From: Gemmatimonadota bacterium
GTDB taxonomy: Bacteria > Gemmatimonadota > Gemmatimonadetes > Gemmatimonadales > Gemmatimonadaceae
Direction of reading: 5' to 3'
DNA: 64,000 nucleotides
Assembly: GCA_023249305.1 (NCBI GenBank)
Contig: JAHFCU010000003.1
Location: 51,975 to 115,974 of the forward strand
Both the position numbers and the translations under genes were made by a program. The notes beneath the pieces were generated by a model. That model was not told where the DNA came from. It saw only the letters and a list, made by a program, of their open reading frames with translations, and made no database searches. Below are positions 1-64,000 of the stretch, one piece after another; within the stretch, counting starts at the first letter, position 1, and each line of letters opens with the position of its first letter.

Positions 1-351
1 GTCGAGGCGGTCGCGCAGAACGCATTCACGCTCCTGGATGTGGACACCGCCGCGGCGCGGGATCCAGAGAGCGCCGTTCCGATCTACCCTCGGATCCTCG
101 AGTTGCGTGGGATCGAGGGGTCGGCGCTTGTGCGCTTCGTCGTGGACACCACCGGGCGGGCGGAGGCGGAGTCGTTTCGCATCGTCGAGACCTCACATCG
201 CCTGTTCGCTCAGGCGGTGCGAGACGCGCTACCGCGGATGAAGTTCCGTCCCGCGACGATGGGCGACAGGAAAGTACGCCAACTCGTCGAGATTCCGTTT
301 GGATTTCGGCTCGTCACACGCGGTATGGTCGAGACCAGGCGAAGGCCTTAG
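1..351 (+). CDS. TonB-family C-terminal domain protein, 5' end cut by window
   Basis: The reading frame is open from base 1 and stops at 349-351, so only the last ~116 residues are visible. They match a TonB C-terminal-like fold: the segment GIEGSALVRFVVDTTGRAE, then a helix and a K-FRPA-type strand (MKFRPATMGD), ending in IPFGFRL. Proteins of this type couple inner-membrane energy to outer-membrane receptors, or are periplasmic relatives of TonB. A similar domain recurs in the lipoprotein at 30607-31077. The gene converges on the permease gene at 392-1615. The N-terminal anchor cannot be seen, so a true energy transducer is likely but not proven. Confidence 0.75.
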   Translation, partial: VEAVAQNAFTLLDVDTAAARDPESAVPIYPRILELRGIEGSALVRFVVDTTGRAEAESFRIVETSHRLFAQAVRDALPRMKFRPATMGDRKVRQLVEIPFGFRLVTRGMVETRRRP

Positions 352-391
352 CCGCGCCTTGTGCGCCGCCGCGACGGGCGCTGACCGTCGC

Positions 392-1615
392 CTACTCGTA
401 GCGGAGCGCGACGATGGGATCCATGATTGCTGCGCGACGCGCGGGATAAACGCCGAAGATCACGCCGACCGCAGCGGAGAATCCAAAGGCGAGCGCGACC
501 GCGGTGGATCCGACTTCCGTAGTCCATCCCATGACCTTTGTGAAGGCCGTGGCGCCGCCGGTGCCGACGAGAATGCCGATCGCGCCGCCGACGAGGCAGA
601 GCACGACGGCCTCCACGAGAAACTGGAACATGATGTTCAGCCGCGTCGCGCCGAGCGCCTTGCGAATGCCGATCTCGCGAGTGCGCTCCGTGACGGAGAC
701 GAGCATGATGTTCATGATGCCGATGCCGCCGACGATCAGCGACACGGTCGCAATGCCCGCGAGCAAGAGCGAGAAGACCGCGGTCGTCTCGCCGAGCGTG
801 TTGAGGAAGTCAGCCTGCGAGCGCGTGTTGAAGTCGTCGTCCTTGCCGGTGCGCAGGTGATGCTCGCGGCGCAAGATCTTCTGAATCTCCGCCATCGTCT
901 CGGGGATGTCGTCTTCAGACGGCGACAGCACGCTGATAGAGCGCACGCGGTTCTGCCCGAGCACGCGGAATCGCGCTGTCGTGATCGGGATCAGGACCTG
1001 GTCATCCGGGTTGTTGAATGGCGAGGCCTGGCCCTTTGACTTGTACACGCCAACCACCGTGAACTGGATGCCGCGTATGCGCACGTTCTCACCGATGATC
1101 GCTTCGGCCGTCTGCAGGCCAAGGTTCTCAATCACCGTCGGACCGACGACGGCCAAACGCTGCCGCGAGTTATCCTCGGCGGTCGTAAAGAACCGTCCAG
1201 CCGCCATCTCGTACTTTCGCACCTGAGGGAAGTTCGAGGTCACGCCGACGATCTGCGTGTTGGTGTTCTTGTTCAGATACTGGACCTGCAGATTGCCCGA
1301 CATCTCGGGCTGCACGGCGAGGATATTCTCGCCGCGATCTTCGAGCGCTTTCGCATCCTCGAGCGTCAGGCGGGCGCTGCCGAACCCCGTGCGCACGCCG
1401 CCCTGGCCCATGGCCTGGCCCGGACTCACCGTAAGCAACGTCGTACCGAGGGCCGCAATGCGGTCATTGACAGCCTTCTGCGCGCCCCGGCCGAGCGCGA
1501 CCACGGCGATCACCGCGGCGACACCGATCACGATGCCGAGCATCGTGAGCAGCGAGCGCAGCTTGTTCGCACGCAGTGCGCCCAGCGCGACCATGATGGT
1601 TTCGCCGAAGAGCAT
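392..1615 (-). CDS. ABC transporter permease, MacB/FtsX type, without ATPase domain
   Basis: This 407-residue protein starts MLFGETIMVALGALRANK and has a first membrane helix at about residues 20-42 (LGIVIGVAAVIAVVALG). A periplasmic MacB-PCD-like domain follows at about 45-275. The FtsX-type core with three more helices occupies 280-400 and carries the typical TERTREIGIRKALGA segment. MacB of E. coli fuses an N-terminal ATPase to this part; here that domain is absent and no ATPase gene is adjacent. The gene is last in a minus-strand operon after tolC and the membrane fusion protein (4 bp gap to the latter). The product probably forms a tripartite exporter with them, using an ATPase encoded elsewhere. 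The substrate is unknown. Confidence 0.88.
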   Translation of the reverse strand: MLFGETIMVALGALRANKLRSLLTMLGIVIGVAAVIAVVALGRGAQKAVNDRIAALGTTLLTVSPGQAMGQGGVRTGFGSARLTLEDAKALEDRGENILAVQPEMSGNLQVQYLNKNTNTQIVGVTSNFPQVRKYEMAAGRFFTTAEDNSRQRLAVVGPTVIENLGLQTAEAIIGENVRIRGIQFTVVGVYKSKGQASPFNNPDDQVLIPITTARFRVLGQNRVRSISVLSPSEDDIPETMAEIQKILRREHHLRTGKDDDFNTRSQADFLNTLGETTAVFSLLLAGIATVSLIVGGIGIMNIMLVSVTERTREIGIRKALGATRLNIMFQFLVEAVVLCLVGGAIGILVGTGGATAFTKVMGWTTEVGSTAVALAFGFSAAVGVIFGVYPARRAAIMDPIVALRYE

Positions 1616-1618
1616 CGC

Positions 1619-3490
1619 TTAGCCCCGCGGACGAGCCGTCGCGCCGCCGCTCTGCTGACCGCCGCCCGGCTGACCGCCGCCACCTGGGCCGCCGCCCGGC
1701 GCACGTCCGCCACCCGGGCCACCCGAGGCGCCGCCGAGCGGGCTGCCGCCGCCCATCATTTGGCGGGCACGATCATTGGCCGCCTGACGCTGCGCTTGCA
1801 TCGCCGCCGCGGAGAGGAGCGCGACGCGCTCCCCTTCCTTGAGTCCATCGAGTACTTCGGTGTAGTCGTAGTTCGCCACACCGAGGCGAACGACGCGAGG
1901 CTCCCACGCGGAGTCAGCCTTGAGCACGAATACCAAGCCTGAGCGACTGCGGTTGCGCAAGCCCGGCGCCTGCGGCACTTCGACGGCGCGACCAGGCTGG
2001 TCGCCGCGGCTGCTCTGGCCACTGGCTTGCGCTCCGCCTGCGCGGCCACCGGTGCGTTCACCCGAGCGACCGCCGGCCGTGCCACCCCCCGCGCCACCCC
2101 CCGCTCCACGCATACCACCGCCCATACCGCCGCCATTGCCGCCTTCGCGGCGGCGGCACCCGCCCGCGATGCGCGAGTCAACACCGAGCTTTGTGTACAG
2201 CTCCTGCATCTGCGTGAACATCGCGCGCCGATCGGCGTCCGGATTGCGCAGCTGCTCGCGCATGGCATCGAGCTGCTTGGCCACCGCCGGCTGCTTCTTG
2301 AGCGCCTCGGTCACCTTCTGGCAATCGGCATCGGTGACTTCGACTTGCTGGAAACCGCCTCCCCCTTGGCGATCAGCGCTCTGCGGGAGAAGGTCCACTT
2401 CACCGTTGCTGGTTTGCGGGCGGCCGCTCTGACCCCCCTGGCCGCCGCGAGTGCCACCCTGGCCGCCGCGGTTGCCGCCCTGACCACCGCCATTGAATCC
2501 GCCGAAGCCGCCGCCCATGCTCGACCGAAGCTGCGCGCGCACGCTGTCGGGATTGAGGTTGAGGAGCGGCGCGATCGTTTGGACTTCACGCACGTTGCGA
2601 ATGGCGTCGTTCGGAATTGCGAGCACGCTCGTGCGGCGATCCACGAGCACGGACGCCTCACCGTTCATGCCCGGCTTGAGCAGCCCGTCTTCATTGCTGA
2701 GTGAAATAAGCACGGGGAACATCGTCACGTTCTGCTGGACGACAGCCTGCGGCTCGACCTTCTCGACCTTGCCGTGGAACGGGCGGTCGGGGAAGGCATC
2801 CACCGTCACCGTGGCTTCCTGTCCCTTCACGATCTGTCCGATATCGGTCTCGTTGACGAGCGCCCGCGCGCGGACGAGCGACAGATCCGCCATCTTGAGG
2901 ATGGTGGAGCCGCCGCCGACGGACGATGTGCCAGCCTGAATGACCTGACCGAGCGAGACCGTCTTCTCGATGACCGTTCCCAGCACGGGGGCACGCACCG
3001 TGGCATCCTCGAGACGCTGCTGTGCGAGGTCAAGCGCCGTCCTGGCGCGAACGAACGACGCCTGCGAATTGGCGTAGTCAAGGTTTGCCGTTTCATTCTC
3101 GGTGGCGGTAATGATGCGCTGCTTGAACAACTCGTCCGAGCGCTTCTTCTGCGCCGTGGACGTGGTCAGCTTTGCCTGCGCCGCGTCGAAGTCGGCCTTC
3201 GACTGCTCCGCCGCATTGGTGAGGTCGCGCGTGTCGATCTGGACGATGAGATCACCGGGCTTGACGTTCGAGCCGACTTCGACGGTCATCTTCGTGATCT
3301 GACCCGACGCCGTCTTGGATTTCACCTCAACAACCGTGATCGGCTCGATGATTGCGGTGGCGGTGGCGTCCACGACGACGTCGCGGCGCGTGACGGGGGC
3401 GGTCTGGATCGCGATCGGTTTTTCGGACTTCTTGCTGCAGGCGACAAGAGTCGACAGCGCGGCGAGGGCAAAGAGGAATCGGCGATTCAC
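1619..3490 (-). CDS. Periplasmic adaptor (HlyD/MacA-like membrane fusion lipoprotein)
   Basis: I place the start at the GTG at 3488-3490, which has GGAG six bases upstream and gives a clean lipoprotein signal (MNRRFLFALAALSTLVACS). An ATG at 3529 overlapping the tolC stop is the alternative start. The mature protein has the lipoyl/barrel-sandwich part, a coiled-coil hairpin (about 95-160) and the beta-barrel (VRAPVLGTVIEKTVSLGQ, KGQEATVTVDAFPDRPF, LKPGMNGEASV). It is 623 residues, against about 400 for typical adaptors. The excess is a Gly/Gln-rich stretch, a helical insert with Cys residues and a second Gly-rich stretch, placed before the last domain (LVFVLKADSAW...VRLGVANYDYTEVLDGLKEGERV). 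It bridges the permease to TolC. Confidence 0.87.
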   Translation of the reverse strand: MNRRFLFALAALSTLVACSKKSEKPIAIQTAPVTRRDVVVDATATAIIEPITVVEVKSKTASGQITKMTVEVGSNVKPGDLIVQIDTRDLTNAAEQSKADFDAAQAKLTTSTAQKKRSDELFKQRIITATENETANLDYANSQASFVRARTALDLAQQRLEDATVRAPVLGTVIEKTVSLGQVIQAGTSSVGGGSTILKMADLSLVRARALVNETDIGQIVKGQEATVTVDAFPDRPFHGKVEKVEPQAVVQQNVTMFPVLISLSNEDGLLKPGMNGEASVLVDRRTSVLAIPNDAIRNVREVQTIAPLLNLNPDSVRAQLRSSMGGGFGGFNGGGQGGNRGGQGGTRGGQGGQSGRPQTSNGEVDLLPQSADRQGGGGFQQVEVTDADCQKVTEALKKQPAVAKQLDAMREQLRNPDADRRAMFTQMQELYTKLGVDSRIAGGCRRREGGNGGGMGGGMRGAGGGAGGGTAGGRSGERTGGRAGGAQASGQSSRGDQPGRAVEVPQAPGLRNRSRSGLVFVLKADSAWEPRVVRLGVANYDYTEVLDGLKEGERVALLSAAAMQAQRQAANDRARQMMGGGSPLGGASGGPGGGRAPGGGPGGGGQPGGGQQSGGATARPRG

Positions 3491-3525
3491 GAGGTGCTCC
3501 GAATGGGACGTCGGTCGGTGTCTGG

Positions 3526-4830
3526 TCACTTGAGGTCGCGGCCGATGAGGGCCTCAACCTGGGCCTTGGCGATGCGGGCGTCGTAGCGCGCCTGAATCAG
3601 CGCGGCACGAGCCTGGTCGAGCGTCGTCTGCGAGGTCAGCAGGTCGAGCAGGACGGAGGCGCCGAGGGCGTACCGCTGCTGCTGCACGCGCAGGTCCTCC
3701 TCGGCCGCGTCGACGGTGGCCAGCTGGATGGCGACACGCTGCTCGGCGGTGCGGAAGGCACCGAAGTACTGCACCAGCGACTGCTGCTGCGCGAGCTTCG
3801 CGTCGCGCAGCGCGGCCATGGCGTTGTCCTCCGCCACAGTCGACCGCATGAGATTCTCTTCCCGCGTGAAGTTGTTGAACAGCGTCCAGCTCAACGTGAG
3901 GCGGAAACTCGTCTGCTTGGGGATGCGGCCGCTGCCGAAGTCGAACGTTTCGGCGGTGTTGTTGCCGCTCAAGCTGTACGACGAGGAGACGGTAGGCAGG
4001 TACGGGGTGCGCGAGGCCCTGCGGGCGGCCTGCGCCGACACGAGCGCAGCTTCTGCGGAGCGAACGGTCGGACCCTGCATGGCCAGCGCGTTGAGGGCTG
4101 CACTGTCGAGCACGATGCGACCCATCTCTGCGGTATCGGCCGGCGTGGCGGTGACCACGTCCGTGGAGCCGATCAATCGCGAGAGGGCGGCGTTCGCGAC
4201 GCGCAAGTTGTTCTGCGCGGTGAGCAGTGCGAGCCGCGCGTTGCCGACCTGGATGGCGCTGCGCAGCGAATCACTCTTCGTGGCCGCGCCGGCGTGAACC
4301 TTCGCCGTCGACGACTTGAGCTGTTCGGCGGCCTGCTCGAGCTGCCGCCGGGCGGCGCTCTCGCTCTCGCGAGCGGCGAGCACGGCGAAGTACTGCTGCT
4401 TCACTTGTAGCGCCACGTTGTAGAGTTGGGACGTCTCGCTTGCATCGGCCGCGTCAACATTGGCCTGCGCCGACTTGAGGTTGTACCAGCGGCGGCCGCC
4501 GTCGAAGAGCTCGAGGTTGGTGGAAAGCCCACGCGAGTACGACCACGGGACGCCGCTGTACGGCACCAGCTTTCCCTGGAAGAACGTCTCGCCGCCTTGG
4601 CGTGAGCCGGAGCCGTTGGCGGAGAGCGAGGGCAGGTATTGACCATACGCCGAGCGCACGGCGGCACTGGTGGTGCGCAGCGCGTTGCGCGCCGTGACGG
4701 CCGCCGGGTTGTTGCGCTGCGCGAGGCGCACGGCCTCGTCCAGCGGAATGGGGCGTGCGCCATCGCCCGCCGGCTGCTGGGCGGCGAGGGCGAACGGCAC
4801 GGCGATCAAGAACAAGGAAACACGCGTCAT
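3526..4830 (-). CDS. TolC-family outer-membrane efflux protein
   Basis: The protein has 434 residues. A signal peptide (MTRVSLFLIAVPFALAAQQ) is followed by the classical start of TolC repeats (PIPLDEAVRLAQRNNPA), and the two-fold repeated Ala/Gln-rich helices end with LLDLLTSQTTLDQARAALIQARYDARIAKAQVEALIGRDL. Members form the trimeric outer-membrane duct of efflux and type I secretion systems. The gene lies just upstream of the adaptor gene, with a 4 bp overlap if the adaptor ATG is used. It sits 3 bp downstream of the Spy-like sensor gene. All the genes from the sigma factor at 6218 to the permease at 392 are therefore likely one transcript. Confidence 0.9.
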   Translation of the reverse strand: MTRVSLFLIAVPFALAAQQPAGDGARPIPLDEAVRLAQRNNPAAVTARNALRTTSAAVRSAYGQYLPSLSANGSGSRQGGETFFQGKLVPYSGVPWSYSRGLSTNLELFDGGRRWYNLKSAQANVDAADASETSQLYNVALQVKQQYFAVLAARESESAARRQLEQAAEQLKSSTAKVHAGAATKSDSLRSAIQVGNARLALLTAQNNLRVANAALSRLIGSTDVVTATPADTAEMGRIVLDSAALNALAMQGPTVRSAEAALVSAQAARRASRTPYLPTVSSSYSLSGNNTAETFDFGSGRIPKQTSFRLTLSWTLFNNFTREENLMRSTVAEDNAMAALRDAKLAQQQSLVQYFGAFRTAEQRVAIQLATVDAAEEDLRVQQQRYALGASVLLDLLTSQTTLDQARAALIQARYDARIAKAQVEALIGRDLK

Positions 4831-4833
4831 GTC

Positions 4834-5199
4834 CTATTTCTTCTCCTGCGCGCGGGCTTTCTGGTCCCGCTGCATCTGTTCATACACGCGCTGTTGGTTC
4901 GGCGTGAGGACCGCCGAGATCTTCTGCCGCGCGAAGGCGCGGATCGAGTCGAGCTGCGAACGAATGGGCACGACGACGACCGACTCCGCCCGGAACCGCG
5001 AATCGAGAATGCTATCCACGGCGGACCGCTGATCCGTTGTGAGCTTCAGATCCTTGGCAAACCGGTCCCGCATGGCACGGCCGGACGTCCGCGTGGTGCT
5101 GTTGGCCAGCAGCAGCCGATCAACGGCGACACCGACCGCGGCGCCAGCCACTGCCGCCGCGAGGTAGAACGCCAAGGCCAGTTCTTTGGTTCGCGTCAT
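4834..5199 (-). CDS. Membrane-anchored Spy/CpxP-like periplasmic sensor (module 1)
   Basis: This 121-residue protein has an N-terminal membrane anchor (LALAFYLAAAVAGAAVGVAVD, about 7-27) and a periplasmic all-helical part. Two L-T-x-x-Q motifs are visible, LKLTTDQ and LTPNQ, exactly 40 residues apart. This motif pair marks the Spy/CpxP/CnrX-like (LTxxQ, Metal_resist) helical hairpin family, which senses metals or unfolded envelope proteins. It sits between a one-helix membrane protein with an ECF sigma factor gene and the tolC efflux genes. This order resembles CnrH-CnrY-CnrX, so I infer a periplasmic signal sensor that controls the exporter. The ligand is unknown and no Cys is present. Confidence 0.75.
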   Translation of the reverse strand: MTRTKELALAFYLAAAVAGAAVGVAVDRLLLANSTTRTSGRAMRDRFAKDLKLTTDQRSAVDSILDSRFRAESVVVVPIRSQLDSIRAFARQKISAVLTPNQQRVYEQMQRDQKARAQEKK

Positions 5200-5229
5200 G
5201 GAATGTTCAGGAGAGGGGAGCGCGGCGCG

Positions 5230-5610
5230 CTACCGCCCGTTGATGTAGTTGTAGGTGGTCTGCCGATCAGTTTGCCCTTCGCGAATGGCAATGGTCGGGC
5301 CACTGGCGGCTGGGCCGACAACCGACTCATACGCCATCTCGCGCTGTTCGGCGCGCGAGCGCAGGAAGAGGGAACCGGCAACGATGAGGGCGAAGCCGGC
5401 AGCGATCAAGCCAAGGCGCACCCACTGCGTGGGCACGGCCCACCAGAAGTCGAGCGACTCGCCCGCGGCGATGCGGTCCATGATGCGCTGCTCCAGCGCG
5501 CTCCAGTATCCGGGCGCGTCGGGTGCGGCGTACATCTGCCGCAGGGCGGTCGTCAGTTCCGCATCACCCTCGTCGGACACAAGGTGCAACGGCGTGTGGT
5601 CATTGGTCAT
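5230..5610 (-). CDS. Single-helix membrane protein, probable anti-sigma factor (module 1)
   Basis: This 126-residue protein has a cytoplasmic-type N-terminal segment of about 65 residues (with YWSALEQRIMDRI), one membrane helix (RLGLIAAGFALIVAGSLFL, about 66-84) and a short periplasmic tail. Its ATG overlaps the stop of the ECF sigma gene by 4 bp, the usual arrangement for a sigma/anti-sigma pair. I see no zinc-binding HxxxCxxC motif, so it is not a ZAS-type anti-sigma. By position and topology it corresponds to CnrY-like proteins. Its function is inferred from context only. Confidence 0.6.
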   Translation of the reverse strand: MTNDHTPLHLVSDEGDAELTTALRQMYAAPDAPGYWSALEQRIMDRIAAGESLDFWWAVPTQWVRLGLIAAGFALIVAGSLFLRSRAEQREMAYESVVGPAASGPTIAIREGQTDRQTTYNYINGR

Positions 5611-6218
5611 TGGGAACTCCGCAGCTGTTCAAGAAGCCGGCGCAGCGCAGACCGCGCATAGTGCAGGTCAGATCGTGCCGTCCCCTCAGGAATGCCAAGT
5701 AGCTTGCCGATCTCGGAATGCTTGAATCCTTCCACATCGTGCAGCACGATCACCGCGCGCTGCCGCTCGGGCAGGCGCTCGAGTGCCGCCCGCAGACGCA
5801 GGCGCAATTCGTCAGATTCCGCGGGATCGCGGAACGGTGAAGCGATGGTCTCGGGCAGATCGTCAGCATCGCGCACCTTCCGCCGGCGCGTGATGTCGAG
5901 CGACGCGTTGGCGACGATGCGATGCAGCCACGCGCCGAAGGCTTGGTCGGGTAGGAAGCGGTGCAGGGCGCGGTAGGCGTGGAGGAACGCATCCTGCACC
6001 GCGTCTTCCGCATCCTCGTGCGTCATCACAATTGCGCGCGCCACCGCATAGGCCCGCCGCTGGTGGCGGCGCACCAATTCGGAGAACGCCTCGAGCTCAC
6101 CGCGCTGGGCGGAAAGCACGAGCGCCTTCTCGTCGTCGGGGCGGTCAGGCGTCGTCACGCGTCGGCGGATGTAGCCGGACAGCGTCACGGACGCCGGACG
6201 CAGGGCAATGGTGTTCAT
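5607..6218 (-). CDS. ECF RNA polymerase sigma factor (module 1)
   Basis: The start is taken at the ATG at 6216-6218 (MNTIALRPAS), giving 203 residues; an upstream TTG start would add 20 unconvincing residues. Sigma region 2 is clear (AFSELVRRHQRRAYAVARAIV, then DAEDAVQDAFLHAYRAL). A linker and region 4 follow, with the helix-turn-helix GFKHSEIGKLLGIPEGTARS. It directs RNA polymerase to a small set of promoters, presumably including its own. It heads the operon that ends in the TolC/adaptor/permease genes and is coupled by ATGA to the putative anti-sigma gene. Confidence 0.9.
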   Translation of the reverse strand: MNTIALRPASVTLSGYIRRRVTTPDRPDDEKALVLSAQRGELEAFSELVRRHQRRAYAVARAIVMTHEDAEDAVQDAFLHAYRALHRFLPDQAFGAWLHRIVANASLDITRRRKVRDADDLPETIASPFRDPAESDELRLRLRAALERLPERQRAVIVLHDVEGFKHSEIGKLLGIPEGTARSDLHYARSALRRLLEQLRSSQ

Positions 6219-6288
6219 CGCGTCTCGTCTGGAGGGGCACCCCTTGAGACGCGCGACGGGCCGAGAACGTTGACGCAACAGGGCGCAC

Positions 6289-6870
6289 CTAAGCCCCCGC
6301 CAGTCCGAGGGGCACCGCGTTGGCCTTCAGCGCCTCGACCACGAAGGCAATGTGCACGTCGAGCGCAACGCCCAGTTCCGCGGCGCCGTGCAAGATGTCC
6401 TCGCGCGAAACACCCCGGGCGAAGGCCTTGTCCTTCATCTTCTTTCGCACGGACGAGGGCTCGAGATCGAGAATGCTCTTGCTGGGCCGCACGTACGTGG
6501 CTGCCGTGATGAGGCCGCACAACTCGTCCACGGCAAAGAGCGACTTGGCCATCGAGGACTCGCGCGTCGAGTGGGTGTAGGCGGCGTGCCCCATGATTGC
6601 GGCGCAAATCTCCTCGGAGACGCCAAGGCCGCGCAGGTGCCGCACGCCATGCGACGGATGTTCATCGGTGGCCGAGTGTGCGTCGTTGGGGAACCGCTCG
6701 TAGTCAAAGTCGTGAAGCAGGCCGGCGAGACCCCAGGTCTCCTCATCCGCACCGAACTTGCGCGCATACGCGCGCATCGCCGTCTCGACAGCGAGCATGT
6801 GCTTGCGGAGCGATTCGCTCTGCGTCCATTCGCAGACGAGAGTCCAGGCAGCCGTGCGATCAAGAGACAT
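6289..6870 (-). CDS. HD-domain hydrolase
   Basis: This 193-residue protein has an HD-type metal-dependent phosphohydrolase domain: SLRKHMLAVETAMRAYA gives the first His, GLLHDFDYERFP the HD doublet, and GHAAYTHSTRESSMAKSLFAVDELCGLI the following His and Asp. Members act on nucleotides or other phosphoesters; short HD proteins of this type have no fixed substrate. The ATG at 6868-6870 fits. The gene stands alone between the two sigma-factor operons on the same strand, so readthrough from upstream is possible. Confidence 0.75.
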   Translation of the reverse strand: MSLDRTAAWTLVCEWTQSESLRKHMLAVETAMRAYARKFGADEETWGLAGLLHDFDYERFPNDAHSATDEHPSHGVRHLRGLGVSEEICAAIMGHAAYTHSTRESSMAKSLFAVDELCGLITAATYVRPSKSILDLEPSSVRKKMKDKAFARGVSREDILHGAAELGVALDVHIAFVVEALKANAVPLGLAGA

Positions 6871-6980
6871 TGAATGGGGCGGAAAGTAGACGAGAGAGAA
6901 AGGCGATCAGCGGATGGGCAATTTACGAACGGTGACCGTCCGTGGTGTACCCAGAAGCAGCCCGCCGGCCGCCCTAGGGC

Positions 6981-9900
6981 CTACGGAATCCGACGGCCGC
7001 TCGCTCCGCCAGCAGCGCCGCCGGCGCCGCCGGTGCTTCCATCGGGCCGTCGTCCCCCCTGAGCGCCGCCCGGTCGCAGGGACGGATTCTTCACCGACTC
7101 GGGCACCTCCGCCCACTGGTCGGCCGTCAGCGTCTTTTGAATGGCTTGCGTAGCCTGCAGGTAGTTGTTGCGCGCTTCCTGCAGGATGGGCTGGAGCTTG
7201 GGGAAGAGCGTCTGCAAATCGCCGCCGCTCTTCTCCTGCTTCTTCATCTCCGCCTCAACGCGCTTCGTGATATCCTGAGTCTTCGCGTCCAGCGAATCGC
7301 CGATTGCCTTGATCGTCGCGATCTGCGCGGGGGTCAGCTTCAGGATGTCCTTCATGTCCATCAGCGGCGTGACCGGATTCGGCGCGAGGCGGCGCACGAT
7401 GGCGCGGAAGTCCATCGCCGGCCGGTTGTTGTTGCCGCTGGCGTTCAACATGCCCTCGAGCAGTTGGCGCTGGCGGTCCACGCCGACCTGCAGACGCGCG
7501 GTCAGCGAGATCTGGAACGGATTGCGCAGGGCCGAACGCGCGAGCGCGTTACTGCCGAAGCGCTCGTTGACGGTGTATCGGAACCGATTCGCGACGGGAT
7601 CGAAGCCGCGCACGTAGAGCAGCGTGTTGTCCACGAATGCGGGCTGGCCCCATCCACGGAGGTGGTCGGCGCCGTGCAGCAGCTGATCGAGACCGGCCAG
7701 CGGATTGTTGAGCCCCACCTGTAGTTGCAGGCGGCGGCCGATGGTAGCGCCCAGCTGCGGGCGGAAGTTGAGCTGCAGGTCGAGCGACGTGGTCCACGGG
7801 GCGCGGCAGCTATTGCGGCCGGCGACGCTGTTGATTTGCGCGAGCAGGCAGCGGTGTGCCGCGCCAGGCGCCTCGGCGAGCAGGCGCTGCATGCCGTTCG
7901 ACAGCGCAGTGTCGCCGGCCGACGTCGGGTCGAAGATGAACGCGCGATCGTTGCGCGCGCCGTCCCCGTTGATGTCACCGGCCACACGCGGTGTGTATGG
8001 CTGGCCGGACTGCACACGCAGCACGCCCGTGACGTCGAGCCATGGCCGCGCGAGCCACGTCACTGAACCATTGATGCCGTGCCGGCGCTCGAGGTCGCTC
8101 GTCCACGTGGGAAGCGCGTCGGGATCGCCGGCCGTGGTCGCCGAAGAGAAACCGCCGGCCGCGCTCCCGCCCGAGAACGACGACTGGTCGGTGGATCGCG
8201 TGGCCGTGTACGACAGGTTCCACACGAGCTGGCGCAGCGAGTTGCCGCTGACACTTGCCGTGATCTGCGTCGTGTGCGAGGCGAGTGGCGACGCCACGAG
8301 GAACACGTAGCCATACGCGGGGTCGATGCGCGACGCCGTGAGCGTCGTCGCGCCAGTCGTCGGGATGATCGTTGACGCCGGCACGAACACCGGTCTGTTC
8401 CCCTCGCTCGAGAGCCGGAACTGCGGCACCTGCGACAGGTTGAGATCGGTCACGCCATAAAGGCTCGTTCCCATCGAGTACGTCGCGTCAATGCTCGCGT
8501 TGTATCGCTGAAGGAAGCGCTTGGAGAGGCCAAGGGATCCGCGAATCGAACGCGGCGTCGCAAAGTTCGATGCAAACGCCGTGACATTGGGACGCGTGCG
8601 GCTCAGTGGCACACTCGGACCGGAGCCGTCGGCGCACGTGGTCGGGATGGTCGAGAAGTCGTGCAGGTACGATGCCCAGTCGGGCGTCGGCACCGCGGCA
8701 CCGACGCAGACGAGCTGCGTCTCGCCGCCGGGCAAACCCGTGGCGTCAATGGCCGACGAGAACAACTGCGTCGGCGCCCGCCCGCGGAATTCGCCAATGC
8801 CGCCACGAACAATCCACGGCTGCGGAATCTGCGGCTGCTGTTGCTGCGGGTTCTGTCCGCCGAGCATACCGAGCAAGCCGCCCATGCCACCGGCACCGCC
8901 GCCGGGGCCGCCTGCGAACCCGCCGCCACCGAATCCACCGCCGCCACCGCCGCGACCCTCGCCACCGCGCGCTTCGCCACCGCGCGCTTCGCCACCGCCG
9001 CCGCCCTGAGCGCCCGGACGGTTCGCGCGACGTCCGGTGTCGGGCGGCAAGCCGAGGGTGAGCGTGAAGCCGAGGCGCGGACTCACGCGCACGTCCGATG
9101 GAATGCGATCGGTGCGCAAGCCGAACTTCGTGCTAATGTCCGGATTATACGCTGGCTGGCCGTCAATGCCGCTTCCTTCACCGCGAATACCATAGGTGAG
9201 TTGGAACGCGCGATTGGGACGCCAGATATCGCCGAAGTACACCGCCGCCGTCACTGCACCACCGGTGCGTTGCGCCGGCGCGAACGACCGCGTGAACTGG
9301 CTCGGGCGATTTGCGTCGAGGTCGGTGAGTGACTGGAACTGGAAGTTGCCCGACCGATTCGCGCCGGCCGTCGTGCGGAACCCGGAGCGGTTGATGAGTT
9401 CACCCAGCTTCCAACGATGCTTGCCGCCGCCGGAGAGCCAGGACGTTTCGTTGGTGACCTCAAGCGCGGTGGAGGCGTTGTCGTTGGGTAGTGCGCCGTT
9501 GCCTCCGAAGTCGAGGCCGGTGAGGCCCAACTGGCCCGTGGCGAGGTTGCTCGCGACATAGACGCGCGCTTCGGGGAGCCGGAGATACGGATTCGCGCCA
9601 CGCGTGTCGAGCGAATACGAGCCCTTGAACTCGTTCAGGAACTGTCCCATCACCGACGACAGCGACGCAAGCCCGCCGACCGTGCTCCCCCTCTGCTCGC
9701 CGGCGTGCGTCGGCACACTCTGCGCCGAACTGCGGAAGCCGTCGAGCAGACTCCCCGCAATGTTGCCGCGGATGGACAGTGAATGCGCTTCCGTCAGCTG
9801 CTGGTCGAGGCGCACGATTCCGGTGAGGTTGTCCGTCGTCCGATCATCGGGAACGAGCGCGTTGCGCGCTGGCAGGCCGTAGCGCTGCAGCAAGCTCAGG

Positions 9901-10877
9901 AACCGCGCCGCCGAATCGGGCTGCACATTCAGCGCCTCGAGCGCCTGCGGGCCTGCTCCGAGCAGTGACTGCAGCGCATCGAGGCGACGACGCACCTGGA
10001 AACTCGCGAACCAGAACGTCTGGTCCTTGGCGATGGGGCCGCCCAACCCGCCGCTCACCTGGTGCTGCGTGTACGCGCCGCTGAACGTCGTGCCGCTGTT
10101 GTCGCCGGTGGCGAACTCGAGATCCGGGTCGCGCAGCGCATACGAGAGCGAACCCGACAGGTCGTTCGTGCCGCCGCGCGTTGTGGTCGCCACCTGGCCG
10201 CCCGTGAACTGGCCGCGCGCGATATCGTACGTGCTGGTGATCACGCGCGTGCTGCGCACGGCCTCGGCCGGCACCGAACCGCCGAATGAGAGACCGTCGA
10301 GCGTCACTAGGTTCTGGTCAGCGCGCTGTCCGGCTACTGAGAATCCGGCCGACGACGTGTCGGTGCCCGTGATGCCGACAACGCCGGCCGCGAGCGAGGC
10401 GATCGCGTTCGGGTCGGATGCGTCAATCGGAAGGCGCAGCAGTTGCTCTCCTGAGAGGGCGCGCTCCGTACTACCCGGCGTCGGCTGATTCTCGTTCGGT
10501 CGCGGGGTCTGCCGCGAACTCACGATCACCGCACTGAGGGTCGTCGGCGAAAGGCGGAAATCGGCGACGAGGCGGTCTTCGTCGGACAGCCTGTTCAGGC
10601 TCACCGAGGCCGGCTGCAACCCGATGGCGCGTGCGGTCACGCGATACTGGCCGCCGCCATCGGGGAAGAGCAGGGTGTACTGACCCTTGTCGTTCGTTGT
10701 TCGCACGCGCGTGGTGCCCGTCTCGATGGACATCACTTCGATGCGCGCGTTGGCAACCGGACGATTCTCGGTGTTGCGCACCACGCCGGTGATGATGTCC
10801 GTGCTGCTGCCGACCTGCGCCTCGGCAAACCGGGGCGCGAGCAGCAGGACGAGGGCCAGAAAGAGCTTGGATCGCAT
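6981..10877 (-). CDS. TonB-dependent receptor with C-terminal Spy-like domain
   Basis: The protein has 1298 residues: a signal peptide (MRSKLFLALVLLLAPRFAEAQ), a carboxypeptidase-regulatory-like beta-sandwich (about 25-115; DIITGVVRNTENRPVANARIE), a plug domain (about 130-240) and an outer-membrane barrel. A Gly/Arg/Glu-rich low-complexity stretch near residues 620-680 interrupts the barrel. After what looks like the final strand (NPFQISLTARLQVG) there is a helical extension with LKLTPAQ and LTADQ motifs and a Gly-rich tail. This is the same motif pair as in the two Spy-like sensors nearby. The gene is last in the operon sigma / membrane protein / Spy-like / receptor. Its substrate is unknown. 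Confidence 0.88.
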   Translation of the reverse strand: MRSKLFLALVLLLAPRFAEAQVGSSTDIITGVVRNTENRPVANARIEVMSIETGTTRVRTTNDKGQYTLLFPDGGGQYRVTARAIGLQPASVSLNRLSDEDRLVADFRLSPTTLSAVIVSSRQTPRPNENQPTPGSTERALSGEQLLRLPIDASDPNAIASLAAGVVGITGTDTSSAGFSVAGQRADQNLVTLDGLSFGGSVPAEAVRSTRVITSTYDIARGQFTGGQVATTTRGGTNDLSGSLSYALRDPDLEFATGDNSGTTFSGAYTQHQVSGGLGGPIAKDQTFWFASFQVRRRLDALQSLLGAGPQALEALNVQPDSAARFLSLLQRYGLPARNALVPDDRTTDNLTGIVRLDQQLTEAHSLSIRGNIAGSLLDGFRSSAQSVPTHAGEQRGSTVGGLASLSSVMGQFLNEFKGSYSLDTRGANPYLRLPEARVYVASNLATGQLGLTGLDFGGNGALPNDNASTALEVTNETSWLSGGGKHRWKLGELINRSGFRTTAGANRSGNFQFQSLTDLDANRPSQFTRSFAPAQRTGGAVTAAVYFGDIWRPNRAFQLTYGIRGEGSGIDGQPAYNPDISTKFGLRTDRIPSDVRVSPRLGFTLTLGLPPDTGRRANRPGAQGGGGGEARGGEARGGEGRGGGGGGFGGGGFAGGPGGGAGGMGGLLGMLGGQNPQQQQPQIPQPWIVRGGIGEFRGRAPTQLFSSAIDATGLPGGETQLVCVGAAVPTPDWASYLHDFSTIPTTCADGSGPSVPLSRTRPNVTAFASNFATPRSIRGSLGLSKRFLQRYNASIDATYSMGTSLYGVTDLNLSQVPQFRLSSEGNRPVFVPASTIIPTTGATTLTASRIDPAYGYVFLVASPLASHTTQITASVSGNSLRQLVWNLSYTATRSTDQSSFSGGSAAGGFSSATTAGDPDALPTWTSDLERRHGINGSVTWLARPWLDVTGVLRVQSGQPYTPRVAGDINGDGARNDRAFIFDPTSAGDTALSNGMQRLLAEAPGAAHRCLLAQINSVAGRNSCRAPWTTSLDLQLNFRPQLGATIGRRLQLQVGLNNPLAGLDQLLHGADHLRGWGQPAFVDNTLLYVRGFDPVANRFRYTVNERFGSNALARSALRNPFQISLTARLQVGVDRQRQLLEGMLNASGNNNRPAMDFRAIVRRLAPNPVTPLMDMKDILKLTPAQIATIKAIGDSLDAKTQDITKRVEAEMKKQEKSGGDLQTLFPKLQPILQEARNNYLQATQAIQKTLTADQWAEVPESVKNPSLRPGGAQGGRRPDGSTGGAGGAAGGASGRRIP
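7030..7360 (-). other. Spy/LTxxQ-like C-terminal domain of the TonB-dependent receptor
   Basis: This sub-region encodes roughly the last 105 structured residues of the receptor. It reads LKLTPAQIATIKAIGDSL, then a Lys/Glu-rich helix, a loop with GGD, a second helix and TLTADQWAEVPESV. The two L-T-x-x-Q motifs are 64 residues apart, against 40 in the two stand-alone sensors at 4834-5199 and 10896-11405. A barrel normally ends with its last strand, so a soluble domain here is unusual and would probably lie in the periplasm. Confidence 0.6.
8959..8999 (-). repeat. 15-bp tandem repeat coding GGEAR units
   Basis: Two perfect copies of a 15-bp unit (8959-8973 and 8974-8988) and a partial third lie inside the receptor gene. 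They encode R-G-G-E-A repeats in the low-complexity part. The repeat keeps the reading frame, so length variation would not break the gene. Confidence 0.75.
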
Positions 10878-10895
10878 GGGAGGCGGGTCCGTCGT

Positions 10896-11405
10896 TTACG
10901 GTCGTGGCATGGGGGGACGGCCCCAATCGCCCGGCCCGCGCTGCGGCGCGCCGTTGGGGAAGCGCTTCCGGAACTCAGCCTCCCGCCGTGCGCGCGCGGA
11001 ATCGAGCAGGGCGCGCTGAGTTGGCGTGAGGATGCTGTCCATGGAGCGCTTGGTCTGCGCCATCAGCGAGTCAATGGCAGGCTGCGTGGATTGGCGAATC
11101 GAACGGAAGCCGTGCATCTGTCGCTCGATGAGCGTGTCAATGCGCACGGCCTGCTCCTCCGTGAGCTTGAGGTCCGCGCCGAGCATCGCGCTCGGTCGGC
11201 GCGGTGCGGGGTGGCGCTCCCCACGCGCCGCCATGCGCGAAGGCCAGATGCGCGGCCGCAGGACGGTGCGCTCGAGCGTCACGCCGGCGACGACGCCAGC
11301 GATAGCGACGATGATCAGGACGAGAACGGCCAGCAGTCGCGGTGCGCGCGACGGTGCGTCCGGCACCGTATCATCTGCCGCGTTGAGATTGATGTTGTCG
11401 GTCAT
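10896..11405 (-). CDS. Membrane-anchored Spy/CpxP-like sensor (module 2)
   Basis: This 169-residue protein has a cytoplasmic tail of about 22 residues, one membrane helix (LLAVLVLIIVAIAGVVAGVTL, about 24-44) and a periplasmic helical part. The latter has LKLTEEQ and LTPTQ exactly 40 residues apart, the same spacing as in the module 1 sensor. A Pro/Gly/Arg-rich tail follows. Its ATG overlaps the stop of the preceding one-helix membrane protein by 4 bp, and the TonB-dependent receptor gene starts 18 bp downstream. By analogy with CnrX/CpxP it should sense an envelope signal for the ECF sigma factor encoded two genes upstream. Confidence 0.75.
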   Translation of the reverse strand: MTDNINLNAADDTVPDAPSRAPRLLAVLVLIIVAIAGVVAGVTLERTVLRPRIWPSRMAARGERHPAPRRPSAMLGADLKLTEEQAVRIDTLIERQMHGFRSIRQSTQPAIDSLMAQTKRSMDSILTPTQRALLDSARARREAEFRKRFPNGAPQRGPGDWGRPPMPRP

Positions 11406-11794
11406 CGCTCCACCGCCATAGCAATGAGGAACTCCGTAGAATCCGGGCCGACGACCGCGTCGGTCACTAACCGGCGCGACCCGCCGGCCACGGCGCCCTG
11501 CAGGTCACTCGACGCGGCGGCCTGCGCCGCGACCTCGGCTTCACTGCGCACCGAGCGGTTGAGGATCACGGCCGCAATCAGCGCCGCGGCGATCCCGATC
11601 GGTACGGCGGCGCGACCATAGCGCGCCACCCATCCGTACCACGGCGTATCCACGCGCTGCATCCGGTGCCGCCGTGTGGCGATCACGATGCGCTCGCGGA
11701 GCTGCTCCTCGCGCAGCAGCGCGCCGAGGGCCGGATCGCGCGGCGGATCCTGAGCGAGGTAGTCGTCGGTCGGGTTGAACTGATCGTTGCTCAT
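11402..11794 (-). CDS. Single-helix membrane protein, probable anti-sigma factor (module 2)
   Basis: The start is at the ATG at 11792-11794 (MSNDQFNPTDDYLAQ), which overlaps the sigma gene stop as ATGA. The product has 130 residues: a cytoplasmic N-terminal part of about 62 residues, one membrane helix (AAVPIGIAAALIAAVIL) and a periplasmic tail of about 45 residues. It has no zinc anti-sigma motif. Sequence similarity to the module 1 protein is low, but gene order, size and topology agree, so I infer the same role of holding the ECF sigma factor at the membrane. Confidence 0.6.
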   Translation of the reverse strand: MSNDQFNPTDDYLAQDPPRDPALGALLREEQLRERIVIATRRHRMQRVDTPWYGWVARYGRAAVPIGIAAALIAAVILNRSVRSEAEVAAQAAASSDLQGAVAGGSRRLVTDAVVGPDSTEFLIAMAVER

Positions 11795-12369
11795 GCGTTC
11801 CCCTCGTCCCGCAGCGGTGCCAGCGCTGTACGCAGACTCTTCTTGGCCTGGTGCAGGTGCCACCGCACGTTTTCGGGCGTGAGGCCGAGGTGTTCGGCAA
11901 TCTCGACGCCCTTCCATCCTTCCACTTCGAACAGCATCACGATCTCGCGTTGCCGCGGCGTCAGCGCCGCGAGCGCGGCGTCGAACCGCTCCCGCACTTC
12001 CTGTCGGATCAGAACCTCATCCGGCGCCGCGTCCGGCGAGGCGGCATCGAGCGGCTCTGGCTCGGTTTGCCGTACCCGCCGGGCGCGCAGCTGGTTGATG
12101 CCCAGATTGCGCAGTAGCGTGAAGAACCACGGCCCGAACGGGCGCCCTGGATCAAGCAGCGGGAGGCGGTCCATCGCGCGCAGGAACGCGTCCTGCACGA
12201 GGTCTTCCGCATCGCTGCGGTCTCCCAACAACCGTTCGGCGGCGACGAGAGCACCCGGGAGATGGCGACGGACGAGCGCATCGAACGCCGCCGGATCGCC
12301 GCGCCGTGCGCGGGCGACCAACGCCGATTCGTCTGCGTCGGGGGCCTGCTCGCGGGTGGACTCTCGCAT
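11791..12369 (-). CDS. ECF RNA polymerase sigma factor (module 2)
   Basis: The start is at the ATG at 12367-12369, preceded by GAGGAG at a spacing of 4 bases; a TTG 12 bases upstream is less likely. The protein has 192 residues with sigma region 2 (DPAAFDALVRRHLPGALVAAE, DAEDLVQDAFLRAMDRL), the FTLLRNLGINQLR segment, and region 4 with VEGWKGVEIAEHLGLTPENVRWHLHQAKK. It is the first gene of the operon that ends in the 1298-residue receptor. Confidence 0.9.
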   Translation of the reverse strand: MRESTREQAPDADESALVARARRGDPAAFDALVRRHLPGALVAAERLLGDRSDAEDLVQDAFLRAMDRLPLLDPGRPFGPWFFTLLRNLGINQLRARRVRQTEPEPLDAASPDAAPDEVLIRQEVRERFDAALAALTPRQREIVMLFEVEGWKGVEIAEHLGLTPENVRWHLHQAKKSLRTALAPLRDEGNA

Positions 12370-12718
12370 CCAACTCCTCAAACACGCAGCCGGGCGCGGT
12401 TGTTAGCCGTGTCCGTCATCGCGGAGTCTGGGAGGGGTCCTGAACGCTCGGCCGTGTGTTGGCCGCGAGCGAGCCCGCCGTGCGCGATTTGCGCACCAGC
12501 GGCTCGGCGCAGGTCCGTGAAGTACGGGGCGACAGATCGGCAGGGAAACGCATGATCGGCCGTACGAGAGGAGACAGGACTACAATGCCGATTGGGGATT
12601 CACGGCGCGAGAGGCCGGGGGCGCCGGCGTTGCCTCATTCAACGGGGCCCCACCTCGCCCTTACCGCCTCATCTGGCGCGCCGCAGATTCTCGAAGTCAC
12701 TCCACCTCGGGATCTTTT
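12370..12718. other. Divergent intergenic region
   Basis: These 349 bases separate the minus-strand sigma operon from the plus-strand propeller gene and must hold promoters for both. I see a TACAAT hexamer near 12580 on the plus strand but no matching -35. The ATG after it opens a frame that only overlaps the propeller gene, so I do not call a small gene. No clear hairpin or known regulatory RNA is visible. Confidence 0.5.
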
Positions 12719-15700
12719 ATGCATACACGCCTCCGCCCGTTCATTGCGGTCGCTCTGTTTCCGATCGCCACGCTCTCACTTGCGTCGCAGACACCTTCGG
12801 GTCGGCGCACCTCTCAGCCAGCGCCCGCCGCGACCGCTGCCGTGCCGTCCGCCGATGCGTGGGCCGGCCTCCATTGGCGCACGATCGGTCCAGAGGGGAA
12901 CCGCTTCTCCGCTGCCGCCGGCATCCCTGGCGATCCGCTGACGTACTACGTCGGCGCAGCATCTGGCGGCGTGTGGAAGACCACCGACGGCGGCACCAAC
13001 TGGCGGCCGATCTTCGATGGGCAGGTCGTGCAGTCCATCGGCTCCATCGCAGTCGCGCGCTCGGACCGCAACGTCGTGTGGGTGGGCACCGGCGAAGGGC
13101 ACATTCGCAGTCACATCTCCATTGGACAGGGCGTCTACAAATCCACCGATGCCGGTGAGACGTGGACGTTGACGGGCCTCGAGAAGACATCGCGCATTCC
13201 GCGCATCGTCGTGCATCCGCAGGATCCCAACACGGCACTCGTGTGCGCGCTCGGCAATGCCTACGGGCCGCAGCAGGAACGCGGCGTCTATCGCACGACT
13301 GACGGCGGCGCCACGTGGACGCGCGTGCTCTTCGTCGACGAGAACACGGGCTGCTCGGACCTCCAGATGGACCAGTCGAATCCGCGCATGCTCTTCGCGG
13401 GCATGTGGCAGTTGGAGATCCACACCTGGGGGCGCACGAGTGGCGGACCTAGCGGCGGACTCTTTGTCTCGCGGGATGGTGGCGCCACATGGACGCGACT
13501 CACGGGCAACGGCCTTCCGGCCAAGCCCGTCGGCAAGGTCGCGATCGCAATCGCCAACTCGAATCCGCAGCGTGTGTTTGCGATGATCGAGACGGGTGAC
13601 GGCATCCCGTGGAACGGCGAGCCGACGGAGAGCGGTCAACTCTGGCGATCCGACGACGGCGGCCGGCAGTGGACGCTCATTAGCCGCGACCGCAACGTGA
13701 TGGGCCGCGCGCACTACTACTCGCGCATGGCTGTCGCGACGGACGACGAAAATGAAGCGTACTTCCTGACTGCATCGTACTCGAAGACGATTGACGGTGG
13801 GCGTACCATCGAGACCGTGCCGCGTGGCCAGGCGCCGGGCGGCGATCACCACGACATCTGGATTGACCCTACGAACGCCAGCCGGATGATCGTCGCGCAC
13901 GACCAGGGGTTGTCAATCACGCAGAATCGCGGGCGCACATGGTACCGTCAGCGGCTGCTGAATGCGCAGATCTACCATGTGACGACGGACAACCTGATTC
14001 CGTACAACGTCTACGGAAACAAGCAGGACGAACCGACGTACCGTGGCCCCAGCAACGGCCGCCTGCAGGGCGGACGGATTGCGCGCGGACAGTGGCACTC
14101 GGTGGGCGGCGGTGAAAGCGGCTGGGCGACGCCCGATCCAGTCGACCCGAACGTCATCTGGTCCACTGCGTCCGGTTCGGGCATGGTGGGTGGAATCGTC
14201 GTGCGCTTCGAGGAGAATCGCCGCCAGTTCCGCACGGTCGAGATCTGGCCGAAGCAGTCCAACGGCCCGGCGTCGGGTGTGAAGTACCGCTTCGTCTGGG
14301 ATTCGCCGCTGCAGATCTCGCCGTGGGACCACAACACGATCTACGTGGGCAGCCAACACGTCCACCGCACGCGTGACGGCGGCCAGAGCTGGCAGCTCAT
14401 CAGCCCGGACCTCACGCTGAACGACCGGAGCCGCATGGGCAGTTCGGGCGGACTGACGCCCGACAATATCGGCGTGGAATACGCGGGGGTGGTGTACGCG
14501 ATCGCCGAGTCGGCCAAAGAGCGCGGCTTGATCTGGGCGGGGACGAACGATGGCCTCGTGCACGTGACGCGCGACACGGGCGCGACGTGGACGAATGTCA
14601 CGGCCAACCTGCCGAATCTCCCCGCGTGGGGATCGGTGCGCAGCATCGCGCCGTCGAAGTACGACGCGGGCACGGCGTACCTGACGGTGGATTTCCATCA
14701 AGTGAACAACCGCGACCCGTTCGTCTACAAGACTTCGGACTACGGCAGGACGTGGAAGACGATCACCAACGGCCTGCCGAAGAACAACCTGAGCTACGCC
14801 AAGGTCATCGTCGAGGATCCGGTGCGCCGTGGGCTGCTCTACCTCGGCACGGAGAACGCCATCTACGTGTCTTTCGATGCGGGCGAGCAGTGGCTGCCGC
14901 TGCAGAACGACCTGCCGCGCGCGCCGGTCTCGGGCATCGCGGTGCAGGAGCACTTCAACGACCTGGTGATCTCCACCTATGGACGCGGCTTCTTCATCCT
15001 CGATGACATCGGGCCGCTGCAGCAGCTCACGAGCGACGTGGCAAACTCGGCGGCGCACCTCTTCGTGCCGCGGGCGGCGTATCGCTTCCGCACCATCACG
15101 TCGCCCTCGTCGTCGTATGACGACCCGACAATGGGTGAAGACCCGGCGTACGGGGCGGACATCAACTACTGGCTCAAGGCGCCCGCCGCACAGGCGCCAG
15201 CGATCACGATCCTCGACGCGCAGGGGCGCACGGTGCGCACGCTGCGCGGTACAAATAAGGCGGGGATCAACCGCGTGATGTGGGACCTGAGAGACGAGCC
15301 GGGCAAGGAGACGCGCCTTTACACGAGCCCGATGTACGCGCCGTATATCACGGTGGGACCTGACGGCCGGGAAGCGCCGGGCACATCGCGGCTCGCGCTG
15401 CTCGTCGCGCCGGGAACGTACACCGTCAAGCTTGCGGTGGGCGGCGCCGAGCAAACGCGCTCGCTCGAGGTACGGAAAGACCCGAACACGGGTGGCAACG
15501 ATGCGGACCTCGCCGAGCAGGCGCGCATGTTGGAGGCGATCCGCGCCGACATGAACTCGGGCGCCACTGCAGTCACCCGTGCCGAGTTGGTGCGCGCGCA
15601 GCTCGAGGCCGTGCGACGCGTGAGTGCAGACGCCGAAGTGAAGCGAGAGGCGGACGCACTGGGCGGCAAGCTGGCGGATGGCGAGATGCCGCTCGTGGAC

Positions 15701-15967
15701 CTGCGGCTCACCGGCACCGGTCAGGACGGCGTGCGCTTTGCGGCGGCGCTGCTGGCCAACCTCTCATACCTCGCGGGCGGGCTTTCGGGCGGCGATTTCC
15801 GCCCGACGACGCAACAAGTGGAGGTGCAGGGAATCCTCAAGGACGCGGTCAAGGTGAACGTTGCGGCATTGGACGCGCTGCTGGCGAAGGACCTCGCCGC
15901 GTTCAATGCGATGCTGCGGACGAAGAACGTGCCGAACGTCATCAGCGCGGCGCCGCCCGTGCCGTGA
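12719..15967 (+). CDS. Secreted Asp-box beta-propeller protein (VPS10/sortilin-like)
   Basis: The protein has 1082 residues, with a signal peptide (MHTRLRPFIAVALFPIATLSLASQ). At least nine Asp-box repeats (S/T-x-D-x-G-x-T-W) are visible, for example TTDGGTNW, STDAGETW, TTDGGATW, SRDGGATW, SDDGGRQW, TRDGGQSW, TRDTGATW and TSDYGRTW. They mark one or two BNR-type propellers over residues 50-760. A C-terminal part of about 300 residues has a FlgD-like sandwich (TILDAQGRTVRTLRG). Such proteins are abundant in Gemmatimonadota and Bacteroidota and are often annotated as glycosyl hydrolase, but I see no catalytic evidence. No ribosome site is obvious before the ATG. Confidence 0.85.
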   Translation: MHTRLRPFIAVALFPIATLSLASQTPSGRRTSQPAPAATAAVPSADAWAGLHWRTIGPEGNRFSAAAGIPGDPLTYYVGAASGGVWKTTDGGTNWRPIFDGQVVQSIGSIAVARSDRNVVWVGTGEGHIRSHISIGQGVYKSTDAGETWTLTGLEKTSRIPRIVVHPQDPNTALVCALGNAYGPQQERGVYRTTDGGATWTRVLFVDENTGCSDLQMDQSNPRMLFAGMWQLEIHTWGRTSGGPSGGLFVSRDGGATWTRLTGNGLPAKPVGKVAIAIANSNPQRVFAMIETGDGIPWNGEPTESGQLWRSDDGGRQWTLISRDRNVMGRAHYYSRMAVATDDENEAYFLTASYSKTIDGGRTIETVPRGQAPGGDHHDIWIDPTNASRMIVAHDQGLSITQNRGRTWYRQRLLNAQIYHVTTDNLIPYNVYGNKQDEPTYRGPSNGRLQGGRIARGQWHSVGGGESGWATPDPVDPNVIWSTASGSGMVGGIVVRFEENRRQFRTVEIWPKQSNGPASGVKYRFVWDSPLQISPWDHNTIYVGSQHVHRTRDGGQSWQLISPDLTLNDRSRMGSSGGLTPDNIGVEYAGVVYAIAESAKERGLIWAGTNDGLVHVTRDTGATWTNVTANLPNLPAWGSVRSIAPSKYDAGTAYLTVDFHQVNNRDPFVYKTSDYGRTWKTITNGLPKNNLSYAKVIVEDPVRRGLLYLGTENAIYVSFDAGEQWLPLQNDLPRAPVSGIAVQEHFNDLVISTYGRGFFILDDIGPLQQLTSDVANSAAHLFVPRAAYRFRTITSPSSSYDDPTMGEDPAYGADINYWLKAPAAQAPAITILDAQGRTVRTLRGTNKAGINRVMWDLRDEPGKETRLYTSPMYAPYITVGPDGREAPGTSRLALLVAPGTYTVKLAVGGAEQTRSLEVRKDPNTGGNDADLAEQARMLEAIRADMNSGATAVTRAELVRAQLEAVRRVSADAEVKREADALGGKLADGEMPLVDLRLTGTGQDGVRFAAALLANLSYLAGGLSGGDFRPTTQQVEVQGILKDAVKVNVAALDALLAKDLAAFNAMLRTKNVPNVISAAPPVP

Positions 15968-15990
15968 GCGAACGGCTGCTTCGCCGGGCT

Positions 15991-16362
15991 TTAGCTCGAA
16001 TCTGCGGCCTTTCCTTCGCGGACCATTATCAGCAGCATCTTGAACCGCTGCCGCGCGTATATGGCGTGGGGGACATTCGCGGGCATCAGCACGGTCTGTC
16101 CCGCCCGAGTTGAGGCCATCTTGCCACCGATGGTCAGTTCAGCATTGCCGTCGAGCACGTACACGATAGCGTCGAACGGCGCGGTGTGCTCCGAAAGGGC
16201 CTGTCCGGCGTCGAATGCAAAGAGCGTCACCGTGCCGCCGTTCCGTTTGACCAGCGTGCGGCTTACGACCGCACCCTCCTGGTAGCTGACAAGTCCGTTC
16301 AGGTCTAGCGCCTCCCCAGCGGGCAGTGTCCCGGACTGCCTTTCGTTCGTCGTGTCGTGCAT
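15991..16362 (-). CDS. Cupin-domain protein
   Basis: I choose the ATG at 16360-16362 (MHDTTNERQSGTLP), giving 123 residues; an upstream start would overlap the cytochrome gene. The single cupin barrel is typical: GGTVTLFAFDAGQALSEHTAPFDAIVYVLDG gives motif 1 (with one His) and MPANVPHAIYA motif 2. Such small cupins often bind a metal and sit next to NO or redox stress genes. Here it follows the cytochrome c gene in the NO reductase cluster. Its substrate is unknown. Confidence 0.8.
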   Translation of the reverse strand: MHDTTNERQSGTLPAGEALDLNGLVSYQEGAVVSRTLVKRNGGTVTLFAFDAGQALSEHTAPFDAIVYVLDGNAELTIGGKMASTRAGQTVLMPANVPHAIYARQRFKMLLIMVREGKAADSS

Positions 16363-16409
16363 CCCGTCTTGACCTCTCACGTTTGCTGCAGGGAATCGGC
16401 ACGCGCCAG

Positions 16410-16838
16410 TCAGCGCGTGGTCAGACGATACATCGCGTGACAACTCACGCAGCCCGTCGTGACGCGCCCGAGCCGCGCCACCACGGTGTCGCGCCCCCCG
16501 CCGCTGGCCACCGCCAGGCTGTCGAAACCCTGGTGTGTCTGCGTGGCAAGCTTCAGCCAGTCAGCCGGCAGCAGTTTCTCGAGAGCTGGATCAGCTGCCA
16601 CCGCCATCCCTGACGCGTTCGCCGCCGCACGGATGGCCACGCTGTCGCCGCGCGCGGTCGCGCCGAGCGCGCCGTTCACGGAGGCCAGCATGGTCCGCAT
16701 CTCCAGCAGAACGGCGTTGTGCTGCTCGGCCGTCAATTGCACCGCGGTCCGAGTGTCGAGGGAGGGGGCCTTGTCCCCGCTGCACCCCACCGCGAACAGC
16801 ACGGTGGCGCCCGTCACGATCCATCTCGTCAACCACAT
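16410..16838 (-). CDS. Class II cytochrome c (c'-like) lipoprotein
   Basis: This 142-residue protein has a lipoprotein signal (MWLTRWIVTGATVLFAVGCSG), a good ribosome site (AGGAGG four bases before the ATG) and a helical body. The only heme motif, CVSCH, lies about ten residues from the C-terminus. A C-terminal CxxCH after a four-helix body is the mark of class II cytochromes (c', c-556). Cytochromes c' bind NO at the open heme site. The gene is next to norCB and two cupin genes, which fits NO binding or electron delivery. The sixth-ligand position cannot be judged from sequence alone. Confidence 0.75.
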   Translation of the reverse strand: MWLTRWIVTGATVLFAVGCSGDKAPSLDTRTAVQLTAEQHNAVLLEMRTMLASVNGALGATARGDSVAIRAAANASGMAVAADPALEKLLPADWLKLATQTHQGFDSLAVASGGGRDTVVARLGRVTTGCVSCHAMYRLTTR

Positions 16839-16862
16839 ACATCCTCCTGTTGCCCTCGTGCG

Positions 16863-17240
16863 CTACGGCATCGAAACCGTGATAAGGATTGAGCAGTCGC
16901 CGAGCGCCGTTGCCGTATGAGCGACGCCGGGCCCGAATGCGACGAGGGTACCTTGCGGGATCTCCACCTCCCCGCCGCTCGTGCCGACGTTCAGGCACCC
17001 TCGAATGGTCTGGACGCTCACCGCGCCCGCCACCAAGTGCTGCGGCATTGCGGTGCCCTTGCGCAGCGCCACCAACGTGATACGCTGAGAGCCTTGCTTC
17101 ACGAGCGTCTTCGCTGCCCGGCCGCTCTTTGCGCTCGCGGCGAACGCGCGGAGCGTGTCATCCTCCGCGTGCAGCAGGAACGTGAGCATCGGCCCGGCAA
17201 GCCGACGCGTTCGTTGAACCATCGACATCTTGGTTCCCAT
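16863..17240 (-). CDS. Cupin-like protein
   Basis: This 125-residue protein has a cupin-like pattern: ITLVALRKGTAMPQHLVAGAVSVQTIRG as strand pair 1 and EIPQGTLVAFGPGVAHTATA as strand pair 2. Only one His is visible in each, so the metal site may be incomplete. It lies between norB and the class II cytochrome gene on the same strand. The cytosolic location is inferred from the absence of a signal peptide. Its role in NO handling is inferred only from position. Confidence 0.65.
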   Translation of the reverse strand: MGTKMSMVQRTRRLAGPMLTFLLHAEDDTLRAFAASAKSGRAAKTLVKQGSQRITLVALRKGTAMPQHLVAGAVSVQTIRGCLNVGTSGGEVEIPQGTLVAFGPGVAHTATALGDCSILITVSMP

Positions 17241-17292
17241 GGCGCCACCTCATAGATCTCAGGCTGATGTCCGCGGGCTCATGCACGATGCC

Positions 17293-18657
17293 TCATGCGG
17301 GGGTGAGCGCCGGCGCCTGATCCGCCGGCTTGCCCGCCAGGAAGTCCCACAGAAACAGCAGCACGCCCGGCAGGAACACGACGAGCCCGGCGGCCCACAC
17401 CCAGAAGATCCAGAAGCTCACGTATTGGGTCCGCACGGTTATAAAGTCCATTCCCAACAGGCGGACAAGATACGTCTGTACAACGCCAGCAATCGTGAAC
17501 GCGGTCACCATCGCCAGCATTCCGATGCACATGAGCCAGAACGACCACATCGCGCGCTGTTGCCCGAAACGCTCCATCCCTCGGAGGCGTGGCACGACGT
17601 AGTACACCGCCGCGATGACCAGCATCGCGAACGCGCCGAAGAACGCGAAGTGCCCGTGCGACGCCGTCACCTGGGTGCCGTGCGTCCACTTGTTGACCTG
17701 TGGCAGCGTCATAGCGAAGCCCCAAACGCCCGCGCCCACCACGTGCCCGACGGCGGAGCCACCGAGCCAGTACCAGGTCACATTGTTCACGGGCTCCGGG
17801 TGGCGACGCTTCATGTGCGCAAAGGTGTCCCACACCATCAGCACGATCGGGACCGGCTCAAAGGCGCTGAAGAGGGCGCCCCATAGCAACCAGTAGCGTG
17901 GCGTGCCGATCCAGTAGTAGTGGTGCCCGATGCCGATGATTCCCGTGAAGAGCACAAGTGCGACCTCGGCGTAGAGCCATTTCGCCAGCCTGCTCCGGTC
18001 GGCGTCCGCCAGCTTGACAAGGAGCCAGGCCATGATCGCCGCGGCGATGATCTCCCACGTGCCTTCGACCCATAGGTGGATGATCCACCACCACCAGTAG
18101 TAGTCGACCGTGAGGTTGCGGTGGATCGGGAGACTCAAGAGGTAGACGAGCGCGAGCCCCACCATGCCGAACGCCAATGTGAAGGTGATGGCGCTTCGTC
18201 GCTTCGCCCGAAATAGCGTGACGAAGATGTTAATGAGGAAGAGCACGACGCCGAGCGCTATCAGGAGCGGCCACGGCATCGGCGCCTCGGTGAACGGTTT
18301 CCCCCTCGCGAAATGACCGAACCAGTAGGCCGAGAGCGCCCCGGCGCAGGCGGTGAGCAGGACCACGAGGTTGGCCCAGGCCAGCGGGACGGAGAAGATC
18401 TCCGTGTCCGTCTCGTCAGCCACGAGGTAGTAGCTCGCCCCCATGATGCCCAGCAGCAACCAGAAGGTCATCAGGTTGAGGTGGCTGGCACGGCCGAAAT
18501 TGAATGGCAGCGTGTCCATCAGGAAAGTCGGCCAGACGAACTGCGCGGCGATGATGAGGCCGAAGACGACCTGGAGGACGAACAGGATCGCAGCCGCGAA
18601 GAAGAAGGGATGCGCCACCAGTTGCGACCGGTGCGTGACGCTCGAATGCGGTGTCAT
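17293..18657 (-). CDS. norB: Nitric oxide reductase catalytic subunit NorB (cNOR type)
   Basis: This 454-residue protein with about 12 membrane helices belongs to the heme-copper oxidase superfamily. It carries NorB hallmarks: the Glu in HLWVEGTWEIIAA, the paired His of the FeB site in GIGHHYYWIG, the low-spin and b3 heme His in SHGHFAFFGAF, and SHLNLMTFWLL near the N-terminus. The N-terminal extension of quinol NORs is absent and a NorC gene is adjacent, so it should take electrons from cytochrome c. It reduces 2 NO to N2O at the membrane. The start is 13 bp below the norC stop. Confidence 0.92.
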   Translation of the reverse strand: MTPHSSVTHRSQLVAHPFFFAAAILFVLQVVFGLIIAAQFVWPTFLMDTLPFNFGRASHLNLMTFWLLLGIMGASYYLVADETDTEIFSVPLAWANLVVLLTACAGALSAYWFGHFARGKPFTEAPMPWPLLIALGVVLFLINIFVTLFRAKRRSAITFTLAFGMVGLALVYLLSLPIHRNLTVDYYWWWWIIHLWVEGTWEIIAAAIMAWLLVKLADADRSRLAKWLYAEVALVLFTGIIGIGHHYYWIGTPRYWLLWGALFSAFEPVPIVLMVWDTFAHMKRRHPEPVNNVTWYWLGGSAVGHVVGAGVWGFAMTLPQVNKWTHGTQVTASHGHFAFFGAFAMLVIAAVYYVVPRLRGMERFGQQRAMWSFWLMCIGMLAMVTAFTIAGVVQTYLVRLLGMDFITVRTQYVSFWIFWVWAAGLVVFLPGVLLFLWDFLAGKPADQAPALTPA

Positions 18658-18670
18658 GAGTCGTTCCTCC

Positions 18671-19360
18671 TCACCTCAGCGCGACGAGATAGCGCACGAG
18701 GCTGTCCAGCTCCGCAGGGCTCAAGGGAAGCTTGGGCATCAGCGTGCCCGGTTTGATGGCCGGCGGGTCCGCGAGCCAGCGCGCCAAAAACTCGGGTGTA
18801 TTGGCGAGCCCATCATACGGCGTGCTGCCGATGTGCGAGAGGTTGGGGCCCGGGGCACCTGCGCCGCGGCCGTCAATCATGTGGCAGCCGCTGCAGCCCT
18901 TCGCCTGGAATGCGCCGGGTGGCGCGGGCCGTCCCGCTGTGGTGCCGAGGCTCCCCAGCGGCTGGGGCGGCCATCCATTGGTATCGATGCGCCGCACCCA
19001 GTCAAGGAACGCGACCAGGTCCAGTACATCAGCCGCAACCAGCCGCTGGTTCGGCATCGTCGTGCCCGGCTTGACGGCGGCCGGATTGGTGAGAAACGCC
19101 TTCAGCCAAGCGGCGTCACGGCTGTCTGCCACCTTGGTGAGGTCGGGAGCGAAATAGCCGCCGATGCCGAACATCGTGTGGCAATCGTTGCAGTTCTTCC
19201 GCTGGAAGACTGACTTGCCATGCGCTACCTGCTCGGTGACGGGGGGAGTGCGCCCGGCGTTGATCTGACGGAGCGAGTCCACGGTCATACCGAGCAGCAG
19301 CACCATGAACACCGCCGTTCCCCAGACTAACGTGCGCTGCCACGCCTTCTCCGTCATCAT
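18671..19360 (-). CDS. norC: NorC-like subunit with an extra C-terminal heme c domain
   Basis: This 229-residue protein has one N-terminal membrane anchor (LVWGTAVFMVLLLGMTVD). The first heme domain has the NorC signature CNDCHTMFGIGGYFAPDL and its distal Met (TTMPNQ). After a Pro/Gly linker comes a second domain with CSGCH (about residue 160) and the distal Met in TLMPKLPLSPAELD. Standard NorC is about 150 residues with one heme, so this is a NorC plus cytochrome c fusion. It passes electrons to NorB, which is encoded directly downstream. Either ATG (19360 or 19357) may start it. Confidence 0.88.
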   Translation of the reverse strand: MMTEKAWQRTLVWGTAVFMVLLLGMTVDSLRQINAGRTPPVTEQVAHGKSVFQRKNCNDCHTMFGIGGYFAPDLTKVADSRDAAWLKAFLTNPAAVKPGTTMPNQRLVAADVLDLVAFLDWVRRIDTNGWPPQPLGSLGTTAGRPAPPGAFQAKGCSGCHMIDGRGAGAPGPNLSHIGSTPYDGLANTPEFLARWLADPPAIKPGTLMPKLPLSPAELDSLVRYLVALR

Positions 19361-19560
19361 CGCGATCCGTCGGTTCTAGATGAATTCTGAGCGCATCACG
19401 AGACCGCGGGGGCGGACCCGGCGAAGGGGCCACTTTGAGCATAGGTCCCCCCGACGGGCGATGCAAGAGAGTGGGCGCGCCAGGCGACGGAGCTGCGATT
19501 GTGCGCGTTGCGCTAGCCCTCGCGCAATCAGCAGTGAGCGAGAGCAAGGCCGAGCAGGGC

Positions 19561-19586
19561 GAACGACAAAGGCACCACTTGTGCCT
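19561..19586 (-). terminator. Hairpin terminator after ccoS
   Basis: On the minus strand, AGGCAC, loop AAGTG and GTGCCT form a 6-bp stem starting one base after the first base of the ccoS stop codon. TTTGTCGTT follows. It would end the cbb3 transcript before the norCB operon. Confidence 0.55.
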
Positions 19587-19752
19587 ACGGCTTTGGCTTG
19601 GGCGTCGCGTCGCCGGGATCGTCATGCAGCGCGCGCATCGGCGGCGTTTCGAGATCGTCGAACTGGCCGCGCCGTGCCGCCCACACGAAGGCGACGACCG
19701 CGATGAACACCACGATTAGCGCCACCGGCAGGATCACGTACATGATGCTCAT
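19585..19752 (-). CDS. ccoS: cbb3 oxidase assembly protein CcoS
   Basis: This short 55-residue gene is easy to miss. The product begins MSIMYVILPVALIVVFIAVV, one membrane helix, followed by the diagnostic CcoS segment WAARRGQFDDLETPPMRAL and a charged tail. CcoS is needed for cofactor insertion into the cbb3 oxidase, acting with the copper ATPase CcoI. Its ATG overlaps the ccoI stop codon (ATGA), which supports translation from the same transcript. A terminator-like hairpin overlaps its end. Confidence 0.9.
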   Translation of the reverse strand: MSIMYVILPVALIVVFIAVVAFVWAARRGQFDDLETPPMRALHDDPGDATPKPKP

Positions 19753-22256
19753 GCGGCCGGCTCCACGCGGGGGACGCCGGATGATGCGCCCATCGCAGCC
19801 GCGGGCGCAACCCGAGCGTCAAACGTGCGACCGCGCCAGCTGGCGAAGACGACGCTCAGCGAGCTCATCGGCATCAGCACGGCGGCAATAAGGGGGTCGA
19901 GGATGCCGAGCAGCGCCAAAGTCGCGCCGAGGCAGTTGTAAGCGATGGAAAACAGAATGTTGTTGCGGATGACGAGCATCGTGCGATGCGCCCCCTCGAC
20001 AAGTTCGACGAGCGGCGCCAGGCCGGGACGCGAGAGATAGACATCCGCGGCGCTCATGGACGCCTCGGCGCCGCCGTGCACGCCGACACCGACCGTGGCC
20101 GCGGCGATGGCCGCGGCGTCGTTAACACCGTCGCCAACCATGAGCACCGTGCCGCGCGGGCGCGCCTCCTCGACGCGGCGCAGCTTCTCCTCTGGTGAGG
20201 CGCCGCCTATGGCGTCGGACAACTCTAGCCCGAGCCGCTGTGCCGTGCTTCGCACGACGACGGGGTGGTCGCCGCTCAAAAGTGCGACGCGCCAGCCAAG
20301 GGCTCGCAGGCGATCAACGGAGTCACGCGCGTCGTCGCGCAGCGGATCGCCGAAGCCGCCGCGCGCCACGAGCGCGCCGTCCACCGCCACCCAAACGGGT
20401 GTGAGTCCTTCCTCGGCGAACGCTTCGATGCGCACGTCGGGTGCGCCGTCCGCGACGCTGGTGCGTCGGGCCACGAACGTCGGCGCGCCGACGGCTACGC
20501 GGCGGCCAGCCACGGTTCCCTCGATGCCGCCGCCCACGGTTTGCGTGACATCGCGCGCCTCGAGCATCTCGACCATGGGCCACGCCTGCTGCACAGCGAT
20601 CGCGATCGGGTGATTCGTCTCGCGCTCGAGCGCGGCGACGAGCGGCTTCACGACGTCCGCCCCCTCCCACCGCACGAGGCGCAGGCGGCCTTCGGTGACC
20701 GTGCCTGTCTTGTCGAGGAAGATGAGTCCCGGCCGGTTGAGCACCTCGATGGCATCGCCGCCCTTGATGAGAATGCCGCGGCGTGCCGCGCGGCCAATAC
20801 CGACGGCGATGGCCAGTGGCGTCGCAAGCCCGAGTGCGCAGGGGCAGGTGACCACGAGCAACGCGATGGCGTTGTCGAGCGCGCGGGCGGGATCGTGCCG
20901 CAAGGCGTACAGGTACGTCACGGCGGCGACAATGAGCACCGTCGCGACAAACCACCCGGCGATGCGATTGGCGAGTTGCACCACCGGCGCGCGGCGGCGC
21001 GCGCTCTCCTCCATGCAGCGCAGCAGCGCGCCGAGGCGGCTCATCTCGCCCGCTTGCGTGACGTTCACCGTGAGCCTGCCCGTGAGGTTGACGGTCCCCG
21101 CAAATACACGCGCGCCCACCTCCACTGATTCCGGACGCGGCTCGCCGGTGAGCAGCGAACAGTCCACAGCCGACCGACCGGTGGTGACGTCGCCATCGGC
21201 CGCGAAGGTCTCGCCCGCGCGCACCGACATCACCATGCCGGGGAGAAGCGCCTCCACCGGCACCTCGCGCTCGTTCACGCCGGTCTCGTCCACAACTCGG
21301 GCCGCGGCGGGCGCGAACGAGGCGAGAAGTTCGGCGGCGTCAGCCGCGGCGCGCTGGCCGCGATTCTGCAGGAAGCGGCCGCTCAAGAGGAGGAAGACGA
21401 GCGTGCCGACCGCGTCAAAGTAGATGGGCCCGCTGCCGCGGATGGTGTTGATCGCGCCGCGCGAGAAACCGGCAAGCAGCGCGATGGCGATGGGAAGGTC
21501 AATGTGCAGGCGCCGTGTGCGCAGCGACGCGAGCGCCCCCTGGAAGAACAGCCACCCCGGCCCGAAGAGCGATGGGATGGTCAGCAGGAGGGAGATGACG
21601 CGGAAGTACCGCTCGTACTCGGCTTCCATGCCGCTGAACCACCCGCTGTACTGAGCGAGCGCGAGGAGCATGATGTTGCCGGCCAGTGCGCCCGCGATGC
21701 CGATGCGGGTGAGCATCGCGCGGTCTTCCTTGCGGCGCATGTCCTCGGCGGCGACACCACGATATGGATGCGGCCGATAGCCCAGCACGTCGAGTTGCTG
21801 CGCGATAGCCGACAGCGTCACCGCCGCGGGGTCCCACTCCACATGCGCGCGCGAGCGGCGAATGTCGAGCTCGGCGCGCACGACGCCGCTGAGGAGCAGT
21901 GGCACGCGCTCGACGAGCCAAACGCACGAAGAGCAGTGCACGCCCTCGAGGTAGAGCTCCACTGTGCAGAGACCGCCCCTCAACGGCTTGACGTAGAGCG
22001 CCCGGAACGCTTCGTGGTCGAACTCTTCGTAGCACTTGCCGGTCGGCCGCACCGGCGCCTCGCGTTTCTCGCCGAAGGCGTAGTACTGCCCCAGCCCGTG
22101 CTCGTGCAGGATGGTGTAGGCCGTGCGGCAACCCGAGCAGCAGAACTGACGCTCCGCGTCCAGGTCAACGAAGCCAGTCGGGACCTCGAGTCCGCAGTGC
22201 GCGCACGGGACGATGCCCGGTGCCGGGGTGCCGCGCGCCTCAGTGACGATCTTCAT
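19749..22256 (-). CDS. ccoI: Copper-translocating P-type ATPase CcoI/FixI
   Basis: The start is at the ATG at 22254-22256 (MKIVTEARGT), giving 835 residues. The N-terminus has a Cys-rich putative metal-binding domain (CAHCGLEV...FCCSGC) and an HMA domain with GVHCSSCVWLVE. Eight membrane helices carry the CPC site (TCPCALGLATPLA). The cytoplasmic loops have the DKTGTVTEG phosphorylation site, ETNHPIA (HP motif) and VGDGVNDAAA. It supplies copper for the CuB site of the cbb3 oxidase. The start lies inside the end of the SafE-like gene (17 bp overlap), and the stop overlaps ccoS. Confidence 0.93.
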   Translation of the reverse strand: MKIVTEARGTPAPGIVPCAHCGLEVPTGFVDLDAERQFCCSGCRTAYTILHEHGLGQYYAFGEKREAPVRPTGKCYEEFDHEAFRALYVKPLRGGLCTVELYLEGVHCSSCVWLVERVPLLLSGVVRAELDIRRSRAHVEWDPAAVTLSAIAQQLDVLGYRPHPYRGVAAEDMRRKEDRAMLTRIGIAGALAGNIMLLALAQYSGWFSGMEAEYERYFRVISLLLTIPSLFGPGWLFFQGALASLRTRRLHIDLPIAIALLAGFSRGAINTIRGSGPIYFDAVGTLVFLLLSGRFLQNRGQRAAADAAELLASFAPAAARVVDETGVNEREVPVEALLPGMVMSVRAGETFAADGDVTTGRSAVDCSLLTGEPRPESVEVGARVFAGTVNLTGRLTVNVTQAGEMSRLGALLRCMEESARRRAPVVQLANRIAGWFVATVLIVAAVTYLYALRHDPARALDNAIALLVVTCPCALGLATPLAIAVGIGRAARRGILIKGGDAIEVLNRPGLIFLDKTGTVTEGRLRLVRWEGADVVKPLVAALERETNHPIAIAVQQAWPMVEMLEARDVTQTVGGGIEGTVAGRRVAVGAPTFVARRTSVADGAPDVRIEAFAEEGLTPVWVAVDGALVARGGFGDPLRDDARDSVDRLRALGWRVALLSGDHPVVVRSTAQRLGLELSDAIGGASPEEKLRRVEEARPRGTVLMVGDGVNDAAAIAAATVGVGVHGGAEASMSAADVYLSRPGLAPLVELVEGAHRTMLVIRNNILFSIAYNCLGATLALLGILDPLIAAVLMPMSSLSVVFASWRGRTFDARVAPAAAMGASSGVPRVEPAA

Positions 22257-23037
22257 CGGGGCGCGGAGCGCCGGGCGGCGGAACGGCGGGCATCGGATCG
22301 CGGCGGGTCGTGTCGCCAAGCGACCGTTGCATCGCTGCGGGAATCATGCGTCGCGCACGCAGGCTGACCATCGTTGGGTCCATGCGTACACGTCCGGCGA
22401 GCGAGTACACGCCGATCGCGACGATGAAGATGGCACTGATCATCGGCAGACGGTCGCGGAACGGGCCGGCCACGGCGCGCACGCCAGCGCCCATGGCGAG
22501 CATCATCGGTAGCGTGCCCACCCAGAAGACCGTCATGACGACGAGCGCGCCGACGACCGATCCGGTTCCCGCCGCCGTGATCACGAACGCGTACAGCCAT
22601 CCACACGGCATGAGCGTAGTGAGCAGGCCGACAGTCAGCGCACGTCCGGCGGGCGGCAGACCGCGCACGTCCCGCAAGCGCGCCGCGATCCACCGCTGGA
22701 CGCCCTCGAGCGGCGCCGGCGTGCGGACGCGCACTCCACGCAACGCGAGCAGCGTCACCAGGCCCCACGCGATCATCAGGATGCCGGCAAGCGTGCCCGC
22801 CGCGCGCGACACGCCGACACCGGCACCGACGTGCTCCACACCCGCGCCGAGCGTGCCGGCAATCGCGCCGAGCAGCAGGTACGAGACAAGGCGGCCGCCG
22901 TTGTACGCGAGATGCCCCCACGTTCCCGCGCGCGCATCAGCCCCAGCGTAGAAGCAGACGAACGGGCCGCACATCCCCGCGCAGTGCATCGAGCCGACGA
23001 GGCTGGCCACGAAGACGGCGCCGATCAACGTGAGCAT
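22240..23037 (-). CDS. SafE/TauE-like membrane protein of the cbb3 cluster
   Basis: This 265-residue protein has about six membrane helices. It contains Cys motifs GSMHCAGMCGPFV in the first helix and LMPCGWLYAF in a middle helix, the pattern of the DsbD/UreH-like family often annotated sulfite exporter TauE/SafE. Genes of this type commonly lie between ccoH and ccoI and are thought to help copper or redox steps in oxidase maturation. The start directly abuts the ccoH stop. The C-terminal 50 residues are Pro/Arg-rich and probably disordered. Confidence 0.82.
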   Translation of the reverse strand: MLTLIGAVFVASLVGSMHCAGMCGPFVCFYAGADARAGTWGHLAYNGGRLVSYLLLGAIAGTLGAGVEHVGAGVGVSRAAGTLAGILMIAWGLVTLLALRGVRVRTPAPLEGVQRWIAARLRDVRGLPPAGRALTVGLLTTLMPCGWLYAFVITAAGTGSVVGALVVMTVFWVGTLPMMLAMGAGVRAVAGPFRDRLPMISAIFIVAIGVYSLAGRVRMDPTMVSLRARRMIPAAMQRSLGDTTRRDPMPAVPPPGAPRPDEDRH

Positions 23038-23514
23038 CTAGCGCATCTCAGGCAGGTCGAGCCGCTGCGTCGAGACGAAGCGATCGCTACCGCGCACCAC
23101 TTCGACGTCCACGTCCCAGAGGCCGCGGCGGCCCATCGGGAGTGCGGCAAGGTATCGGTCGCCGGCTTCGACCGCGGTGGCGGTGAACACGTCGTTCGCC
23201 CGCGCGACGGCGCGCGCAGTCAGGCGCACGACCGCTCCATGTACCGGCGCGCCAGTGGAATCGACGAGCGCTGCCCACAGCGAGGCTTCTGAGGCCGAGG
23301 TGCGCTTCACTTCGATGGCGACACGCCAGCCCAGGCGTTCACTGCGCTTGCGCAACGCTTGCTCCGCGTCGAAGCGCACTGCCTTCTGGTAGTAGTCGCT
23401 CTCGACGTGCACCGACGGATCATCATTGGCGCGCACCGCGACATAGATGTTGGCCGCGATCGTCACGATCAGCACCGCGGCGACGCCGATGGGCCACTGC
23501 ATCCCCTTCTTCAT
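23038..23514 (-). CDS. ccoH: cbb3 oxidase maturation protein CcoH/FixH
   Basis: This 158-residue protein has one N-terminal membrane helix (WPIGVAAVLIVTIAANIYVAV) followed by the FixH hallmark SDYYQKAVRFD and an immunoglobulin-like periplasmic domain. FixH works with the copper ATPase in cbb3 oxidase assembly. The ATG overlaps the ccoG stop as ATGA, and the stop abuts the SafE-like gene, so the maturation genes form one unit. Confidence 0.9.
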   Translation of the reverse strand: MKKGMQWPIGVAAVLIVTIAANIYVAVRANDDPSVHVESDYYQKAVRFDAEQALRKRSERLGWRVAIEVKRTSASEASLWAALVDSTGAPVHGAVVRLTARAVARANDVFTATAVEAGDRYLAALPMGRRGLWDVDVEVVRGSDRFVSTQRLDLPEMR

Positions 23515-24938
23515 TCGTGCTTCCCGGCCTTCTCGTGCGCGTTCGTCGGTTCGTTCGCTTCATCTCGCATCGGGCCAGCGAGCCGGTACGGGAACGCGCC
23601 GGCGAACTTGGCGCCGTCCGTGACACGCACCGTCACCGTCCGCACGCCCTCCTCAAACGCGTCGCGCGGTAGCATCACGAAGAGGGGCATGGTCTCGGTG
23701 CGGCCAGGCTGCACAGGCAGCGGACTCAATGGGGCGATGACCTTCAATCCGTCCGCGCCCGTTACCTCGACGGCGTACGCGTGTGCGATCCCCGACCGAT
23801 TGGCGATGCGCACGCGCAGCTGGTTGGCGACGGTGCCGTCCGGCTCGAGCGTGAACGGCGCTCCCGCGGGGCCGAGGAGGGTAACGTCGGCGGCCTCCTT
23901 GTGCGTGAGCTGCCAGACGAATGCCCCGAAGACGAGGAAGAACGCGACGGGGTAGAGCACCGTGCGCGTCCGGATGAAATGCCGGCCGTTGCCGGCCAGC
24001 GCGGCGAGTGACGAGTAGCGAATGAGGCCTTCGGGCCTGCCGATCTTGCGCATGACCGCGTCGCACGCGTCCATGCACTGCGTGCAGTGGATGCACTCCA
24101 TCTGCAGGCCGTTGCGAATGTCGATGCCGGTGGGGCAGGTGGTGACGCATGCCTGGCACTCGACGCAGTCGCCCTTTTCCGCGCGATCCTTCCCCTTACC
24201 GCGCGGTTCACCGCGCCCGTAGTCGTAGGCGACGATCAACGAATCACGGTCGAGCAGCGCCGACTGCCAGCGACCGTACGGGCAGGCGACCATGCAGACC
24301 TGCTCGCGGAAGTACACGAAGTCGAGCATGATCGCGATCGTCGTCATGGTGACAATCGAGAAACCCACGGGGTGCGCGTTCGGGCTGCCAAACACCCAGT
24401 GCACCACCGGATCCCAGCCGACGAAGTAGGCGAGGAAGGTGTGGGCGAGGAACGAACCGATCACCAGGTAGACGACATGCTTGGTGAACCGGCGCGGATG
24501 GAACCGCGCCTTCGCCTCGTCAATCTGTGTGGAGCCGCGCGGTCCGCCCTCGAAGAGCCGCTCGATCGGGCGGAAGACAAACTCCATGTATACCGTCTGC
24601 GGGCACGCCCATCCGCACCAGACGCGTCCCGCGAGCGCTGACGCGAGGAAGATCGCGATGACCGTGCTGATGGCGAGCAGCATGAGGAGCAGCGTGTCCG
24701 TCGGCAGGAAGGTCGTGCCGACGAACGTGAACTCGCGCCGCTGGAGGTCGAGCAGCATCGCCGGCTTCCCGCCGATGAAGACGTGGGGAATGGCGACGTA
24801 TGTGAGGAGGAGCACCCACGCGACCACGGTCCGCCGCTTGAGCCACGTGCCGGGCGCCGGTTTGGGGCGGAGCCAGCGGCGGGTGCCGTCTTCGTTCAAA
24901 GTCGGAAGGACACGACCCGGTGCTACCGGCGCAGCCAT
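23511..24938 (-). CDS. ccoG: Ferredoxin-type maturation protein CcoG (RdxA/FixG)
   Basis: The start is at the ATG at 24936-24938 (MAAPVAPGRVLPTLNEDG), giving 475 residues; the open frame extends upstream through ccoP but is not needed. Five membrane helices, the CGWACPQTVYMEF motif and the cluster motifs CVECQACVTTCP and CIHCTQCMDACD show two 4Fe-4S sites. A C-terminal IG-like FixG domain follows. CcoG is a cupric reductase that feeds Cu(I) into cbb3 assembly. The gene lies 17 bp after ccoP. Confidence 0.93.
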   Translation of the reverse strand: MAAPVAPGRVLPTLNEDGTRRWLRPKPAPGTWLKRRTVVAWVLLLTYVAIPHVFIGGKPAMLLDLQRREFTFVGTTFLPTDTLLLMLLAISTVIAIFLASALAGRVWCGWACPQTVYMEFVFRPIERLFEGGPRGSTQIDEAKARFHPRRFTKHVVYLVIGSFLAHTFLAYFVGWDPVVHWVFGSPNAHPVGFSIVTMTTIAIMLDFVYFREQVCMVACPYGRWQSALLDRDSLIVAYDYGRGEPRGKGKDRAEKGDCVECQACVTTCPTGIDIRNGLQMECIHCTQCMDACDAVMRKIGRPEGLIRYSSLAALAGNGRHFIRTRTVLYPVAFFLVFGAFVWQLTHKEAADVTLLGPAGAPFTLEPDGTVANQLRVRIANRSGIAHAYAVEVTGADGLKVIAPLSPLPVQPGRTETMPLFVMLPRDAFEEGVRTVTVRVTDGAKFAGAFPYRLAGPMRDEANEPTNAHEKAGKHE

Positions 24939-24955
24939 TGCGGGCGACTCTTGGT

Positions 24956-25510
24956 CTAGTACCTGGCGCCCTGCGGCTCTTTCGGATTGGCGGGGTTTGT
25001 GCCGTGCAACGTCTGCACGTACGCCACGGCGTCTTCCACTTGGTCGGGTTTCAGCACCTTGCCCCAGTTGGGCATGCCCTTCGCGAGCACGCCCTCGCTG
25101 ACCGTCTTGATGATCTCCGACGGGCGGCCACCGTGGAGCCAGAAGTCGTCGGTGAGGTTCGGGCCAATCAGGCCGCCGCCATCGGGACGATGGCACGCCG
25201 CACAATACGTTGTGAACACCACCTTGCCGGCCGCAACGCGCGCCGGATCCTTGGCGAACGCGGCGACCTGATCGTCGGTGTACGCAGCCGTCGCCTTTGG
25301 GTGCGCCGCATTCAGCGCCGCCATCTGCTGCTCGTAGGCCTTCACCTTGCCGGGACCGACGCCGATGCCGAGTGGGTCCCACATGTAGAGCGGTACCACG
25401 AGGATCGTCGCGTAGAAAATCCACTTCCACCACGTCGGCAGTGGATTGTCGAACTCCTGGATGCCGTCGTACGAGTGCTCCAGCAGCCGATCGTTATCGT
25501 TGTCAGCCAT
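24956..25510 (-). CDS. ccoP: cbb3 oxidase subunit III CcoP, one-heme form
   Basis: The start is at the ATG at 25508-25510 (MADNDNDRLLEHSYDGIQE), giving 184 residues. The N-terminus has the CcoP signature DGIQEFDNPLPTWWKWIFYATI with the membrane helix. Only one heme motif is present, CAACH, with the distal Met in KGMPNWG. Most CcoP proteins are about 300 residues with two hemes, so this is a shortened form with a single cytochrome c domain. It relays electrons from cytochrome c to the CcoNO core. Confidence 0.9.
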   Translation of the reverse strand: MADNDNDRLLEHSYDGIQEFDNPLPTWWKWIFYATILVVPLYMWDPLGIGVGPGKVKAYEQQMAALNAAHPKATAAYTDDQVAAFAKDPARVAAGKVVFTTYCAACHRPDGGGLIGPNLTDDFWLHGGRPSEIIKTVSEGVLAKGMPNWGKVLKPDQVEDAVAYVQTLHGTNPANPKEPQGARY

Positions 25511-25535
25511 ATGCGCTCCGGTGCGCCGCGCGTGC

Positions 25536-25718
25536 TCAGCGCGGCGTCTGTGGATGTTCGTCGTCGAGTGGCATCCGGCTGGCGGCGTCATACGTCTTCT
25601 GCCGGCCGGGGGCGAAGATCGCGATCACGATCACGAGGAACGCCGCGATGAAGAGGATCATCGCAACCTCGGCGTAGACCGAGAGGTTCGCCGCGCCCAT
25701 GATGTCGGAGAGCTTCAT
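25536..25718 (-). CDS. ccoQ: cbb3 oxidase subunit IV CcoQ
   Basis: This 60-residue protein has one membrane helix (AMILFIAAFLVIVIAIFAP) and a short polar tail, between ccoNO and ccoP. Its ATG overlaps the ccoNO stop by one base (TGATG). CcoQ stabilises the CcoP contact with the core. Identity rests on size, topology and place in the cluster. Confidence 0.85.
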   Translation of the reverse strand: MKLSDIMGAANLSVYAEVAMILFIAAFLVIVIAIFAPGRQKTYDAASRMPLDDEHPQTPR

Positions 25719-27940
25719 CAGCGGCTCCCGCCGCTCGCGTTGAACGCGATGGGCTTGATGGTCGGCGTCGAGTGCTGTGCCGTGCCGGATGCGTTCTTGA
25801 TGTCGCGTCCGAGCCGCTGCAGGTACGCCGTCAGCGCCACGATCTCCTTGTCGCCGAGCCCCTTCGGGCCGCCGGCCGCCTCGATGGACGCGGCGACCTG
25901 CGCGGCTTGGGCCTTGGCCATCTCAGGCGCCCTGTTGACGGCGTCCCCGTACGGCACGCCGATCATGGCCATGGCGTCCACATGCTTCTGGATGACGGCG
26001 AAGTCGATGATGTTGATCTGCAGCTGCGGGTATGCCGGCATGATGGACTTCTGCGTCACTTCGCGCGGGTTGTACATGTGCCGCACGTGCCAGAGATCCG
26101 GATACTTGCCGCCCTCGCGCGCGAGGTCCGGCCCGATGCGGCGCGAGCCCCACAGGAACGGATGGTCATACACCGACTCGCCCGGCTTGGAGTAATCGCC
26201 GTACCGCTCAGTCTCGTAGGTCAGGGGCCGCACCATCTGCGAGTGGCAGTTGAAACACCCCTCGCGCTGGTAGATGTCACGCCCGGCAAGCTCGAGCGGC
26301 GCGTACGGCTTGACACTGGCGATGGTCGGCACGTTCGACTTGATCAGGAACGTCGGAATGATCTCAAACAGCGACGCGACGATCACCGCAACCGCCGTCA
26401 TCACTGAGAAGAAGAGCGGCATCCCTTCCCACTTGCGATGCCACTGCGCCGACGCGAAGCGGGTCCACAGGCCACCAACTGCTGGTGCGTGGCGGTCGGC
26501 AGGCGCTTCGCTCAACGGAGCGGCCTTGACCACCAGCACTTCGTACGCCGCCGGACGTGCCGCCCAGGTCTTGTAGACGTTGTAGATACCCACGACCATG
26601 CCGCTGATGTAGAGCAGGCCGCCGGCCACACGCACCCAGTACATCGGCATCAGCCGAATCACGGTTTCCACGAAGTCGGGGTACTGCAGACGTCCGGTTT
26701 CGTCGAACGCGCGCCACATCAGCCCTTGCGTCGCGCCAGCCGAGTAGATCGCGACGACATAGAGCAGGATGCCGAACGAGGCGAGCCAGAAGTGCAAGTT
26801 GACCAGACCCTTGCTGTGCATCTCCGTCTGGAAGAGACGCGGGGCGAGCCAGTACACCATGCCAAACGTCAGGAACCCGTTCCAGCCGAGCGCGCCCGTA
26901 TGCACGTGCGCGATGATCCAATCGGTGTAGTGCGCCAGCGCGTTCACGCTCTTGATCGAGAGCATCGGGCCCTCGAACGTGGACATGCCGTACGCGGTGA
27001 CCGCGACCACGAAGAACTTGAGGATCGGGTCGTCGGCGACCTTGTGCCACGCGCCACGCAGCGTGAGCAGGCCATTCACCATACCGCCCCAGCTTGGCAT
27101 CCACAGCATCACGGAGAAGAGCATGCCGAGCGTGGAGGCCCAGTCGGGAAGCGCGGTGTAGTGCAGGTGGTGCGGACCGGCCCAGATGTACAGGAAGACC
27201 AGCGTCCAGAAGTGCAGGATGGACAGCTTGTAGCTGAACACGGGGCGATCGGCCGCCTTCGGCATGAAGTAGTACATGAGGCCGAGGAACGGCGTCGTCA
27301 GGAAGAAGGCGACGGCGTTGTGCCCGTACCACCACTGCATAAAGGCGTCCTGCACGCCCGCGTAGATGCTGTAGCTCTTAAACGCTCCCGCTGGAACGGA
27401 CAAGTTGTTGAAGATGTGCAGGATCGCGACGGTGATGATCGACGCGATGTAGAACCAGATCGCGACATAGATGTGGCGCTCACGGCGCCTGGTCAACGTC
27501 ACGAAGTAGTTGATGGCGAAGGCGACCCAGACGACGGCAATCGCGATGTCAATCGGCCACTCGAGCTCCGCGTATTCCTTCGACTGCGTGATGCCGAGCG
27601 GCAGCGTGAGCGCAGCCGCGACGATGATCGCCTGCCAGCCCCAGAAGTGGAACTTGCTCAGTCCGTCGCTCCACATGCGCGTCTTGAGCAGGCGCTGCGA
27701 GGAGTAGTAGGCGCCGGTGAACCACGCGTTGCCGGCGAAGGCGAAGATCACCGCATTCGTATGCAGCGGGCGGAGCCGCCCGAAGGTGAGCAGCGGCGCG
27801 ATGTTGAGGCCCGGCACCGGCAGTTGAATGGCGATGATCAGGCCGACGAGGAATCCGACCAGACCCCAGATCATCGTGGCCCACAAGAACTTCCGTACGA
27901 TGTCGTCGTCGTACGAAAACGAGTCGAGGCGAGCGTTCAT
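25718..27940 (-). CDS. ccoNO: Fused cbb3 oxidase subunits I and II (CcoN-CcoO)
   Basis: This 740-residue protein is one chain. Residues 1 to about 480 are CcoN: heme b ligand in RPLHTNAVIF, CuB His in WWYGHNAVAFF, the AGPHHLHYT pair, and HYTDWIIAHVHTGALG for the high- and low-spin hemes. After a linker with PADRHAP, the CcoO part has one membrane helix and a cytochrome c domain with CFNCHSQMVRPL. It is the proton-pumping O2-reducing core of a high-affinity oxidase. The CcoN-CcoO fusion removes the usual gene boundary. No ribosome site stands out before the ATG. Confidence 0.95.
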   Translation of the reverse strand: MNARLDSFSYDDDIVRKFLWATMIWGLVGFLVGLIIAIQLPVPGLNIAPLLTFGRLRPLHTNAVIFAFAGNAWFTGAYYSSQRLLKTRMWSDGLSKFHFWGWQAIIVAAALTLPLGITQSKEYAELEWPIDIAIAVVWVAFAINYFVTLTRRRERHIYVAIWFYIASIITVAILHIFNNLSVPAGAFKSYSIYAGVQDAFMQWWYGHNAVAFFLTTPFLGLMYYFMPKAADRPVFSYKLSILHFWTLVFLYIWAGPHHLHYTALPDWASTLGMLFSVMLWMPSWGGMVNGLLTLRGAWHKVADDPILKFFVVAVTAYGMSTFEGPMLSIKSVNALAHYTDWIIAHVHTGALGWNGFLTFGMVYWLAPRLFQTEMHSKGLVNLHFWLASFGILLYVVAIYSAGATQGLMWRAFDETGRLQYPDFVETVIRLMPMYWVRVAGGLLYISGMVVGIYNVYKTWAARPAAYEVLVVKAAPLSEAPADRHAPAVGGLWTRFASAQWHRKWEGMPLFFSVMTAVAVIVASLFEIIPTFLIKSNVPTIASVKPYAPLELAGRDIYQREGCFNCHSQMVRPLTYETERYGDYSKPGESVYDHPFLWGSRRIGPDLAREGGKYPDLWHVRHMYNPREVTQKSIMPAYPQLQINIIDFAVIQKHVDAMAMIGVPYGDAVNRAPEMAKAQAAQVAASIEAAGGPKGLGDKEIVALTAYLQRLGRDIKNASGTAQHSTPTIKPIAFNASGGSR

Positions 27941-27979
27941 CGCTGCTCCGAAAGGGAAGACGTGTGCAATCGAGGAAAT

Positions 27980-29860
27980 CTACTGATTCTCTGAAGACGC
28001 GCGCAGCGCATTGAGGATGACCGCCACGTCAATCGCTTCTTGGAGCATCGCGCCCGTCGTGGGCGAGAAGTAGCCGAGCGTGGCGGCAACCATCGCGAGT
28101 CCGCTCAGTCCCAGGCCCACCGTGATGCTCTGTCGCGCGATGTACACCGCGCGACGGCCGACGCGGATGGCATCGGCCACGCGCGTGATGTCGTCGCAAA
28201 GAATCACGGCGTCGGCGGCCTCGGCGGCGATGCCACCGCCATGTGCGGCCAGCGCGATGCCCGCCGTCGCCGCGCTGAGCGCCGGCGCGTCGTTCGTGCC
28301 GTCGCCAACCATGACGACGTGACGGCCCTGTTGCATGAGCTCGCGCACCGCCTCCACCTTCTGTTGCGGCATCAGGTCGCCGCGCGCATCGGTGATACCG
28401 ACGGCTCGCGCGATGCCCTCGACGTTGGCTTGATGATCGCCGGAGAGCAGCACAAGGTGCCGCAAGCCGAGCCGACGCAGGGCATCGAAGAACCCGTGCA
28501 GTCCCTCACGCGCATGGTCGGCGTACTCGATGGCGCCAACCACGGTGCCCTCGACGGCGACCACGCCGCGCAAGCCCGCGCCGCGCGCCGCCGCGATGGC
28601 GTCGAGTTGCGACGGGAAGAGCGTGGACAACCACGCCGCAGCGCCCACCGCCACGTCGCGTCCGTCCACCGTGCCGCGCACGCCGAGTCCCGGCGCGTCC
28701 ACGACATTCGACGCGACGGGCGGCTTGATGCCTCGGCGCATCGCGGCATCCACGGTGCTGCGCGCGAGGTGATGGCCGGAGCCGATCTCCACGGCGGCGG
28801 CGAGCCGCAGCACGTCATCGGACATCCAGCCCTCGAGCGCGTCCACGGCCACCACCTCCGGGCGGCCGATGGTGAGCGTGCCCGTCTTGTCGAACACCGC
28901 CGTGTCCACGCTGGCGAGCCGCTCCAGCGCGCCGCCGCTGCGCACGACCACCTGATGCCGCGCCGCGCGGTTGATGCCGCCGATGATGGCGACTGGTGTG
29001 GCGAGCAGGAGCGGGCAGGGCGTGGCCACGACCAGCACGGCGAGCACACGCAGCGGATCGTGCGTCAGAAACCAAGCAACGGCGCAGACCAGCAACGTGG
29101 CCGGCGTGAACCAGACGGCGTAGCGATCGGCGATGCGCTGAATCGGGGACTTCTCCGACTGCGCCGTGCGTACCAACTCGACGATGCGCGCGTAGAGCGA
29201 CTCACGCGCTGGACGCGTGGCGCGCACAACGATGGCCCCCTCGAGATTCACGGCCCCCGAACGCACCTCACTGCCCGCTTGCACCAGGTCGGGTGGCGCT
29301 TCGCCCGTGAGTCGCGACACATCGAGGTGCGAACGGCCGCGCTCGATGACGCCATCGGCGGGAAGCATCTCGCCGGGGCGCACGAGGAGGAAGTCACCGG
29401 GGACGATGTCCGCGGCCTCGATGTCGTCATGGTGTCCGTCGGGTCGCTGGCGATGCGCCGTCCGGGGCGCGGCCTCCTCGAGGGCGCGCACGGCATTGGA
29501 CGCGCGGCCTTCCGCGTAGCGCTCCAGCCACTCGCCTCCCGTCTGCATAAGGACGATGACGAGGCCGGCCACCGGCTGGCCCAGCGCCGCGGCGCCGATG
29601 ATCGAGAGCGAGGCGGCGACGTCGGCCGCGAAGTTGCCGCGCAGCACGCCACGCGCCGTACGGACCACGACGGGGAGGCCCGCGACCACGAGCACAGCCA
29701 TCCAGCCACGCCAGACCCACGGTGTGTCCGCATGCGCGAGGCGCACGACGCCGCCCACGGCGAGGGCGAGCACGGCGAGCGCAGGGAGCCAGGTGGCACC
29801 GCGGGTCAGCGGAAACGCCCCCGCGCCGCGAGCGGCGGGGGGGCGTTCGTCCTGCGTCAT
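27980..29860 (-). CDS. P1B-type heavy-metal ATPase without N-terminal metal domain
   Basis: This 626-residue protein has the P-type ATPase core: actuator SRLTGEAPPDL, the membrane metal site ATPCPLLLATPVAIIGG, phosphorylation site DKTGTLTIG and hinge MVGDGTNDAPAL. No HMA domain precedes the helices. The motif CPLLLATP in place of CPCALGLATP, and GHHLARS at the place of the usual S-E-H-P-L element, separate it from the copper ATPases. The transported metal cannot be told from sequence. It lies 39 bp before ccoNO on the same strand, so it may serve oxidase biogenesis or metal homeostasis at low oxygen. Confidence 0.88.
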   Translation of the reverse strand: MTQDERPPAARGAGAFPLTRGATWLPALAVLALAVGGVVRLAHADTPWVWRGWMAVLVVAGLPVVVRTARGVLRGNFAADVAASLSIIGAAALGQPVAGLVIVLMQTGGEWLERYAEGRASNAVRALEEAAPRTAHRQRPDGHHDDIEAADIVPGDFLLVRPGEMLPADGVIERGRSHLDVSRLTGEAPPDLVQAGSEVRSGAVNLEGAIVVRATRPARESLYARIVELVRTAQSEKSPIQRIADRYAVWFTPATLLVCAVAWFLTHDPLRVLAVLVVATPCPLLLATPVAIIGGINRAARHQVVVRSGGALERLASVDTAVFDKTGTLTIGRPEVVAVDALEGWMSDDVLRLAAAVEIGSGHHLARSTVDAAMRRGIKPPVASNVVDAPGLGVRGTVDGRDVAVGAAAWLSTLFPSQLDAIAAARGAGLRGVVAVEGTVVGAIEYADHAREGLHGFFDALRRLGLRHLVLLSGDHQANVEGIARAVGITDARGDLMPQQKVEAVRELMQQGRHVVMVGDGTNDAPALSAATAGIALAAHGGGIAAEAADAVILCDDITRVADAIRVGRRAVYIARQSITVGLGLSGLAMVAATLGYFSPTTGAMLQEAIDVAVILNALRASSENQ

Positions 29861-29868
29861 GGCATCTC

Positions 29869-30027
29869 CTACTTAGCGGCCTGGGCAGCGGGCGGCTCGT
29901 GCGCGCCGAACTTGGCGTTGGTGAGTCTGACGATGCCGAAGAGCAATATGGCGAGGGCAACGGCGCCGACGATGAGTCCAGAGTAGGCAGCCTTGCGGTC
30001 CTCGGGGTGATGCGTGCTGGCGCTCAT
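29869..30027 (-). CDS. Small single-helix membrane protein
   Basis: This 52-residue product starts at the ATG at 30025-30027. It begins MSASTHHPEDRKAAYSG, has one membrane helix (LIVGAVALAILLFGIVRL) and an Ala/Pro tail. The stop is 8 bp before the start of the P1B ATPase, and the cyclophilin gene ends 38 bp upstream. It is not a recognised family. Position suggests a small partner of the ATPase or of the oxidase. It is too short to be certain, but frame, spacing and topology support it. Confidence 0.6.
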   Translation of the reverse strand: MSASTHHPEDRKAAYSGLIVGAVALAILLFGIVRLTNAKFGAHEPPAAQAAK

Positions 30028-30065
30028 GCGTGTCCTCGCAGCGTAGGGGGCGTCGGCGCGCGTCG

Positions 30066-30524
30066 CTAGGCGACGCGCACCGTAGTCATGAAGTCGTTCT
30101 GCTTGATCTTCTTCATCACGTCGAGACCCGCGGTAATCTGGCCGAAGATGGTGTGCACGCCGTTCAAGTGCCGCGTGCCGGACTCGCTGAGCACCATGAA
30201 GAACTGGCTGCCGCCGGTGTCCTTGCCGGCGTGCGCCATCGACAGCGCGCCCACCGCGTGCTTGTGGGGATTGCCCGCCGTCTCGCACTTGATCGTCCAG
30301 CCCGGTCCGCCGGTGCCGACGCGCGGGTGGCCGTTCGGGAGCTCCTTGGAGAGCGGATCACCGCCCTGCACCACGAAGTCCGCGATAACGCGGTGGAACT
30401 TCACGCCGTCGTAGAACCCCTGGTTCGCGAGCTTCTCGAAGTTCTCGACCGTCTTCGGCGCAGCCTCGTCGTAGAGTTCGGCCACGATGGTGCCGACGTT
30501 GGTCTCGAAGGTAGCGTTTTTCAT
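30066..30524 (-). CDS. Cyclophilin-type peptidyl-prolyl isomerase
   Basis: This 152-residue protein with no signal peptide is therefore cytosolic. The cyclophilin core is complete: [15 protein letters not shown] (catalytic Arg), [21 protein letters not shown] and [12 protein letters not shown]. It matches the compact bacterial PpiB-like form and catalyses cis-trans isomerisation at proline bonds. The leader contains a purine-rich repeat and no clear ribosome site. Confidence 0.92.
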
Positions 30525-30529
30525 AAGGG

Positions 30530-30590
30530 AAGAGAGGAACTGAGTGAAACAGAGTGCAACAGAAGAGAACAGAGAACTGAAAACTAAGCG
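30530..30590. repeat. Degenerate purine-rich intergenic repeat
   Basis: The stretch reads as a chain of related units such as AACTGAG, AACAGAG, AACAGAAGAG and AACTGAAAAC on the plus strand. It lies between the cyclophilin start and the end of the TonB-like lipoprotein gene. It looks like decayed short tandem repeat rather than coding sequence. Confidence 0.5.
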
Positions 30591-30606
30591 TCGTTGGAAG
30601 ACGGGG

Positions 30607-31077
30607 CTACTTCGCGGGGCGGCGCGCGCCGGGCGTTGCCGTGAAGACCCACAACCCAGCCACGCGACAGCCGTTCTTGTAGGCCGGCGTATACGTCCAC
30701 TTCGGAATCAGCGACTTGAGATTGTCGGCAAGCCACGCGTGTGTGGTTTCGATGACTGCAAACGTCTTCATGTCGGGCTTGCCCGTGGTGTCCACGACCA
30801 CCGAGACCTTCACCTTCGTAGTGCCATCGCGACGAATGACGCCTCGTGGATAGCCGCCCTTGGGCGGCATGAGCGGTCGCGGGTCGTACTTCACGACGCC
30901 CGGCGCGCGATCCACCGCAAGTCCCGGCGCCTTCGCGGCTTCGGCCTGCACGAGATAGCACAGGTCGCTGTTGAGTAGCGCGACCGGTTCGGGCGCGGGT
31001 GGCGGTGGTGGTGGCGGCGGTTGGCACGCGGCGAGAAGGAAAGCGGCGCTGCTGGCGGCGAGAAGACGGCGAATCAC
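30607..31077 (-). CDS. Lipoprotein with TonB C-terminal-like domain
   Basis: I take the GTG at 31075-31077 as start, because it gives a compact lipoprotein signal ([19 protein letters not shown]) followed by a poly-Pro stretch. The 156-residue product has a TonB-C-like fold: [23 protein letters not shown], a helix, then [22 protein letters not shown]. The same VVDTTG pattern occurs in the partial gene at the left edge. A lipid-anchored form is not a classical TonB, so it may be a periplasmic relative without energy transduction. It lies 19 bp after nth. Confidence 0.7.
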
Positions 31078-31096
31078 GAGTGATCTGAGCAAGTGG

Positions 31097-31843
31097 TTAA
31101 GTGACGGCTGACGGACAAATGTCGGCGAGCGTGCAGTCGGCGCAACGCGGCTTGCGCGCAGCGCAAACACGCCGGCCATGCCAGATGAGCAAGTGGGAAA
31201 GCCGCGCCCATCCATCGCGCGCAAACAGCGGCATCAGCGCCTGCTCGATGCGCACCGCGTCGGTTTCGGAGGTCAGTCCGAAACGCGACGTGAGACGGGC
31301 AACGTGGGTATCCACGACAATGCCATCGTTGCGCAGGAATGCGTTGCCAAGCAGCACGTTGGCCGTCTTGCGTCCAACGCCGGGAAGGGCGGTCAGCGCG
31401 TCCATGTCGGCGGGGACCTCGCCGTGGTGCGATGCAACCAGGGCTCGGGCCATTCCAATCAACGATTTCGCCTTGGCGCGGAAGAAGCCGGTACTCTTGA
31501 TGACGGCTTCCACGTCTTCCGGCGCCGCCACGCCAAGTGCCGCGGCGCTCGGCCAGCGCCGGAAGAGATCCGGTGTGACCATGTTGACGCGCTTGTCGGT
31601 GCACTGCGCCGAGAGGATGGTAGCGCAGAGCAGTTCGAAGGGAGAACGGAAGTCGAGCTCGCAATGCGCATCGGGATAGAGCGTGGCGAGCCGACGCTCG
31701 ATCTCCTGCGCCAATGCGGCGAGGGCGTCGGCGGTGACTCCGCGGCGACGTCGGCGGGACGCCGGACGTGTCGTCGGCCGTGCCGCCGGCCGCGCCGCCG
31801 GCCGCGCCGTGCGGGCGCCGCGTTTGGGGGTGCGCTTCCTCAC
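31097..31843 (-). CDS. nth: Endonuclease III
   Basis: The GTG at 31841-31843 is the likely start; the leader sequence there is also the tail of a terminator. The first 35 residues are a basic Arg/Pro/Ala-rich extension. The catalytic part has ILSAQCTDKRVN with the catalytic Lys, the helix-hairpin-helix LPGVGRKTANVLL, the Asp in VVDTHVARL, and the 4Fe-4S motif C-x6-C-x2-C-x5-C (CAARKPRCADCTLADIC). It removes oxidised pyrimidines from DNA and nicks abasic sites. Confidence 0.93.
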   Translation of the reverse strand: MRKRTPKRGARTARPAARPAARPTTRPASRRRRRGVTADALAALAQEIERRLATLYPDAHCELDFRSPFELLCATILSAQCTDKRVNMVTPDLFRRWPSAAALGVAAPEDVEAVIKSTGFFRAKAKSLIGMARALVASHHGEVPADMDALTALPGVGRKTANVLLGNAFLRNDGIVVDTHVARLTSRFGLTSETDAVRIEQALMPLFARDGWARLSHLLIWHGRRVCAARKPRCADCTLADICPSAVT

Positions 31844-31845
31844 CC

Positions 31846-31877
31846 ACAAAAAATAACCCCGGCGTGGCTCGCCGGGG
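31846..31877 (-). terminator. Intrinsic terminator
   Basis: A perfect 8-bp stem, CCCCGGCG (31857-31864) with CGCCGGGG (31870-31877) and a 5-base loop, is followed on the minus strand by TTATTTTTT. It ends transcription of the gene at 31898-32353 immediately before nth. This is the clearest terminator in the window. Confidence 0.9.
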
Positions 31878-31897
31878 TCCAGAAGCCCTGAAGGGAG

Positions 31898-32353
31898 CTA
31901 CTCCTCGATGCCTGCGTGGATGGCGAGGCGATCAATAAGGGCGTGCAGCTGCTTCTCCGTGAGGTCGATCTCCTGGGCAGCGCCTTCAACGTCGAGCAGG
32001 CCCGCGCGCATCGAGATGGCCACCTGATTCAGGTAACGGATCTTCGCGAGGATCTCGTCGGTCGCCTTGCGAAGGCCGTGGTAGCGCCGCTTTTCGGCGA
32101 GTGCGCGCCGATGCCGGCGCACGAGTTCATCGGGACCGATGCGGCGGGCAAGCGTGAGCACCTCGTCCTTGGTGCGCCCCGGGAGCGCACCGCGATCGGG
32201 AAGGCCGAGGTCGTCCCACGATTCGTCGGCGAACCACAGGCGCCCGACATACTCGATGCCGTCGTACGTGATGCGCACCGAGACCGTGTACCGCTTGCCC
32301 TCGGTCTCGATGGTAGCGACGTACGGTTGGGAGATCTCGTCGTAGGCGCTCAT
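31898..32353 (-). CDS. Conserved-type hypothetical cytosolic protein
   Basis: The start is at the ATG at 32351-32353 (MSAYDEISQPYVATIETEG), giving 151 residues; the longer open frame upstream is not convincing. The N-terminal half looks like beta strands (KRYTVSVRITYDGIEYVGRLWFADESWDDLGLPD). The C-terminal half is helical and charged (DEILAKIRYLNQVAISMRAGLLDVEGAAQEIDLTEKQLHALI). There is no signal peptide or membrane helix. I do not recognise the family. A strong terminator follows it, so it is transcribed apart from nth. Confidence 0.7.
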   Translation of the reverse strand: MSAYDEISQPYVATIETEGKRYTVSVRITYDGIEYVGRLWFADESWDDLGLPDRGALPGRTKDEVLTLARRIGPDELVRRHRRALAEKRRYHGLRKATDEILAKIRYLNQVAISMRAGLLDVEGAAQEIDLTEKQLHALIDRLAIHAGIEE

Positions 32354-32357
32354 GCAG

Positions 32358-32603
32358 TCAGCTGCGCTCGGGCGAAGTGCAATCGGGGAAATTGCGGATG
32401 GCGCGGAAGCGCGCCTCCGGTTGCTCAACATACGGCACGTAGCCGCCGTCATCCAGTACGCCAAGCTCTATCCAGAGCCCCGCGACGACGGCCCGCGACG
32501 ACTCAAGGGGGATCAGGTCGTCTCGTTCGTGTACGACGAGGGCAGAACAATGGACGTCGCGGAGCGCGTCGCGCGCACCCCGCCCGCCACTGAGTCTGCG
32601 CAC
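32358..32603 (-). pseudogene. Decayed C-terminal fragment of an alpha/beta hydrolase
   Basis: The frame reads CSALVVHERDDLIPLESSR, then LGVLDDGGYVPYVEQPEARFRAI. This is the end of an alpha/beta hydrolase: the acid loop (usually G-x-x-D-x-I-P) and the final His loop (G-H-x-P-Y-x-E-x-P). The catalytic His is replaced by Tyr and no upstream part of the gene exists, since the M28 peptidase gene ends at 32618. I read it as a remnant after deletion. Confidence 0.65.
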
Positions 32604-32617
32604 GCGCTCGCCGCCCG

Positions 32618-33958
32618 CTACCCGCGCTTGCCGAGCGTCACCTTCAGCGTCACCTCAGCCCCGGCCCGTTGCACGACGATCTCGACGACGTCGCCCGGCT
32701 TATGCGCGCCCAGCGCGTCAGTGTAGTCGTAGATGTTCGTGATTGTCTTGCCGCCGAACCTGATCACGATGTCGCCCGCCTTCAGGCCGCCCTGCTCGGC
32801 CGGACTTCCCGGTCGGACGCCGGCAAGCTGCATGCCCTTCACGTCGGCCGCGCCCATGTCGGGCACTGACCCGAGGTACGCACCGCCGCCCGGACGCTCT
32901 GACGGACGATTGGCACCTGCCGTCTGGACGCGCTGGAACGTGAGGCGTGTCGGCCGGTCGGCGAGGGCGCGCACGACGCGCTCCGTGTAGTCGGCCACGC
33001 GCACGAGGCCTGGGAAGTTGAGGCGGTCGGCGAAGTCGTTGGCCGTGTGGTAGTCGTCGTGCAAGTCAGTGAAGAGGTGAAGCACCGGCAGGTCCTTGCG
33101 ATAGAACGCGGCATGGTCGCTCGGCCCTTCGCCGTCGCCGACCGCCGACAGCATGAGTTTCGGCGCGACGTTGGCACTGTCCACGATGCCCTTCATCTCG
33201 GTGGCGGTGAGCACACCGTAGACGATGAGCTTGTCGTTCTTCAGGCGGCCCACCATGTCGAGATTAACCATCGCCTGCACCTTCTCCTTCGGCACGGGCA
33301 GATGGTTCGCGAACTGTTCGCTGCCGAGCAGACCGAGTTCTTCACCCGTGAAATTCACCACGATGACCGAACGCTGCGCCGGACGCTGCGCGAAGCGCCG
33401 GGCCAGCTCGAGGACGGTCACCGTGCCGGAGCCGTTATCGTCGGCGCCGGGATGCATCACATGCCCTTTCTCCGGGTCGCGTGCGTTCGCTGAATCGCGC
33501 CCGAGGTGGTCAAAGTGCGCGCCCACGATCACGTACTCGCCAGCGAGCGATCCGTTGCCTGGAATGACCGCGGCGACGTTCTGCGTCTTGAGCAAGCGCG
33601 GTGAACCGTTGCGCACGGGGACACTCGCCGTGAACGGCAGGATGAAGCAGTCGGCCTTGCCCGTCACGCCGCCTTTCGCGCACCCTGGCCGGTCGGCTTG
33701 AGCGAAGCTCGAGAGACGGATGGCGTTGTAGCGCCGGGCGAGGTACACAGCGGCGCTGTCATTGCCTGGCGTGCCTGTGCCGCGGCCGTCGAGCGGCGCG
33801 CTGGCGAGATAGGTGACGTCAGTCCGCAGCTGATCCACAGCCGGCGTGCGGAACACGGCGGGCGTTGGGCGCAGGCCGGCCGAGCATGCCGTCAAGACAA
33901 GAACGGCGACGCCGACTGCGACGCCGCGCGAAGAGAAGAACGCGCGCATGACACTCAT
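32618..33958 (-). CDS. Secreted M28-family aminopeptidase with PDZ domain
   Basis: The start is at the ATG at 33956-33958 (MSVMRAFFSSRGVAVGVAVLVLTACS), giving a 446-residue lipoprotein. Zinc-site residues of the M28 fold are in place: GAHFDHLG (His), GADDNGSG (Asp), FTGEELGLLG (catalytic and binding Glu), NLDMVGRL (Asp) and DDYHTANDF (His). A C-terminal PDZ-like domain (about 360-440; VRPGSPAEQGGLKAGDIVIRFGG) follows. It should release N-terminal amino acids from peptides in the periplasm or outside. The family is common in Gemmatimonadota. Confidence 0.9.
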   Translation of the reverse strand: MSVMRAFFSSRGVAVGVAVLVLTACSAGLRPTPAVFRTPAVDQLRTDVTYLASAPLDGRGTGTPGNDSAAVYLARRYNAIRLSSFAQADRPGCAKGGVTGKADCFILPFTASVPVRNGSPRLLKTQNVAAVIPGNGSLAGEYVIVGAHFDHLGRDSANARDPEKGHVMHPGADDNGSGTVTVLELARRFAQRPAQRSVIVVNFTGEELGLLGSEQFANHLPVPKEKVQAMVNLDMVGRLKNDKLIVYGVLTATEMKGIVDSANVAPKLMLSAVGDGEGPSDHAAFYRKDLPVLHLFTDLHDDYHTANDFADRLNFPGLVRVADYTERVVRALADRPTRLTFQRVQTAGANRPSERPGGGAYLGSVPDMGAADVKGMQLAGVRPGSPAEQGGLKAGDIVIRFGGKTITNIYDYTDALGAHKPGDVVEIVVQRAGAEVTLKVTLGKRG

Positions 33959-33963
33959 GGGTG

Positions 33964-33991
33964 TTGAGGAGTGGGGGGTCCCGCGTATGTT
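33964..33991 (+). promoter_or_regulatory. Candidate promoter for the HEAT-repeat gene
   Basis: TTGAGG (33964-33969) and TATGTT (33986-33991) are 16 bases apart in the divergent region, about 50 bp before the ATG at 34042. It is a plausible sigma-70-type promoter but only by eye. Confidence 0.35.
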
Positions 33992-34041
33992 AGGCGGGCG
34001 GGGGATCGAAAGCCAGACAACCGCGCACCCCACAGCCTGAC

Positions 34042-35850
34042 ATGGACCGCCACATCGAGTTCACTTCGCAGTTGTCGCGCCTGGTTGCGCTGTACTCGCG
34101 CGATCCAGTGGACCACGCCGCGGAGAAGGTCGCCTTGCGCGCGGTGCGCGGCGCGGCGAAGCATGGCGCCGTCGAGCTGTCCATCGCCGAGGGGCAGCTG
34201 CGCACCGGCCACAATGACGCAAGCACTGAGGCGCCGGACGTTGCCGCGCTGCGACTATTGCTCACGGCGCTCGGTGTCGTGCGGATCAAGGTGCCGCACC
34301 ACGCGAAGCAGGAAGAGGTGAAACGCCTCGCCAAGCTGCTAGGTCGCGTCACCGCCGGTCAGATGACGCCGCAGGCGTTTGCCGATGATGTTGCGACGCA
34401 TGCGTGGAAGGAACTCACGATCGAACGCCTGTCGGCCGTTTCGGAGGTGAGCGCGAAAGAGCCGACGGAATTGGCCACGGAGACCTCCGCGGAAACGGTC
34501 GCGGAAGCGACCGCCGAAGTGTCCGCGCAGCCGTCCGCGGAGATGGCTGCCGAACCGACCGCTGAAGCGGGCGCGCAGGCAGAGACGCCCGCGACGGACG
34601 TTGAACGGTTCGCCGAGGAAGACACCGCGGCGACCAGTGCACGGGAAGCGGCTGAAGCCCCACCCGAAGGCATGCCCGCGCCGGCCGAGGAACCCGACGT
34701 CGTGCCGTCGGAATCGACAGCGGCCGAAGCCGTCGTGACTCCGGAAGAGGAGCCCCCACCGGCGGAGCCCGCGAAGCCCCTCGCGGAGAAACTGCCGCCC
34801 GAGGTTGAGCGTCTCGCCGGGCCGGACTATCGCGAGTTCTTTAACCGGCTGATCACCTCCAGCGAACCCGGTACGCTGCGGCGCCTGCTGGAGCCCGTAC
34901 AGTCCGCCATCGAGCAGACGGCGCGCGAAGGCGCCGTGCTGCAGTCGGCTAGGATGCTGCTCGCGATGTTCGCGGTTGAAGCGCTCGCTGAAGAGGAGGA
35001 AATGCGCCGTCAGTTCCTCGTGGTTCAGAGGCGCCTGACGAAACCGACGCTGATTCGCGCATACGCGATGTCGTACCTGGAGTCGCCGGAAGCCGCCGCC
35101 GACATCGCACAAGTGCTGGCCCGCTTCGACGAAGACGGCGCCGAGGCGGTGGCGGACTGCATTGGCACCGCGCCCGATCGCACCACACGCGATGCCTACC
35201 TGTCACTCCTCGGCCGCATGCCCGGCACGAATGATGCATTGCTGGCGATGCTGGATGACGACCGGGTGATTGTCGTGGAGCGTGCCATCGAACTGATGGT
35301 GACGCTCCAGCATCCCGATCTCGAACGCGTGCTCGGTGAGCAGCTCGGCCACGACAACGTCCGGGTGCGTGTGGCGGCGGCACGCGCACTAGCGTCGGCG
35401 ACAGGATCCTCGTTTGCCGCCGACGCGCTCCTGCGTGCGACCCAGGACGCTGCGCCTGAGGTTCGGCTCACGGCAGCAGTGGGGTTGCAGTCACGCCGCG
35501 AAGAGCGGTTGTCCGCGACCGTCGTGCCACGCCTCGACGAAGAAGATGAGCTCGACGTGCAGATTGCCCTCGTCGGCGTACTTGGGCGACTGGCAACGGC
35601 GGATGCAGTGCAGAAGCTCATCGCACTCGCGAACCCGACGGAGCGCATGTTGCGTCGGCGTCGTGCGCCCGTGCTGCGGCTCGTGGCCATCGAGGCGCTG
35701 GGGGAGGCGCGCACGCCCGCCGCGATGGTGGCGCTGCAAAAACTGCTCGAGGACAAGGAGAAAGAGGTACGCGAGGCGGCAGCGCGCCTCTACACGCGGG
35801 CCCGGCGGCAGACCGCGGCGATGGGCGTCGCGGCCGTCAGCGACTCCTGA
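34042..35850 (+). CDS. HEAT-repeat protein with acidic linker
   Basis: This 602-residue protein has no signal peptide. Residues 1-125 form a helical N-terminal part (MDRHIEFTSQLSRLVALYSRD). Residues about 130-250 are a low-complexity Ala/Glu/Pro/Thr linker built from degenerate A-E-x-x-A-E units. Residues 260-590 are helical repeats of HEAT type (VERAIELMVTLQHPDLERVLGEQL, VRVRVAAARALASA, APEVRLTAAVGLQSR, LVAIEALGEARTPAAMVALQKLL). HEAT repeats usually give protein contacts. No enzyme domain is visible and the partner is unknown. Confidence 0.8.
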   Translation: MDRHIEFTSQLSRLVALYSRDPVDHAAEKVALRAVRGAAKHGAVELSIAEGQLRTGHNDASTEAPDVAALRLLLTALGVVRIKVPHHAKQEEVKRLAKLLGRVTAGQMTPQAFADDVATHAWKELTIERLSAVSEVSAKEPTELATETSAETVAEATAEVSAQPSAEMAAEPTAEAGAQAETPATDVERFAEEDTAATSAREAAEAPPEGMPAPAEEPDVVPSESTAAEAVVTPEEEPPPAEPAKPLAEKLPPEVERLAGPDYREFFNRLITSSEPGTLRRLLEPVQSAIEQTAREGAVLQSARMLLAMFAVEALAEEEEMRRQFLVVQRRLTKPTLIRAYAMSYLESPEAAADIAQVLARFDEDGAEAVADCIGTAPDRTTRDAYLSLLGRMPGTNDALLAMLDDDRVIVVERAIELMVTLQHPDLERVLGEQLGHDNVRVRVAAARALASATGSSFAADALLRATQDAAPEVRLTAAVGLQSRREERLSATVVPRLDEEDELDVQIALVGVLGRLATADAVQKLIALANPTERMLRRRRAPVLRLVAIEALGEARTPAAMVALQKLLEDKEKEVREAAARLYTRARRQTAAMGVAAVSDS

Positions 35851-35923
35851 CGGCACGCCGCACGCGCCCTTGCGGAGCGGTTCGGCGGCGCGACCACCTC
35901 ACACTCATTGGGTGAAGCAAGCC

Positions 35924-36280
35924 ATGGACTGGACTCTGCTCGTGGTCATCGGCCTTGCGGCCGGCATGCTCGCTGGGCTCTTCGGCCTCGGCGGCGGCGT
36001 CGTCATCGTGCCCGCCCTCGTGTACCTCGCGCGCATGCCACTCCTAGGCGCGATTGGGACTTCGCTCGGCGCGCTGCTTCTGCCCGTCGGGGCGCTCGGC
36101 GCGTGGTCGTACTATCGCGGCGGCCACTTGCAATGGCGCGCGTCGCTGTGGATCGCCCTCGGGCTGTTCTTCGGAGCATGGATCGGCGCGCGCATCGCGC
36201 AGTCGATGACCGATGCGTCGCTGCGGCGTCTCTTCGCCGTATTGCTGGCGGGCGTGGCGGTGAAGATGTGGCTTGGCTGA
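35924..36280 (+). CDS. Half-size TSUP (TauE/SafE) membrane protein
   Basis: The start is at the ATG at 35924 (MDWTLLVVIGLAAGMLAGLFGLGGGVVIVPAL). The 118 residues carry one copy of the TauE repeat, with the motif GLFGLGGGVVIVPALVYLARMPLLGAIGTSLGA and three to four helices. Full TSUP proteins have two such repeats in about 250 residues, so this could act as a dimer or be a truncated relative. The substrate is unknown (sulfur compounds or organic anions in the family). An interspersed repeat starts directly after the stop. Confidence 0.75.
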   Translation: MDWTLLVVIGLAAGMLAGLFGLGGGVVIVPALVYLARMPLLGAIGTSLGALLLPVGALGAWSYYRGGHLQWRASLWIALGLFFGAWIGARIAQSMTDASLRRLFAVLLAGVAVKMWLG

Positions 36281-36357
36281 AGACGATTGAGGACGGGGAC
36301 TCAGGATTCCGATTTCGGATCTGCGATTGGCGATTGACGATTGGCGATGGCCCGGAG
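36281..36357 (+). repeat. Intergenic repeat, copy A
   Basis: The repeat begins right after the stop codon with AGACGATTGA and contains GGGACTCAGGATTCCGAT (36296-36313), then GATTGGCGATT units. The 18-mer is repeated exactly on the other strand at 57522-57539, and the flanking parts resemble the copy at 43924. Confidence 0.65.
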
Positions 36358-36360
36358 GCG

Positions 36361-36747
36361 CTATTCGGGCGATCGCACGGCGACGAGTGAAAGCGCGAAG
36401 ACGAGCGCGCCAGGCAGCGCCAGCCGCCAGTCGCCCGTGAGGAAGAGCAGCACGCCGCCGAAGAGCGCAGCGAATTCCCCGACGGCCCACGCGACTACCG
36501 ACAGCGCGCGTCGCAACGCCGGCTCCGCGGAGTCGATCCGCAACCGCAGCGCCATCACTACCGCCGCCGAAATGCCGACCGCCGTGTACATCACGGTCGT
36601 GAGCGTGCGCATCCCTGTGGGCGACGCCGCAGGTTGCCTTCGCGATCCAATGAACCACGCAACCACGAGGAACGTGGCCACGCCGACCGCCATCGCCGTA
36701 CGAATCAGGAAAGCCGCCCGGACCGGCGGCACCTCGGCACGGTTCAT
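36361..36747 (-). CDS. Four-helix membrane protein of unknown function
   Basis: This 128-residue protein has four predicted membrane helices (RTAMAVGVATFLVVAWFIG, LTTVMYTAVGISAAVVMAL, WAVGEFAALFGGVLLFLTG, LALPGALVFALSLVAV). Its ATG overlaps the stop of the amidohydrolase gene as ATGA, so it is translated with it. I do not recognise the family. A repeat element separates it from the convergent TSUP gene. Confidence 0.65.
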   Translation of the reverse strand: MNRAEVPPVRAAFLIRTAMAVGVATFLVVAWFIGSRRQPAASPTGMRTLTTVMYTAVGISAAVVMALRLRIDSAEPALRRALSVVAWAVGEFAALFGGVLLFLTGDWRLALPGALVFALSLVAVRSPE

Positions 36748-38435
36748 GGAGCTGCCTCATACACGCGTGTGCCGCCCACCCACGTCTGCAACACTTTCGT
36801 CTGCAGAATGAGTTCAGCCGGACATCTCATGATGTCCTGATCGAGCACGACGAAGTCGGCGTACTTCCCGGGCGTGAGCGATCCGAGGACCTTCTCTTGG
36901 AATGCTGCGTACGCGGGCCAGATCGTCATCGCCTTCAGCGCTTCGTCGCGCGTCATGCGTTCGGCGGGATACCACCCGCCCGGCGGCCAGTCGCGCGCAT
37001 CCTGTCGCGACACGGCGGAGTGGAACGAGATGAGCGGGTTCACCTTCTCCACGGGGAAGTCGCTGCCGTTGGGAACCACGACGCCGGTGTTCAGCAGCGA
37101 ACGCCACGCGTAGGCGCCGAGCAGGCGTCCCGCGCCGAGTCGCGCTTCGGCCCAGTACATGTCACTCGTCTGGTGACTCGCCTGCATCGAGGGTATCACG
37201 CCAAGCGACGCGAACCGCGGAATGTCGTCGTAGCTGAGGATCTGCGCGTGTTCGATGCGGAACCGATGATCGGCCGTGGGCACGGCCTTGAGTGCCGCCT
37301 CGTAGGCATCGAGCACCAGACGATTGCCGCGATCACCGATGGCGTGCGTATTGATCTGGAATCCGGCCTTGAGCGCACGCATCGCGACATCCTGGATGTG
37401 AGCGGGCGCGGAGACGAGCAGGCCGATGTTCTTCGGGTCGTCGCGGTACGGCTCGAGCAATGCCGCGCCGCGGGAACCAAGCGCGCCGTCCGCGTAGAGC
37501 TTGATGGAACGCACCCACAGCGTGCCATTGTAGCCGTCCATCAGCGGGCCGCGCTTGATCCATGTGTCAATAGTGGCCGCGTTGTCGCTTATCATCGCGT
37601 AGATGCGCAACTTGAGCTGGCCGCTCTTCGCGAGCTCCTCGTACACGTCCAGCTCCGTCGCGCCCGCGCCGGCGTCGTGCACGCCGGTGAGTCCCCAACG
37701 CTGCGCTTCGGTGACGGCATCCACGATGGACTTCTTGACGTCGTCGCGCGTCGCCCGCGGAATCGCGCGGCGCACCAGGCCCTGCGCGTTGTCCACGAAC
37801 ACGCCGGCGGGGCTACCATCAGCCAAGCGCTCGATGTGTCCGCCGGATGGATCCTGCGTCTGCGCGGTGACGCCGGCCGCCTGTAGGGCCTTGAGGTTCG
37901 CGAGGCCGGCGTGGCCGTCCACGCGCACGATGTACACCGGATGATCGGGCACCGCGGCGGTCATCTTCTCGTGCGTCGGAAAGCGGGTGTCGCCCCAGTC
38001 GTTCTGGTCCCATCCGCGGCCGAGCACCCACTGTCCCTTCGGCGTCTGCTTCGCGCGCTCCGCAACGCGCGCGACGACCTCGTCGTAGGAGGCCGTGCCG
38101 GTCAGATCCACAATGTGCAGCGCATCGCCGAGCCCGGCGACATGTCCGTGCGCGTCCACCATCCCGGGGATCACAGTGCGGCCACCGAGGTCCACGACGC
38201 GCGTCGCGGCGCCCTTGAGCGCGAGAGCGCCCGACGCGTTGCCGGCAAACAACACCCGGTTGCCGGCGACAGCGACGGCCTCCACCACCGGACGCGTGTC
38301 GTCGGCAGTGTAGATGCGGGCGTTCGTGAGGATGAGATCGGCGCGCGACGCGGCACCCGGCGCGCCACCCTGGGCGAACGCCACCGCGGCGGCGGTAGTA
38401 ATGAACAGAAGGCCGCGCGAGATCAGGCGGAGCAT
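36744..38435 (-). CDS. Exported amidohydrolase (YtcJ-like)
   Basis: This 563-residue protein has a signal peptide (MLRLISRGLLFITTAAAVAFAQ). The amidohydrolase start is typical: ADLILTNARIYTADDTRPVVEAVAV, GRTVIPGMVDAHGHV with the metal-binding HxH, HDAGAG, the INTHAIGDRGNRLVLDAYE segment and RIEHAQIL. The C-terminus (LGSLTPGKYADFVVLDQDIM) closes the composite beta domain. YtcJ-type enzymes hydrolyse unidentified amide or formamide substrates. It is followed by a small membrane protein gene in the same operon. Confidence 0.88.
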   Translation of the reverse strand: MLRLISRGLLFITTAAAVAFAQGGAPGAASRADLILTNARIYTADDTRPVVEAVAVAGNRVLFAGNASGALALKGAATRVVDLGGRTVIPGMVDAHGHVAGLGDALHIVDLTGTASYDEVVARVAERAKQTPKGQWVLGRGWDQNDWGDTRFPTHEKMTAAVPDHPVYIVRVDGHAGLANLKALQAAGVTAQTQDPSGGHIERLADGSPAGVFVDNAQGLVRRAIPRATRDDVKKSIVDAVTEAQRWGLTGVHDAGAGATELDVYEELAKSGQLKLRIYAMISDNAATIDTWIKRGPLMDGYNGTLWVRSIKLYADGALGSRGAALLEPYRDDPKNIGLLVSAPAHIQDVAMRALKAGFQINTHAIGDRGNRLVLDAYEAALKAVPTADHRFRIEHAQILSYDDIPRFASLGVIPSMQASHQTSDMYWAEARLGAGRLLGAYAWRSLLNTGVVVPNGSDFPVEKVNPLISFHSAVSRQDARDWPPGGWYPAERMTRDEALKAMTIWPAYAAFQEKVLGSLTPGKYADFVVLDQDIMRCPAELILQTKVLQTWVGGTRVYEAAP

Positions 38436-38508
38436 ATGAAGGGTCCGGGAAAAGGAATTGTCGTCGTCGTTCTCTACCGGCCGGAGGGCGGCGCTGTGCC
38501 GCGGGCGG

Positions 38509-39036
38509 TCAGTCGCCGGGGCCGATGGCCGGACCGGCCGAATCCCGCGCTTCGCGCAGCATCGTGATCGCTGACGAGTGGATCACGACGTCGCCGAGGG
38601 CGCGGCCGTCGGCCGCGAGCGATGCCGCCTTAACGCCGACGAACTTGCCGCTCGAGCTGAGGTAATCGCTCAGCCGCTGTTGCGGGGCGAGCGGCAGGAT
38701 GCCTTTCACCGTCGTACCACCGACAAGAACGATGTCCACGCCGCGCTCGCCGACGCCGATGGCGGACTGCCCGAGCACGAGCACGTTGCCGTCGGGCGCC
38801 GACGCGAGGACGATGTGGTCCGTCTGCACGATGACGTGTCCCGGCATTTCGTTCAGCTTGGGTCGGCGTGCGTGCACCATGTTCATCCAGCCGCCCTTCC
38901 GGTTGGCTAGGTACTGCACCAGCGGCGCGTCGTCGCCGATGTAGATCTCGCCCTCGAGCATCGTCGTGTCGCGCATGATCAAGTGAAGTCGCTTGGACTC
39001 CACCGACTTGGCAGTTCTTGTGCTGGGTCCGGTCAT
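38509..39036 (-). CDS. Unknown protein with an internal duplication
   Basis: This 175-residue protein has no signal peptide. It appears to consist of two copies of a ~60-residue unit. The first is MRDTTMLEGEIYIGDDAPLVQYL...GHVIVQTDHIVLA, the second GGTTVKGILPLAPQQRLSDYL...LGDVVIHSSAITML. Both show a G-x-I-x-x-x-x-x-x-L-x-x-Y-L core and end in a V-I-x-x-x-x-I strand. This resembles a small beta-rich domain repeated in tandem. I do not recognise a function. It is divergent from the M61 peptidase gene. Confidence 0.6.
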   Translation of the reverse strand: MTGPSTRTAKSVESKRLHLIMRDTTMLEGEIYIGDDAPLVQYLANRKGGWMNMVHARRPKLNEMPGHVIVQTDHIVLASAPDGNVLVLGQSAIGVGERGVDIVLVGGTTVKGILPLAPQQRLSDYLSSSGKFVGVKAASLAADGRALGDVVIHSSAITMLREARDSAGPAIGPGD

Positions 39037-39140
39037 GCGCCTAGGCGCCTCGCAACGCGGGGATTTAGTCGGACGGATGGCGGCCGCGGAGCCGCGATCA
39101 CATCACAGACGTACACGGCCGGGCTGCCGCCCAGCACCAT

Positions 39141-39146
39141 TATAAT
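39141..39146 (+). promoter_or_regulatory. Perfect TATAAT hexamer upstream of the M61 peptidase
   Basis: TATAAT lies 65 bp before the preferred ATG (39211). I see no good -35 at 17 bases. If it is a real -10, transcription would begin near 39153, which argues against the upstream in-frame starts of the peptidase gene. Confidence 0.35.
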
Positions 39147-39210
39147 GAACGATGCGCGACGGCCCTCGGCAACGCCACACGGACCGCGGGTGCGCCGCTA
39201 CCTTCTCCGC

Positions 39211-41064
39211 ATGCCCTTCGGACTCCCGATGCGCCGATTCGCCGCGCTTCTGTTCATCATCGTAGCCCGCCTTGCCGCGGCGCAGGGCGCTGCCGCGCCG
39301 TGCGCCTCCGCGTGCACCGCGTCCGCACCGCGTTCAGCGGCCATTGGCGACGTTCGCTATGACCTGCTGTTCGACGCGGCGCACGGCCTCACGCGATCAG
39401 TTGGCGTGCAGATGCAATTCACCGTGCGCGGCAACGAACCGGTGCTGCTGTCGCTTCCGGCGTGGACGCCGGGAGCGTACGAGATTAGCGACTACGCCCG
39501 CAATGTGTCGGGCTTCGCCGCGACGTTCGGTTCACGAGCGCTGCGCTGGGACAAGCTCGATCCCGATACATGGCGGATTCACCCCGATGGCGCGCGCGAG
39601 ATCACGGTGCGCTTCGAGTCGCGGGCCGATTCGCTCGACAATGCCTTCAACTGGGCCGTCGATGAGTTCGCGCTCGTCAACGGGACCAACGTGTTCCTCT
39701 ATCCCGAGGGACAGCCCTTCGAGTTCGCGGCGACGGTGACCGTGAAGGCCGAACCGCAGTGGCAGGTGGCAACCGGGCTTGCGCGCGGGTCCGACGGTGC
39801 ATTCACCGCACTCACGTACCATGAACTGGTGGACGCGCCGTTCTTCATCGGTCGATTCGATCTCGACAGTACGCAGATTGCCGGCCGCTGGATGCGGCTC
39901 GCGACGTATCCCGCGGGGAGTGAGAGTGGTGCGCGCCGCGCCGCGCTGTGGGAATCGCTGCGCAAGTCGGTGCCGCCCGAGGCGGCCGTCTTCGGCGAAG
40001 TGCCGTGGACGACGTACACGGTGATGCAGATCGCCGATTCGACCTTCCGTGGGATGAGCGCGCTCGAGCACCAAAACTCGAATGTCGGCGTGGTCGGCAC
40101 GCCTTTTCTCGACGAGTCGTTCGTGCTGAGCGTGTACGCGCACGAGATCTTCCACGCATACAACGTCAAGCGCCTACGCCCCGCCGACCTCTGGCCCTAC
40201 CGGTATGACGCGGCGCAGCCCACACCTTGGCTCTGGGTCAGCGAAGGGATCACCGATTATTACGCCGATCTCGTTATGGTGCGCGGCGGGGCCATCACGC
40301 CCGCGGAGTTCCGCGGACTCACGCATGGCAAGATGGATCACGTAAGACAGTTGGCGCCGATCGCTCTCGAGGACGCGTCGTTGCAGACGTGGCTGCGCAT
40401 GCGCGATGGCACGCAGGACATCTACTATGACAAGGGGTCGCTCGCGGGTCTCGCGCTCGACATCCTCATTCGCGACGCCACCGACAACTCGGCCTCGCTG
40501 GATGACGTGATGCGCGCGCTGTACAACGCCGAGTACAAGAACGGGCGCGGCTTCACCGCAGACGACTGGTGGGGCGCCGTGTCGCGCGCCGCGCGCGGAG
40601 CTTCGTTCAGCGACTTCGCCGCGCGCTACGTGGACGGCCGTGAGGTGTACCCCTGGGACAAGTGGCTGCTGAAGGCGGGATGGCGTCTCGTCTCGGACAC
40701 CATTGCCCAGGCCCGGCTCGGCGTCGTACTCGCGCCCGATTCGACCGGGCTGATGGTGGCATCCGTTGATCCGGCGAGCGTGGCGGACGCGGCCGGCGTG
40801 CGCGTGGGAGACTTTCTCGAGAAGGTGGCCGGGGTGAGCGCCAACGATCCGGCGTTCTTTCAGAAGTGGAGCGCGCAAGCCGGCGTCCAGCCGGGGGCGC
40901 CGCTGGACATCGAGGTTCGGCGCGGCGGGCGGCGGCTCACGTTGCACGGCCAGATGCGATTCGCGACACTCATCAACGCGCGGCTCGAGGACGATCCGTC
41001 CGCGTCGCCAAAGGCGCTGCGCATCCGCAACGGCATCCTGTCGGGGAGCGTCTCGGCGCCGTAA
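39211..41064 (+). CDS. M61-family (glycyl aminopeptidase-like) metallopeptidase with PDZ domain
   Basis: I choose the ATG at 39211, because the next residues form a signal peptide (MPFGLPMRRFAALLFIIVARLAAAQ); the frame is open farther upstream. The 617-residue product has an N-terminal beta domain (PAWTPGAYEISDYARNVSGF, typical of M61) and the catalytic HEIFHAYNVKRLRP (HExxH) with the third zinc ligand in SEGITDYYADL. A C-terminal PDZ domain (about 490-590; LMVASVDPASVADAAGVRVGD) follows. It should hydrolyse peptides in the periplasm. Confidence 0.9.
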   Translation: MPFGLPMRRFAALLFIIVARLAAAQGAAAPCASACTASAPRSAAIGDVRYDLLFDAAHGLTRSVGVQMQFTVRGNEPVLLSLPAWTPGAYEISDYARNVSGFAATFGSRALRWDKLDPDTWRIHPDGAREITVRFESRADSLDNAFNWAVDEFALVNGTNVFLYPEGQPFEFAATVTVKAEPQWQVATGLARGSDGAFTALTYHELVDAPFFIGRFDLDSTQIAGRWMRLATYPAGSESGARRAALWESLRKSVPPEAAVFGEVPWTTYTVMQIADSTFRGMSALEHQNSNVGVVGTPFLDESFVLSVYAHEIFHAYNVKRLRPADLWPYRYDAAQPTPWLWVSEGITDYYADLVMVRGGAITPAEFRGLTHGKMDHVRQLAPIALEDASLQTWLRMRDGTQDIYYDKGSLAGLALDILIRDATDNSASLDDVMRALYNAEYKNGRGFTADDWWGAVSRAARGASFSDFAARYVDGREVYPWDKWLLKAGWRLVSDTIAQARLGVVLAPDSTGLMVASVDPASVADAAGVRVGDFLEKVAGVSANDPAFFQKWSAQAGVQPGAPLDIEVRRGGRRLTLHGQMRFATLINARLEDDPSASPKALRIRNGILSGSVSAP

Positions 41065-41181
41065 GCTAGACGGACGTTGCGTTGCAGCCGCGCTCAACGG
41101 GGCGCCGGCCTGCCACGTTACGAGAGCATCCGCCGCTTTGCGGCCGTCCGGCCGCGCACTGACCCTGCATCCCTCACGACC

Positions 41182-43923
41182 ATGCGCCTCATTGTCCGTC
41201 GCGCGCTCGCGGCCCTCGTGTTGGCCGCCACGCTTCCGCTCGCCACGTTCGCCCAAGGCCGACTGACCACGCCGAAGCAGTTCTTCGGGCACGAAATCGG
41301 CGAGGATTACTGGCTGCCGAGCTACACCCAGTTCGCGAAGTACTGGGAGACGCTGGCCAAGGAATCGCCCCGCTTCGTGCTTGACACGATCGGCCTTTCC
41401 GCCGAAGGCCGGCCGCAACTCCTCGCGGTCGTCTCATCGCCGGACAACATCAAGAACCGCGAGAAGTACCGGCTGATCGCCGAACGGCTGAGCCACGCCG
41501 AGGGATTGACCGACGCCCAGGCCAAGGCGCTCGCCAAGGACGGGAAAGCCATCGTCTGGATTGACGGCGGCCTGCACGCCACCGAGGTGCTCGGCGCGAA
41601 CCAACTCATCGAGACCAGCTGGCAGTTCGTGTCGCAGAATGACGACGAGACGTTGCGCATCCTCAACGACGTCATCATCGTCTTCGTGCCGGCCAACCCC
41701 GACGGTTGGGAGCTCGTGGCCAACTGGTACATGCGCGAGAGCGACCCGAAGAAGCGCAACATGCAGATCCCGCGCCTCTACCAGAAGTACATCGGGCACG
41801 ACAACAACCGCGACTTCTACGCGGTGAACCAGCCCGAGACGTACAACATGAATCGCGCGCTGTACCAGATCTGGTATCCGCAGATCATGTACAACCACCA
41901 CCAAGCCGGCCCCGCCGGCACGGTGATGTTCGCGCCGCCGTTCCGCGACCCGATGAACTACAACCTGCATTCGCAGATCATGACCGGGCTCGACCAGGTC
42001 GGCTCGGCGATGCATGCGCGCTTCGTGGCCGAGAACAAGCCGGGCGTGACGATGCGCAGCGGCATGCTGTATTCCACGTGGTGGAACGGCGGCCTGCGCA
42101 CCGACGCGTACTTCCACAACATCATCGGCATCCTAACCGAGACCATCGGCAACCCGACGCCGATGCGCATCCCGCTCGTCCCCGACAAGCTGCTGCGCCA
42201 GGCCGACCTGCCGCTGCCGATCCAGCCGCAGGAATGGCACTTCCGGCAATCCATTGACTACTCCGTCACGGCGAACCGCGCCATTCTCGATTTCGCGCAG
42301 CGCTATCGCGAGTCGGTGCTGTATCGCAACTGGCAGATGGGGAACGAAGAGATCGCGCTCGGCAACACCGATTCGTGGACCGTCTGGCCCAAGCGGCTCG
42401 ACGCCATGAAGAAGGCGATCGCCGATGCGGCGCCGGCCCGGCCCGCGGCTGACGTTGGAGGCGGCCGGTTCGGCGGGTTCCAGGGCGCTGCCGCCGTGGA
42501 CCCGAAGTTCGCACAGATGCTCCGGACGCCCGAGCTGCGCGATCCGCGCGGCTATATCATTTCGGCGAACCAATCCGACTTCCCGACGGCGCTCAAGTTC
42601 GTCGAGAAGCTGCAGAAGAACGCCATCGTCGTGCAGCGCGTCACGGCGGCGTTCACGGTGGCCGGCAAGTCATACCCCGCCGGTTCGATCGTTGTGAAGA
42701 CGGCGCAGGCGTATCGCCCGTTCATCGTTGACATGTTTGAACCGCAGGACCACCCCAATGACTTCCGCTTCCCGGGCGCTCCGCCGACGCCGCCGTACGA
42801 CAACGCCGGCTATACGCTCGCGCTGCAGATGGGTGTGCAGTTCGACCGCGTGCTCGATGGCTTCGACTGCCCGTGCGAGCGAATTGAACCCTCGAAGCTC
42901 GTGACGGCGCCCGCCGGTGTTGTGGCGAAATCCGGCACGTGGAAGCTGTCGCCCGTGCAGAACAACGCCTTCGCGGCGGTGGCGCGGCTGCTCAAGGGCG
43001 GGATTGATGTGTATCGCGCGTTCGACGGCAACTTCTACGTGGCCGCCAACGGCAAGAGCCGCCCGATCGCAGAGCAGGCGGCCAAGGAACTCGGCGTCGC
43101 GTTCGCCGAGGGCAAGAAGCCGGCGGGCGCGCCGAAGCTCACCGCGCCCCGCATTGCGCTATTCGACCGCTACGGCGGACAGATGCCGTCGGGTCACACG
43201 CGCTGGCTCCTCGAGCAGTTCGGCATGCCGTACACCGACATCTACCCGCAGGAACTCGACGCGGGCAACCTGCGCGCGAAGTACGACGTGATCGTCTTCC
43301 CTGACGGCTCCATTCCGGGCATTGGCGGGCGTGGCGGCCGCGGCGGCGGTGGTGGCGGCGGGGGTCCGGATACCACCACGTTGCCACCCGAATGGCGCAA
43401 GACGACCGGCGCCGTGACAGTAGAGAAGACCGTACCGCAGCTCAAGGCGTTCCTTGATGCTGGCGGCCGCGTGGTGACGATCGGTTCGTCGACGTCACTC
43501 GCCCAGCATCTCGGCCTGCCCGTCGAGAGTTACCTCACGGAGGGCGGGCGCGCGCTGCCGCAGGAGAAGCTCTACGTGCCGGGTTCCATCCTCAAGGCGA
43601 CGTTTGACACCACGGCGATGGTGACGAAGGGCATGGCCGCGCAGGCGAATGTCTTCTTCGACAACTCGCCGGTGTTCAAGCTGGGCGCCGACGCGGCGTC
43701 AAAGGGCGTGAAGCGCATCGCGTGGTACGACAAGTCGCCGCTCGTCTCGGGCTGGGCGTGGGGCGAGAACTACCTCGAGGGCGGCACGGCGATCGCCGAG
43801 GCAACCGTTGGCATGGGCACGCTCTACCTGTTCGGTCCGGAGATCATGTTCCGCGCGCAGCCGCACGGGACGTTCCGGCTCTTCTTCAACTCGCTCTACA
43901 GTGTGAAGCCGCCGGTGCCGTAA
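41182..43923 (+). CDS. Secreted M14-family zinc carboxypeptidase-like protein
   Basis: The start is at the ATG at 41182 (MRLIVRRALAALVLAATLPLATFAQ, a signal peptide), giving 913 residues. The M14 domain covers about 25-330: zinc ligands in DGGLHATEV (H-x-x-E) and the later NHHQAG, and the catalytic Glu in IIGILTETIG. The remaining ~550 residues form extra domains, including a Gly-rich loop ([14 protein letters not shown]) and a glutamine-amidotransferase-like flavodoxin fold (IALFDRYGGQMPSGHTRWLLEQF). The arrangement is common in large secreted M14 proteins of Gemmatimonadota and Bacteroidota. The peptide specificity is unknown. Confidence 0.88.
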   Translation: MRLIVRRALAALVLAATLPLATFAQGRLTTPKQFFGHEIGEDYWLPSYTQFAKYWETLAKESPRFVLDTIGLSAEGRPQLLAVVSSPDNIKNREKYRLIAERLSHAEGLTDAQAKALAKDGKAIVWIDGGLHATEVLGANQLIETSWQFVSQNDDETLRILNDVIIVFVPANPDGWELVANWYMRESDPKKRNMQIPRLYQKYIGHDNNRDFYAVNQPETYNMNRALYQIWYPQIMYNHHQAGPAGTVMFAPPFRDPMNYNLHSQIMTGLDQVGSAMHARFVAENKPGVTMRSGMLYSTWWNGGLRTDAYFHNIIGILTETIGNPTPMRIPLVPDKLLRQADLPLPIQPQEWHFRQSIDYSVTANRAILDFAQRYRESVLYRNWQMGNEEIALGNTDSWTVWPKRLDAMKKAIADAAPARPAADVGGGRFGGFQGAAAVDPKFAQMLRTPELRDPRGYIISANQSDFPTALKFVEKLQKNAIVVQRVTAAFTVAGKSYPAGSIVVKTAQAYRPFIVDMFEPQDHPNDFRFPGAPPTPPYDNAGYTLALQMGVQFDRVLDGFDCPCERIEPSKLVTAPAGVVAKSGTWKLSPVQNNAFAAVARLLKGGIDVYRAFDGNFYVAANGKSRPIAEQAAKELGVAFAEGKKPAGAPKLTAPRIALFDRYGGQMPSGHTRWLLEQFGMPYTDIYPQELDAGNLRAKYDVIVFPDGSIPGIGGRGGRGGGGGGGGPDTTTLPPEWRKTTGAVTVEKTVPQLKAFLDAGGRVVTIGSSTSLAQHLGLPVESYLTEGGRALPQEKLYVPGSILKATFDTTAMVTKGMAAQANVFFDNSPVFKLGADAASKGVKRIAWYDKSPLVSGWAWGENYLEGGTAIAEATVGMGTLYLFGPEIMFRAQPHGTFRLFFNSLYSVKPPVP

Positions 43924-43995
43924 GAGACGATTGAAGATTTGGAATCCGGATTCCGATTCGGGACCGTGATTCCGGACAGCGATGGGCGATTGGCA
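43924..43995 (+). repeat. Intergenic repeat, copy B
   Basis: The repeat begins one base after the stop codon with AGACGATTGA, then has GGATTCCGATT (43948-43958) and GGGCGATTGGC. It is a diverged relative of the copy at 36281. Confidence 0.55.
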
Positions 43996-44266
43996 AGGCG
44001 CATGCGCCGAGTCAGTCGCCCGTTGCCTTTTGGGTCGCCATCACGTCGGTTGTGCGACACAACACATGCGATACCCCGGCCTGCGGTTGCCGGGGATCGT
44101 CCCTCGTGCTACGCTCTTTCGAGAAACACCGAGGCGGCGTTGCCGCGCCGCGAGCTGCCAGTCCGCTGACCGAGACGTTCTGACTTTGCCTCACCGCCAC
44201 ACGCTCATCGCCCACCGATCGGCCCGCCGCAACTCGGCGGGCGAAGTGCTCGCGCCGCTCGGCCGC
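43996..44266. other. Leader region before the EAL gene
   Basis: Together with the repeat before it, this gap is about 340 bases. The EAL reading frame is open through most of it, so the true start could be TTG at 44186 instead of ATG at 44267. I see no convincing hairpin, RNA gene or separate small gene. Confidence 0.4.
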
Positions 44267-45271
44267 ATGTATCTCTGGCTCCCGACGGAGCACGCGATGG
44301 CCAAGGTGGTGTCGGTGCTGCGACAGCACACGCTGGACTTCGAGTCGGCGGAAGGGGACTCGCTCGTGGTGGATGTCGAGTGGTCGGTGCTGCGCGACAT
44401 CGTGGGGCCGCTGCGGCGCCTGCTCACGCACCGCGAAGCCGAGGAAACCCGCGTCCTGTACAAGCCCGCGGGTGGCGCGCTCGCCATTGGCGATTTCCCG
44501 ACGGTGAAGTCGTATGCGCAGTTCGCCCTCGTGAGCCAAAGCACGTGGCTGCGCGACCTGCTCGACGCGAGGCGCTACACAAGCGTGCTGCAACCCATCG
44601 TGCACGCCGCCAATCCCGAGCGGATCTACGCGCGTGAGGCGCTCGTGCGCGGCGCCGAGCGCGACGGCAGCCTCGTGCACGCCCAGTACATGTTCGAGGT
44701 GGCTCGCGGTTGCGGCATGCTTGCCGAGCTCGACCGTGCGGCGCGTGACTCGGCCATCGAGACTATGATGCGGTCGGGTCATCCGGAATCGCTCTTTCTT
44801 AACCTGAGCCCGAGTGCCATTGACGATCCGCTCGCATCGCTCGAGCACTCCGTGGAACAGATGGATCGGCTCAGCCTGCCGCACGAGCGGGTCGTATTTG
44901 AGGTCGTCGAGAGCGAGCACGCGCCGGACATCGTGCATCTCCGCGGGTTGCTGGCCACCTACCGCGATGCCGGCTTTCGCGTGGCGCTCGACGACGTCGG
45001 CGCCGGCTACTCCTCGTTGAATCGGCTCCATCAATTGCGTCCGGACTTCATCAAGCTCGACATGGACCTCGTGCGGGGGGTGGATCGCGATCCGTACAAG
45101 GCGCTTATCGCGCGCAAGACGATCGAGATTGCCACCGAACTTGGCATCGCGACGATCGCCGAGGGCGTTGAGACCGAAGGCGAGCTGGCATGGGCGCAGA
45201 CGCACGGCGCCGCGTACGTGCAGGGTTACGCCACGGGGCGGCCGAGCGAGCCGGTATTCGGGCAGACGTGA
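44267..45271 (+). CDS. EAL-domain cyclic-di-GMP phosphodiesterase
   Basis: With the ATG at 44267 the product has 334 residues. Residues 1-95 are an unassigned N-terminal domain. The EAL domain follows with all key residues visible: YAREALVRG (EAL), LFLNLSPSAI (Asn), VFEVVESE (Glu), VALDDVGAGYSSL (DD), FIKLDMDLV (Lys and Asp) and IAEGVET (Glu). It should therefore be active in breaking down cyclic-di-GMP in the cytosol. The start is uncertain, since no ribosome site marks it and an earlier TTG (44186) is in frame. The next gene is a small membrane protein 64 bp downstream. Confidence 0.88.
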   Translation: MYLWLPTEHAMAKVVSVLRQHTLDFESAEGDSLVVDVEWSVLRDIVGPLRRLLTHREAEETRVLYKPAGGALAIGDFPTVKSYAQFALVSQSTWLRDLLDARRYTSVLQPIVHAANPERIYAREALVRGAERDGSLVHAQYMFEVARGCGMLAELDRAARDSAIETMMRSGHPESLFLNLSPSAIDDPLASLEHSVEQMDRLSLPHERVVFEVVESEHAPDIVHLRGLLATYRDAGFRVALDDVGAGYSSLNRLHQLRPDFIKLDMDLVRGVDRDPYKALIARKTIEIATELGIATIAEGVETEGELAWAQTHGAAYVQGYATGRPSEPVFGQT

Positions 45272-45335
45272 GGATTCGAAACCAGCGGCCGGTGCGGCGC
45301 CGTACGGATGGGTGTCCCCAACCGGAGCAAGTGAG

Positions 45336-45548
45336 ATGATTGCCCTGCTTGCCCGCCTCTTCACGCTGCGCCCATTGCTCGGCGTCGCGATTCTCGGCAT
45401 TCCGGTGCTGGCGCTGATCGCCATCGGCCTCGCCGCGGTTGTGGTCGTGAAGCTGGTGTTGTTCGTGGTGCTGCCGATTGCGCTGGTCGTTTGGCTGGTG
45501 AAGCGCGTCTTCCGGCCGCACGACGACCTGGCCACACCGCAACTCTAG
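45336..45548 (+). CDS. Small hydrophobic membrane protein
   Basis: The ATG at 45336 gives 70 residues with two membrane helices (LGVAILGIPVLALIAIGLAAVVVV and LVLFVVLPIALVVWLV) and a short charged tail. A GGAG lies about ten bases upstream. The family is not recognised; the layout resembles small phage-shock or PspC-like hydrophobic proteins but without their motifs. It probably shares a transcript with the EAL gene and is followed by hairpins. Confidence 0.65.
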   Translation: MIALLARLFTLRPLLGVAILGIPVLALIAIGLAAVVVVKLVLFVVLPIALVVWLVKRVFRPHDDLATPQL

Positions 45549-45558
45549 CGTTCGCTGC

Positions 45559-45599
45559 CGGGCGTTTTGACGACGCCCGAGGAAGCGCGGGTTTCGCGC
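45559..45599 (+). terminator. Tandem hairpins, possible terminator
   Basis: CGGGCGT (45559-45565) pairs with ACGCCCG (45573-45579), and GCGCG pairs with CGCGC at 45585-45599. They begin ten bases after a stop codon and before the next operon promoter. No U-tract follows, so termination is only suggested. Confidence 0.4.
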
Positions 45600-45746
45600 A
45601 AATGCGCGTGAAGCCTCTCGGTCAGCACGGTTCACGCCTTACGCCGTGAGCGTCCTGCCTGACGAGTTTCGCTGGAACTCCGCCGTCCGCATCTCATCGG
45701 CCATCGGCGTCCTTTCCCTCAGTCCAATAGCAGGGTCGAACCGTAC

Positions 45747-45776
45747 TTGACGACAGAGGTTGCCAATACCTATTAT
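45747..45776 (+). promoter_or_regulatory. Strong sigma-70-like promoter of the LacI-led operon
   Basis: TTGACG (45747-45752) and TATTAT (45771-45776) are separated by 18 bases. The ATG of the LacI-type gene begins at 45787, so the transcript should start only a few bases before it and lack a ribosome site. This is the best promoter match I found in the window. Confidence 0.65.
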
Positions 45777-45786
45777 CAGATTGACT

Positions 45787-46830
45787 ATGCGATTTGGCAA
45801 AGGGCGGGTAACCGCGGCTGAGGTAGCCAAGCGGGCCGGTGTGTCACAGCCGACCGTTTCGCTGATCCTAACGCGCAACCCGAACGCAAGGGTGTCCCCC
45901 GAAACGCGTGCTCGCGTTCTGAAGATCGCCGAGGAGGTTGGCTATCGCCCCAACCGGCTCGCACAGGCGCTCGTCGCACGACGCTCATTTGCCATCGGCG
46001 TCATTGTGCCGGGCTTCAACAATCCGTTTTATGCGCACGTGCTGTCGGGCGCCGAGAAGGTTGCCGCGGAGTCAGGCTATGCGGTGCTCTTGTGCGAAGT
46101 GGGGGCGCTTGATGCCGTCCAGCACCTGCGAGCCCTTCGGGACCGTCAAATCGACGGCGTGATCATTGCCGGCATTGCCGCGAGCACGCTGCCGGCCGCC
46201 GAACTCGATGACTTGAACGTCGTGCTTGTGAACCAACCCTCGACGCGTTTCGCTTCGGTGGGCGGCGACTCGGAAAAGGCGGGGGCGATGGCCGCGTCGC
46301 ACTTGCTCGGGCTCGGGCACCGTTGCCTCGCCTTCATCGGCCCGGCAACGTCAATCCCCGCGTTCCGGCTCCGCGAACGCGGCTTCGTACAGGCTCTTCG
46401 CGCCGCCGGACTCTCCCTGCCGAGTGCGCGGGTCGTTCGCGCCGAGGCGAGCATCGCAGGCGGACTGGCGGCGATGCGGCGGCTGCTCGCGCTCCGGGAA
46501 CGGCCGACGGCGGTGTTCTGCGCGAACGACCTCATCGCGCTTGGGGCGCACAAAGCGTGCGGCGCGGCTGGCGTCGCGTTGCCGAGCGAACTGTCGCTGC
46601 TGGGGTGCGATGACATCGAGATGGGGACGCTCGTGTCGCCGGAACTCTCGACCATCGGCATGCCGCAGCGCGAACTTGGCGCTCGCGCCGTGCGCCAGTT
46701 GCTGCGGCAGATGGAGGGGGGCACGCCAGAGACGCCTCCGACACAGGTGCTGCCGCCGCGGATGGTCGCACGCGGCAGCACCGGTGCGGCAGCAGACGCC
46801 GCGCCGAGCCGCGAGGGGAGCGCGTCGTGA
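45787..46830 (+). CDS. LacI-family transcriptional regulator
   Basis: The ATG at 45787 gives 347 residues. The N-terminal DNA-binding part is canonical (VTAAEVAKRAGVSQPTVSLIL, then VSPETRARVLKIAEEVGYRPN with the hinge helix NRLAQALVARR). The sugar-binding-type effector domain follows (IGVIVPGFNNPFYAHVLSGAE, TAVFCANDLIALGAHKACG, LLGCDDIEMGTLVSPELSTI). It heads a ten-gene operon for lipid or hydroxyacid use and its stop overlaps the next gene by 4 bp (GTGA), so it likely controls this operon and its own promoter. The effector is not evident; LacI proteins that respond to non-sugars exist. Confidence 0.92.
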   Translation: MRFGKGRVTAAEVAKRAGVSQPTVSLILTRNPNARVSPETRARVLKIAEEVGYRPNRLAQALVARRSFAIGVIVPGFNNPFYAHVLSGAEKVAAESGYAVLLCEVGALDAVQHLRALRDRQIDGVIIAGIAASTLPAAELDDLNVVLVNQPSTRFASVGGDSEKAGAMAASHLLGLGHRCLAFIGPATSIPAFRLRERGFVQALRAAGLSLPSARVVRAEASIAGGLAAMRRLLALRERPTAVFCANDLIALGAHKACGAAGVALPSELSLLGCDDIEMGTLVSPELSTIGMPQRELGARAVRQLLRQMEGGTPETPPTQVLPPRMVARGSTGAAADAAPSREGSAS

Positions 46831-47834
46831 GTGAAGTTCGCCACGCCATCATCACGGGCACCGGCCACGCCGTGCCGTCCCGGCTGGTCACGAACGATGA
46901 ACTCTCAGCGACGCTTGGCGAGGACATTCACGCGTTCGTCGAGGGAACGCTCGGCATCCACCAGCGCTACTGGTGCGCGGCGGACGAGAGTACCGCGTCG
47001 CTGGCCACCGCGGCGGCGCGCCGCGCGCTTGCGATGTCGGGCCGCTCCACGGCCGACGTTGACCTCCTCATCGTGGCCACGGACACGCCCGAGTTCGTCT
47101 CGCCGCCCACAGCCAGCGTTGTCCACGGCCAGCTCGGCACGGTGAACGCCGGTACGTTCGACCTGAACGCCGGCTGCGCGGGGTTCGCGACGGCCCTCGA
47201 CACGGCATGGAAGTTCATCCGCGCGGACGAACGCTATCGCTGTATCGTGGTCATCGGCGCGTATGCAATGTCGAAGTTCCTCGATGTCCGCGACAAGAAG
47301 ACAGTGACGATCTTCGCTGACGGCGCAGGCGCCGCGGTGGTCGAGGCCGCCAAGCGTCCCGGCGTGCTGGCCAGCGAACTGTTCGCCGACGGCACGCTAT
47401 GTGAGGGGCTGGGTGTGTTTGCCGGCGGCACGCGCACGCCCGTGACGCAGGCGGTGCTCGACGACGGCTACCGCAACCACGTCCGTTTCGTGCAGAAGTA
47501 TCCCGCGTCGGTGAACGAGGAGGGATGGCCGCGCATTGTGCGTTCCGTGCTGGGGCGCATCGGCAAGAGGGAGAGCGACGTTGACCACTGGATGTGGACG
47601 CAGGTGAACCGGTCCACAATCGCAACGGTGATGGACACGCTCGACCAGCCGATGGAGAAGGCGCATACCATCATGGGGAAGTGGGGCTACACGGGCTCGG
47701 CCTGCCTGCCGATGGCGCTGGACGACGCCAACGCGAAGGGGTTGCTGCGTGACGGTGACCTCATAGTACTTACTGGCAGCGGTGCGGGGCTCGCGATGGG
47801 CTGTGTGGTGATGACGTGGCGAGGCGGGCGCTGA
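46827..47834 (+). CDS. Ketoacyl-ACP synthase III-like protein, catalytic residues altered
   Basis: This 335-residue protein (GTG start) has a thiolase fold like FabH. The nucleophile is kept in FDLNAGCAGF (Cys117). The normal His of H-Q-A-N is Thr in TQVN (Thr258) and the second active-site Asn of G-N-T-S is Tyr in WGYTGSA (Tyr288). Without His and Asn, decarboxylative condensation as in FabH is unlikely; acyl transfer or another thioester reaction is possible. It is coupled to the LacI gene (4 bp overlap) and to an acyl-CoA ligase gene (1 bp overlap), so its substrate is probably an acyl-CoA made by that ligase. Confidence 0.85.
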   Translation: MSEVRHAIITGTGHAVPSRLVTNDELSATLGEDIHAFVEGTLGIHQRYWCAADESTASLATAAARRALAMSGRSTADVDLLIVATDTPEFVSPPTASVVHGQLGTVNAGTFDLNAGCAGFATALDTAWKFIRADERYRCIVVIGAYAMSKFLDVRDKKTVTIFADGAGAAVVEAAKRPGVLASELFADGTLCEGLGVFAGGTRTPVTQAVLDDGYRNHVRFVQKYPASVNEEGWPRIVRSVLGRIGKRESDVDHWMWTQVNRSTIATVMDTLDQPMEKAHTIMGKWGYTGSACLPMALDDANAKGLLRDGDLIVLTGSGAGLAMGCVVMTWRGGR

Positions 47835-49477
47835 TGCGCACGATCGTGGACGCGCTTCTTAGGCACGCAGCGGTGTCGCCGACACGCGTAGCCCTGCGTA
47901 CGATGTCGGGTGCTGCCGCGACGTGGGATGAACTGGCACAGCAATCAACGCAGGTAGCCCGGGCGCTCGTGGCGAGCGGCGTGCGACCGGGTGACCGCGT
48001 GGCGGTGCTGGCTGGCAATTCGCTGATCTGGCCGCTTGCCGACCTCGGCACGTCGCTCGCCGGGGCGATCAGCGTCGGTCTATATCCCACGTCGTCGCCG
48101 GAGCAGGTGGCCGACGTGCTTGCCGACTGCGCTGCGCGCGTCCTCGTCGTCGATACCGGTGCTCAGCTCAACAAGGTGCGGCAAGTGCGCGACCGGCTTA
48201 CCGCACTGGAGCGTGTGGTGGCGAGGGATCCGGTTGGTGGGGAAGCCGAGGCGTGGTCCGACTGGCTGAGTTCCGACGCGACTGCCCGGGCAGTCCTGCC
48301 GCCGCTTCCAGTCCCAGAAGACGACGCGGCGCTGATCTACACATCGGGATCGACGGGTGTCCCCAAGGGGGCGCGCATCTCCCACGCCTGTCTCGCCGCA
48401 ACGGCGCAGTCAATCGCCGAAGTGCTCGAGTTGACGAGGGACGATACGTCGCTCTCGTTCCTCCCGTTCTGCCACTCTGCGGAGCGGATGTTCGGCCACG
48501 CGACGCGCGTGTGGATAGGTATGGAAGCGCTGATCGTCGACGACGTCGCGCACGTGTTTAAGGCAGCGGCGGCGTACCAACCGACGATCTTCGGCGGGCT
48601 GCCGCGCTTCTATGAGAAGGCGTACGAGGCGATGCAAGCGGCGGAGGCAGGGGCGTCGCGGGACGAGGCGGCGGCCCGGGCGGCGGCGGTGCGCATTGCG
48701 CACTTCGGCGCGCGAGTGCGGCGCGCCACGTCCGGGGGCGCCGCACTGTCCGTGGCCGTTGCGGAATATCTGGCGGTGCACGGGTTGGAAGTACTGGGGG
48801 CGTACGGGCAGACGGAGCACCTGTGCGTCACGATGCACCATCCATCTCATCGCAACTTCACCACGGCGGGCTCACCGATGCCCGGCACTGAACTGCGCAT
48901 CGCCGAGGATGGCGAGGTGCTGGTGCGACGCAGTCCGCTCACTTTCAGCGGCTACTGGGGGCGCGACGACGACACGCGCGACGCGTTCACGGATGACGGC
49001 CAGTGGTTGAAGACGGGTGACCTTGGCAGCGTAGCCGCGGACGGATTCCTGTCGATCACCGGGCGCAAGAAGGAACTCATTGCGCTCTCGTCGGGCAAGA
49101 AAGTGGCGCCGCTGCCGCTGGAAGCGGCCCTCGCGAACGGGCCGTGGATCGAGCACGCGGTGCTGTACGGCGAGGGGCGGAGCTACATCACGGCGTTGTT
49201 CACGGTGCGCCGGCAGACACTGCGCGAGTGGGCGGTGCGTGCAGGGCTGTCAGGCGAGCCCGAGGCGTTGCTCGCGCATCCGGCGGTGCGCGCCGCAGTG
49301 CAGGACCAGGTGGATGCGGTGAACGCGACGGTGTCGCGGCCCGAGCAGGTCAAGTGCTGGGTGATCGCCCGCGGCACGTTCTCGGTGGACGGCGGCGAAC
49401 TCACGCCGACGATGAAGCTGAAGCGCCGCGAGGTGACGGCGCGGTACGCCCCTTTGCTGGCGCCCCTCTATGACTGA
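47834..49477 (+). CDS. Long-chain-type acyl-CoA ligase
   Basis: The start is at the ATG at 47834, which overlaps the previous stop (TGATG); 547 residues. It belongs to the ANL superfamily, FAA1-like branch: P-loop YTSGSTGVPKGA, GAYGQTEH, KTGDLG, ITGRKKELIALSSGKKVAP, and the C-terminal catalytic Lys region ELTPTMKLKRR. It activates a carboxylic acid to its CoA thioester with ATP in the cytosol. Chain length cannot be fixed from sequence. It sits between the ketosynthase-like gene and a small membrane protein. Confidence 0.9.
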   Translation: MRTIVDALLRHAAVSPTRVALRTMSGAAATWDELAQQSTQVARALVASGVRPGDRVAVLAGNSLIWPLADLGTSLAGAISVGLYPTSSPEQVADVLADCAARVLVVDTGAQLNKVRQVRDRLTALERVVARDPVGGEAEAWSDWLSSDATARAVLPPLPVPEDDAALIYTSGSTGVPKGARISHACLAATAQSIAEVLELTRDDTSLSFLPFCHSAERMFGHATRVWIGMEALIVDDVAHVFKAAAAYQPTIFGGLPRFYEKAYEAMQAAEAGASRDEAAARAAAVRIAHFGARVRRATSGGAALSVAVAEYLAVHGLEVLGAYGQTEHLCVTMHHPSHRNFTTAGSPMPGTELRIAEDGEVLVRRSPLTFSGYWGRDDDTRDAFTDDGQWLKTGDLGSVAADGFLSITGRKKELIALSSGKKVAPLPLEAALANGPWIEHAVLYGEGRSYITALFTVRRQTLREWAVRAGLSGEPEALLAHPAVRAAVQDQVDAVNATVSRPEQVKCWVIARGTFSVDGGELTPTMKLKRREVTARYAPLLAPLYD

Positions 49478-49928
49478 TCCGATGCCCACCCGATTCGCTC
49501 TCGCTGCGCTTGTCCTCTCGTGCTCCGCCATCGCGGTCGCATACGCGCTGGCCTTTCTGCCCGGCGGCGCGCCGCCGTGGGCGGCGTGGGGGCTCGCGCT
49601 CGGAAGCGCTGGGGTGCTGTCGTCAATGATGGCGTTGGGCGCGACGCGCGGGGGGCGCCTGCGTCCGATGGCGCTCGCCGCGAGCATCCTCACGTTCCTC
49701 GTGGTGGGCGGTTCGTTCGGTGCGGCGCTGGTTTTGCCTCCCAACGAGGGCCCGCGGGCGGTACTCGTGCTAGGCCTGCCGTTGCGCGCCGCGATCGTGC
49801 TGTACGGCGTGGGGATCGTGCCGATGCTCTTCCTCCCGCTCATGTACGCGGCATCGTTCGACGCCGATACGCTGAGTGACGAGGATCTTGAGCGCGTGCG
49901 GCGCGCGGCGCAGGAGCGTGGCGCATGA
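49470..49928 (+). CDS. Four-helix membrane protein next to the symporter
   Basis: This 152-residue protein overlaps the ligase gene by 8 bp, or starts at the second ATG (49482) 4 bp after its stop. Four membrane helices are predicted (FALAALVLSCSAIAVAYALAF, WGLALGSAGVLSSMMALGA, MALAASILTFLVVGGSFGAAL, AAIVLYGVGIVPMLFLPLMY) with a charged C-terminal tail. Its stop overlaps the symporter start as ATGA. Some sodium:solute symporters are encoded with a small helper membrane protein; this may be such a partner. The family is not recognised. Confidence 0.7.
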   Translation: MTDPMPTRFALAALVLSCSAIAVAYALAFLPGGAPPWAAWGLALGSAGVLSSMMALGATRGGRLRPMALAASILTFLVVGGSFGAALVLPPNEGPRAVLVLGLPLRAAIVLYGVGIVPMLFLPLMYAASFDADTLSDEDLERVRRAAQERGA

Positions 49929-51433
49929 CCGGCTGGCACCTGTTGCAGGGGACGTCGGCGGCCATGCGGCACCCGGCGATCATCGGCATCGCGGTGTTCT
50001 ACTTCGTGGTTGTCAGCCTCATCGGTGTCTGGGCGACGCGCCGGACGAAGAGTGCCAGCGACTTCTTCGTCGCCGGGCAGGGCATCGGCATCGTGACGCT
50101 CGCCGTCGCCGCGATGGCAAGCACGCTATCGGGGTTCGCATTCATCGGCGGACCCGGGCTGGTCTACTCGGTCGGCACGGGTGCGGTGTTCCTAGTGTTG
50201 GCGGCGTCGATCACCAACACGATGGGCGCCTGGGTACTGGCCAAACGCATGCGCCTGCTGGGCGAGGCGCGCGGCCTCCTCACGGTGCCTGACGCCATTG
50301 GGGCGCGCTTCCGCTCGCCGGCGGCGCAAGGGCTGAGCGCCGTGGCGATTCTCGTGGCGGTCATCGGGTATATGGCTACCAACTTCCTCGCGTTGGGCCT
50401 CGTGATCGACGCGATGTTCGGCACCGGACTCACGCTCGGCATCTGGCTGGCCATGCTCGTCACGCTTTCGTACACCGTGGCGGGCGGCATCCTCGCCGGC
50501 GTGTACACCGACCTGTTCGAGGGGCTGGTGAAGACGGCGGCATCGGTCACGGTGTTCTTCTTCGTGCTCAAGGCGGGCGGCGGCATGGAGGGGATCTCAC
50601 GCGCGATCGCGGCAGTGGACGCCACGTTCCTGGGCCCGTGGGGCAAGATGCCGGCGCTCTCGGCGCTGTCGCTGTTCTTCGTGTTCGGACTGGGCTCACT
50701 GGGGCAGCCGCACGTGGCGCACAAGTTCTACATGCTGCGCGACCCGCGGCGACTCAAGTGGTACCCGGTGCTGATGAGCACCGCGATGGCGCTGACGCTT
50801 CTGCTGTACGTGGGCGTCGGACTGGCGATGCGCGCCAAGGTGGCGAGCGGCGCGATTCCCCCACTCGTGCGCGCCGATGACGCCACACCGGCGTTCGTAC
50901 TCGGTTTCACGCCCAGCGTGGTGGCTGGGATCGTCTTTGCCGGCGTGATCGCTGCCGGCATGAGCACGGTGAACTCGTTCATGAACATCGGCGCTGCGGC
51001 ACTCACGCACGACCTGCCGCGTGCACTCGGGCGCCGCGTGGGCGACGAGTTGCGCTGGGGGCGCGCCTGGACGCTCGCACTCTCACTGGCCGCAGTGCTG
51101 GTGGCGCAGGTGTCGGGCACGCTGGTCGCCTTTCTCGGGATCTTCGGTTACGGGCTGTTTGCAGCGACGCTGGTGCCGTCTCTCGCCATCGGACTCAACT
51201 GGCGGGGGGCGACACGCGAAGGAGCCGTGGCGTCGATCGCCACCGGGCTGGGGCTGACGCTCGTGCTCGAGACGCTGGCGTACTTCAAGGTGTTCTCACT
51301 GCCCGGTGGCGTGACGGTGAGCGGACTGGCGCTCCTGCTCGCGCTGTTGGCCTTCTTCCTCGTCTCGTGGCTCACGCGGGCGCGGGCCGCGTCGCAGCTC
51401 GACGCCGACGTACGCCTGGTGATGGAGGTCTGA
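49925..51433 (+). CDS. Sodium:solute symporter (SSS family)
   Basis: This 502-residue protein has about 13 membrane helices. It has the SSS pattern: YFVVVSLIGVWATRRTKSASDFFVAGQGIG, FAFIGGPGLVYSVG, the sodium-site helix region YTVAGGILAGVYTDLFEG, and FAGVIAAGMSTVNSFMNIGAAALTHDL. Members close to this type take up short organic acids or amino acids with sodium. In this operon I expect a monomeric hydroxyacid or related carboxylate. The stop overlaps the PhaJ-like gene by one base. Confidence 0.9.
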   Translation: MTGWHLLQGTSAAMRHPAIIGIAVFYFVVVSLIGVWATRRTKSASDFFVAGQGIGIVTLAVAAMASTLSGFAFIGGPGLVYSVGTGAVFLVLAASITNTMGAWVLAKRMRLLGEARGLLTVPDAIGARFRSPAAQGLSAVAILVAVIGYMATNFLALGLVIDAMFGTGLTLGIWLAMLVTLSYTVAGGILAGVYTDLFEGLVKTAASVTVFFFVLKAGGGMEGISRAIAAVDATFLGPWGKMPALSALSLFFVFGLGSLGQPHVAHKFYMLRDPRRLKWYPVLMSTAMALTLLLYVGVGLAMRAKVASGAIPPLVRADDATPAFVLGFTPSVVAGIVFAGVIAAGMSTVNSFMNIGAAALTHDLPRALGRRVGDELRWGRAWTLALSLAAVLVAQVSGTLVAFLGIFGYGLFAATLVPSLAIGLNWRGATREGAVASIATGLGLTLVLETLAYFKVFSLPGGVTVSGLALLLALLAFFLVSWLTRARAASQLDADVRLVMEV

Positions 51434-51849
51434 TGCGCTTCGAGCAGATGGCGGTGGGAATGGTGGCGGAGCGCGCACGAACCGTGGCTGTGGATGACGT
51501 GCTGCGCTACGCGGAGATCACCGGCGACTTCAACCCAGTGCACGTGGACGCCGTGGCCGCGGCCAAGAGTCGCTTTGGCGGACAGATTGCGCACGGCATG
51601 CTAACGGCGGGCTACGTCTCGGCGCTGCTGGCGATGGACCTGCCGGGTCCCGGTTCCATCTATCTCACGCAAAGCATTCGGTTCACGCGCCCGGTCCGTC
51701 TCGGCGACACAGTGACGGCTCGGGCCGAAGTGGTCGAAGTGATCGAGGCCAAGCGCCGGGTGCGGCTGGCCACGACGTGCCGCAACCAGCACGGGGAAAC
51801 GGTGCTGGAAGGCGAAGCCACCATACTCATGCCGGAGGAGAGCGAATGA
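51433..51849 (+). CDS. phaJ: PhaJ-like (R)-specific enoyl-CoA hydratase (MaoC family)
   Basis: The start is at the ATG at 51433, with GGAGG four bases upstream, giving a 138-residue hot-dog fold protein. The hydratase-2 motif is exact: YAEITGDFNPVHVD with Asp32 and His37 at the places of the catalytic pair of A. caviae PhaJ. The segment GPGSIYLTQSIRFTRPVRLGD is also PhaJ-like. It interconverts (R)-3-hydroxyacyl-CoA and trans-2-enoyl-CoA, linking polyhydroxyalkanoate monomers to beta-oxidation. In this operon it would act after the acyl-CoA ligases. Confidence 0.88.
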   Translation: MRFEQMAVGMVAERARTVAVDDVLRYAEITGDFNPVHVDAVAAAKSRFGGQIAHGMLTAGYVSALLAMDLPGPGSIYLTQSIRFTRPVRLGDTVTARAEVVEVIEAKRRVRLATTCRNQHGETVLEGEATILMPEESE

Positions 51850-51952
51850 GCCCCTGACGCCGCGGGCACGGCCAGGGCCGCCGCCCTCATGACCTGACAG
51901 AAGTCCAGCGTTTCTTACCCGGTTCCACCCCTCTTTCGACCAGGAGACCATG

Positions 51953-54466
51953 ATGTCCAACTCGTTCCTCAGCACCGTTCGGCGCGCGCTGGTGGTGCTG
52001 CTCGTCGCGGCGCTGCCGGCGATGGCCCAAACCGGGCGCATCACGGGCCGCGTGACCGACGCGGCGAAGCTGCCGCTGAACGGCGCGCAGGTGCTCGTGG
52101 CGGGCACGGCGCTCGGCGCGGAGACCGACGCGGACGGTAGGTTCACGGTGACCGGCGTGGCGGCCGGCACGTACACCATCCGTGCGCAGCACATCGGCCA
52201 CAAGGTGGCGACGAAGACTGGCATCGCCGTGACCGCCGGAGCCGCCAGCACGGTGGAGTTCGTGCTCGACGCCACGCCGGTGACGCTCGGTGGCGTCGTC
52301 ATTTCCGCCTCGCGCCGCGTGGAGAAGATCACGGACGCGCCGGCCACCATCTCGCGACTGGACGCGATCGCCCTCCAGAACTCCATCGGCAACGGCTTCG
52401 CGCCGGCGCTGAAAGAAGTGAAGGGCATCGACTTCATTCAGGTGGGTATCACGGCGGTGGCCGTGAACGCGCGCGGGTTCAACTCGTCGTTCAACAACCG
52501 CATGCTGCAGATGGAAGATGGCCGCATCGGGGTGCTGCCGGAGAACGGCCTGCCCGTCGGCAGCTTCTCGCCGATCCCGAAGGTGGACCTCGCCGGGCTT
52601 GAGGTGCTGGTGGGTCCGGGCTCGGCGCTCTACGGACCGGATGCGTCGAACGGCGTGGTGACGCTGCAGGCAAAGGACGCCAAGCAGTATCAGGGATTCA
52701 GCGGCGAGGTGTCGGGCGGCACTCGCTCGTTCATGGATGCCCAGGCGCGCTATGCGAAGGCGTCGAGCAACGGCAAGTGGGCCGGCAAGGTGTCGGGCGA
52801 GTACCAGAGCGCGCAGGACTACCATTCGACCCCGGTCTACCCCACCGTCGGCACCAGCGGGCCGCTTCCCGAGAAGAGCACTGACTTCGCGACGAACGTG
52901 AAGCGCGGCTACGGTGCGCTCGCGTACTACTTCGACCGCGGCGGACGCCTCGAGATTACGGCGGGCGCCAGCGTCAGCAACGCTATCGGCCAAACGAACG
53001 TGGGCCGCAACCAATTGATCAACTGGCAGTACCGCGTACTGCAGGCCAAGTACACGTCGCCGCGCTGGTTCGCGCAGGCGTACCAGGCGCAGTCACTCTC
53101 TGGCGACACGTACCAGCTGAACGGCTACACGCAGAACCGCGTGCGCTACCCGACGATCACTGATGACTCGGTGAAGGCGCTGTCCGACTTCCCGGCCAAG
53201 GGCACGCTGATGGCCGCGGAGGTGCAGAACAACTTCTCCACCAGCATGCTGACGAAGACCGGCATCGCCGCGCTGGACAACACGCACTTCATCTGGGGCG
53301 TGCAGCTCCGCAAGGATGTCGTGACGTCGAAGCGCCAATGGCTGAGCGACCGCCTGACGGGCTCCGACATCACCGCGGCCCAGACGGGTGGCTATCTGCA
53401 GTTCGAGACGCCGTTGCCGATGAACCTGCGCCTCGTGGGCGCCGGACGCTACGACAAGCACGAGAACTACGACGCGCAGTTCAGCCCCAAGGCCGCACTG
53501 CTCTGGACGCCCGTTGGCGACCAGACGATCCGCGTCACGTACAACCGCGCGTTCAAGTCGCCGACACTGTTGCAGACGAATTTCTACTTCCCCAATTTCT
53601 CGCCGTACGTCGGCATCTTCGGCAACAAGGAAGGCTTCACGATCAAGAACAGCGCGGGCACCGTGGTGGCCACGTACAACCCCATCCAGCCCGAGATCAA
53701 CACGACGTACGAACTGGGCTACAAGGGCGTCATCAGGGACCGCCTGTACCTCGACATCACTGGCTACAAGTCGACGTATGACAACTTCCTCAGTCCGCTC
53801 ATCATCATTGCCAATCCGCTGGCCGGTGCGGCAGCCACGACCGCGTACAACATCGGCACGGGCGTGGCAGTCGGCTCGGAAGTCAACGCTGGCCCGCAGA
53901 TCGCGCTCACCTACATCAACATCGGCAAGGCGAAGATCTCGGGCATCGACATGGGCGCGCGGCTGGTGCTGACGAACACGCTGTCGATGAGCAGCACGCT
54001 GAGCCTGCTGAAGGTAGACACGATCGAGAAGCCGCCCGCCTCCAGTTCGCTGGCGTCGGCCGGCACCGAAGCGACCGCTTTCAACAGCCCGACCCTGAAG
54101 TGGACCGTCAGCCTTGATCAGGCCAAGATTGCCAACCGCCTCAGCGGCGGCGTCATGATGCGCACCGTGAACGAGTACTTCTTCCGCTCGGGGGTCAACG
54201 TCGGACGCCTGCCGGGCTTCACCACGCTGGACTTCAACCTCGGGTTCGACCTGCCGTGGGAGGCGTCCAAGTTGATGATCCGCTGGCAGAACATCTACAC
54301 CTGCACGTCGGGCACGACGACACCACCGGCGGCGGGCATCGCGGGCACGAACAGCGCGACGTTCACCAAGGGCAGCAAGTGCGGAGCCGGCCGGCAACAT
54401 CAGGAGATGCTCAACATGCCGTTCATCGGCCCGATGATGTTCGTCGGCGTGCGGTACGGCCGCTGA
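51953..54466 (+). CDS. TonB-dependent receptor of the putative PHA operon
   Basis: Two ATGs (51950 and 51953) follow CAGGAG; the second has better spacing. The ~837-residue product has a signal peptide ending LPAMAQ, a carboxypeptidase-regulatory-like domain (GRITGRVTDAAKLPLNGAQVLV, about 25-110), a plug domain (SASRRVEKITDAPATISRLD to GPDASNGVVTLQAKDA) and a barrel ending MFVGVRYGR. It begins 100 bp after phaJ and 3 bp separate its stop from the esterase gene. Pairing with a secreted polyester-type hydrolase suggests uptake of oligomers across the outer membrane, though this is inferred. Confidence 0.9.
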   Translation: MSNSFLSTVRRALVVLLVAALPAMAQTGRITGRVTDAAKLPLNGAQVLVAGTALGAETDADGRFTVTGVAAGTYTIRAQHIGHKVATKTGIAVTAGAASTVEFVLDATPVTLGGVVISASRRVEKITDAPATISRLDAIALQNSIGNGFAPALKEVKGIDFIQVGITAVAVNARGFNSSFNNRMLQMEDGRIGVLPENGLPVGSFSPIPKVDLAGLEVLVGPGSALYGPDASNGVVTLQAKDAKQYQGFSGEVSGGTRSFMDAQARYAKASSNGKWAGKVSGEYQSAQDYHSTPVYPTVGTSGPLPEKSTDFATNVKRGYGALAYYFDRGGRLEITAGASVSNAIGQTNVGRNQLINWQYRVLQAKYTSPRWFAQAYQAQSLSGDTYQLNGYTQNRVRYPTITDDSVKALSDFPAKGTLMAAEVQNNFSTSMLTKTGIAALDNTHFIWGVQLRKDVVTSKRQWLSDRLTGSDITAAQTGGYLQFETPLPMNLRLVGAGRYDKHENYDAQFSPKAALLWTPVGDQTIRVTYNRAFKSPTLLQTNFYFPNFSPYVGIFGNKEGFTIKNSAGTVVATYNPIQPEINTTYELGYKGVIRDRLYLDITGYKSTYDNFLSPLIIIANPLAGAAATTAYNIGTGVAVGSEVNAGPQIALTYINIGKAKISGIDMGARLVLTNTLSMSSTLSLLKVDTIEKPPASSSLASAGTEATAFNSPTLKWTVSLDQAKIANRLSGGVMMRTVNEYFFRSGVNVGRLPGFTTLDFNLGFDLPWEASKLMIRWQNIYTCTSGTTTPPAAGIAGTNSATFTKGSKCGAGRQHQEMLNMPFIGPMMFVGVRYGR

Positions 54467-54468
54467 AC

Positions 54469-55395
54469 ATGAATCGGTTCAGTTCGTGCCTGGCGTTCGC
54501 GCTGGCGCTGTCAGCGACCGGTGCGAATGGTCAGGTCACGGGTGCCCCACCCACGGCCGTTCAGGCGGTCGTGGGCGGGGCGTTCCACGCCGGCCGCATC
54601 ACCACCAGCGCGGGCGAACTGGACTACTCGCTGTTCGTGCCGGCGGCGCTGCCGCCGGCCGGACGGCGCGCATTGCTCGTAATGATCCACGGATGCTTGC
54701 AGGACGCCGCGGACTTCGCGCGCGGCACGCAGATGAACGCCGCCGCGGCCCGCGACAGTTTCGTGGTGCTCTGGCCGCAGCAGCGCGCCGCCAATCACGC
54801 ACAGAAGTGCTGGAACTGGTACGTGCCGGAGCATTCGCATCGTGGCGCCGGCGAGGTGGAAGAATTGCATGTGCTCGTCACAACAATCGTCACCGAGCAG
54901 GGCGTGGATCGAAAGCTTGTCTTCGTGGCAGGGGTCTCGGCGGGAGGCGCGATGGCGGTCAACTATGCGGCCGCGTACCCGCGTGACGTCCGCGCCATCG
55001 CCGTGCACTCATCACTCGGCGCGCTGGTGGCGCACGACGTGGCGTCCGCGCGCACGGCCATGAAGGAGGGCCCGGCGGAGGGAGCCGATGTACTGGCGCG
55101 CAGCGCGAGAGACGCGATGGGGGCCGATGCGCACGCCATTCCGCTTCTCGCCATCCATGGCGCCGCCGACGCGGTGGTGGCGCCGCGCAATCTCGATGCA
55201 CTAGCCGCGCAGTGGCGCGGATGGCACACGCTCATCGGCGAGACGGCGCGCGTTGAAACACATCTCATTCCCGGGCTTGGCCACGCCTGGTCCGGGGGCG
55301 ACGCGTCGGGTTCCTTCACCAATCCTGCCACCGTCAGCGCCACGCAGATGGTGCTCGACTTCTTTCGCAGCATGGGACTGCCAGGCGGTCGGTGA
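54469..55395 (+). CDS. Secreted esterase of the PHB depolymerase family
   Basis: The ATG at 54469 gives 308 residues with a signal peptide (MNRFSSCLAFALALSATGANGQ). The Esterase_PHB pattern is clear: LLVMIHGCLQDAADFARGTQMNA, WPQQRAANHAQKCWNWYVP, and the lipase box VSAGGAM. The triad is Ser157, Asp234 (HGAADAVV) and His272 (GLGHAWSGG). Family members split poly-3-hydroxybutyrate outside the cell, but feruloyl and acetyl-xylan esterases also belong here. It has no separate substrate-binding domain. Its stop overlaps the next ligase gene by one base. Confidence 0.88.
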   Translation: MNRFSSCLAFALALSATGANGQVTGAPPTAVQAVVGGAFHAGRITTSAGELDYSLFVPAALPPAGRRALLVMIHGCLQDAADFARGTQMNAAAARDSFVVLWPQQRAANHAQKCWNWYVPEHSHRGAGEVEELHVLVTTIVTEQGVDRKLVFVAGVSAGGAMAVNYAAAYPRDVRAIAVHSSLGALVAHDVASARTAMKEGPAEGADVLARSARDAMGADAHAIPLLAIHGAADAVVAPRNLDALAAQWRGWHTLIGETARVETHLIPGLGHAWSGGDASGSFTNPATVSATQMVLDFFRSMGLPGGR

Positions 55396-56915
55396 TGGCG
55401 CCGCCGCTCGGTGCGCTTGGCGCGCTCGTCGACCCGTTCCGCTGGTGGGGCTGTCTGACGCCGGAGAAGGTCGCGATCATCGACCGGGAGCGAGGCACGC
55501 GCGCGACGTACCGCGACGTGGACGATTCGGCACAGCGCTGGGCGGCACTGCTGGCCGCGCGCGGCATAGGCGAGGGAGATCGCGTCGCGCTCCTTGCGCT
55601 GAACAGTATTGAAGTCATCGGCCTGTTCTACGGTTGCGTGCGGTTGGGTGCGGCGCTCGTGCCGCTCAATTGGCGCTTGGCGGAGCCCGAGTTGGCGCGC
55701 GTCGTGTGCGACGCGCGTGTAGCGCTGCTTGTCGGGAATGCGCGGTTCGCCGCGATCGGTCGTGCGGTGACACCGGCGTCGTGGCTCGACCTTGGCGAGG
55801 CAAACGCCGCGCTTGCCACCGTGACGCCGCTGGGCAGTTCACCCTTGGGCGCGGCGGAGATCGACGCGGAAGCGCCGGCGCTGATTCTGTACACGTCGGG
55901 GAGCACCGGCAAGCCGAAGGGGGCCATGCTCTCCAATCGGCAACTGCTCTTCAATGCGCTCGCGACGACCACCGGGTGGCAACTGGGCGCACGCGACACG
56001 GGGCCGGTCTCGACACCGTTCTTCCACACGGGCGGCTGGAACGTCATCGCCATCCCGCTCTGGACAGTAGGCGGTACCGTGGTGTTGTTCGACACGTTCG
56101 ACCCGGCGCATTTCTTGGCGGCGCTGGACGAGGAGCGTGTGTCGATCGCGTTTGCCGTGCCCACGCAATTCGTGATGCTGTGCGCCCATCCGTCGTTCGG
56201 CCGGCCGCTGCCCTACTTGCGCCACTTCATCTCTGGCGGGGCGCCGTTGCCGCAGTCGGTGGCCGATCGCGTGCGGGCGGTCGGCTACGTCATTCGTGAA
56301 GGGTTCGGGATGACCGAGTTCGGCCCCAATTGCTTCATGATCAGCGACCACGAATCCCTGGCCCGGCCGGGGAGTGTGGGGTGGCCGTGCCCATTCGTTG
56401 AGATACGGCTTGTGGACGACGCGGGCCGCGACGTCAGCGTCGGCGACGCGGGCGAGATCCTGCTGCGCGGGCCTCAGCTGTTCAGCGGCTATCTCCACGA
56501 CGCCGAGCGCACCGCGGAGGTGATGACGAGCGACGGGTGGTACCGGTCGGGCGACCTCGCGATGCGCGATGCCGACGGGGCGTTCTACATTCGCGGCCGC
56601 CGAAAGCACATGTTCATTTCGGGCGGCGAGAACATCTTTCCGGGCGAGGTGGAGATGGCGCTCACCGAGTGCGGCGGTGTCGGCGAGGCGGTGGTGATCG
56701 GCGTGTCGGACGCGCGCTGGGGCGAAGTGGGACACGCCTTCCTCGTTTCGCGCACCGGCACGCCGCTCGACGGGGCAGCGGTGCTCGCCGAGTTGCGCAC
56801 ACGGATCGCGGCATACAAGGTGCCCAAGCACGTGACGGTCCTCGCCGAGACGCCGCGCCTTGCGTCGGGGAAGGTGGATCGTGCGCAGCTCGCGCTGCTG
56901 GCGGAGGCCCGATGA
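55395..56915 (+). CDS. Acyl-CoA ligase (fatty acid/short-chain type)
   Basis: The ATG at 55395 overlaps the esterase stop (TGATG); a GTG just before it is an alternative. The 506-residue product has the AMP-binding core: P-loop LYTSGSTGKPKGAM, GFGMTEFGPN, YRSGDLAMRD, RGRRKHMFISGGENIFPGEVE, and the catalytic Lys in RLASGKVDR. It belongs to the medium-chain/aromatic acid branch, different from the long-chain-type ligase at 47834. In this context it may activate (R)-3-hydroxyacids released by the esterase. Confidence 0.9.
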   Translation: MAPPLGALGALVDPFRWWGCLTPEKVAIIDRERGTRATYRDVDDSAQRWAALLAARGIGEGDRVALLALNSIEVIGLFYGCVRLGAALVPLNWRLAEPELARVVCDARVALLVGNARFAAIGRAVTPASWLDLGEANAALATVTPLGSSPLGAAEIDAEAPALILYTSGSTGKPKGAMLSNRQLLFNALATTTGWQLGARDTGPVSTPFFHTGGWNVIAIPLWTVGGTVVLFDTFDPAHFLAALDEERVSIAFAVPTQFVMLCAHPSFGRPLPYLRHFISGGAPLPQSVADRVRAVGYVIREGFGMTEFGPNCFMISDHESLARPGSVGWPCPFVEIRLVDDAGRDVSVGDAGEILLRGPQLFSGYLHDAERTAEVMTSDGWYRSGDLAMRDADGAFYIRGRRKHMFISGGENIFPGEVEMALTECGGVGEAVVIGVSDARWGEVGHAFLVSRTGTPLDGAAVLAELRTRIAAYKVPKHVTVLAETPRLASGKVDRAQLALLAEAR

Positions 56916-57505
56916 GCGCCCCGATGGCAAAGGGCGTGGCTCTGCATGCGACACTCGAGTACCTCGATGCACGCGATGCCAGCTTGCGGCCGCGGGTGAT
57001 GTCACGGCTGGATGCGACCGACCGTGCGAGGATCGAACGTCTCGCGCCCACCGATGAGATGCCCTACGTACTCATCGTGGCGCTGTGGCGAGCGGCGGAC
57101 GAAGAACTCGGCGCCACCGACCCGTTGTGGATGGAGAACGCGGGTGCCTTCTCCATCGCAGCACGCGGCGCTCAAATGTACGGCGGGATCCTGCGCAAGA
57201 AGGATCCGCACGAGTTCCTCACCCAGAGCGTGTCGCTCTTCCAGCTCTTCTACCATCCGGGCGACATGCAGGTGGTGGACGAATCGGCCGGGCGCGCGGT
57301 GATGCGTCTTGATGGGTTCGAGGCCGTGACCCCGCTCTTCTGCCAGCGGCAGACAGGGGGGCTGGCGGCCGCGCTGACCATTGCCGGCGGTGACGACCCC
57401 GTGGTGCGCCACGTCCGTTGTGCGCTCGAGGGTGACGCGTTCTGCGAGTGGGAGTTGAAGTGGCGCGTGCCGCGGCAGAGCGGGGAGACGGGGAAAGTCG
57501 GCTAG
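56912..57505 (+). CDS. DUF2378/V4R-like protein
   Basis: The ATG at 56912 overlaps the ligase stop as ATGA; 197 residues, no signal peptide. The N-terminal part is helical; the C-terminal part (RGAQMYGGILRKKDPHEFLTQ, FYHPGDMQVVDESAGRAVMRLDGFE, GDAFCEWELKWR) resembles the DUF2378 family found in myxobacteria, whose end recalls V4R small-molecule-binding domains. Similarity is judged by eye, so the family call is tentative. As last gene of the operon it could sense or bind an acyl compound. Confidence 0.6.
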   Translation: MSAPMAKGVALHATLEYLDARDASLRPRVMSRLDATDRARIERLAPTDEMPYVLIVALWRAADEELGATDPLWMENAGAFSIAARGAQMYGGILRKKDPHEFLTQSVSLFQLFYHPGDMQVVDESAGRAVMRLDGFEAVTPLFCQRQTGGLAAALTIAGGDDPVVRHVRCALEGDAFCEWELKWRVPRQSGETGKVG

Positions 57506-57549
57506 CCAGTCGGTATCCTCGATCGGAATCCTGAGTCCCAAGCCTCAGT
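57506..57549 (-). repeat. Intergenic repeat, copy C
   Basis: The short space between two convergent genes contains, on the minus strand, GGGACTCAGGATTCCGAT (57522-57539), identical to 36296-36313 on the plus strand. It may also serve as a shared end region of both transcripts. Confidence 0.65.
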
Positions 57550-58719
57550 CTATTTCAAGATCGCCTTGGCGATCGTCTGCAGCTGCATGTTGCTCGTCCC
57601 CTCGTAGATCGCGCCGATCTTGGCGTCGCGATAGAACTTCTCGACGGGATAGTCCTTGGTGTAGCCGTAGCCACCGAGCAACTCGACCGCGAGCGACGTG
57701 ACGCGTTCGCAGACCTGCGAGGAGTAGAGCTTGGCCATCGCGCCAGTGACGGCGATGTCCTGCCCCGCTTCCTTCATGCGCGTGGCATTGTACACCATCA
57801 GGCGCGCTGCCTCGAGTTCGGTGGCTGCCTGCGCCACCTGGAACTGGATTCCCTGGAACTCGGCGAGCGCTTTGCCGAACTGCTTGCGCTCCTTCAGGTA
57901 GGCAACGGCGGCGTCGAGTGCCCCCTGCGCGTTGCCGATCATCTGCGCGCCAATGCCGATGCGTCCCTCGTTCAGCGTTTCGATGGCGATCTTGTAGCCT
58001 TGGCCGACGGGGCCAAGCACGTTGGCCGCGGGGACGGGCACGTTGTCGAAGATGAGCTCGGTCGTGCTCGAGGCGCGAATGCCGAGCTTGTCTTCTTTCT
58101 TGCCGGTCGAAAAGCCGCGCGTGCCTCGCTCGACGATGAACGCCGTGATGCCCTTGTAACCTTTCGACGGATCGGCGTTGGCGAAGATGATGAAGAACTC
58201 CGCATCGGCGCCGTTGGTGATCCACATCTTGCGGCCGTTGAGGACGAACGAACCGTCGGGTTGCAGCGCGGCGCGCGTCTGCAGCGCGAACGCATCGCTC
58301 CCCGACGACGCTTCGGAGAGCGCGTAGGCGCCCACCATGTCGCTGCAGAGCCGCGGCAGGTATCGCGCCTTTTGCTCTTCGTTCGCATACGTGAGCATAG
58401 GGTAGAGCACGAGCGTGTTCTGCACGTCTACCATGATCGCCGCTGCCGCGTCGGCCTTGCTGATCTCCTCGACGGCGATGGTCACCATCATCAGGTTGCC
58501 GCCGGCGCCGCCGTACTGCTCGGGGACCTGGATGCCCATCAGCCCCATCTCGAAGTACTTGGGAATCAGCGTCGGGTCGAGCTTGGCCGCCAGCTCCATC
58601 TCCTGCACGCGCGGGCGCACTTCGCCGTTCGTGAAGTCGGCGACGGCGTCGCGAAAGGCGATCTCGTCGTCGGTGAACACCGTCAGCGGGGGGCGATGGG
58701 AGGAGAAGTCGTTGGGCAT
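57550..58719 (-). CDS. Acyl-CoA dehydrogenase
   Basis: This 389-residue protein has the ACAD fold: EVRPRVQEMELAAKLD, MGLMGIQVPEQYGGAGG, AYALSEASSGSDAFAL, KMWITNGADAEFFIIFA, RKQFGKALAEFQGIQF, ELLGGYGYTKDYPVEKFYRDAK, and the catalytic Glu in IYEGTSNMQL. It is closest to short/branched-chain members and passes electrons through ETF. It converges on the end of the putative PHA operon. It might act on acyl-CoA products of that pathway, but it is transcribed separately. Confidence 0.93.
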   Translation of the reverse strand: MPNDFSSHRPPLTVFTDDEIAFRDAVADFTNGEVRPRVQEMELAAKLDPTLIPKYFEMGLMGIQVPEQYGGAGGNLMMVTIAVEEISKADAAAAIMVDVQNTLVLYPMLTYANEEQKARYLPRLCSDMVGAYALSEASSGSDAFALQTRAALQPDGSFVLNGRKMWITNGADAEFFIIFANADPSKGYKGITAFIVERGTRGFSTGKKEDKLGIRASSTTELIFDNVPVPAANVLGPVGQGYKIAIETLNEGRIGIGAQMIGNAQGALDAAVAYLKERKQFGKALAEFQGIQFQVAQAATELEAARLMVYNATRMKEAGQDIAVTGAMAKLYSSQVCERVTSLAVELLGGYGYTKDYPVEKFYRDAKIGAIYEGTSNMQLQTIAKAILK

Positions 58720-58771
58720 GGTTTCAAGCTAACGTAGCCCGCGACTTAGCCCAATCGCCGTTCTGACCGGG

Positions 58772-59623
58772 TCATCGGCTGCAGGAGAACCCGCGACTCG
58801 CAAAGCAGAACCGGACGCTGTCCACGCCGCCGAAGGGGTCGCGGGCGATGGCGTACACGACGGCGCCGCTCATGCCCGGGAACGTGGCCGTAAGGCCTGC
58901 CGGCTTGAGCGTAGTCATGGGTTCGAGCGCCTTGCCGTTGAACTCCAGGCCTTCCCACGTCACGGTGACGGAATCGCCGTCGGGGTCAACCGGCTTGTTG
59001 ATTGTCATCTCGTTGATGGCGCCGGTTGGCGCGCTGAACTGACCGTACTGATAGTTGACTTTCGTGATGACGTTGCCGGGAACCTTCGGAGCGTTGTTGA
59101 TACGCCATGCGCCCGCGATGCGCACGAACTGGGCTTGCTTCGGGAACTCCTTCGATATGTCGCACGCGTCGGCCGCAATCGCTTTGCTGCCATGCACCTT
59201 CTCGAGGAGCGGCGTTGGCCCGGAATGCCGCAGCACGTAGGTCGCCTTCACGACCGGCACGCTGTCGCCCTTTGCCTTGCGGAACTCCTTGATCATCCCG
59301 AACGTGATGTCACAGAGCTTGCCGGTCACCCACTCGCGATCGCTGAATGTTAGCCCGAGCGACACGCCGGCCGGAGTCAGCACAGTCGGCTCTTGTGTGC
59401 CGGTGCGAGCGTCGGTTGCGGGTTGCTGGATGAGCCCAAGCCGAACGAGCTCGGCGACTTGCTCGCCGCCGGAGTACCGCCCTACGTAGATGCTCAGGTT
59501 GACCGGCTCTCCCGAACCGATCTGCTCCTTCAGTAACCTCTCGGCGTCCCCCGAACCTAGCGAACCGCACGCGGCGATCATCGTCGCGGACAATGCGGCT
59601 GCGATGCAGCGAATGCGTAGCAC
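58772..59623 (-). CDS. Lipoprotein of unknown function
   Basis: The start is set at the GTG at 59621-59623, with GAGG five bases upstream, giving a lipoprotein signal (LRIRCIAAALSATMIAACGS) and 283 residues. The mature protein has an N-terminal helical part (AERLLKEQIGSGEPVNLSIYVG) and a beta-rich C-terminal half with paired Cys near the end (VRFCFASRGFSCSR). The segment KPVDPDGDSVTVTWEGLEFNG looks like a calcium-binding or cadherin-like strand loop. I do not recognise the family. A hairpin lies immediately upstream of the start. Confidence 0.7.
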   Translation of the reverse strand: MLRIRCIAAALSATMIAACGSLGSGDAERLLKEQIGSGEPVNLSIYVGRYSGGEQVAELVRLGLIQQPATDARTGTQEPTVLTPAGVSLGLTFSDREWVTGKLCDITFGMIKEFRKAKGDSVPVVKATYVLRHSGPTPLLEKVHGSKAIAADACDISKEFPKQAQFVRIAGAWRINNAPKVPGNVITKVNYQYGQFSAPTGAINEMTINKPVDPDGDSVTVTWEGLEFNGKALEPMTTLKPAGLTATFPGMSGAVVYAIARDPFGGVDSVRFCFASRGFSCSR

Positions 59624-59652
59624 AACCACCTCGCGGTGAAAGTGTGGAAGCA

Positions 59653-59686
59653 GGGGCGGCGGCCCCACGGTCTGGGCCGCCGCCCC
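59653..59686 (-). terminator. Long GC hairpin after asnA
   Basis: GGGGCGGCGGCCC (59653-59665) pairs perfectly over 13 bp with GGGCCGCCGCCCC (59674-59686), 16 bp after the asnA stop on the minus strand. No real U-tract follows, so it may terminate with help or protect the RNA end. Confidence 0.6.
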
Positions 59687-59702
59687 GCACGCCATGATGC
59701 GT

Positions 59703-60830
59703 CTACTCGAGCACGTGAATGTTCTTCTTCTCGCAGATCGCGTTCAGTGCCTTGGGCCAGACAGTCACGCTCACCTCGCCAAGATGCGCCTTCTTTAGCA
59801 GGTGCATCACCGTGCGCGACTGCCCGATGCCGCCGCCAATGCTCAGCGGGATCACATCGTTCAAGATCGCTTGATGATACGGCAGCTTCAGGAATTGAAG
59901 TTGCTTGGTGATCTCGAGCTGCTGCTTGAGCGTCTCCTTCGTCACGCGGATCCCCATGGAGCTCAGCTCATGCCGCCGCTTGGTGACGGCGTTCCAGACG
60001 AGGATGTCGCCGTTGAGGCCATGCATCAGGCGCCCATCCGTGCGCGTCTCCGTCGCCCAGTCGTCGTAATCGGCGGCGCGCATCTCGTGCGGATAGCCGT
60101 CCTCGAGCACCCAGCCGATGCCGATGATGAAGACCGCCGGACACTGCTGCAAGATCGCCGTCTCGCGCTGCTTGCGCGGCAGGTCGGGATACATGTCGAG
60201 AATTTCCTCGGCGTGCAGAAAGACCAGTTCATCGGGCAGGTCCGGGTAGCGTGCGGTCCGGAGCTTCGGGAACTCCTTGAGCGCGAACTCCTCGGCCCCC
60301 TTGATCACCTTCCAAATGCCGCGGACGGTTTGCTTGAGGAAGTCGAGATTGCGCATATCGGCCGTGATGCGCTTCTCCCAATCCCACTGGTCCACGTATG
60401 CCGAGTGGTCGTGGTCGAGGAAGTAATCCTTGCGCACCGCGCGCATGTCCGTGACGATGCCCTCGCCGACGGCGCACTCGAATTGCCGAAGCGCCATCCG
60501 CTTCCACTTCGTGGCCGCCTGCACCACCTGGGCATCAATGCGCTTGTCGAGGCCGAGCCCGCACGGGAACTCAATCGGCGTGCGGGAGCCGTCGCGGTCG
60601 AGGTAGTCGTTGACACCACTCTCCGCCGAAACGATCAGCGGGACTTCCACGCGGAAGAGGTTCAGCTCGCGGCAGAGCCCGTCCTCGATGAAGCGTTTGA
60701 CGGCCGTGATGGCGAGCTGGGTGTCCTTGGGCCCCAGCAGCGGTGTGTAGTCGGTGGGGAGAATCTTCTCAACTTCCGGGTAGGTGCTGACGCCCGGTCC
60801 GGCGAGATCGGCCACTTTGTTCGATGCCAT
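59703..60830 (-). CDS. asnA: Aspartate-ammonia ligase
   Basis: The start is at the ATG at 60828-60830 (MASNKVADLAGPG), giving 375 residues. The AsnA fold, related to class II tRNA synthetases, is evident: DTQLAITAVKRFIEDGLCRELNLFRVEVPL, the FECAVGEGIVTDM motif, DHSAYVDQWDWEK, and the C-terminal GGGIGQSRTVMHLL ATP-site motif. It makes asparagine from aspartate, ammonia and ATP. At 375 residues it is longer than the E. coli form (330), with an N-terminal extension. No T-box or other leader structure is visible upstream. Confidence 0.94.
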   Translation of the reverse strand: MASNKVADLAGPGVSTYPEVEKILPTDYTPLLGPKDTQLAITAVKRFIEDGLCRELNLFRVEVPLIVSAESGVNDYLDRDGSRTPIEFPCGLGLDKRIDAQVVQAATKWKRMALRQFECAVGEGIVTDMRAVRKDYFLDHDHSAYVDQWDWEKRITADMRNLDFLKQTVRGIWKVIKGAEEFALKEFPKLRTARYPDLPDELVFLHAEEILDMYPDLPRKQRETAILQQCPAVFIIGIGWVLEDGYPHEMRAADYDDWATETRTDGRLMHGLNGDILVWNAVTKRRHELSSMGIRVTKETLKQQLEITKQLQFLKLPYHQAILNDVIPLSIGGGIGQSRTVMHLLKKAHLGEVSVTVWPKALNAICEKKNIHVLE

Positions 60831-61013
60831 AGGTGCAGTCCTCGCTCGGGCTCGCTGAACTGCCCACAGCGGACGCATGGCGCACCCTGGGGCGGTTCGC
60901 GCGCGCCCTGCGGAAATGGTGCAGGGTGGGAACGCACGAAACTCGCAACGCTAACCTTCGGGGCCGCCTCCGAGTCTACGCCCGCCCTGCGGGGGCGGCA
61001 AGCGACAATACGC
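60831..61013. other. Gap between asnA and the radical SAM gene
   Basis: These 183 bases lie upstream of asnA and downstream of the radical SAM gene on the same strand. A 6-bp GC hairpin (CCGCCC/GGGCGG) is present near 60980, without a U-tract. The asnA promoter must lie here, but I cannot define it. Confidence 0.4.
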
Positions 61014-62108
61014 CTACGCGCGCGTCGGGCGATGCACCGTAATCGGGATGCGGCGCTGGCCGAAGCTGCCGCCGTACACCCCGAAGCGACCGGCGATGTC
61101 CGTACCGCACTGCGAACACTGTCCGAGCGGCGTCACACGGTAGGCGTCAATGCGATACCAATCGCGCTCGATCTGCGCGGCGTAGCAGTTCGGGCACGAC
61201 GTCGTGCCGCCCGCAAGGTCGTGCACGTTGCCCGTGTACACGTAGTGCAGCCCGGCGCGTTGAGCGATGGCGCGCGCTCGGGTCAGCGTGGCGGCGGGCG
61301 TGGGCGGCACGTCCCGCATCTTCCAGTCGGGATGAAACGCCGAGAGATGCAGCGGGGTGTCGCGGCCGAGTTCGCGCACGATCCACTCGCTCATGGCTTC
61401 GAGTTCGGCGTCGGAGTCGTTGTGGCCGGGGATCACGAGCGTCGTGATTTCCACCCAAACGCTGGTCTCACGCTTCAGGTAGACGAGGGTGTCGAGCACC
61501 GGCTGCAGGTGCGCGCCGGTGAGCGTGAAGTAGAAATCCTCCGTGAACGCCTTCAGGTCCACGTTGGCCGCGTCCATCTTCGCGTAGAACTCGCGGCGCG
61601 CCTCGGCGTTGATGTATCCCGCCGTCACGGCGACGGTCTTGAGACCGGCCGCGTGACAGGCATCGGCGGCATCCATCGCATACTCGGCGAAGATCACGGG
61701 GTCGTTGTACGTGAACGCCACGCTTGCACACCCGGCCTTGAGCGCCGTCGCCGCTATTTCGTCCGGCATCGCGCGGTCCACCAGCGTGTCCACTTCGCGG
61801 GACTTCGAGATGTCCCAGTTCTGGCAGAACTTGCAGGCCAGGTTGCAGCCCGCAGTGCCGAATGAAAAGACCGACGTGCCGGGATAGAAATGGTTCAGCG
61901 GCTTCTTCTCGATCGGGTCCACGCAGAATCCCGACGACCGGCCGTACGTGGTGAGCACCATCTCGCCGCTATCCATCTTGCGCACGAAGCAGAGGCCGCG
62001 CTGGCCTTCGTGCAGCTTGCACTCACGAGGACACAGGTCGCATTGCACGCGGCCATCGGACAGCGCATGCCACCATCGGGCTGGGAAACGCGACTCAGGG
62101 CTGATCAT
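61014..62108 (-). CDS. amrS: AmmeMemoRadiSam system radical SAM enzyme
   Basis: This 364-residue protein has a Cys-rich N-terminus (CDLCPRECKLHEGQRGLC), then the radical SAM core with GCNLACKFCQNWDISK (CxxxCxxC), GYINAEARREFY and the ITTLVIPGHNDSDAE segment. A C-terminal CPNC...CSQC zinc-type pair completes the known AmrS layout. Its ATG overlaps the stop of the Memo-AMMECR1 fusion gene by 4 bp. The system occurs in bacteria and archaea and its reaction is unsettled, so I give only the family role: a radical-based modification carried out with the two partner domains. Confidence 0.92.
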   Translation of the reverse strand: MISPESRFPARWWHALSDGRVQCDLCPRECKLHEGQRGLCFVRKMDSGEMVLTTYGRSSGFCVDPIEKKPLNHFYPGTSVFSFGTAGCNLACKFCQNWDISKSREVDTLVDRAMPDEIAATALKAGCASVAFTYNDPVIFAEYAMDAADACHAAGLKTVAVTAGYINAEARREFYAKMDAANVDLKAFTEDFYFTLTGAHLQPVLDTLVYLKRETSVWVEITTLVIPGHNDSDAELEAMSEWIVRELGRDTPLHLSAFHPDWKMRDVPPTPAATLTRARAIAQRAGLHYVYTGNVHDLAGGTTSCPNCYAAQIERDWYRIDAYRVTPLGQCSQCGTDIAGRFGVYGGSFGQRRIPITVHRPTRA

Positions 62109-63463
62109 TCACCGGGCTCTTGCCACTTGCTGACGGTGAAGCGCGACAACTGCACGCCAGGCGCCCAGAAATTGCCGGGTAAGCCGGCCTTCTCCTTCAA
62201 ATGAGCGAGGAAGACCGCCGGCTTCGGCAACTGCTCCCAGACCTGCGGCAGGAAGACACTCCGATAGCGGCCGTATTCGAACACGATCCCATCCACGTTG
62301 GGCCGCATCACCGCGAGCGCCTCGACTTCGTCGCCCACGTCCATCGGTGCGAGCGGCGAGAGCAGCGAGACTTCGATCCGCACGTCGTCGAACTCGCGTG
62401 GCTTCAGCGGGCGAAACCGCGAATCCTGGAACGCGGCGGCGACGGCGTTCTCCCTAACGTCCTCGCCGAGCGAACGCCGCGCCTGAATTGAGCCGATGCA
62501 CCCGCACAGCTTGCCTTTCCGGGTGAGCGTGACGAACGTCGCGCCGGGCTCCGATAGCCAGCTTGGTTCCGTGAGCGTCGGCATTTCGCGGCCCAGTGCT
62601 GCTCCGATCGCCGATCGGGCCACGTTCAGCAGGATTGCGCCCTTGTCCTCGGGCTGCAACTGAGCATCCGTGGTGAGGAACGCGAAGGCCGCGTACCCGA
62701 CCACGCGTTCCGGGTCGCCCGCGGTCTGGCTCGAGTTCCGCACGTCGAGGGCGACGGCGCGAAGGCCGTGCCGCTGGGCGGCTAGGAGCAGGCCGTTGAT
62801 CGGCGTCGCGCCGCACGCTTGCCGATGGCCGATGTGGGCGTTGAGCGCGAGGATCTGCGCCACGGTCTCTCGATCCACCGCGCGGGCTCGCACGTCCGAC
62901 AGATAGTGCGACAGGTCGGAGCTGATGACGATCAGCGTCTCGTCGCCGCCCCAGACCAACTCCAGTACGTCCGCCACCTCGACGGCGCTGGCTTCGCCCA
63001 CCACCAGCGGTAGCAAGGCGAAGTCGCCGAGCACCTGCTGGAGGAATGGCAGCTGCACTTCGAGCGAATGCTCCTGCTCGTGCGCCGCGCCGCTGCGCGA
63101 GACCAGCGGCGATCCGTCGAGTTGTTGCATGCCCTCGATATCAAGCGGTACATCGCCGAGTGGCGTCGCGAACCGGTCAGCGTCGGGCAGCGCGAGGCCG
63201 CGCATGACGACGTAGTGCGCGGGCCCAAGCAGCACGACGCGGCGAATGCGGTCGCGCAACGAATACAACCGGGCATACGCGCTCGCCGCGATCGGCCCCG
63301 AGTAGACGTAGCCCGCGTGCGGCACGATGAGCGCCTTCGGTGCGTGCGCGAGCGTCCCTCCCTCGGGACGCGCGAGCATCTCGGTCAGGGCCTGATTGAG
63401 TACCGCGGGGCGGGCCGGGTAGAAGGTCCCCGCGACGGCAGGAGGTCGGATGGTGGTGGTCAT
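62105..63463 (-). CDS. Fused Memo (AmrB) and AMMECR1 (AmrA) protein
   Basis: The start is at the ATG at 63461-63463 (MTTTIRPPAVAGTFYPARP), giving 452 residues. Residues 1 to about 265 are the Memo-like dioxygenase-fold domain (VPHAGYVYSGPIAASAYA, LLGPAHYV, EHSLEVQLPFLQ, VISSDLSHY, GATPINGLL). Residues about 280-440 are AMMECR1 (TFVTLTRKGKLCGCIGSIQARRSLGEDVRENAVAAAFQDSRF). Memo and AMMECR1 are separate in many genomes; the fusion supports joint action with AmrS, which is translationally coupled downstream. Confidence 0.93.
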   Translation of the reverse strand: MTTTIRPPAVAGTFYPARPAVLNQALTEMLARPEGGTLAHAPKALIVPHAGYVYSGPIAASAYARLYSLRDRIRRVVLLGPAHYVVMRGLALPDADRFATPLGDVPLDIEGMQQLDGSPLVSRSGAAHEQEHSLEVQLPFLQQVLGDFALLPLVVGEASAVEVADVLELVWGGDETLIVISSDLSHYLSDVRARAVDRETVAQILALNAHIGHRQACGATPINGLLLAAQRHGLRAVALDVRNSSQTAGDPERVVGYAAFAFLTTDAQLQPEDKGAILLNVARSAIGAALGREMPTLTEPSWLSEPGATFVTLTRKGKLCGCIGSIQARRSLGEDVRENAVAAAFQDSRFRPLKPREFDDVRIEVSLLSPLAPMDVGDEVEALAVMRPNVDGIVFEYGRYRSVFLPQVWEQLPKPAVFLAHLKEKAGLPGNFWAPGVQLSRFTVSKWQEPGE

Positions 63464-63563
63464 ACGGCATGACCTCGCCGACCAGCGAATCGCATGCTGG
63501 TCGTTGCGGATGGTTCGTCGAATCCCACGCGAATGGGACCGTACTCCCACGGTAGCGAAAGAC

Positions 63564-63593
63564 GGGGCGGCTCGCCATATCCAGAGCCGCCCC
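63564..63593 (-). terminator. Hairpin terminator after the PLP decarboxylase gene
   Basis: GGGGCGGCTC (63564-63573) and GAGCCGCCCC (63584-63593) form a perfect 10-bp stem with a 10-base loop, followed on the minus strand by GTCTTTCG. It lies about 55 bp after the decarboxylase stop and 100 bp before the Memo-AMMECR1 start. Confidence 0.6.
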
Positions 63594-63646
63594 AGACGAA
63601 CAGACCGCGACGGTGCGCGGGCGATGCCGCGCCGCCTTTCCGGCGT

Positions 63647-64000
63647 CTACTGGTTCACGTGGACGATTGTCGAGCCGCCGAATCCGCAGAACCTGGTGGA
63701 TGAGGCGGTGCTATACGCACCGATGTGCTCGGTGTAGAGCAGGTCGCCGATATCCAAGTCACCCGGCAGATCGGCCGCGAGTGTGATCTTGTCGAAGCTG
63801 TCGCACGTCGGCCCGACGACGGCGCAAATCTCGTGCTTGCCGTCCTTGAACGCCGAGAAATTCGGGATCCAGTGATCGTAGACGACGCCCGAAAAGGTGT
63901 GATACACGCCGTCGTTGATGTGGTAAAACACCTTTCCCTCACGCCGCGCCCTGCCGATGATCTCCGTCACGAGCGTGGCCGCGGTGGCGATGATGAAGCG
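63647..64000 (-). CDS. Fold-III PLP decarboxylase (ornithine/lysine decarboxylase-like), 5' part beyond window
   Basis: Only the last ~117 residues are in the window; the frame is still open at 64000. The visible part has VFYHINDGVYHTFSGVVYDHWIP and the signature VVGPTCDSFDKI, which in eukaryotic-type ornithine decarboxylases holds the catalytic Cys (C-D-S-x-D). The C-terminal strand LYTEHIGAYSTAS and FCGFGG follow. The enzyme would make a diamine such as putrescine for polyamine synthesis. Related specificities (lysine, or carboxynorspermidine decarboxylase) cannot be excluded without the rest. Confidence 0.85.
   Translation of the reverse strand, partial: RFIIATAATLVTEIIGRARREGKVFYHINDGVYHTFSGVVYDHWIPNFSAFKDGKHEICAVVGPTCDSFDKITLAADLPGDLDIGDLLYTEHIGAYSTASSTRFCGFGGSTIVHVNQ

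Follow-up and report, generated by a model that had tools for sequence, protein, structure and literature searches.

A conserved LacI-headed operon of Gemmatimonadaceae with a possible role in the harvesting of ester-linked (R)-3-hydroxyacids

The analyzed window, a 64,000-nucleotide stretch of a Gemmatimonadota genome, contains ten intact ORFs on the plus strand at positions 45787–57505, in agreement with the initial annotation, which had placed ten genes on one strand with a LacI regulator at their head. Pfam and NCBIfam models confirmed the LacI family for the first ORF, as well as the TonB receptor, the Na+/solute symporter, the two AMP-forming ligases, the MaoC hydratase, and the PHB-type esterase named in that annotation. 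Genes 2 (FabH-like), 4 (small hydrophobic), and 10 (H-NOX/V4R fold) had been left unnamed, and the palindromic operator was absent from it. The features are as follows (residue numbers of gene 10 count from position 56909 and those of the esterase from 54463):

45761..45778, no strand: palindromic operator, TGCCAATACCTATTATCA (family consensus TGCYAATRCGYATTRGCA), candidate site for the LacI protein
45787..46830, plus: LacI-family regulator, 347 aa (family models)
46827..47834, plus: FabH/KASIII-like protein, 335 aa; retains Cys117 and has Thr258 and Tyr288 as replacements of His and Asn, respectively
47834..49477, plus: AMP-forming acyl-CoA ligase 1, 547 aa; top model FadD11, below its cut-off
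49470..49928, plus: small hydrophobic membrane protein, 152 aa (hydropathy); adjoins the symporter in relatives
49925..51433, plus: sodium/solute symporter family transporter, 502 aa (family models)
51433..51849, plus: PhaJ-like MaoC (R)-enoyl-CoA hydratase, 138 aa (family models, solved relatives, Asp/His)
51950..54466, plus: TonB-dependent outer-membrane receptor with an N-terminal carboxypeptidase-regulatory-like domain, 838 aa (family models)
54469..55395, plus: PHA-depolymerase type 1 esterase, 308 aa (family models; signal-peptide-like N-terminus by eye)
55395..56915, plus: AMP-forming acyl-CoA ligase 2, 506 aa (family models, solved relatives)
56912..57505, plus: H-NOX/V4R-fold protein, 197 aa; lacks a heme motif and has Cys145/His168/Cys171/Cys179 of the zinc type
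57550..58719, minus: acyl-CoA dehydrogenase, convergent neighbor outside the ten-gene operon

The first ORF starts with ATG at 45787, and a TTG at 45760 adjoins the operator. The genes had been described as nearly all overlapping by 1–8 bp. With the chosen starts, this holds for seven of the nine junctions (4, 1, 8, 4, and 1 bp in gene order, then 1 and 4 bp at the last two), whereas gaps of 100 bp and 2 bp precede the TonB receptor and the esterase, respectively. Gene 4 has no family match in Pfam/NCBIfam; its product is likely the partner of the symporter. The acyl-CoA dehydrogenase gene adjoins the operon in four further genomes as well (G107, G096, G124, and G130), and its product possibly acts downstream in the same catabolism.

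The ten genes form one conserved, LacI-headed operon; since gene content and order recur across the host family, the grouping is not due to chance. The last gene was identified in 25 of 148 host-family genomes; another 37 genomes gave weaker matches (E 1e-13 to 1e-3), which bring the tally to 62/148 and were left out of the orthologue count. Orthologues of the FabH-like gene (identity at least 66%) are present in 20 of the 148 genomes, representing 11 of 35 genera, and all 20 belong to the 25 with the last gene (co-occurrence P 4e-21, kinship uncorrected). Most of the 24 other genomes with the locus were found via the last gene, itself present in 24/24; LacI was detected in 22 of them, the TonB receptor in 21, the esterase in 20, ligase 2 in 20 (omitting G092, whose copy is broken into two parts), and the FabH-like gene in 19. 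The tally for ligase 1 is unusable owing to cross-matches to ligase 2 (e.g., in G037 and G062). The hydratase is absent from several otherwise intact loci (G098, G048, G145, G016, and G015). The G009 locus has no such esterase and encodes another alpha/beta hydrolase instead; its SDR protein exceeded the cut-off of none of the 25 models listed. No account of this operon was found among the best matches of a literature search in titles and abstract openings.

The palindrome at 45761–45778 sits 26 bp before the LacI ATG. It occurs with no more than three mismatches from the consensus in 35 of 37 distinct upstream regions, while none of 740 shuffled controls reached three mismatches. With no more than one mismatch, it was found in 15 of 148 genomes, at a single place in each. 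The operator pattern occurs only once in the host genome and in each of the 15 other genomes that contain it; a regulon extending past the operon was dropped for this reason. The palindrome is likely the binding site of the LacI protein, which probably represses its own operon from there. According to the coordinates, in G147 and G037 the operator is located ~70–90 bp before a neighboring receptor-ligase-hydrolase module and not before LacI.

The esterase shows high similarity with the NF050058 family (extracellular short-chain PHA depolymerase, type 1; 232.9 bits, cut-off 150), and its gene is the only one in its genome above this cut-off. The nearest solved protein is 8daj (profile E 8e-104, 350 bits), which we take to be the PHB depolymerase of Lihuaxuella thermophila. 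With the same profile, a feruloyl esterase and an acetylxylan esterase reached 89 and 83 bits, and another solved PHB depolymerase, 2d80, only 45 bits. Assignment to the feruloyl or acetylxylan esterases was thus rejected by score. Clustering with these enzymes had been named beforehand as evidence against a polyester substrate and was not observed; since the esterase is nearest to a PHB depolymerase and far from them, the polyester interpretation withstands its principal test. Many type 1 PHA depolymerases contain a separate substrate-binding domain. No substrate- or polymer-binding domain was recognized by Pfam/NCBIfam on the 308-aa esterase (hydrolase-fold families only), which is not decisive for membership because the 8daj chain itself has only 302 aa. 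The Lihuaxuella enzyme has Ser121/Asp197/His270 and Cys40 (PMC11893044); as counted on the alignments, Ser159/Asp236/His274 and Cys78 of the window protein align with them. None of the four varies among the 14 copies that were aligned from a total of 21, so the intact triad reported earlier stands. The same source indicates that this enzyme, the nearest characterized one of type 1, also takes PLA and PCL (PMC11893044), and the esterase family consequently does not fix the polymer. The window protein is predicted to be a secreted esterase similar to type 1 PHA depolymerases.

The nearest solved relatives of the hydratase, 5cpg (E 1e-35) and 1iq6 (E 3e-24), are both (R)-specific enoyl-CoA hydratases of the PhaJ type and have in common with it the catalytic Asp and His, both of which the initial annotation had named; they are kept in 15 of 15 sequences. 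In PHA producers, PhaJ feeds polymer synthesis. No match to PhaC_N was found in the host genome (78.6% complete), which fits a scavenger and suggests that the window hydratase would run towards enoyl-CoA. The nearest solved relative of ligase 2 is a feruloyl-CoA synthetase (318 bits). For ligase 1, the top family models are long-chain types, all below cut-off, and among solved proteins the highest score, 108 bits, belongs to an entry with the name Oxidoreductase.

The earlier description of a complete route proved too strong: the ten genes include no 3-hydroxybutyrate dehydrogenase or thiolase, and no polymer-binding domain was recognized. No 3-hydroxybutyrate dehydrogenase exceeded the TIGR01963 cut-off in the 78.6% complete host genome, which encodes two acetoacetyl-CoA synthetases above cut-off. 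By clustering, acetoacetyl-CoA synthetase is present in 7 of the 30 loci retrieved (L069, L071, L074, L076, L077, L084, and L085), L071 carrying it without this operon; the only copy typed, that of L085, scores 885 bits (cut-off 521). It is followed by 4-hydroxyphenylpyruvate dioxygenase (typed in L085, six loci by clustering) and, by eye, in some relatives also by homogentisate dioxygenase. Because these tyrosine-pathway genes follow, the synthetase may belong to tyrosine breakdown and not to the operon, and it was dropped as proof of a 3-hydroxybutyrate route.

In our estimate, the chances are even that the operon harvests ester-linked (R)-3-hydroxyacids, with oligomers of PHB/PHA from other cells as the likely source. 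From homology, we infer the following order of steps and direction of transport. The TonB receptor would bring oligomers across the outer membrane; the secreted esterase would hydrolyze these to 3-hydroxyacids, either within the periplasm or outside it; the symporter and its small membrane partner would carry the acids inward; the two ligases would form CoA thioesters; and the PhaJ-like hydratase would convert (R)-3-hydroxyacyl-CoA to enoyl-CoA, which enters beta-oxidation. The acyl-CoA dehydrogenase gene next door fits such an entry.

It is somewhat unlikely that the substrate is another hydroxy-fatty-acid ester (medium- or long-chain 3-hydroxyacyl compounds such as biosurfactants, lipids, or cutin-like material) and not short-chain PHB. 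The long-chain models of ligase 1, the neighboring acyl-CoA dehydrogenase, and the several polyesters ascribed to the Lihuaxuella enzyme are consistent with this explanation, and (R)-hydratases can suit other chain lengths. On the other hand, NF050058 is named for short-chain-length PHA, and a sodium/solute symporter is unusual as a carrier of long-chain acids.

Fold comparison assigned the gene 10 protein to the H-NOX fold; DmpR and PoxR appear in its Foldseek list, and no credible solved sequence relative was found. Its similarity with Pfam V4R is 16.5 bits (cut-off 31), and 11 of 14 members match this model weakly. Heme-binding H-NOX domains have a YxSxR motif and, in their helical portion, a proximal His. 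The sole invariant His in the 14 orthologues of gene 10, His168, is located in a C-terminal strand, and YxSxR was detected neither in these orthologues nor in the 120 homologues listed from a total of 1012. The protein thus differs from H-NOX and V4R sensors by the lack of a heme-type invariant His and of YxSxR and by being encoded by a stand-alone gene. Cys145, Cys171, and Cys179 (spacing 26 and 8) are present in 14 of 14 orthologues, and the Cys/His/Cys/Cys pattern in all 120 homologues listed of the 1012. DmpR has Cys151, Cys177, and Cys185 with Glu172 as the fourth ligand; the Cys spacing is alike, whereas the fourth putative zinc ligand, His168 in gene 10, differs in kind and place. The His/Trp pair that anchors phenol in DmpR has no fixed counterpart in gene 10, since only His168 is invariant and the 14 orthologues have no invariant Trp between residues 75 and 180. 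The protein likely binds a hydrophobic ligand, which it senses or carries.

Given these data, we consider it unlikely that the operon uses plant or lignin aromatic esters, with the esterase freeing hydroxycinnamic or hydroxybenzoic acids, the symporter importing them, ligase 2 converting them to aromatic CoA esters, and the gene 10 protein sensing a phenolic. The relationship of ligase 2 to feruloyl-CoA synthetase, the V4R-like fold of the last gene product with the DmpR-type Cys spacing, and the dioxygenase genes downstream in some relatives agree with this explanation. However, the esterase profile favors PHB depolymerase over feruloyl esterase (350 against 89 bits), the phenol-anchoring pair is not fixed in gene 10, and a PhaJ-type hydratase is not expected; beyond the tyrosine-pathway genes, the typed proteins include no aromatic-ring, demethylase, or hydroxycinnamate hydratase/aldolase gene.

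Both Pfam ACP_syn_III domains are above cut-off in gene 2, while the FabH cut-offs are not reached (TIGR00747, 202.8 bits, cut-off 292; PRK09352, 230, cut-off 249). Its nearest sequence families are beta-ketoacyl-ACP synthases, and its structure model (pLDDT 82) best matches 2x3e (TM 0.84). In the joint alignment, 12 FabH-type proteins have Cys-His-Asn; the window family shares the fold and the nucleophilic Cys and has Cys-Thr-Tyr at the aligned places. Cys117/Thr258/Tyr288 are present in all 20 host-family orthologues, found by a search without motif patterns. A wider homologue set, obtained by a contig scan with the patterns TIFADGAG and WTQVN[RL]ST, has Cys-Thr-Tyr in 76 of 96 sequences, a count biased at Thr258, which the second pattern favors, and not at Tyr288; four short matches, L161, L168, L169, and the second copy in L166, had been dropped from it. 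A relative with 37% identity, G069, has Gly-Ala-Phe at these places. The Cys-Thr-Tyr form recurs in other phyla, and the Acidobacteriota copies adjoin ligase and hydratase genes. The distant neighborhoods examined comprise 10 of 80 loci, one of which (L113) is from Gemmatimonadales; ten proteins from five of them were typed, and receptor-like genes were named by eye. In L153 (Minicystis), no recognizable partner genes lie beside the gene 2 homologue.

An olefin-synthesis (Ole) reading of gene 2 and the ligase was rejected: 3row and other structures in the match list, which we take to be OleA, reached at most 66 bits, compared with 160 bits for the top-scoring FabH, and gene 2 no longer has the residues needed for condensation. 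The KASIII-like acyltransferases ChlB3 and CerJ use Cys-His-Asp (PMC9573744); the fold and nucleophilic Cys are shared with them, whereas the window family has Cys-Thr-Tyr. The residues kept and replaced predict that the gene 2 product forms acyl-Cys and is not expected to perform Claisen condensation; we take it as a putative acyl-transfer step on activated acids. A FabH-like gene has no place in the textbook PHB pathway.

Polyketide and lipid pathways typically include FabH-like and ligase genes. A biosynthetic operon, in which the FabH-like protein and the ligases would synthesize an acyl compound, with the esterase and receptor in accessory roles, accords with the sequence families of gene 2 and is very unlikely given the missing condensing His and Asn, the lack of room for an acyl carrier protein within the ten genes, the uptake set of receptor, symporter, secreted esterase, and local regulator, and the loci of G107, G140, and G009, which lack gene 2 and keep receptor, symporter, and last gene.

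Returning to polyester harvesting, a broader proposal seems quite unlikely to hold as a whole: gene 2 would found a new catabolic branch of the thiolase superfamily, a Cys-Thr-Tyr enzyme without Claisen condensation that passes the hydroxyacyl group from imported ester dimers or acyl-CoA to Cys and then to CoA, oligoesters being split by a thiolysis without ATP. This branch would travel across several phyla with genes for an ester hydrolase, an acyl-CoA ligase, and a PhaJ-like hydratase or reductase, and in Gemmatimonadota it would have taken the second position in a polyester-uptake operon under LacI control, the last gene of which encodes a ligand sensor with a heme-free H-NOX fold. The FabH-like protein without the usual His and Asn, invariant in the family at these places and recurring in other phyla next to hydroxyacid-type enzymes, is a concrete target in the search for a new thiolase-fold reaction. 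If the harvesting role is right, a family of widespread, little-cultured bacteria is equipped with a specialized system, under local regulation, to live on the storage polyester of other bacteria; PHA bioplastics would perhaps also be used, and the genes can be tested one by one.

The window esterase resembles type 1 short-chain PHA depolymerases in family score, triad, oxyanion Cys, and a similar length of the catalytic domain; it differs from them in its setting within an operon that has its own LacI gene at the head and also encodes a TonB receptor, a symporter, and ligases. TonB-dependent polymer utilization loci are exemplified by the plant-carbohydrate loci of Xanthomonas (PMC1790865). 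Loci of this kind unite a receptor with a secreted hydrolase, a carrier in the inner membrane, and a regulator of their own, and the window operon has the same combination. It contains CoA ligases and a hydratase instead of glycoside hydrolases, so that its cargo would be an acid ester and not a sugar.

The ten genes form an operon that is conserved in the host's family. All are intact ORFs on the + strand (45787 to 57505), in agreement with the initial annotation; 7 of the 9 junctions overlap. An acyl-CoA dehydrogenase gene is the convergent neighbour 3' of the operon. By eye, a small ORF with a very hydrophobic 70-aa product (45336-45548) was also noted, flanked by the EAL-domain gene on one side and the operator on the other.

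Putative operator and genes of the operon (genes 1–3 and 5–9 assigned with family models)
45761-45778: putative operator TGCCAATACCTATTATCA, 26 bp before the LacI ATG, 2 mismatches to the consensus
Gene 1, + strand: LacI regulator
Gene 2, + strand: FabH-like protein
Gene 3, + strand: acyl-CoA ligase 1
Gene 4, + strand: small hydrophobic protein
Gene 5, + strand: sodium/solute symporter
Gene 6, + strand: MaoC hydratase
Gene 7, + strand: TonB receptor
Gene 8, + strand: PHB-type esterase
Gene 9, + strand: acyl-CoA ligase 2
Gene 10, + strand: 197-aa protein without family match

In the family set of 148 genomes, host included, 25 genomes matched gene 10 with E-values no higher than 7e-31; 24 of these matches are near full length, and the one in G062 is truncated at a contig end. 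Weaker matches raise the number of genomes to 62. Twenty genomes, from 11 of 35 genera, have an orthologue of gene 2 (at least 66% identity), and each of them belongs to the 25 with gene 10; the probability of such overlap by chance is 4e-21 (24 and 20 of 148, genomes taken as independent). According to the mapping of the ten proteins on the fetched loci, complete sets keep the order LacI, FabH-like, ligase 1, small protein, symporter, hydratase, receptor, esterase, ligase 2, last gene. In the 24 genomes besides the host that carry the locus, the last gene was found in 24, LacI in 22, the receptor in 21, the esterase and ligase 2 in 20 each, the FabH-like gene in 19, the small protein in 18, the symporter in 17 and the hydratase in 14, several of these counts being lower bounds owing to contig ends. 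Three of the four loci lacking the esterase are cut by contig ends (G008, G027, G130); the locus of the fourth, G009, contains an SDR and a different alpha/beta hydrolase instead. A shorter form (LacI, receptor, esterase, last gene, small protein, symporter) is present in G107, where the hydratase gene then follows, and in G140, whose contig stops after the symporter.

Several side observations concern related loci. The 5.3-kb contig L070 (G062:C44:1-5275), from another species' bin, encodes a receptor, esterase and ligase 2 with 100% protein identity to those of the window; no gene 2 orthologue at the 66% threshold was found in that bin, and the contig is possibly mis-binned. In four loci from Gemmatimonadales bins (L113, L114, L115, L151) the operon variant holds one more ligase relative; it also has a second paralogue of KASIII-like type, with Ser-Leu-His at the aligned triad positions. 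Members of one nine-member gene cluster lie near the LacI end in L074, L076, L077, L080, L081, L082, L084, L085 and L071, the last without the operon; the member in L085 resembles deoxyhypusine/homospermidine synthases, under cut-offs.

Of 37 distinct regions upstream of LacI, 35 contain a palindrome (consensus TGCYAATRCGYATTRGCA) with at most 3 mismatches, whereas the closest approach in 740 shuffled regions was 4 mismatches. At no more than 1 mismatch it occurred in 15/148 genomes, at a single place in each, and the reversed control gave no matches in the same scan. The host is not among the 15; its own form is found at one place in its genome. The palindrome is a putative dedicated operator, probably the binding site of the LacI protein. 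In the two exceptions, G037 and G147, it lies, judging from coordinates, before an adjoining receptor, ligase and hydrolase module, which suggests that the module is under the same control.

As for the substrate, the esterase scored 233 bits against NF050058, the model of extracellular short-chain PHA depolymerases type 1 (cut-off 150); no other gene of the genome exceeds that cut-off. Its nearest solved relative by family profile is the PHB depolymerase 8daj (350 bits), while a feruloyl esterase reached 89 bits, an acetylxylan esterase 83 and another PHB depolymerase (2d80) 45; kinship with feruloyl or acetylxylan esterases, which the initial annotation had named as pointing away from polyesters, is not what was found. 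Of 21 available copies 14 were aligned, and all 14 share the triad and oxyanion residues. These coincide with Ser121, Asp197, His270 and Cys40, which the review PMC11893044 gives for the PHB depolymerase of Lihuaxuella thermophila; 8daj is therefore taken to be that enzyme. The substrates tabulated there for it (PHB, PHBH, PHBVH, PLA, PCL) are broad, so the kinship indicates polyesters rather than one polymer. The esterase would fit this known family. No separate binding domain was recognised on it with family models, and its probable substrates are amorphous material or soluble oligomers rather than granules.

The hydratase fits a known family too: the two solved structures that match it best are (R)-specific enoyl-CoA hydratases, and 15/15 sequences keep the catalytic Asp and His, in line with the earlier PhaJ-like assignment. 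The models closest to ligase 1 are FadD11 and other long-chain types, all under cut-off. The solved structure closest to ligase 2 is a feruloyl-CoA synthetase, which counts against polyesters. The host bin (2.5 Mb, 83 contigs, 78.6% complete) gave no match to PhaC_N, and the absence of a polymer synthase, subject to that completeness, fits scavenging of polymer from other cells. Subject to the same completeness, no 3-hydroxybutyrate dehydrogenase was above cut-off in the bin, and two acetoacetyl-CoA synthetases were:

G000:C76:1863-3860: acetoacetyl-CoA synthetase, above cut-off
G000:C37:32958-34958: acetoacetyl-CoA synthetase, above cut-off (one TAG inside the match)

Taken together, we give uptake of polyesters about an even chance. 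Its main rivals are esters of other hydroxyacids, which we consider unlikely, and aromatic esters, suggested by ligase 2 and disfavoured by the esterase scores, which are less likely again.

The best relatives of gene 2 are in Gemmatimonadota and Gemmatimonadaceae bins, a probable placement for the host too. Gene 2 has a KASIII fold (domain models, predicted structure) and scores below FabH cut-offs. It retains the nucleophilic Cys, with Thr258 for His and Tyr288 for Asn, a pattern seen in 20/20 family orthologues. In a wider alignment of 96 sequences (four short matches dropped), 76 are Cys-Thr-Tyr and 12 FabH-type Cys-His-Asn, the share of Thr258 being partly selected by the search pattern and that of Tyr288 free of it; the other eight are seven paralogues of a different type and G069 (Gly-Ala-Phe). 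The KASIII-like acyltransferases CerJ and ChlB3 retain a His, according to PMC9573744, and the pattern of gene 2 is therefore a further departure from KASIII. Judged by its residues and scores, gene 2 would not be a FabH member. Acyl transfer via the Cys is our preferred candidate chemistry; thiolysis of oligoesters is a bolder one.

Among 80 loci with gene 2 relatives, 37 were taken as Acidobacteriota from their record titles, not counting the FabH-type L171. In 34 of these a ligase 1 relative lies within 3.5 kb downstream; in the other three a contig end cuts the locus. A MaoC relative, on either strand, is present in 25. Within the DNA available for the 37 loci, no relative of the esterase, last gene, symporter, receptor or LacI passed the thresholds. 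The gene 2 family also occurs in an isolate, Pyrinomonas methylaliphatogenes K22 (L135). In some of ten listed distant neighbourhoods (ten proteins typed, from five of them) alpha/beta hydrolases, SDR reductases, a CoA-transferase-like gene and symporters or an MFS carrier occur; nothing recognisable was found in that of Minicystis. These patterns make gene 2, ligase 1 and the hydratase look like a separate acyl module, apparently coupled to the polyester-uptake set in Gemmatimonadota. In the Bacteroidales loci L163-L164 a second paralogue adjoins the gene 2 relative (typed PRK06840 in L163).

A published description of this operon was not found in the literature searched, most subscription journals being outside its reach. 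As a whole the operon would work like a TonB-dependent utilisation locus, with an acid ester as its cargo. The product of gene 10 shares the fold of H-NOX proteins, yet on heme it falls outside them.
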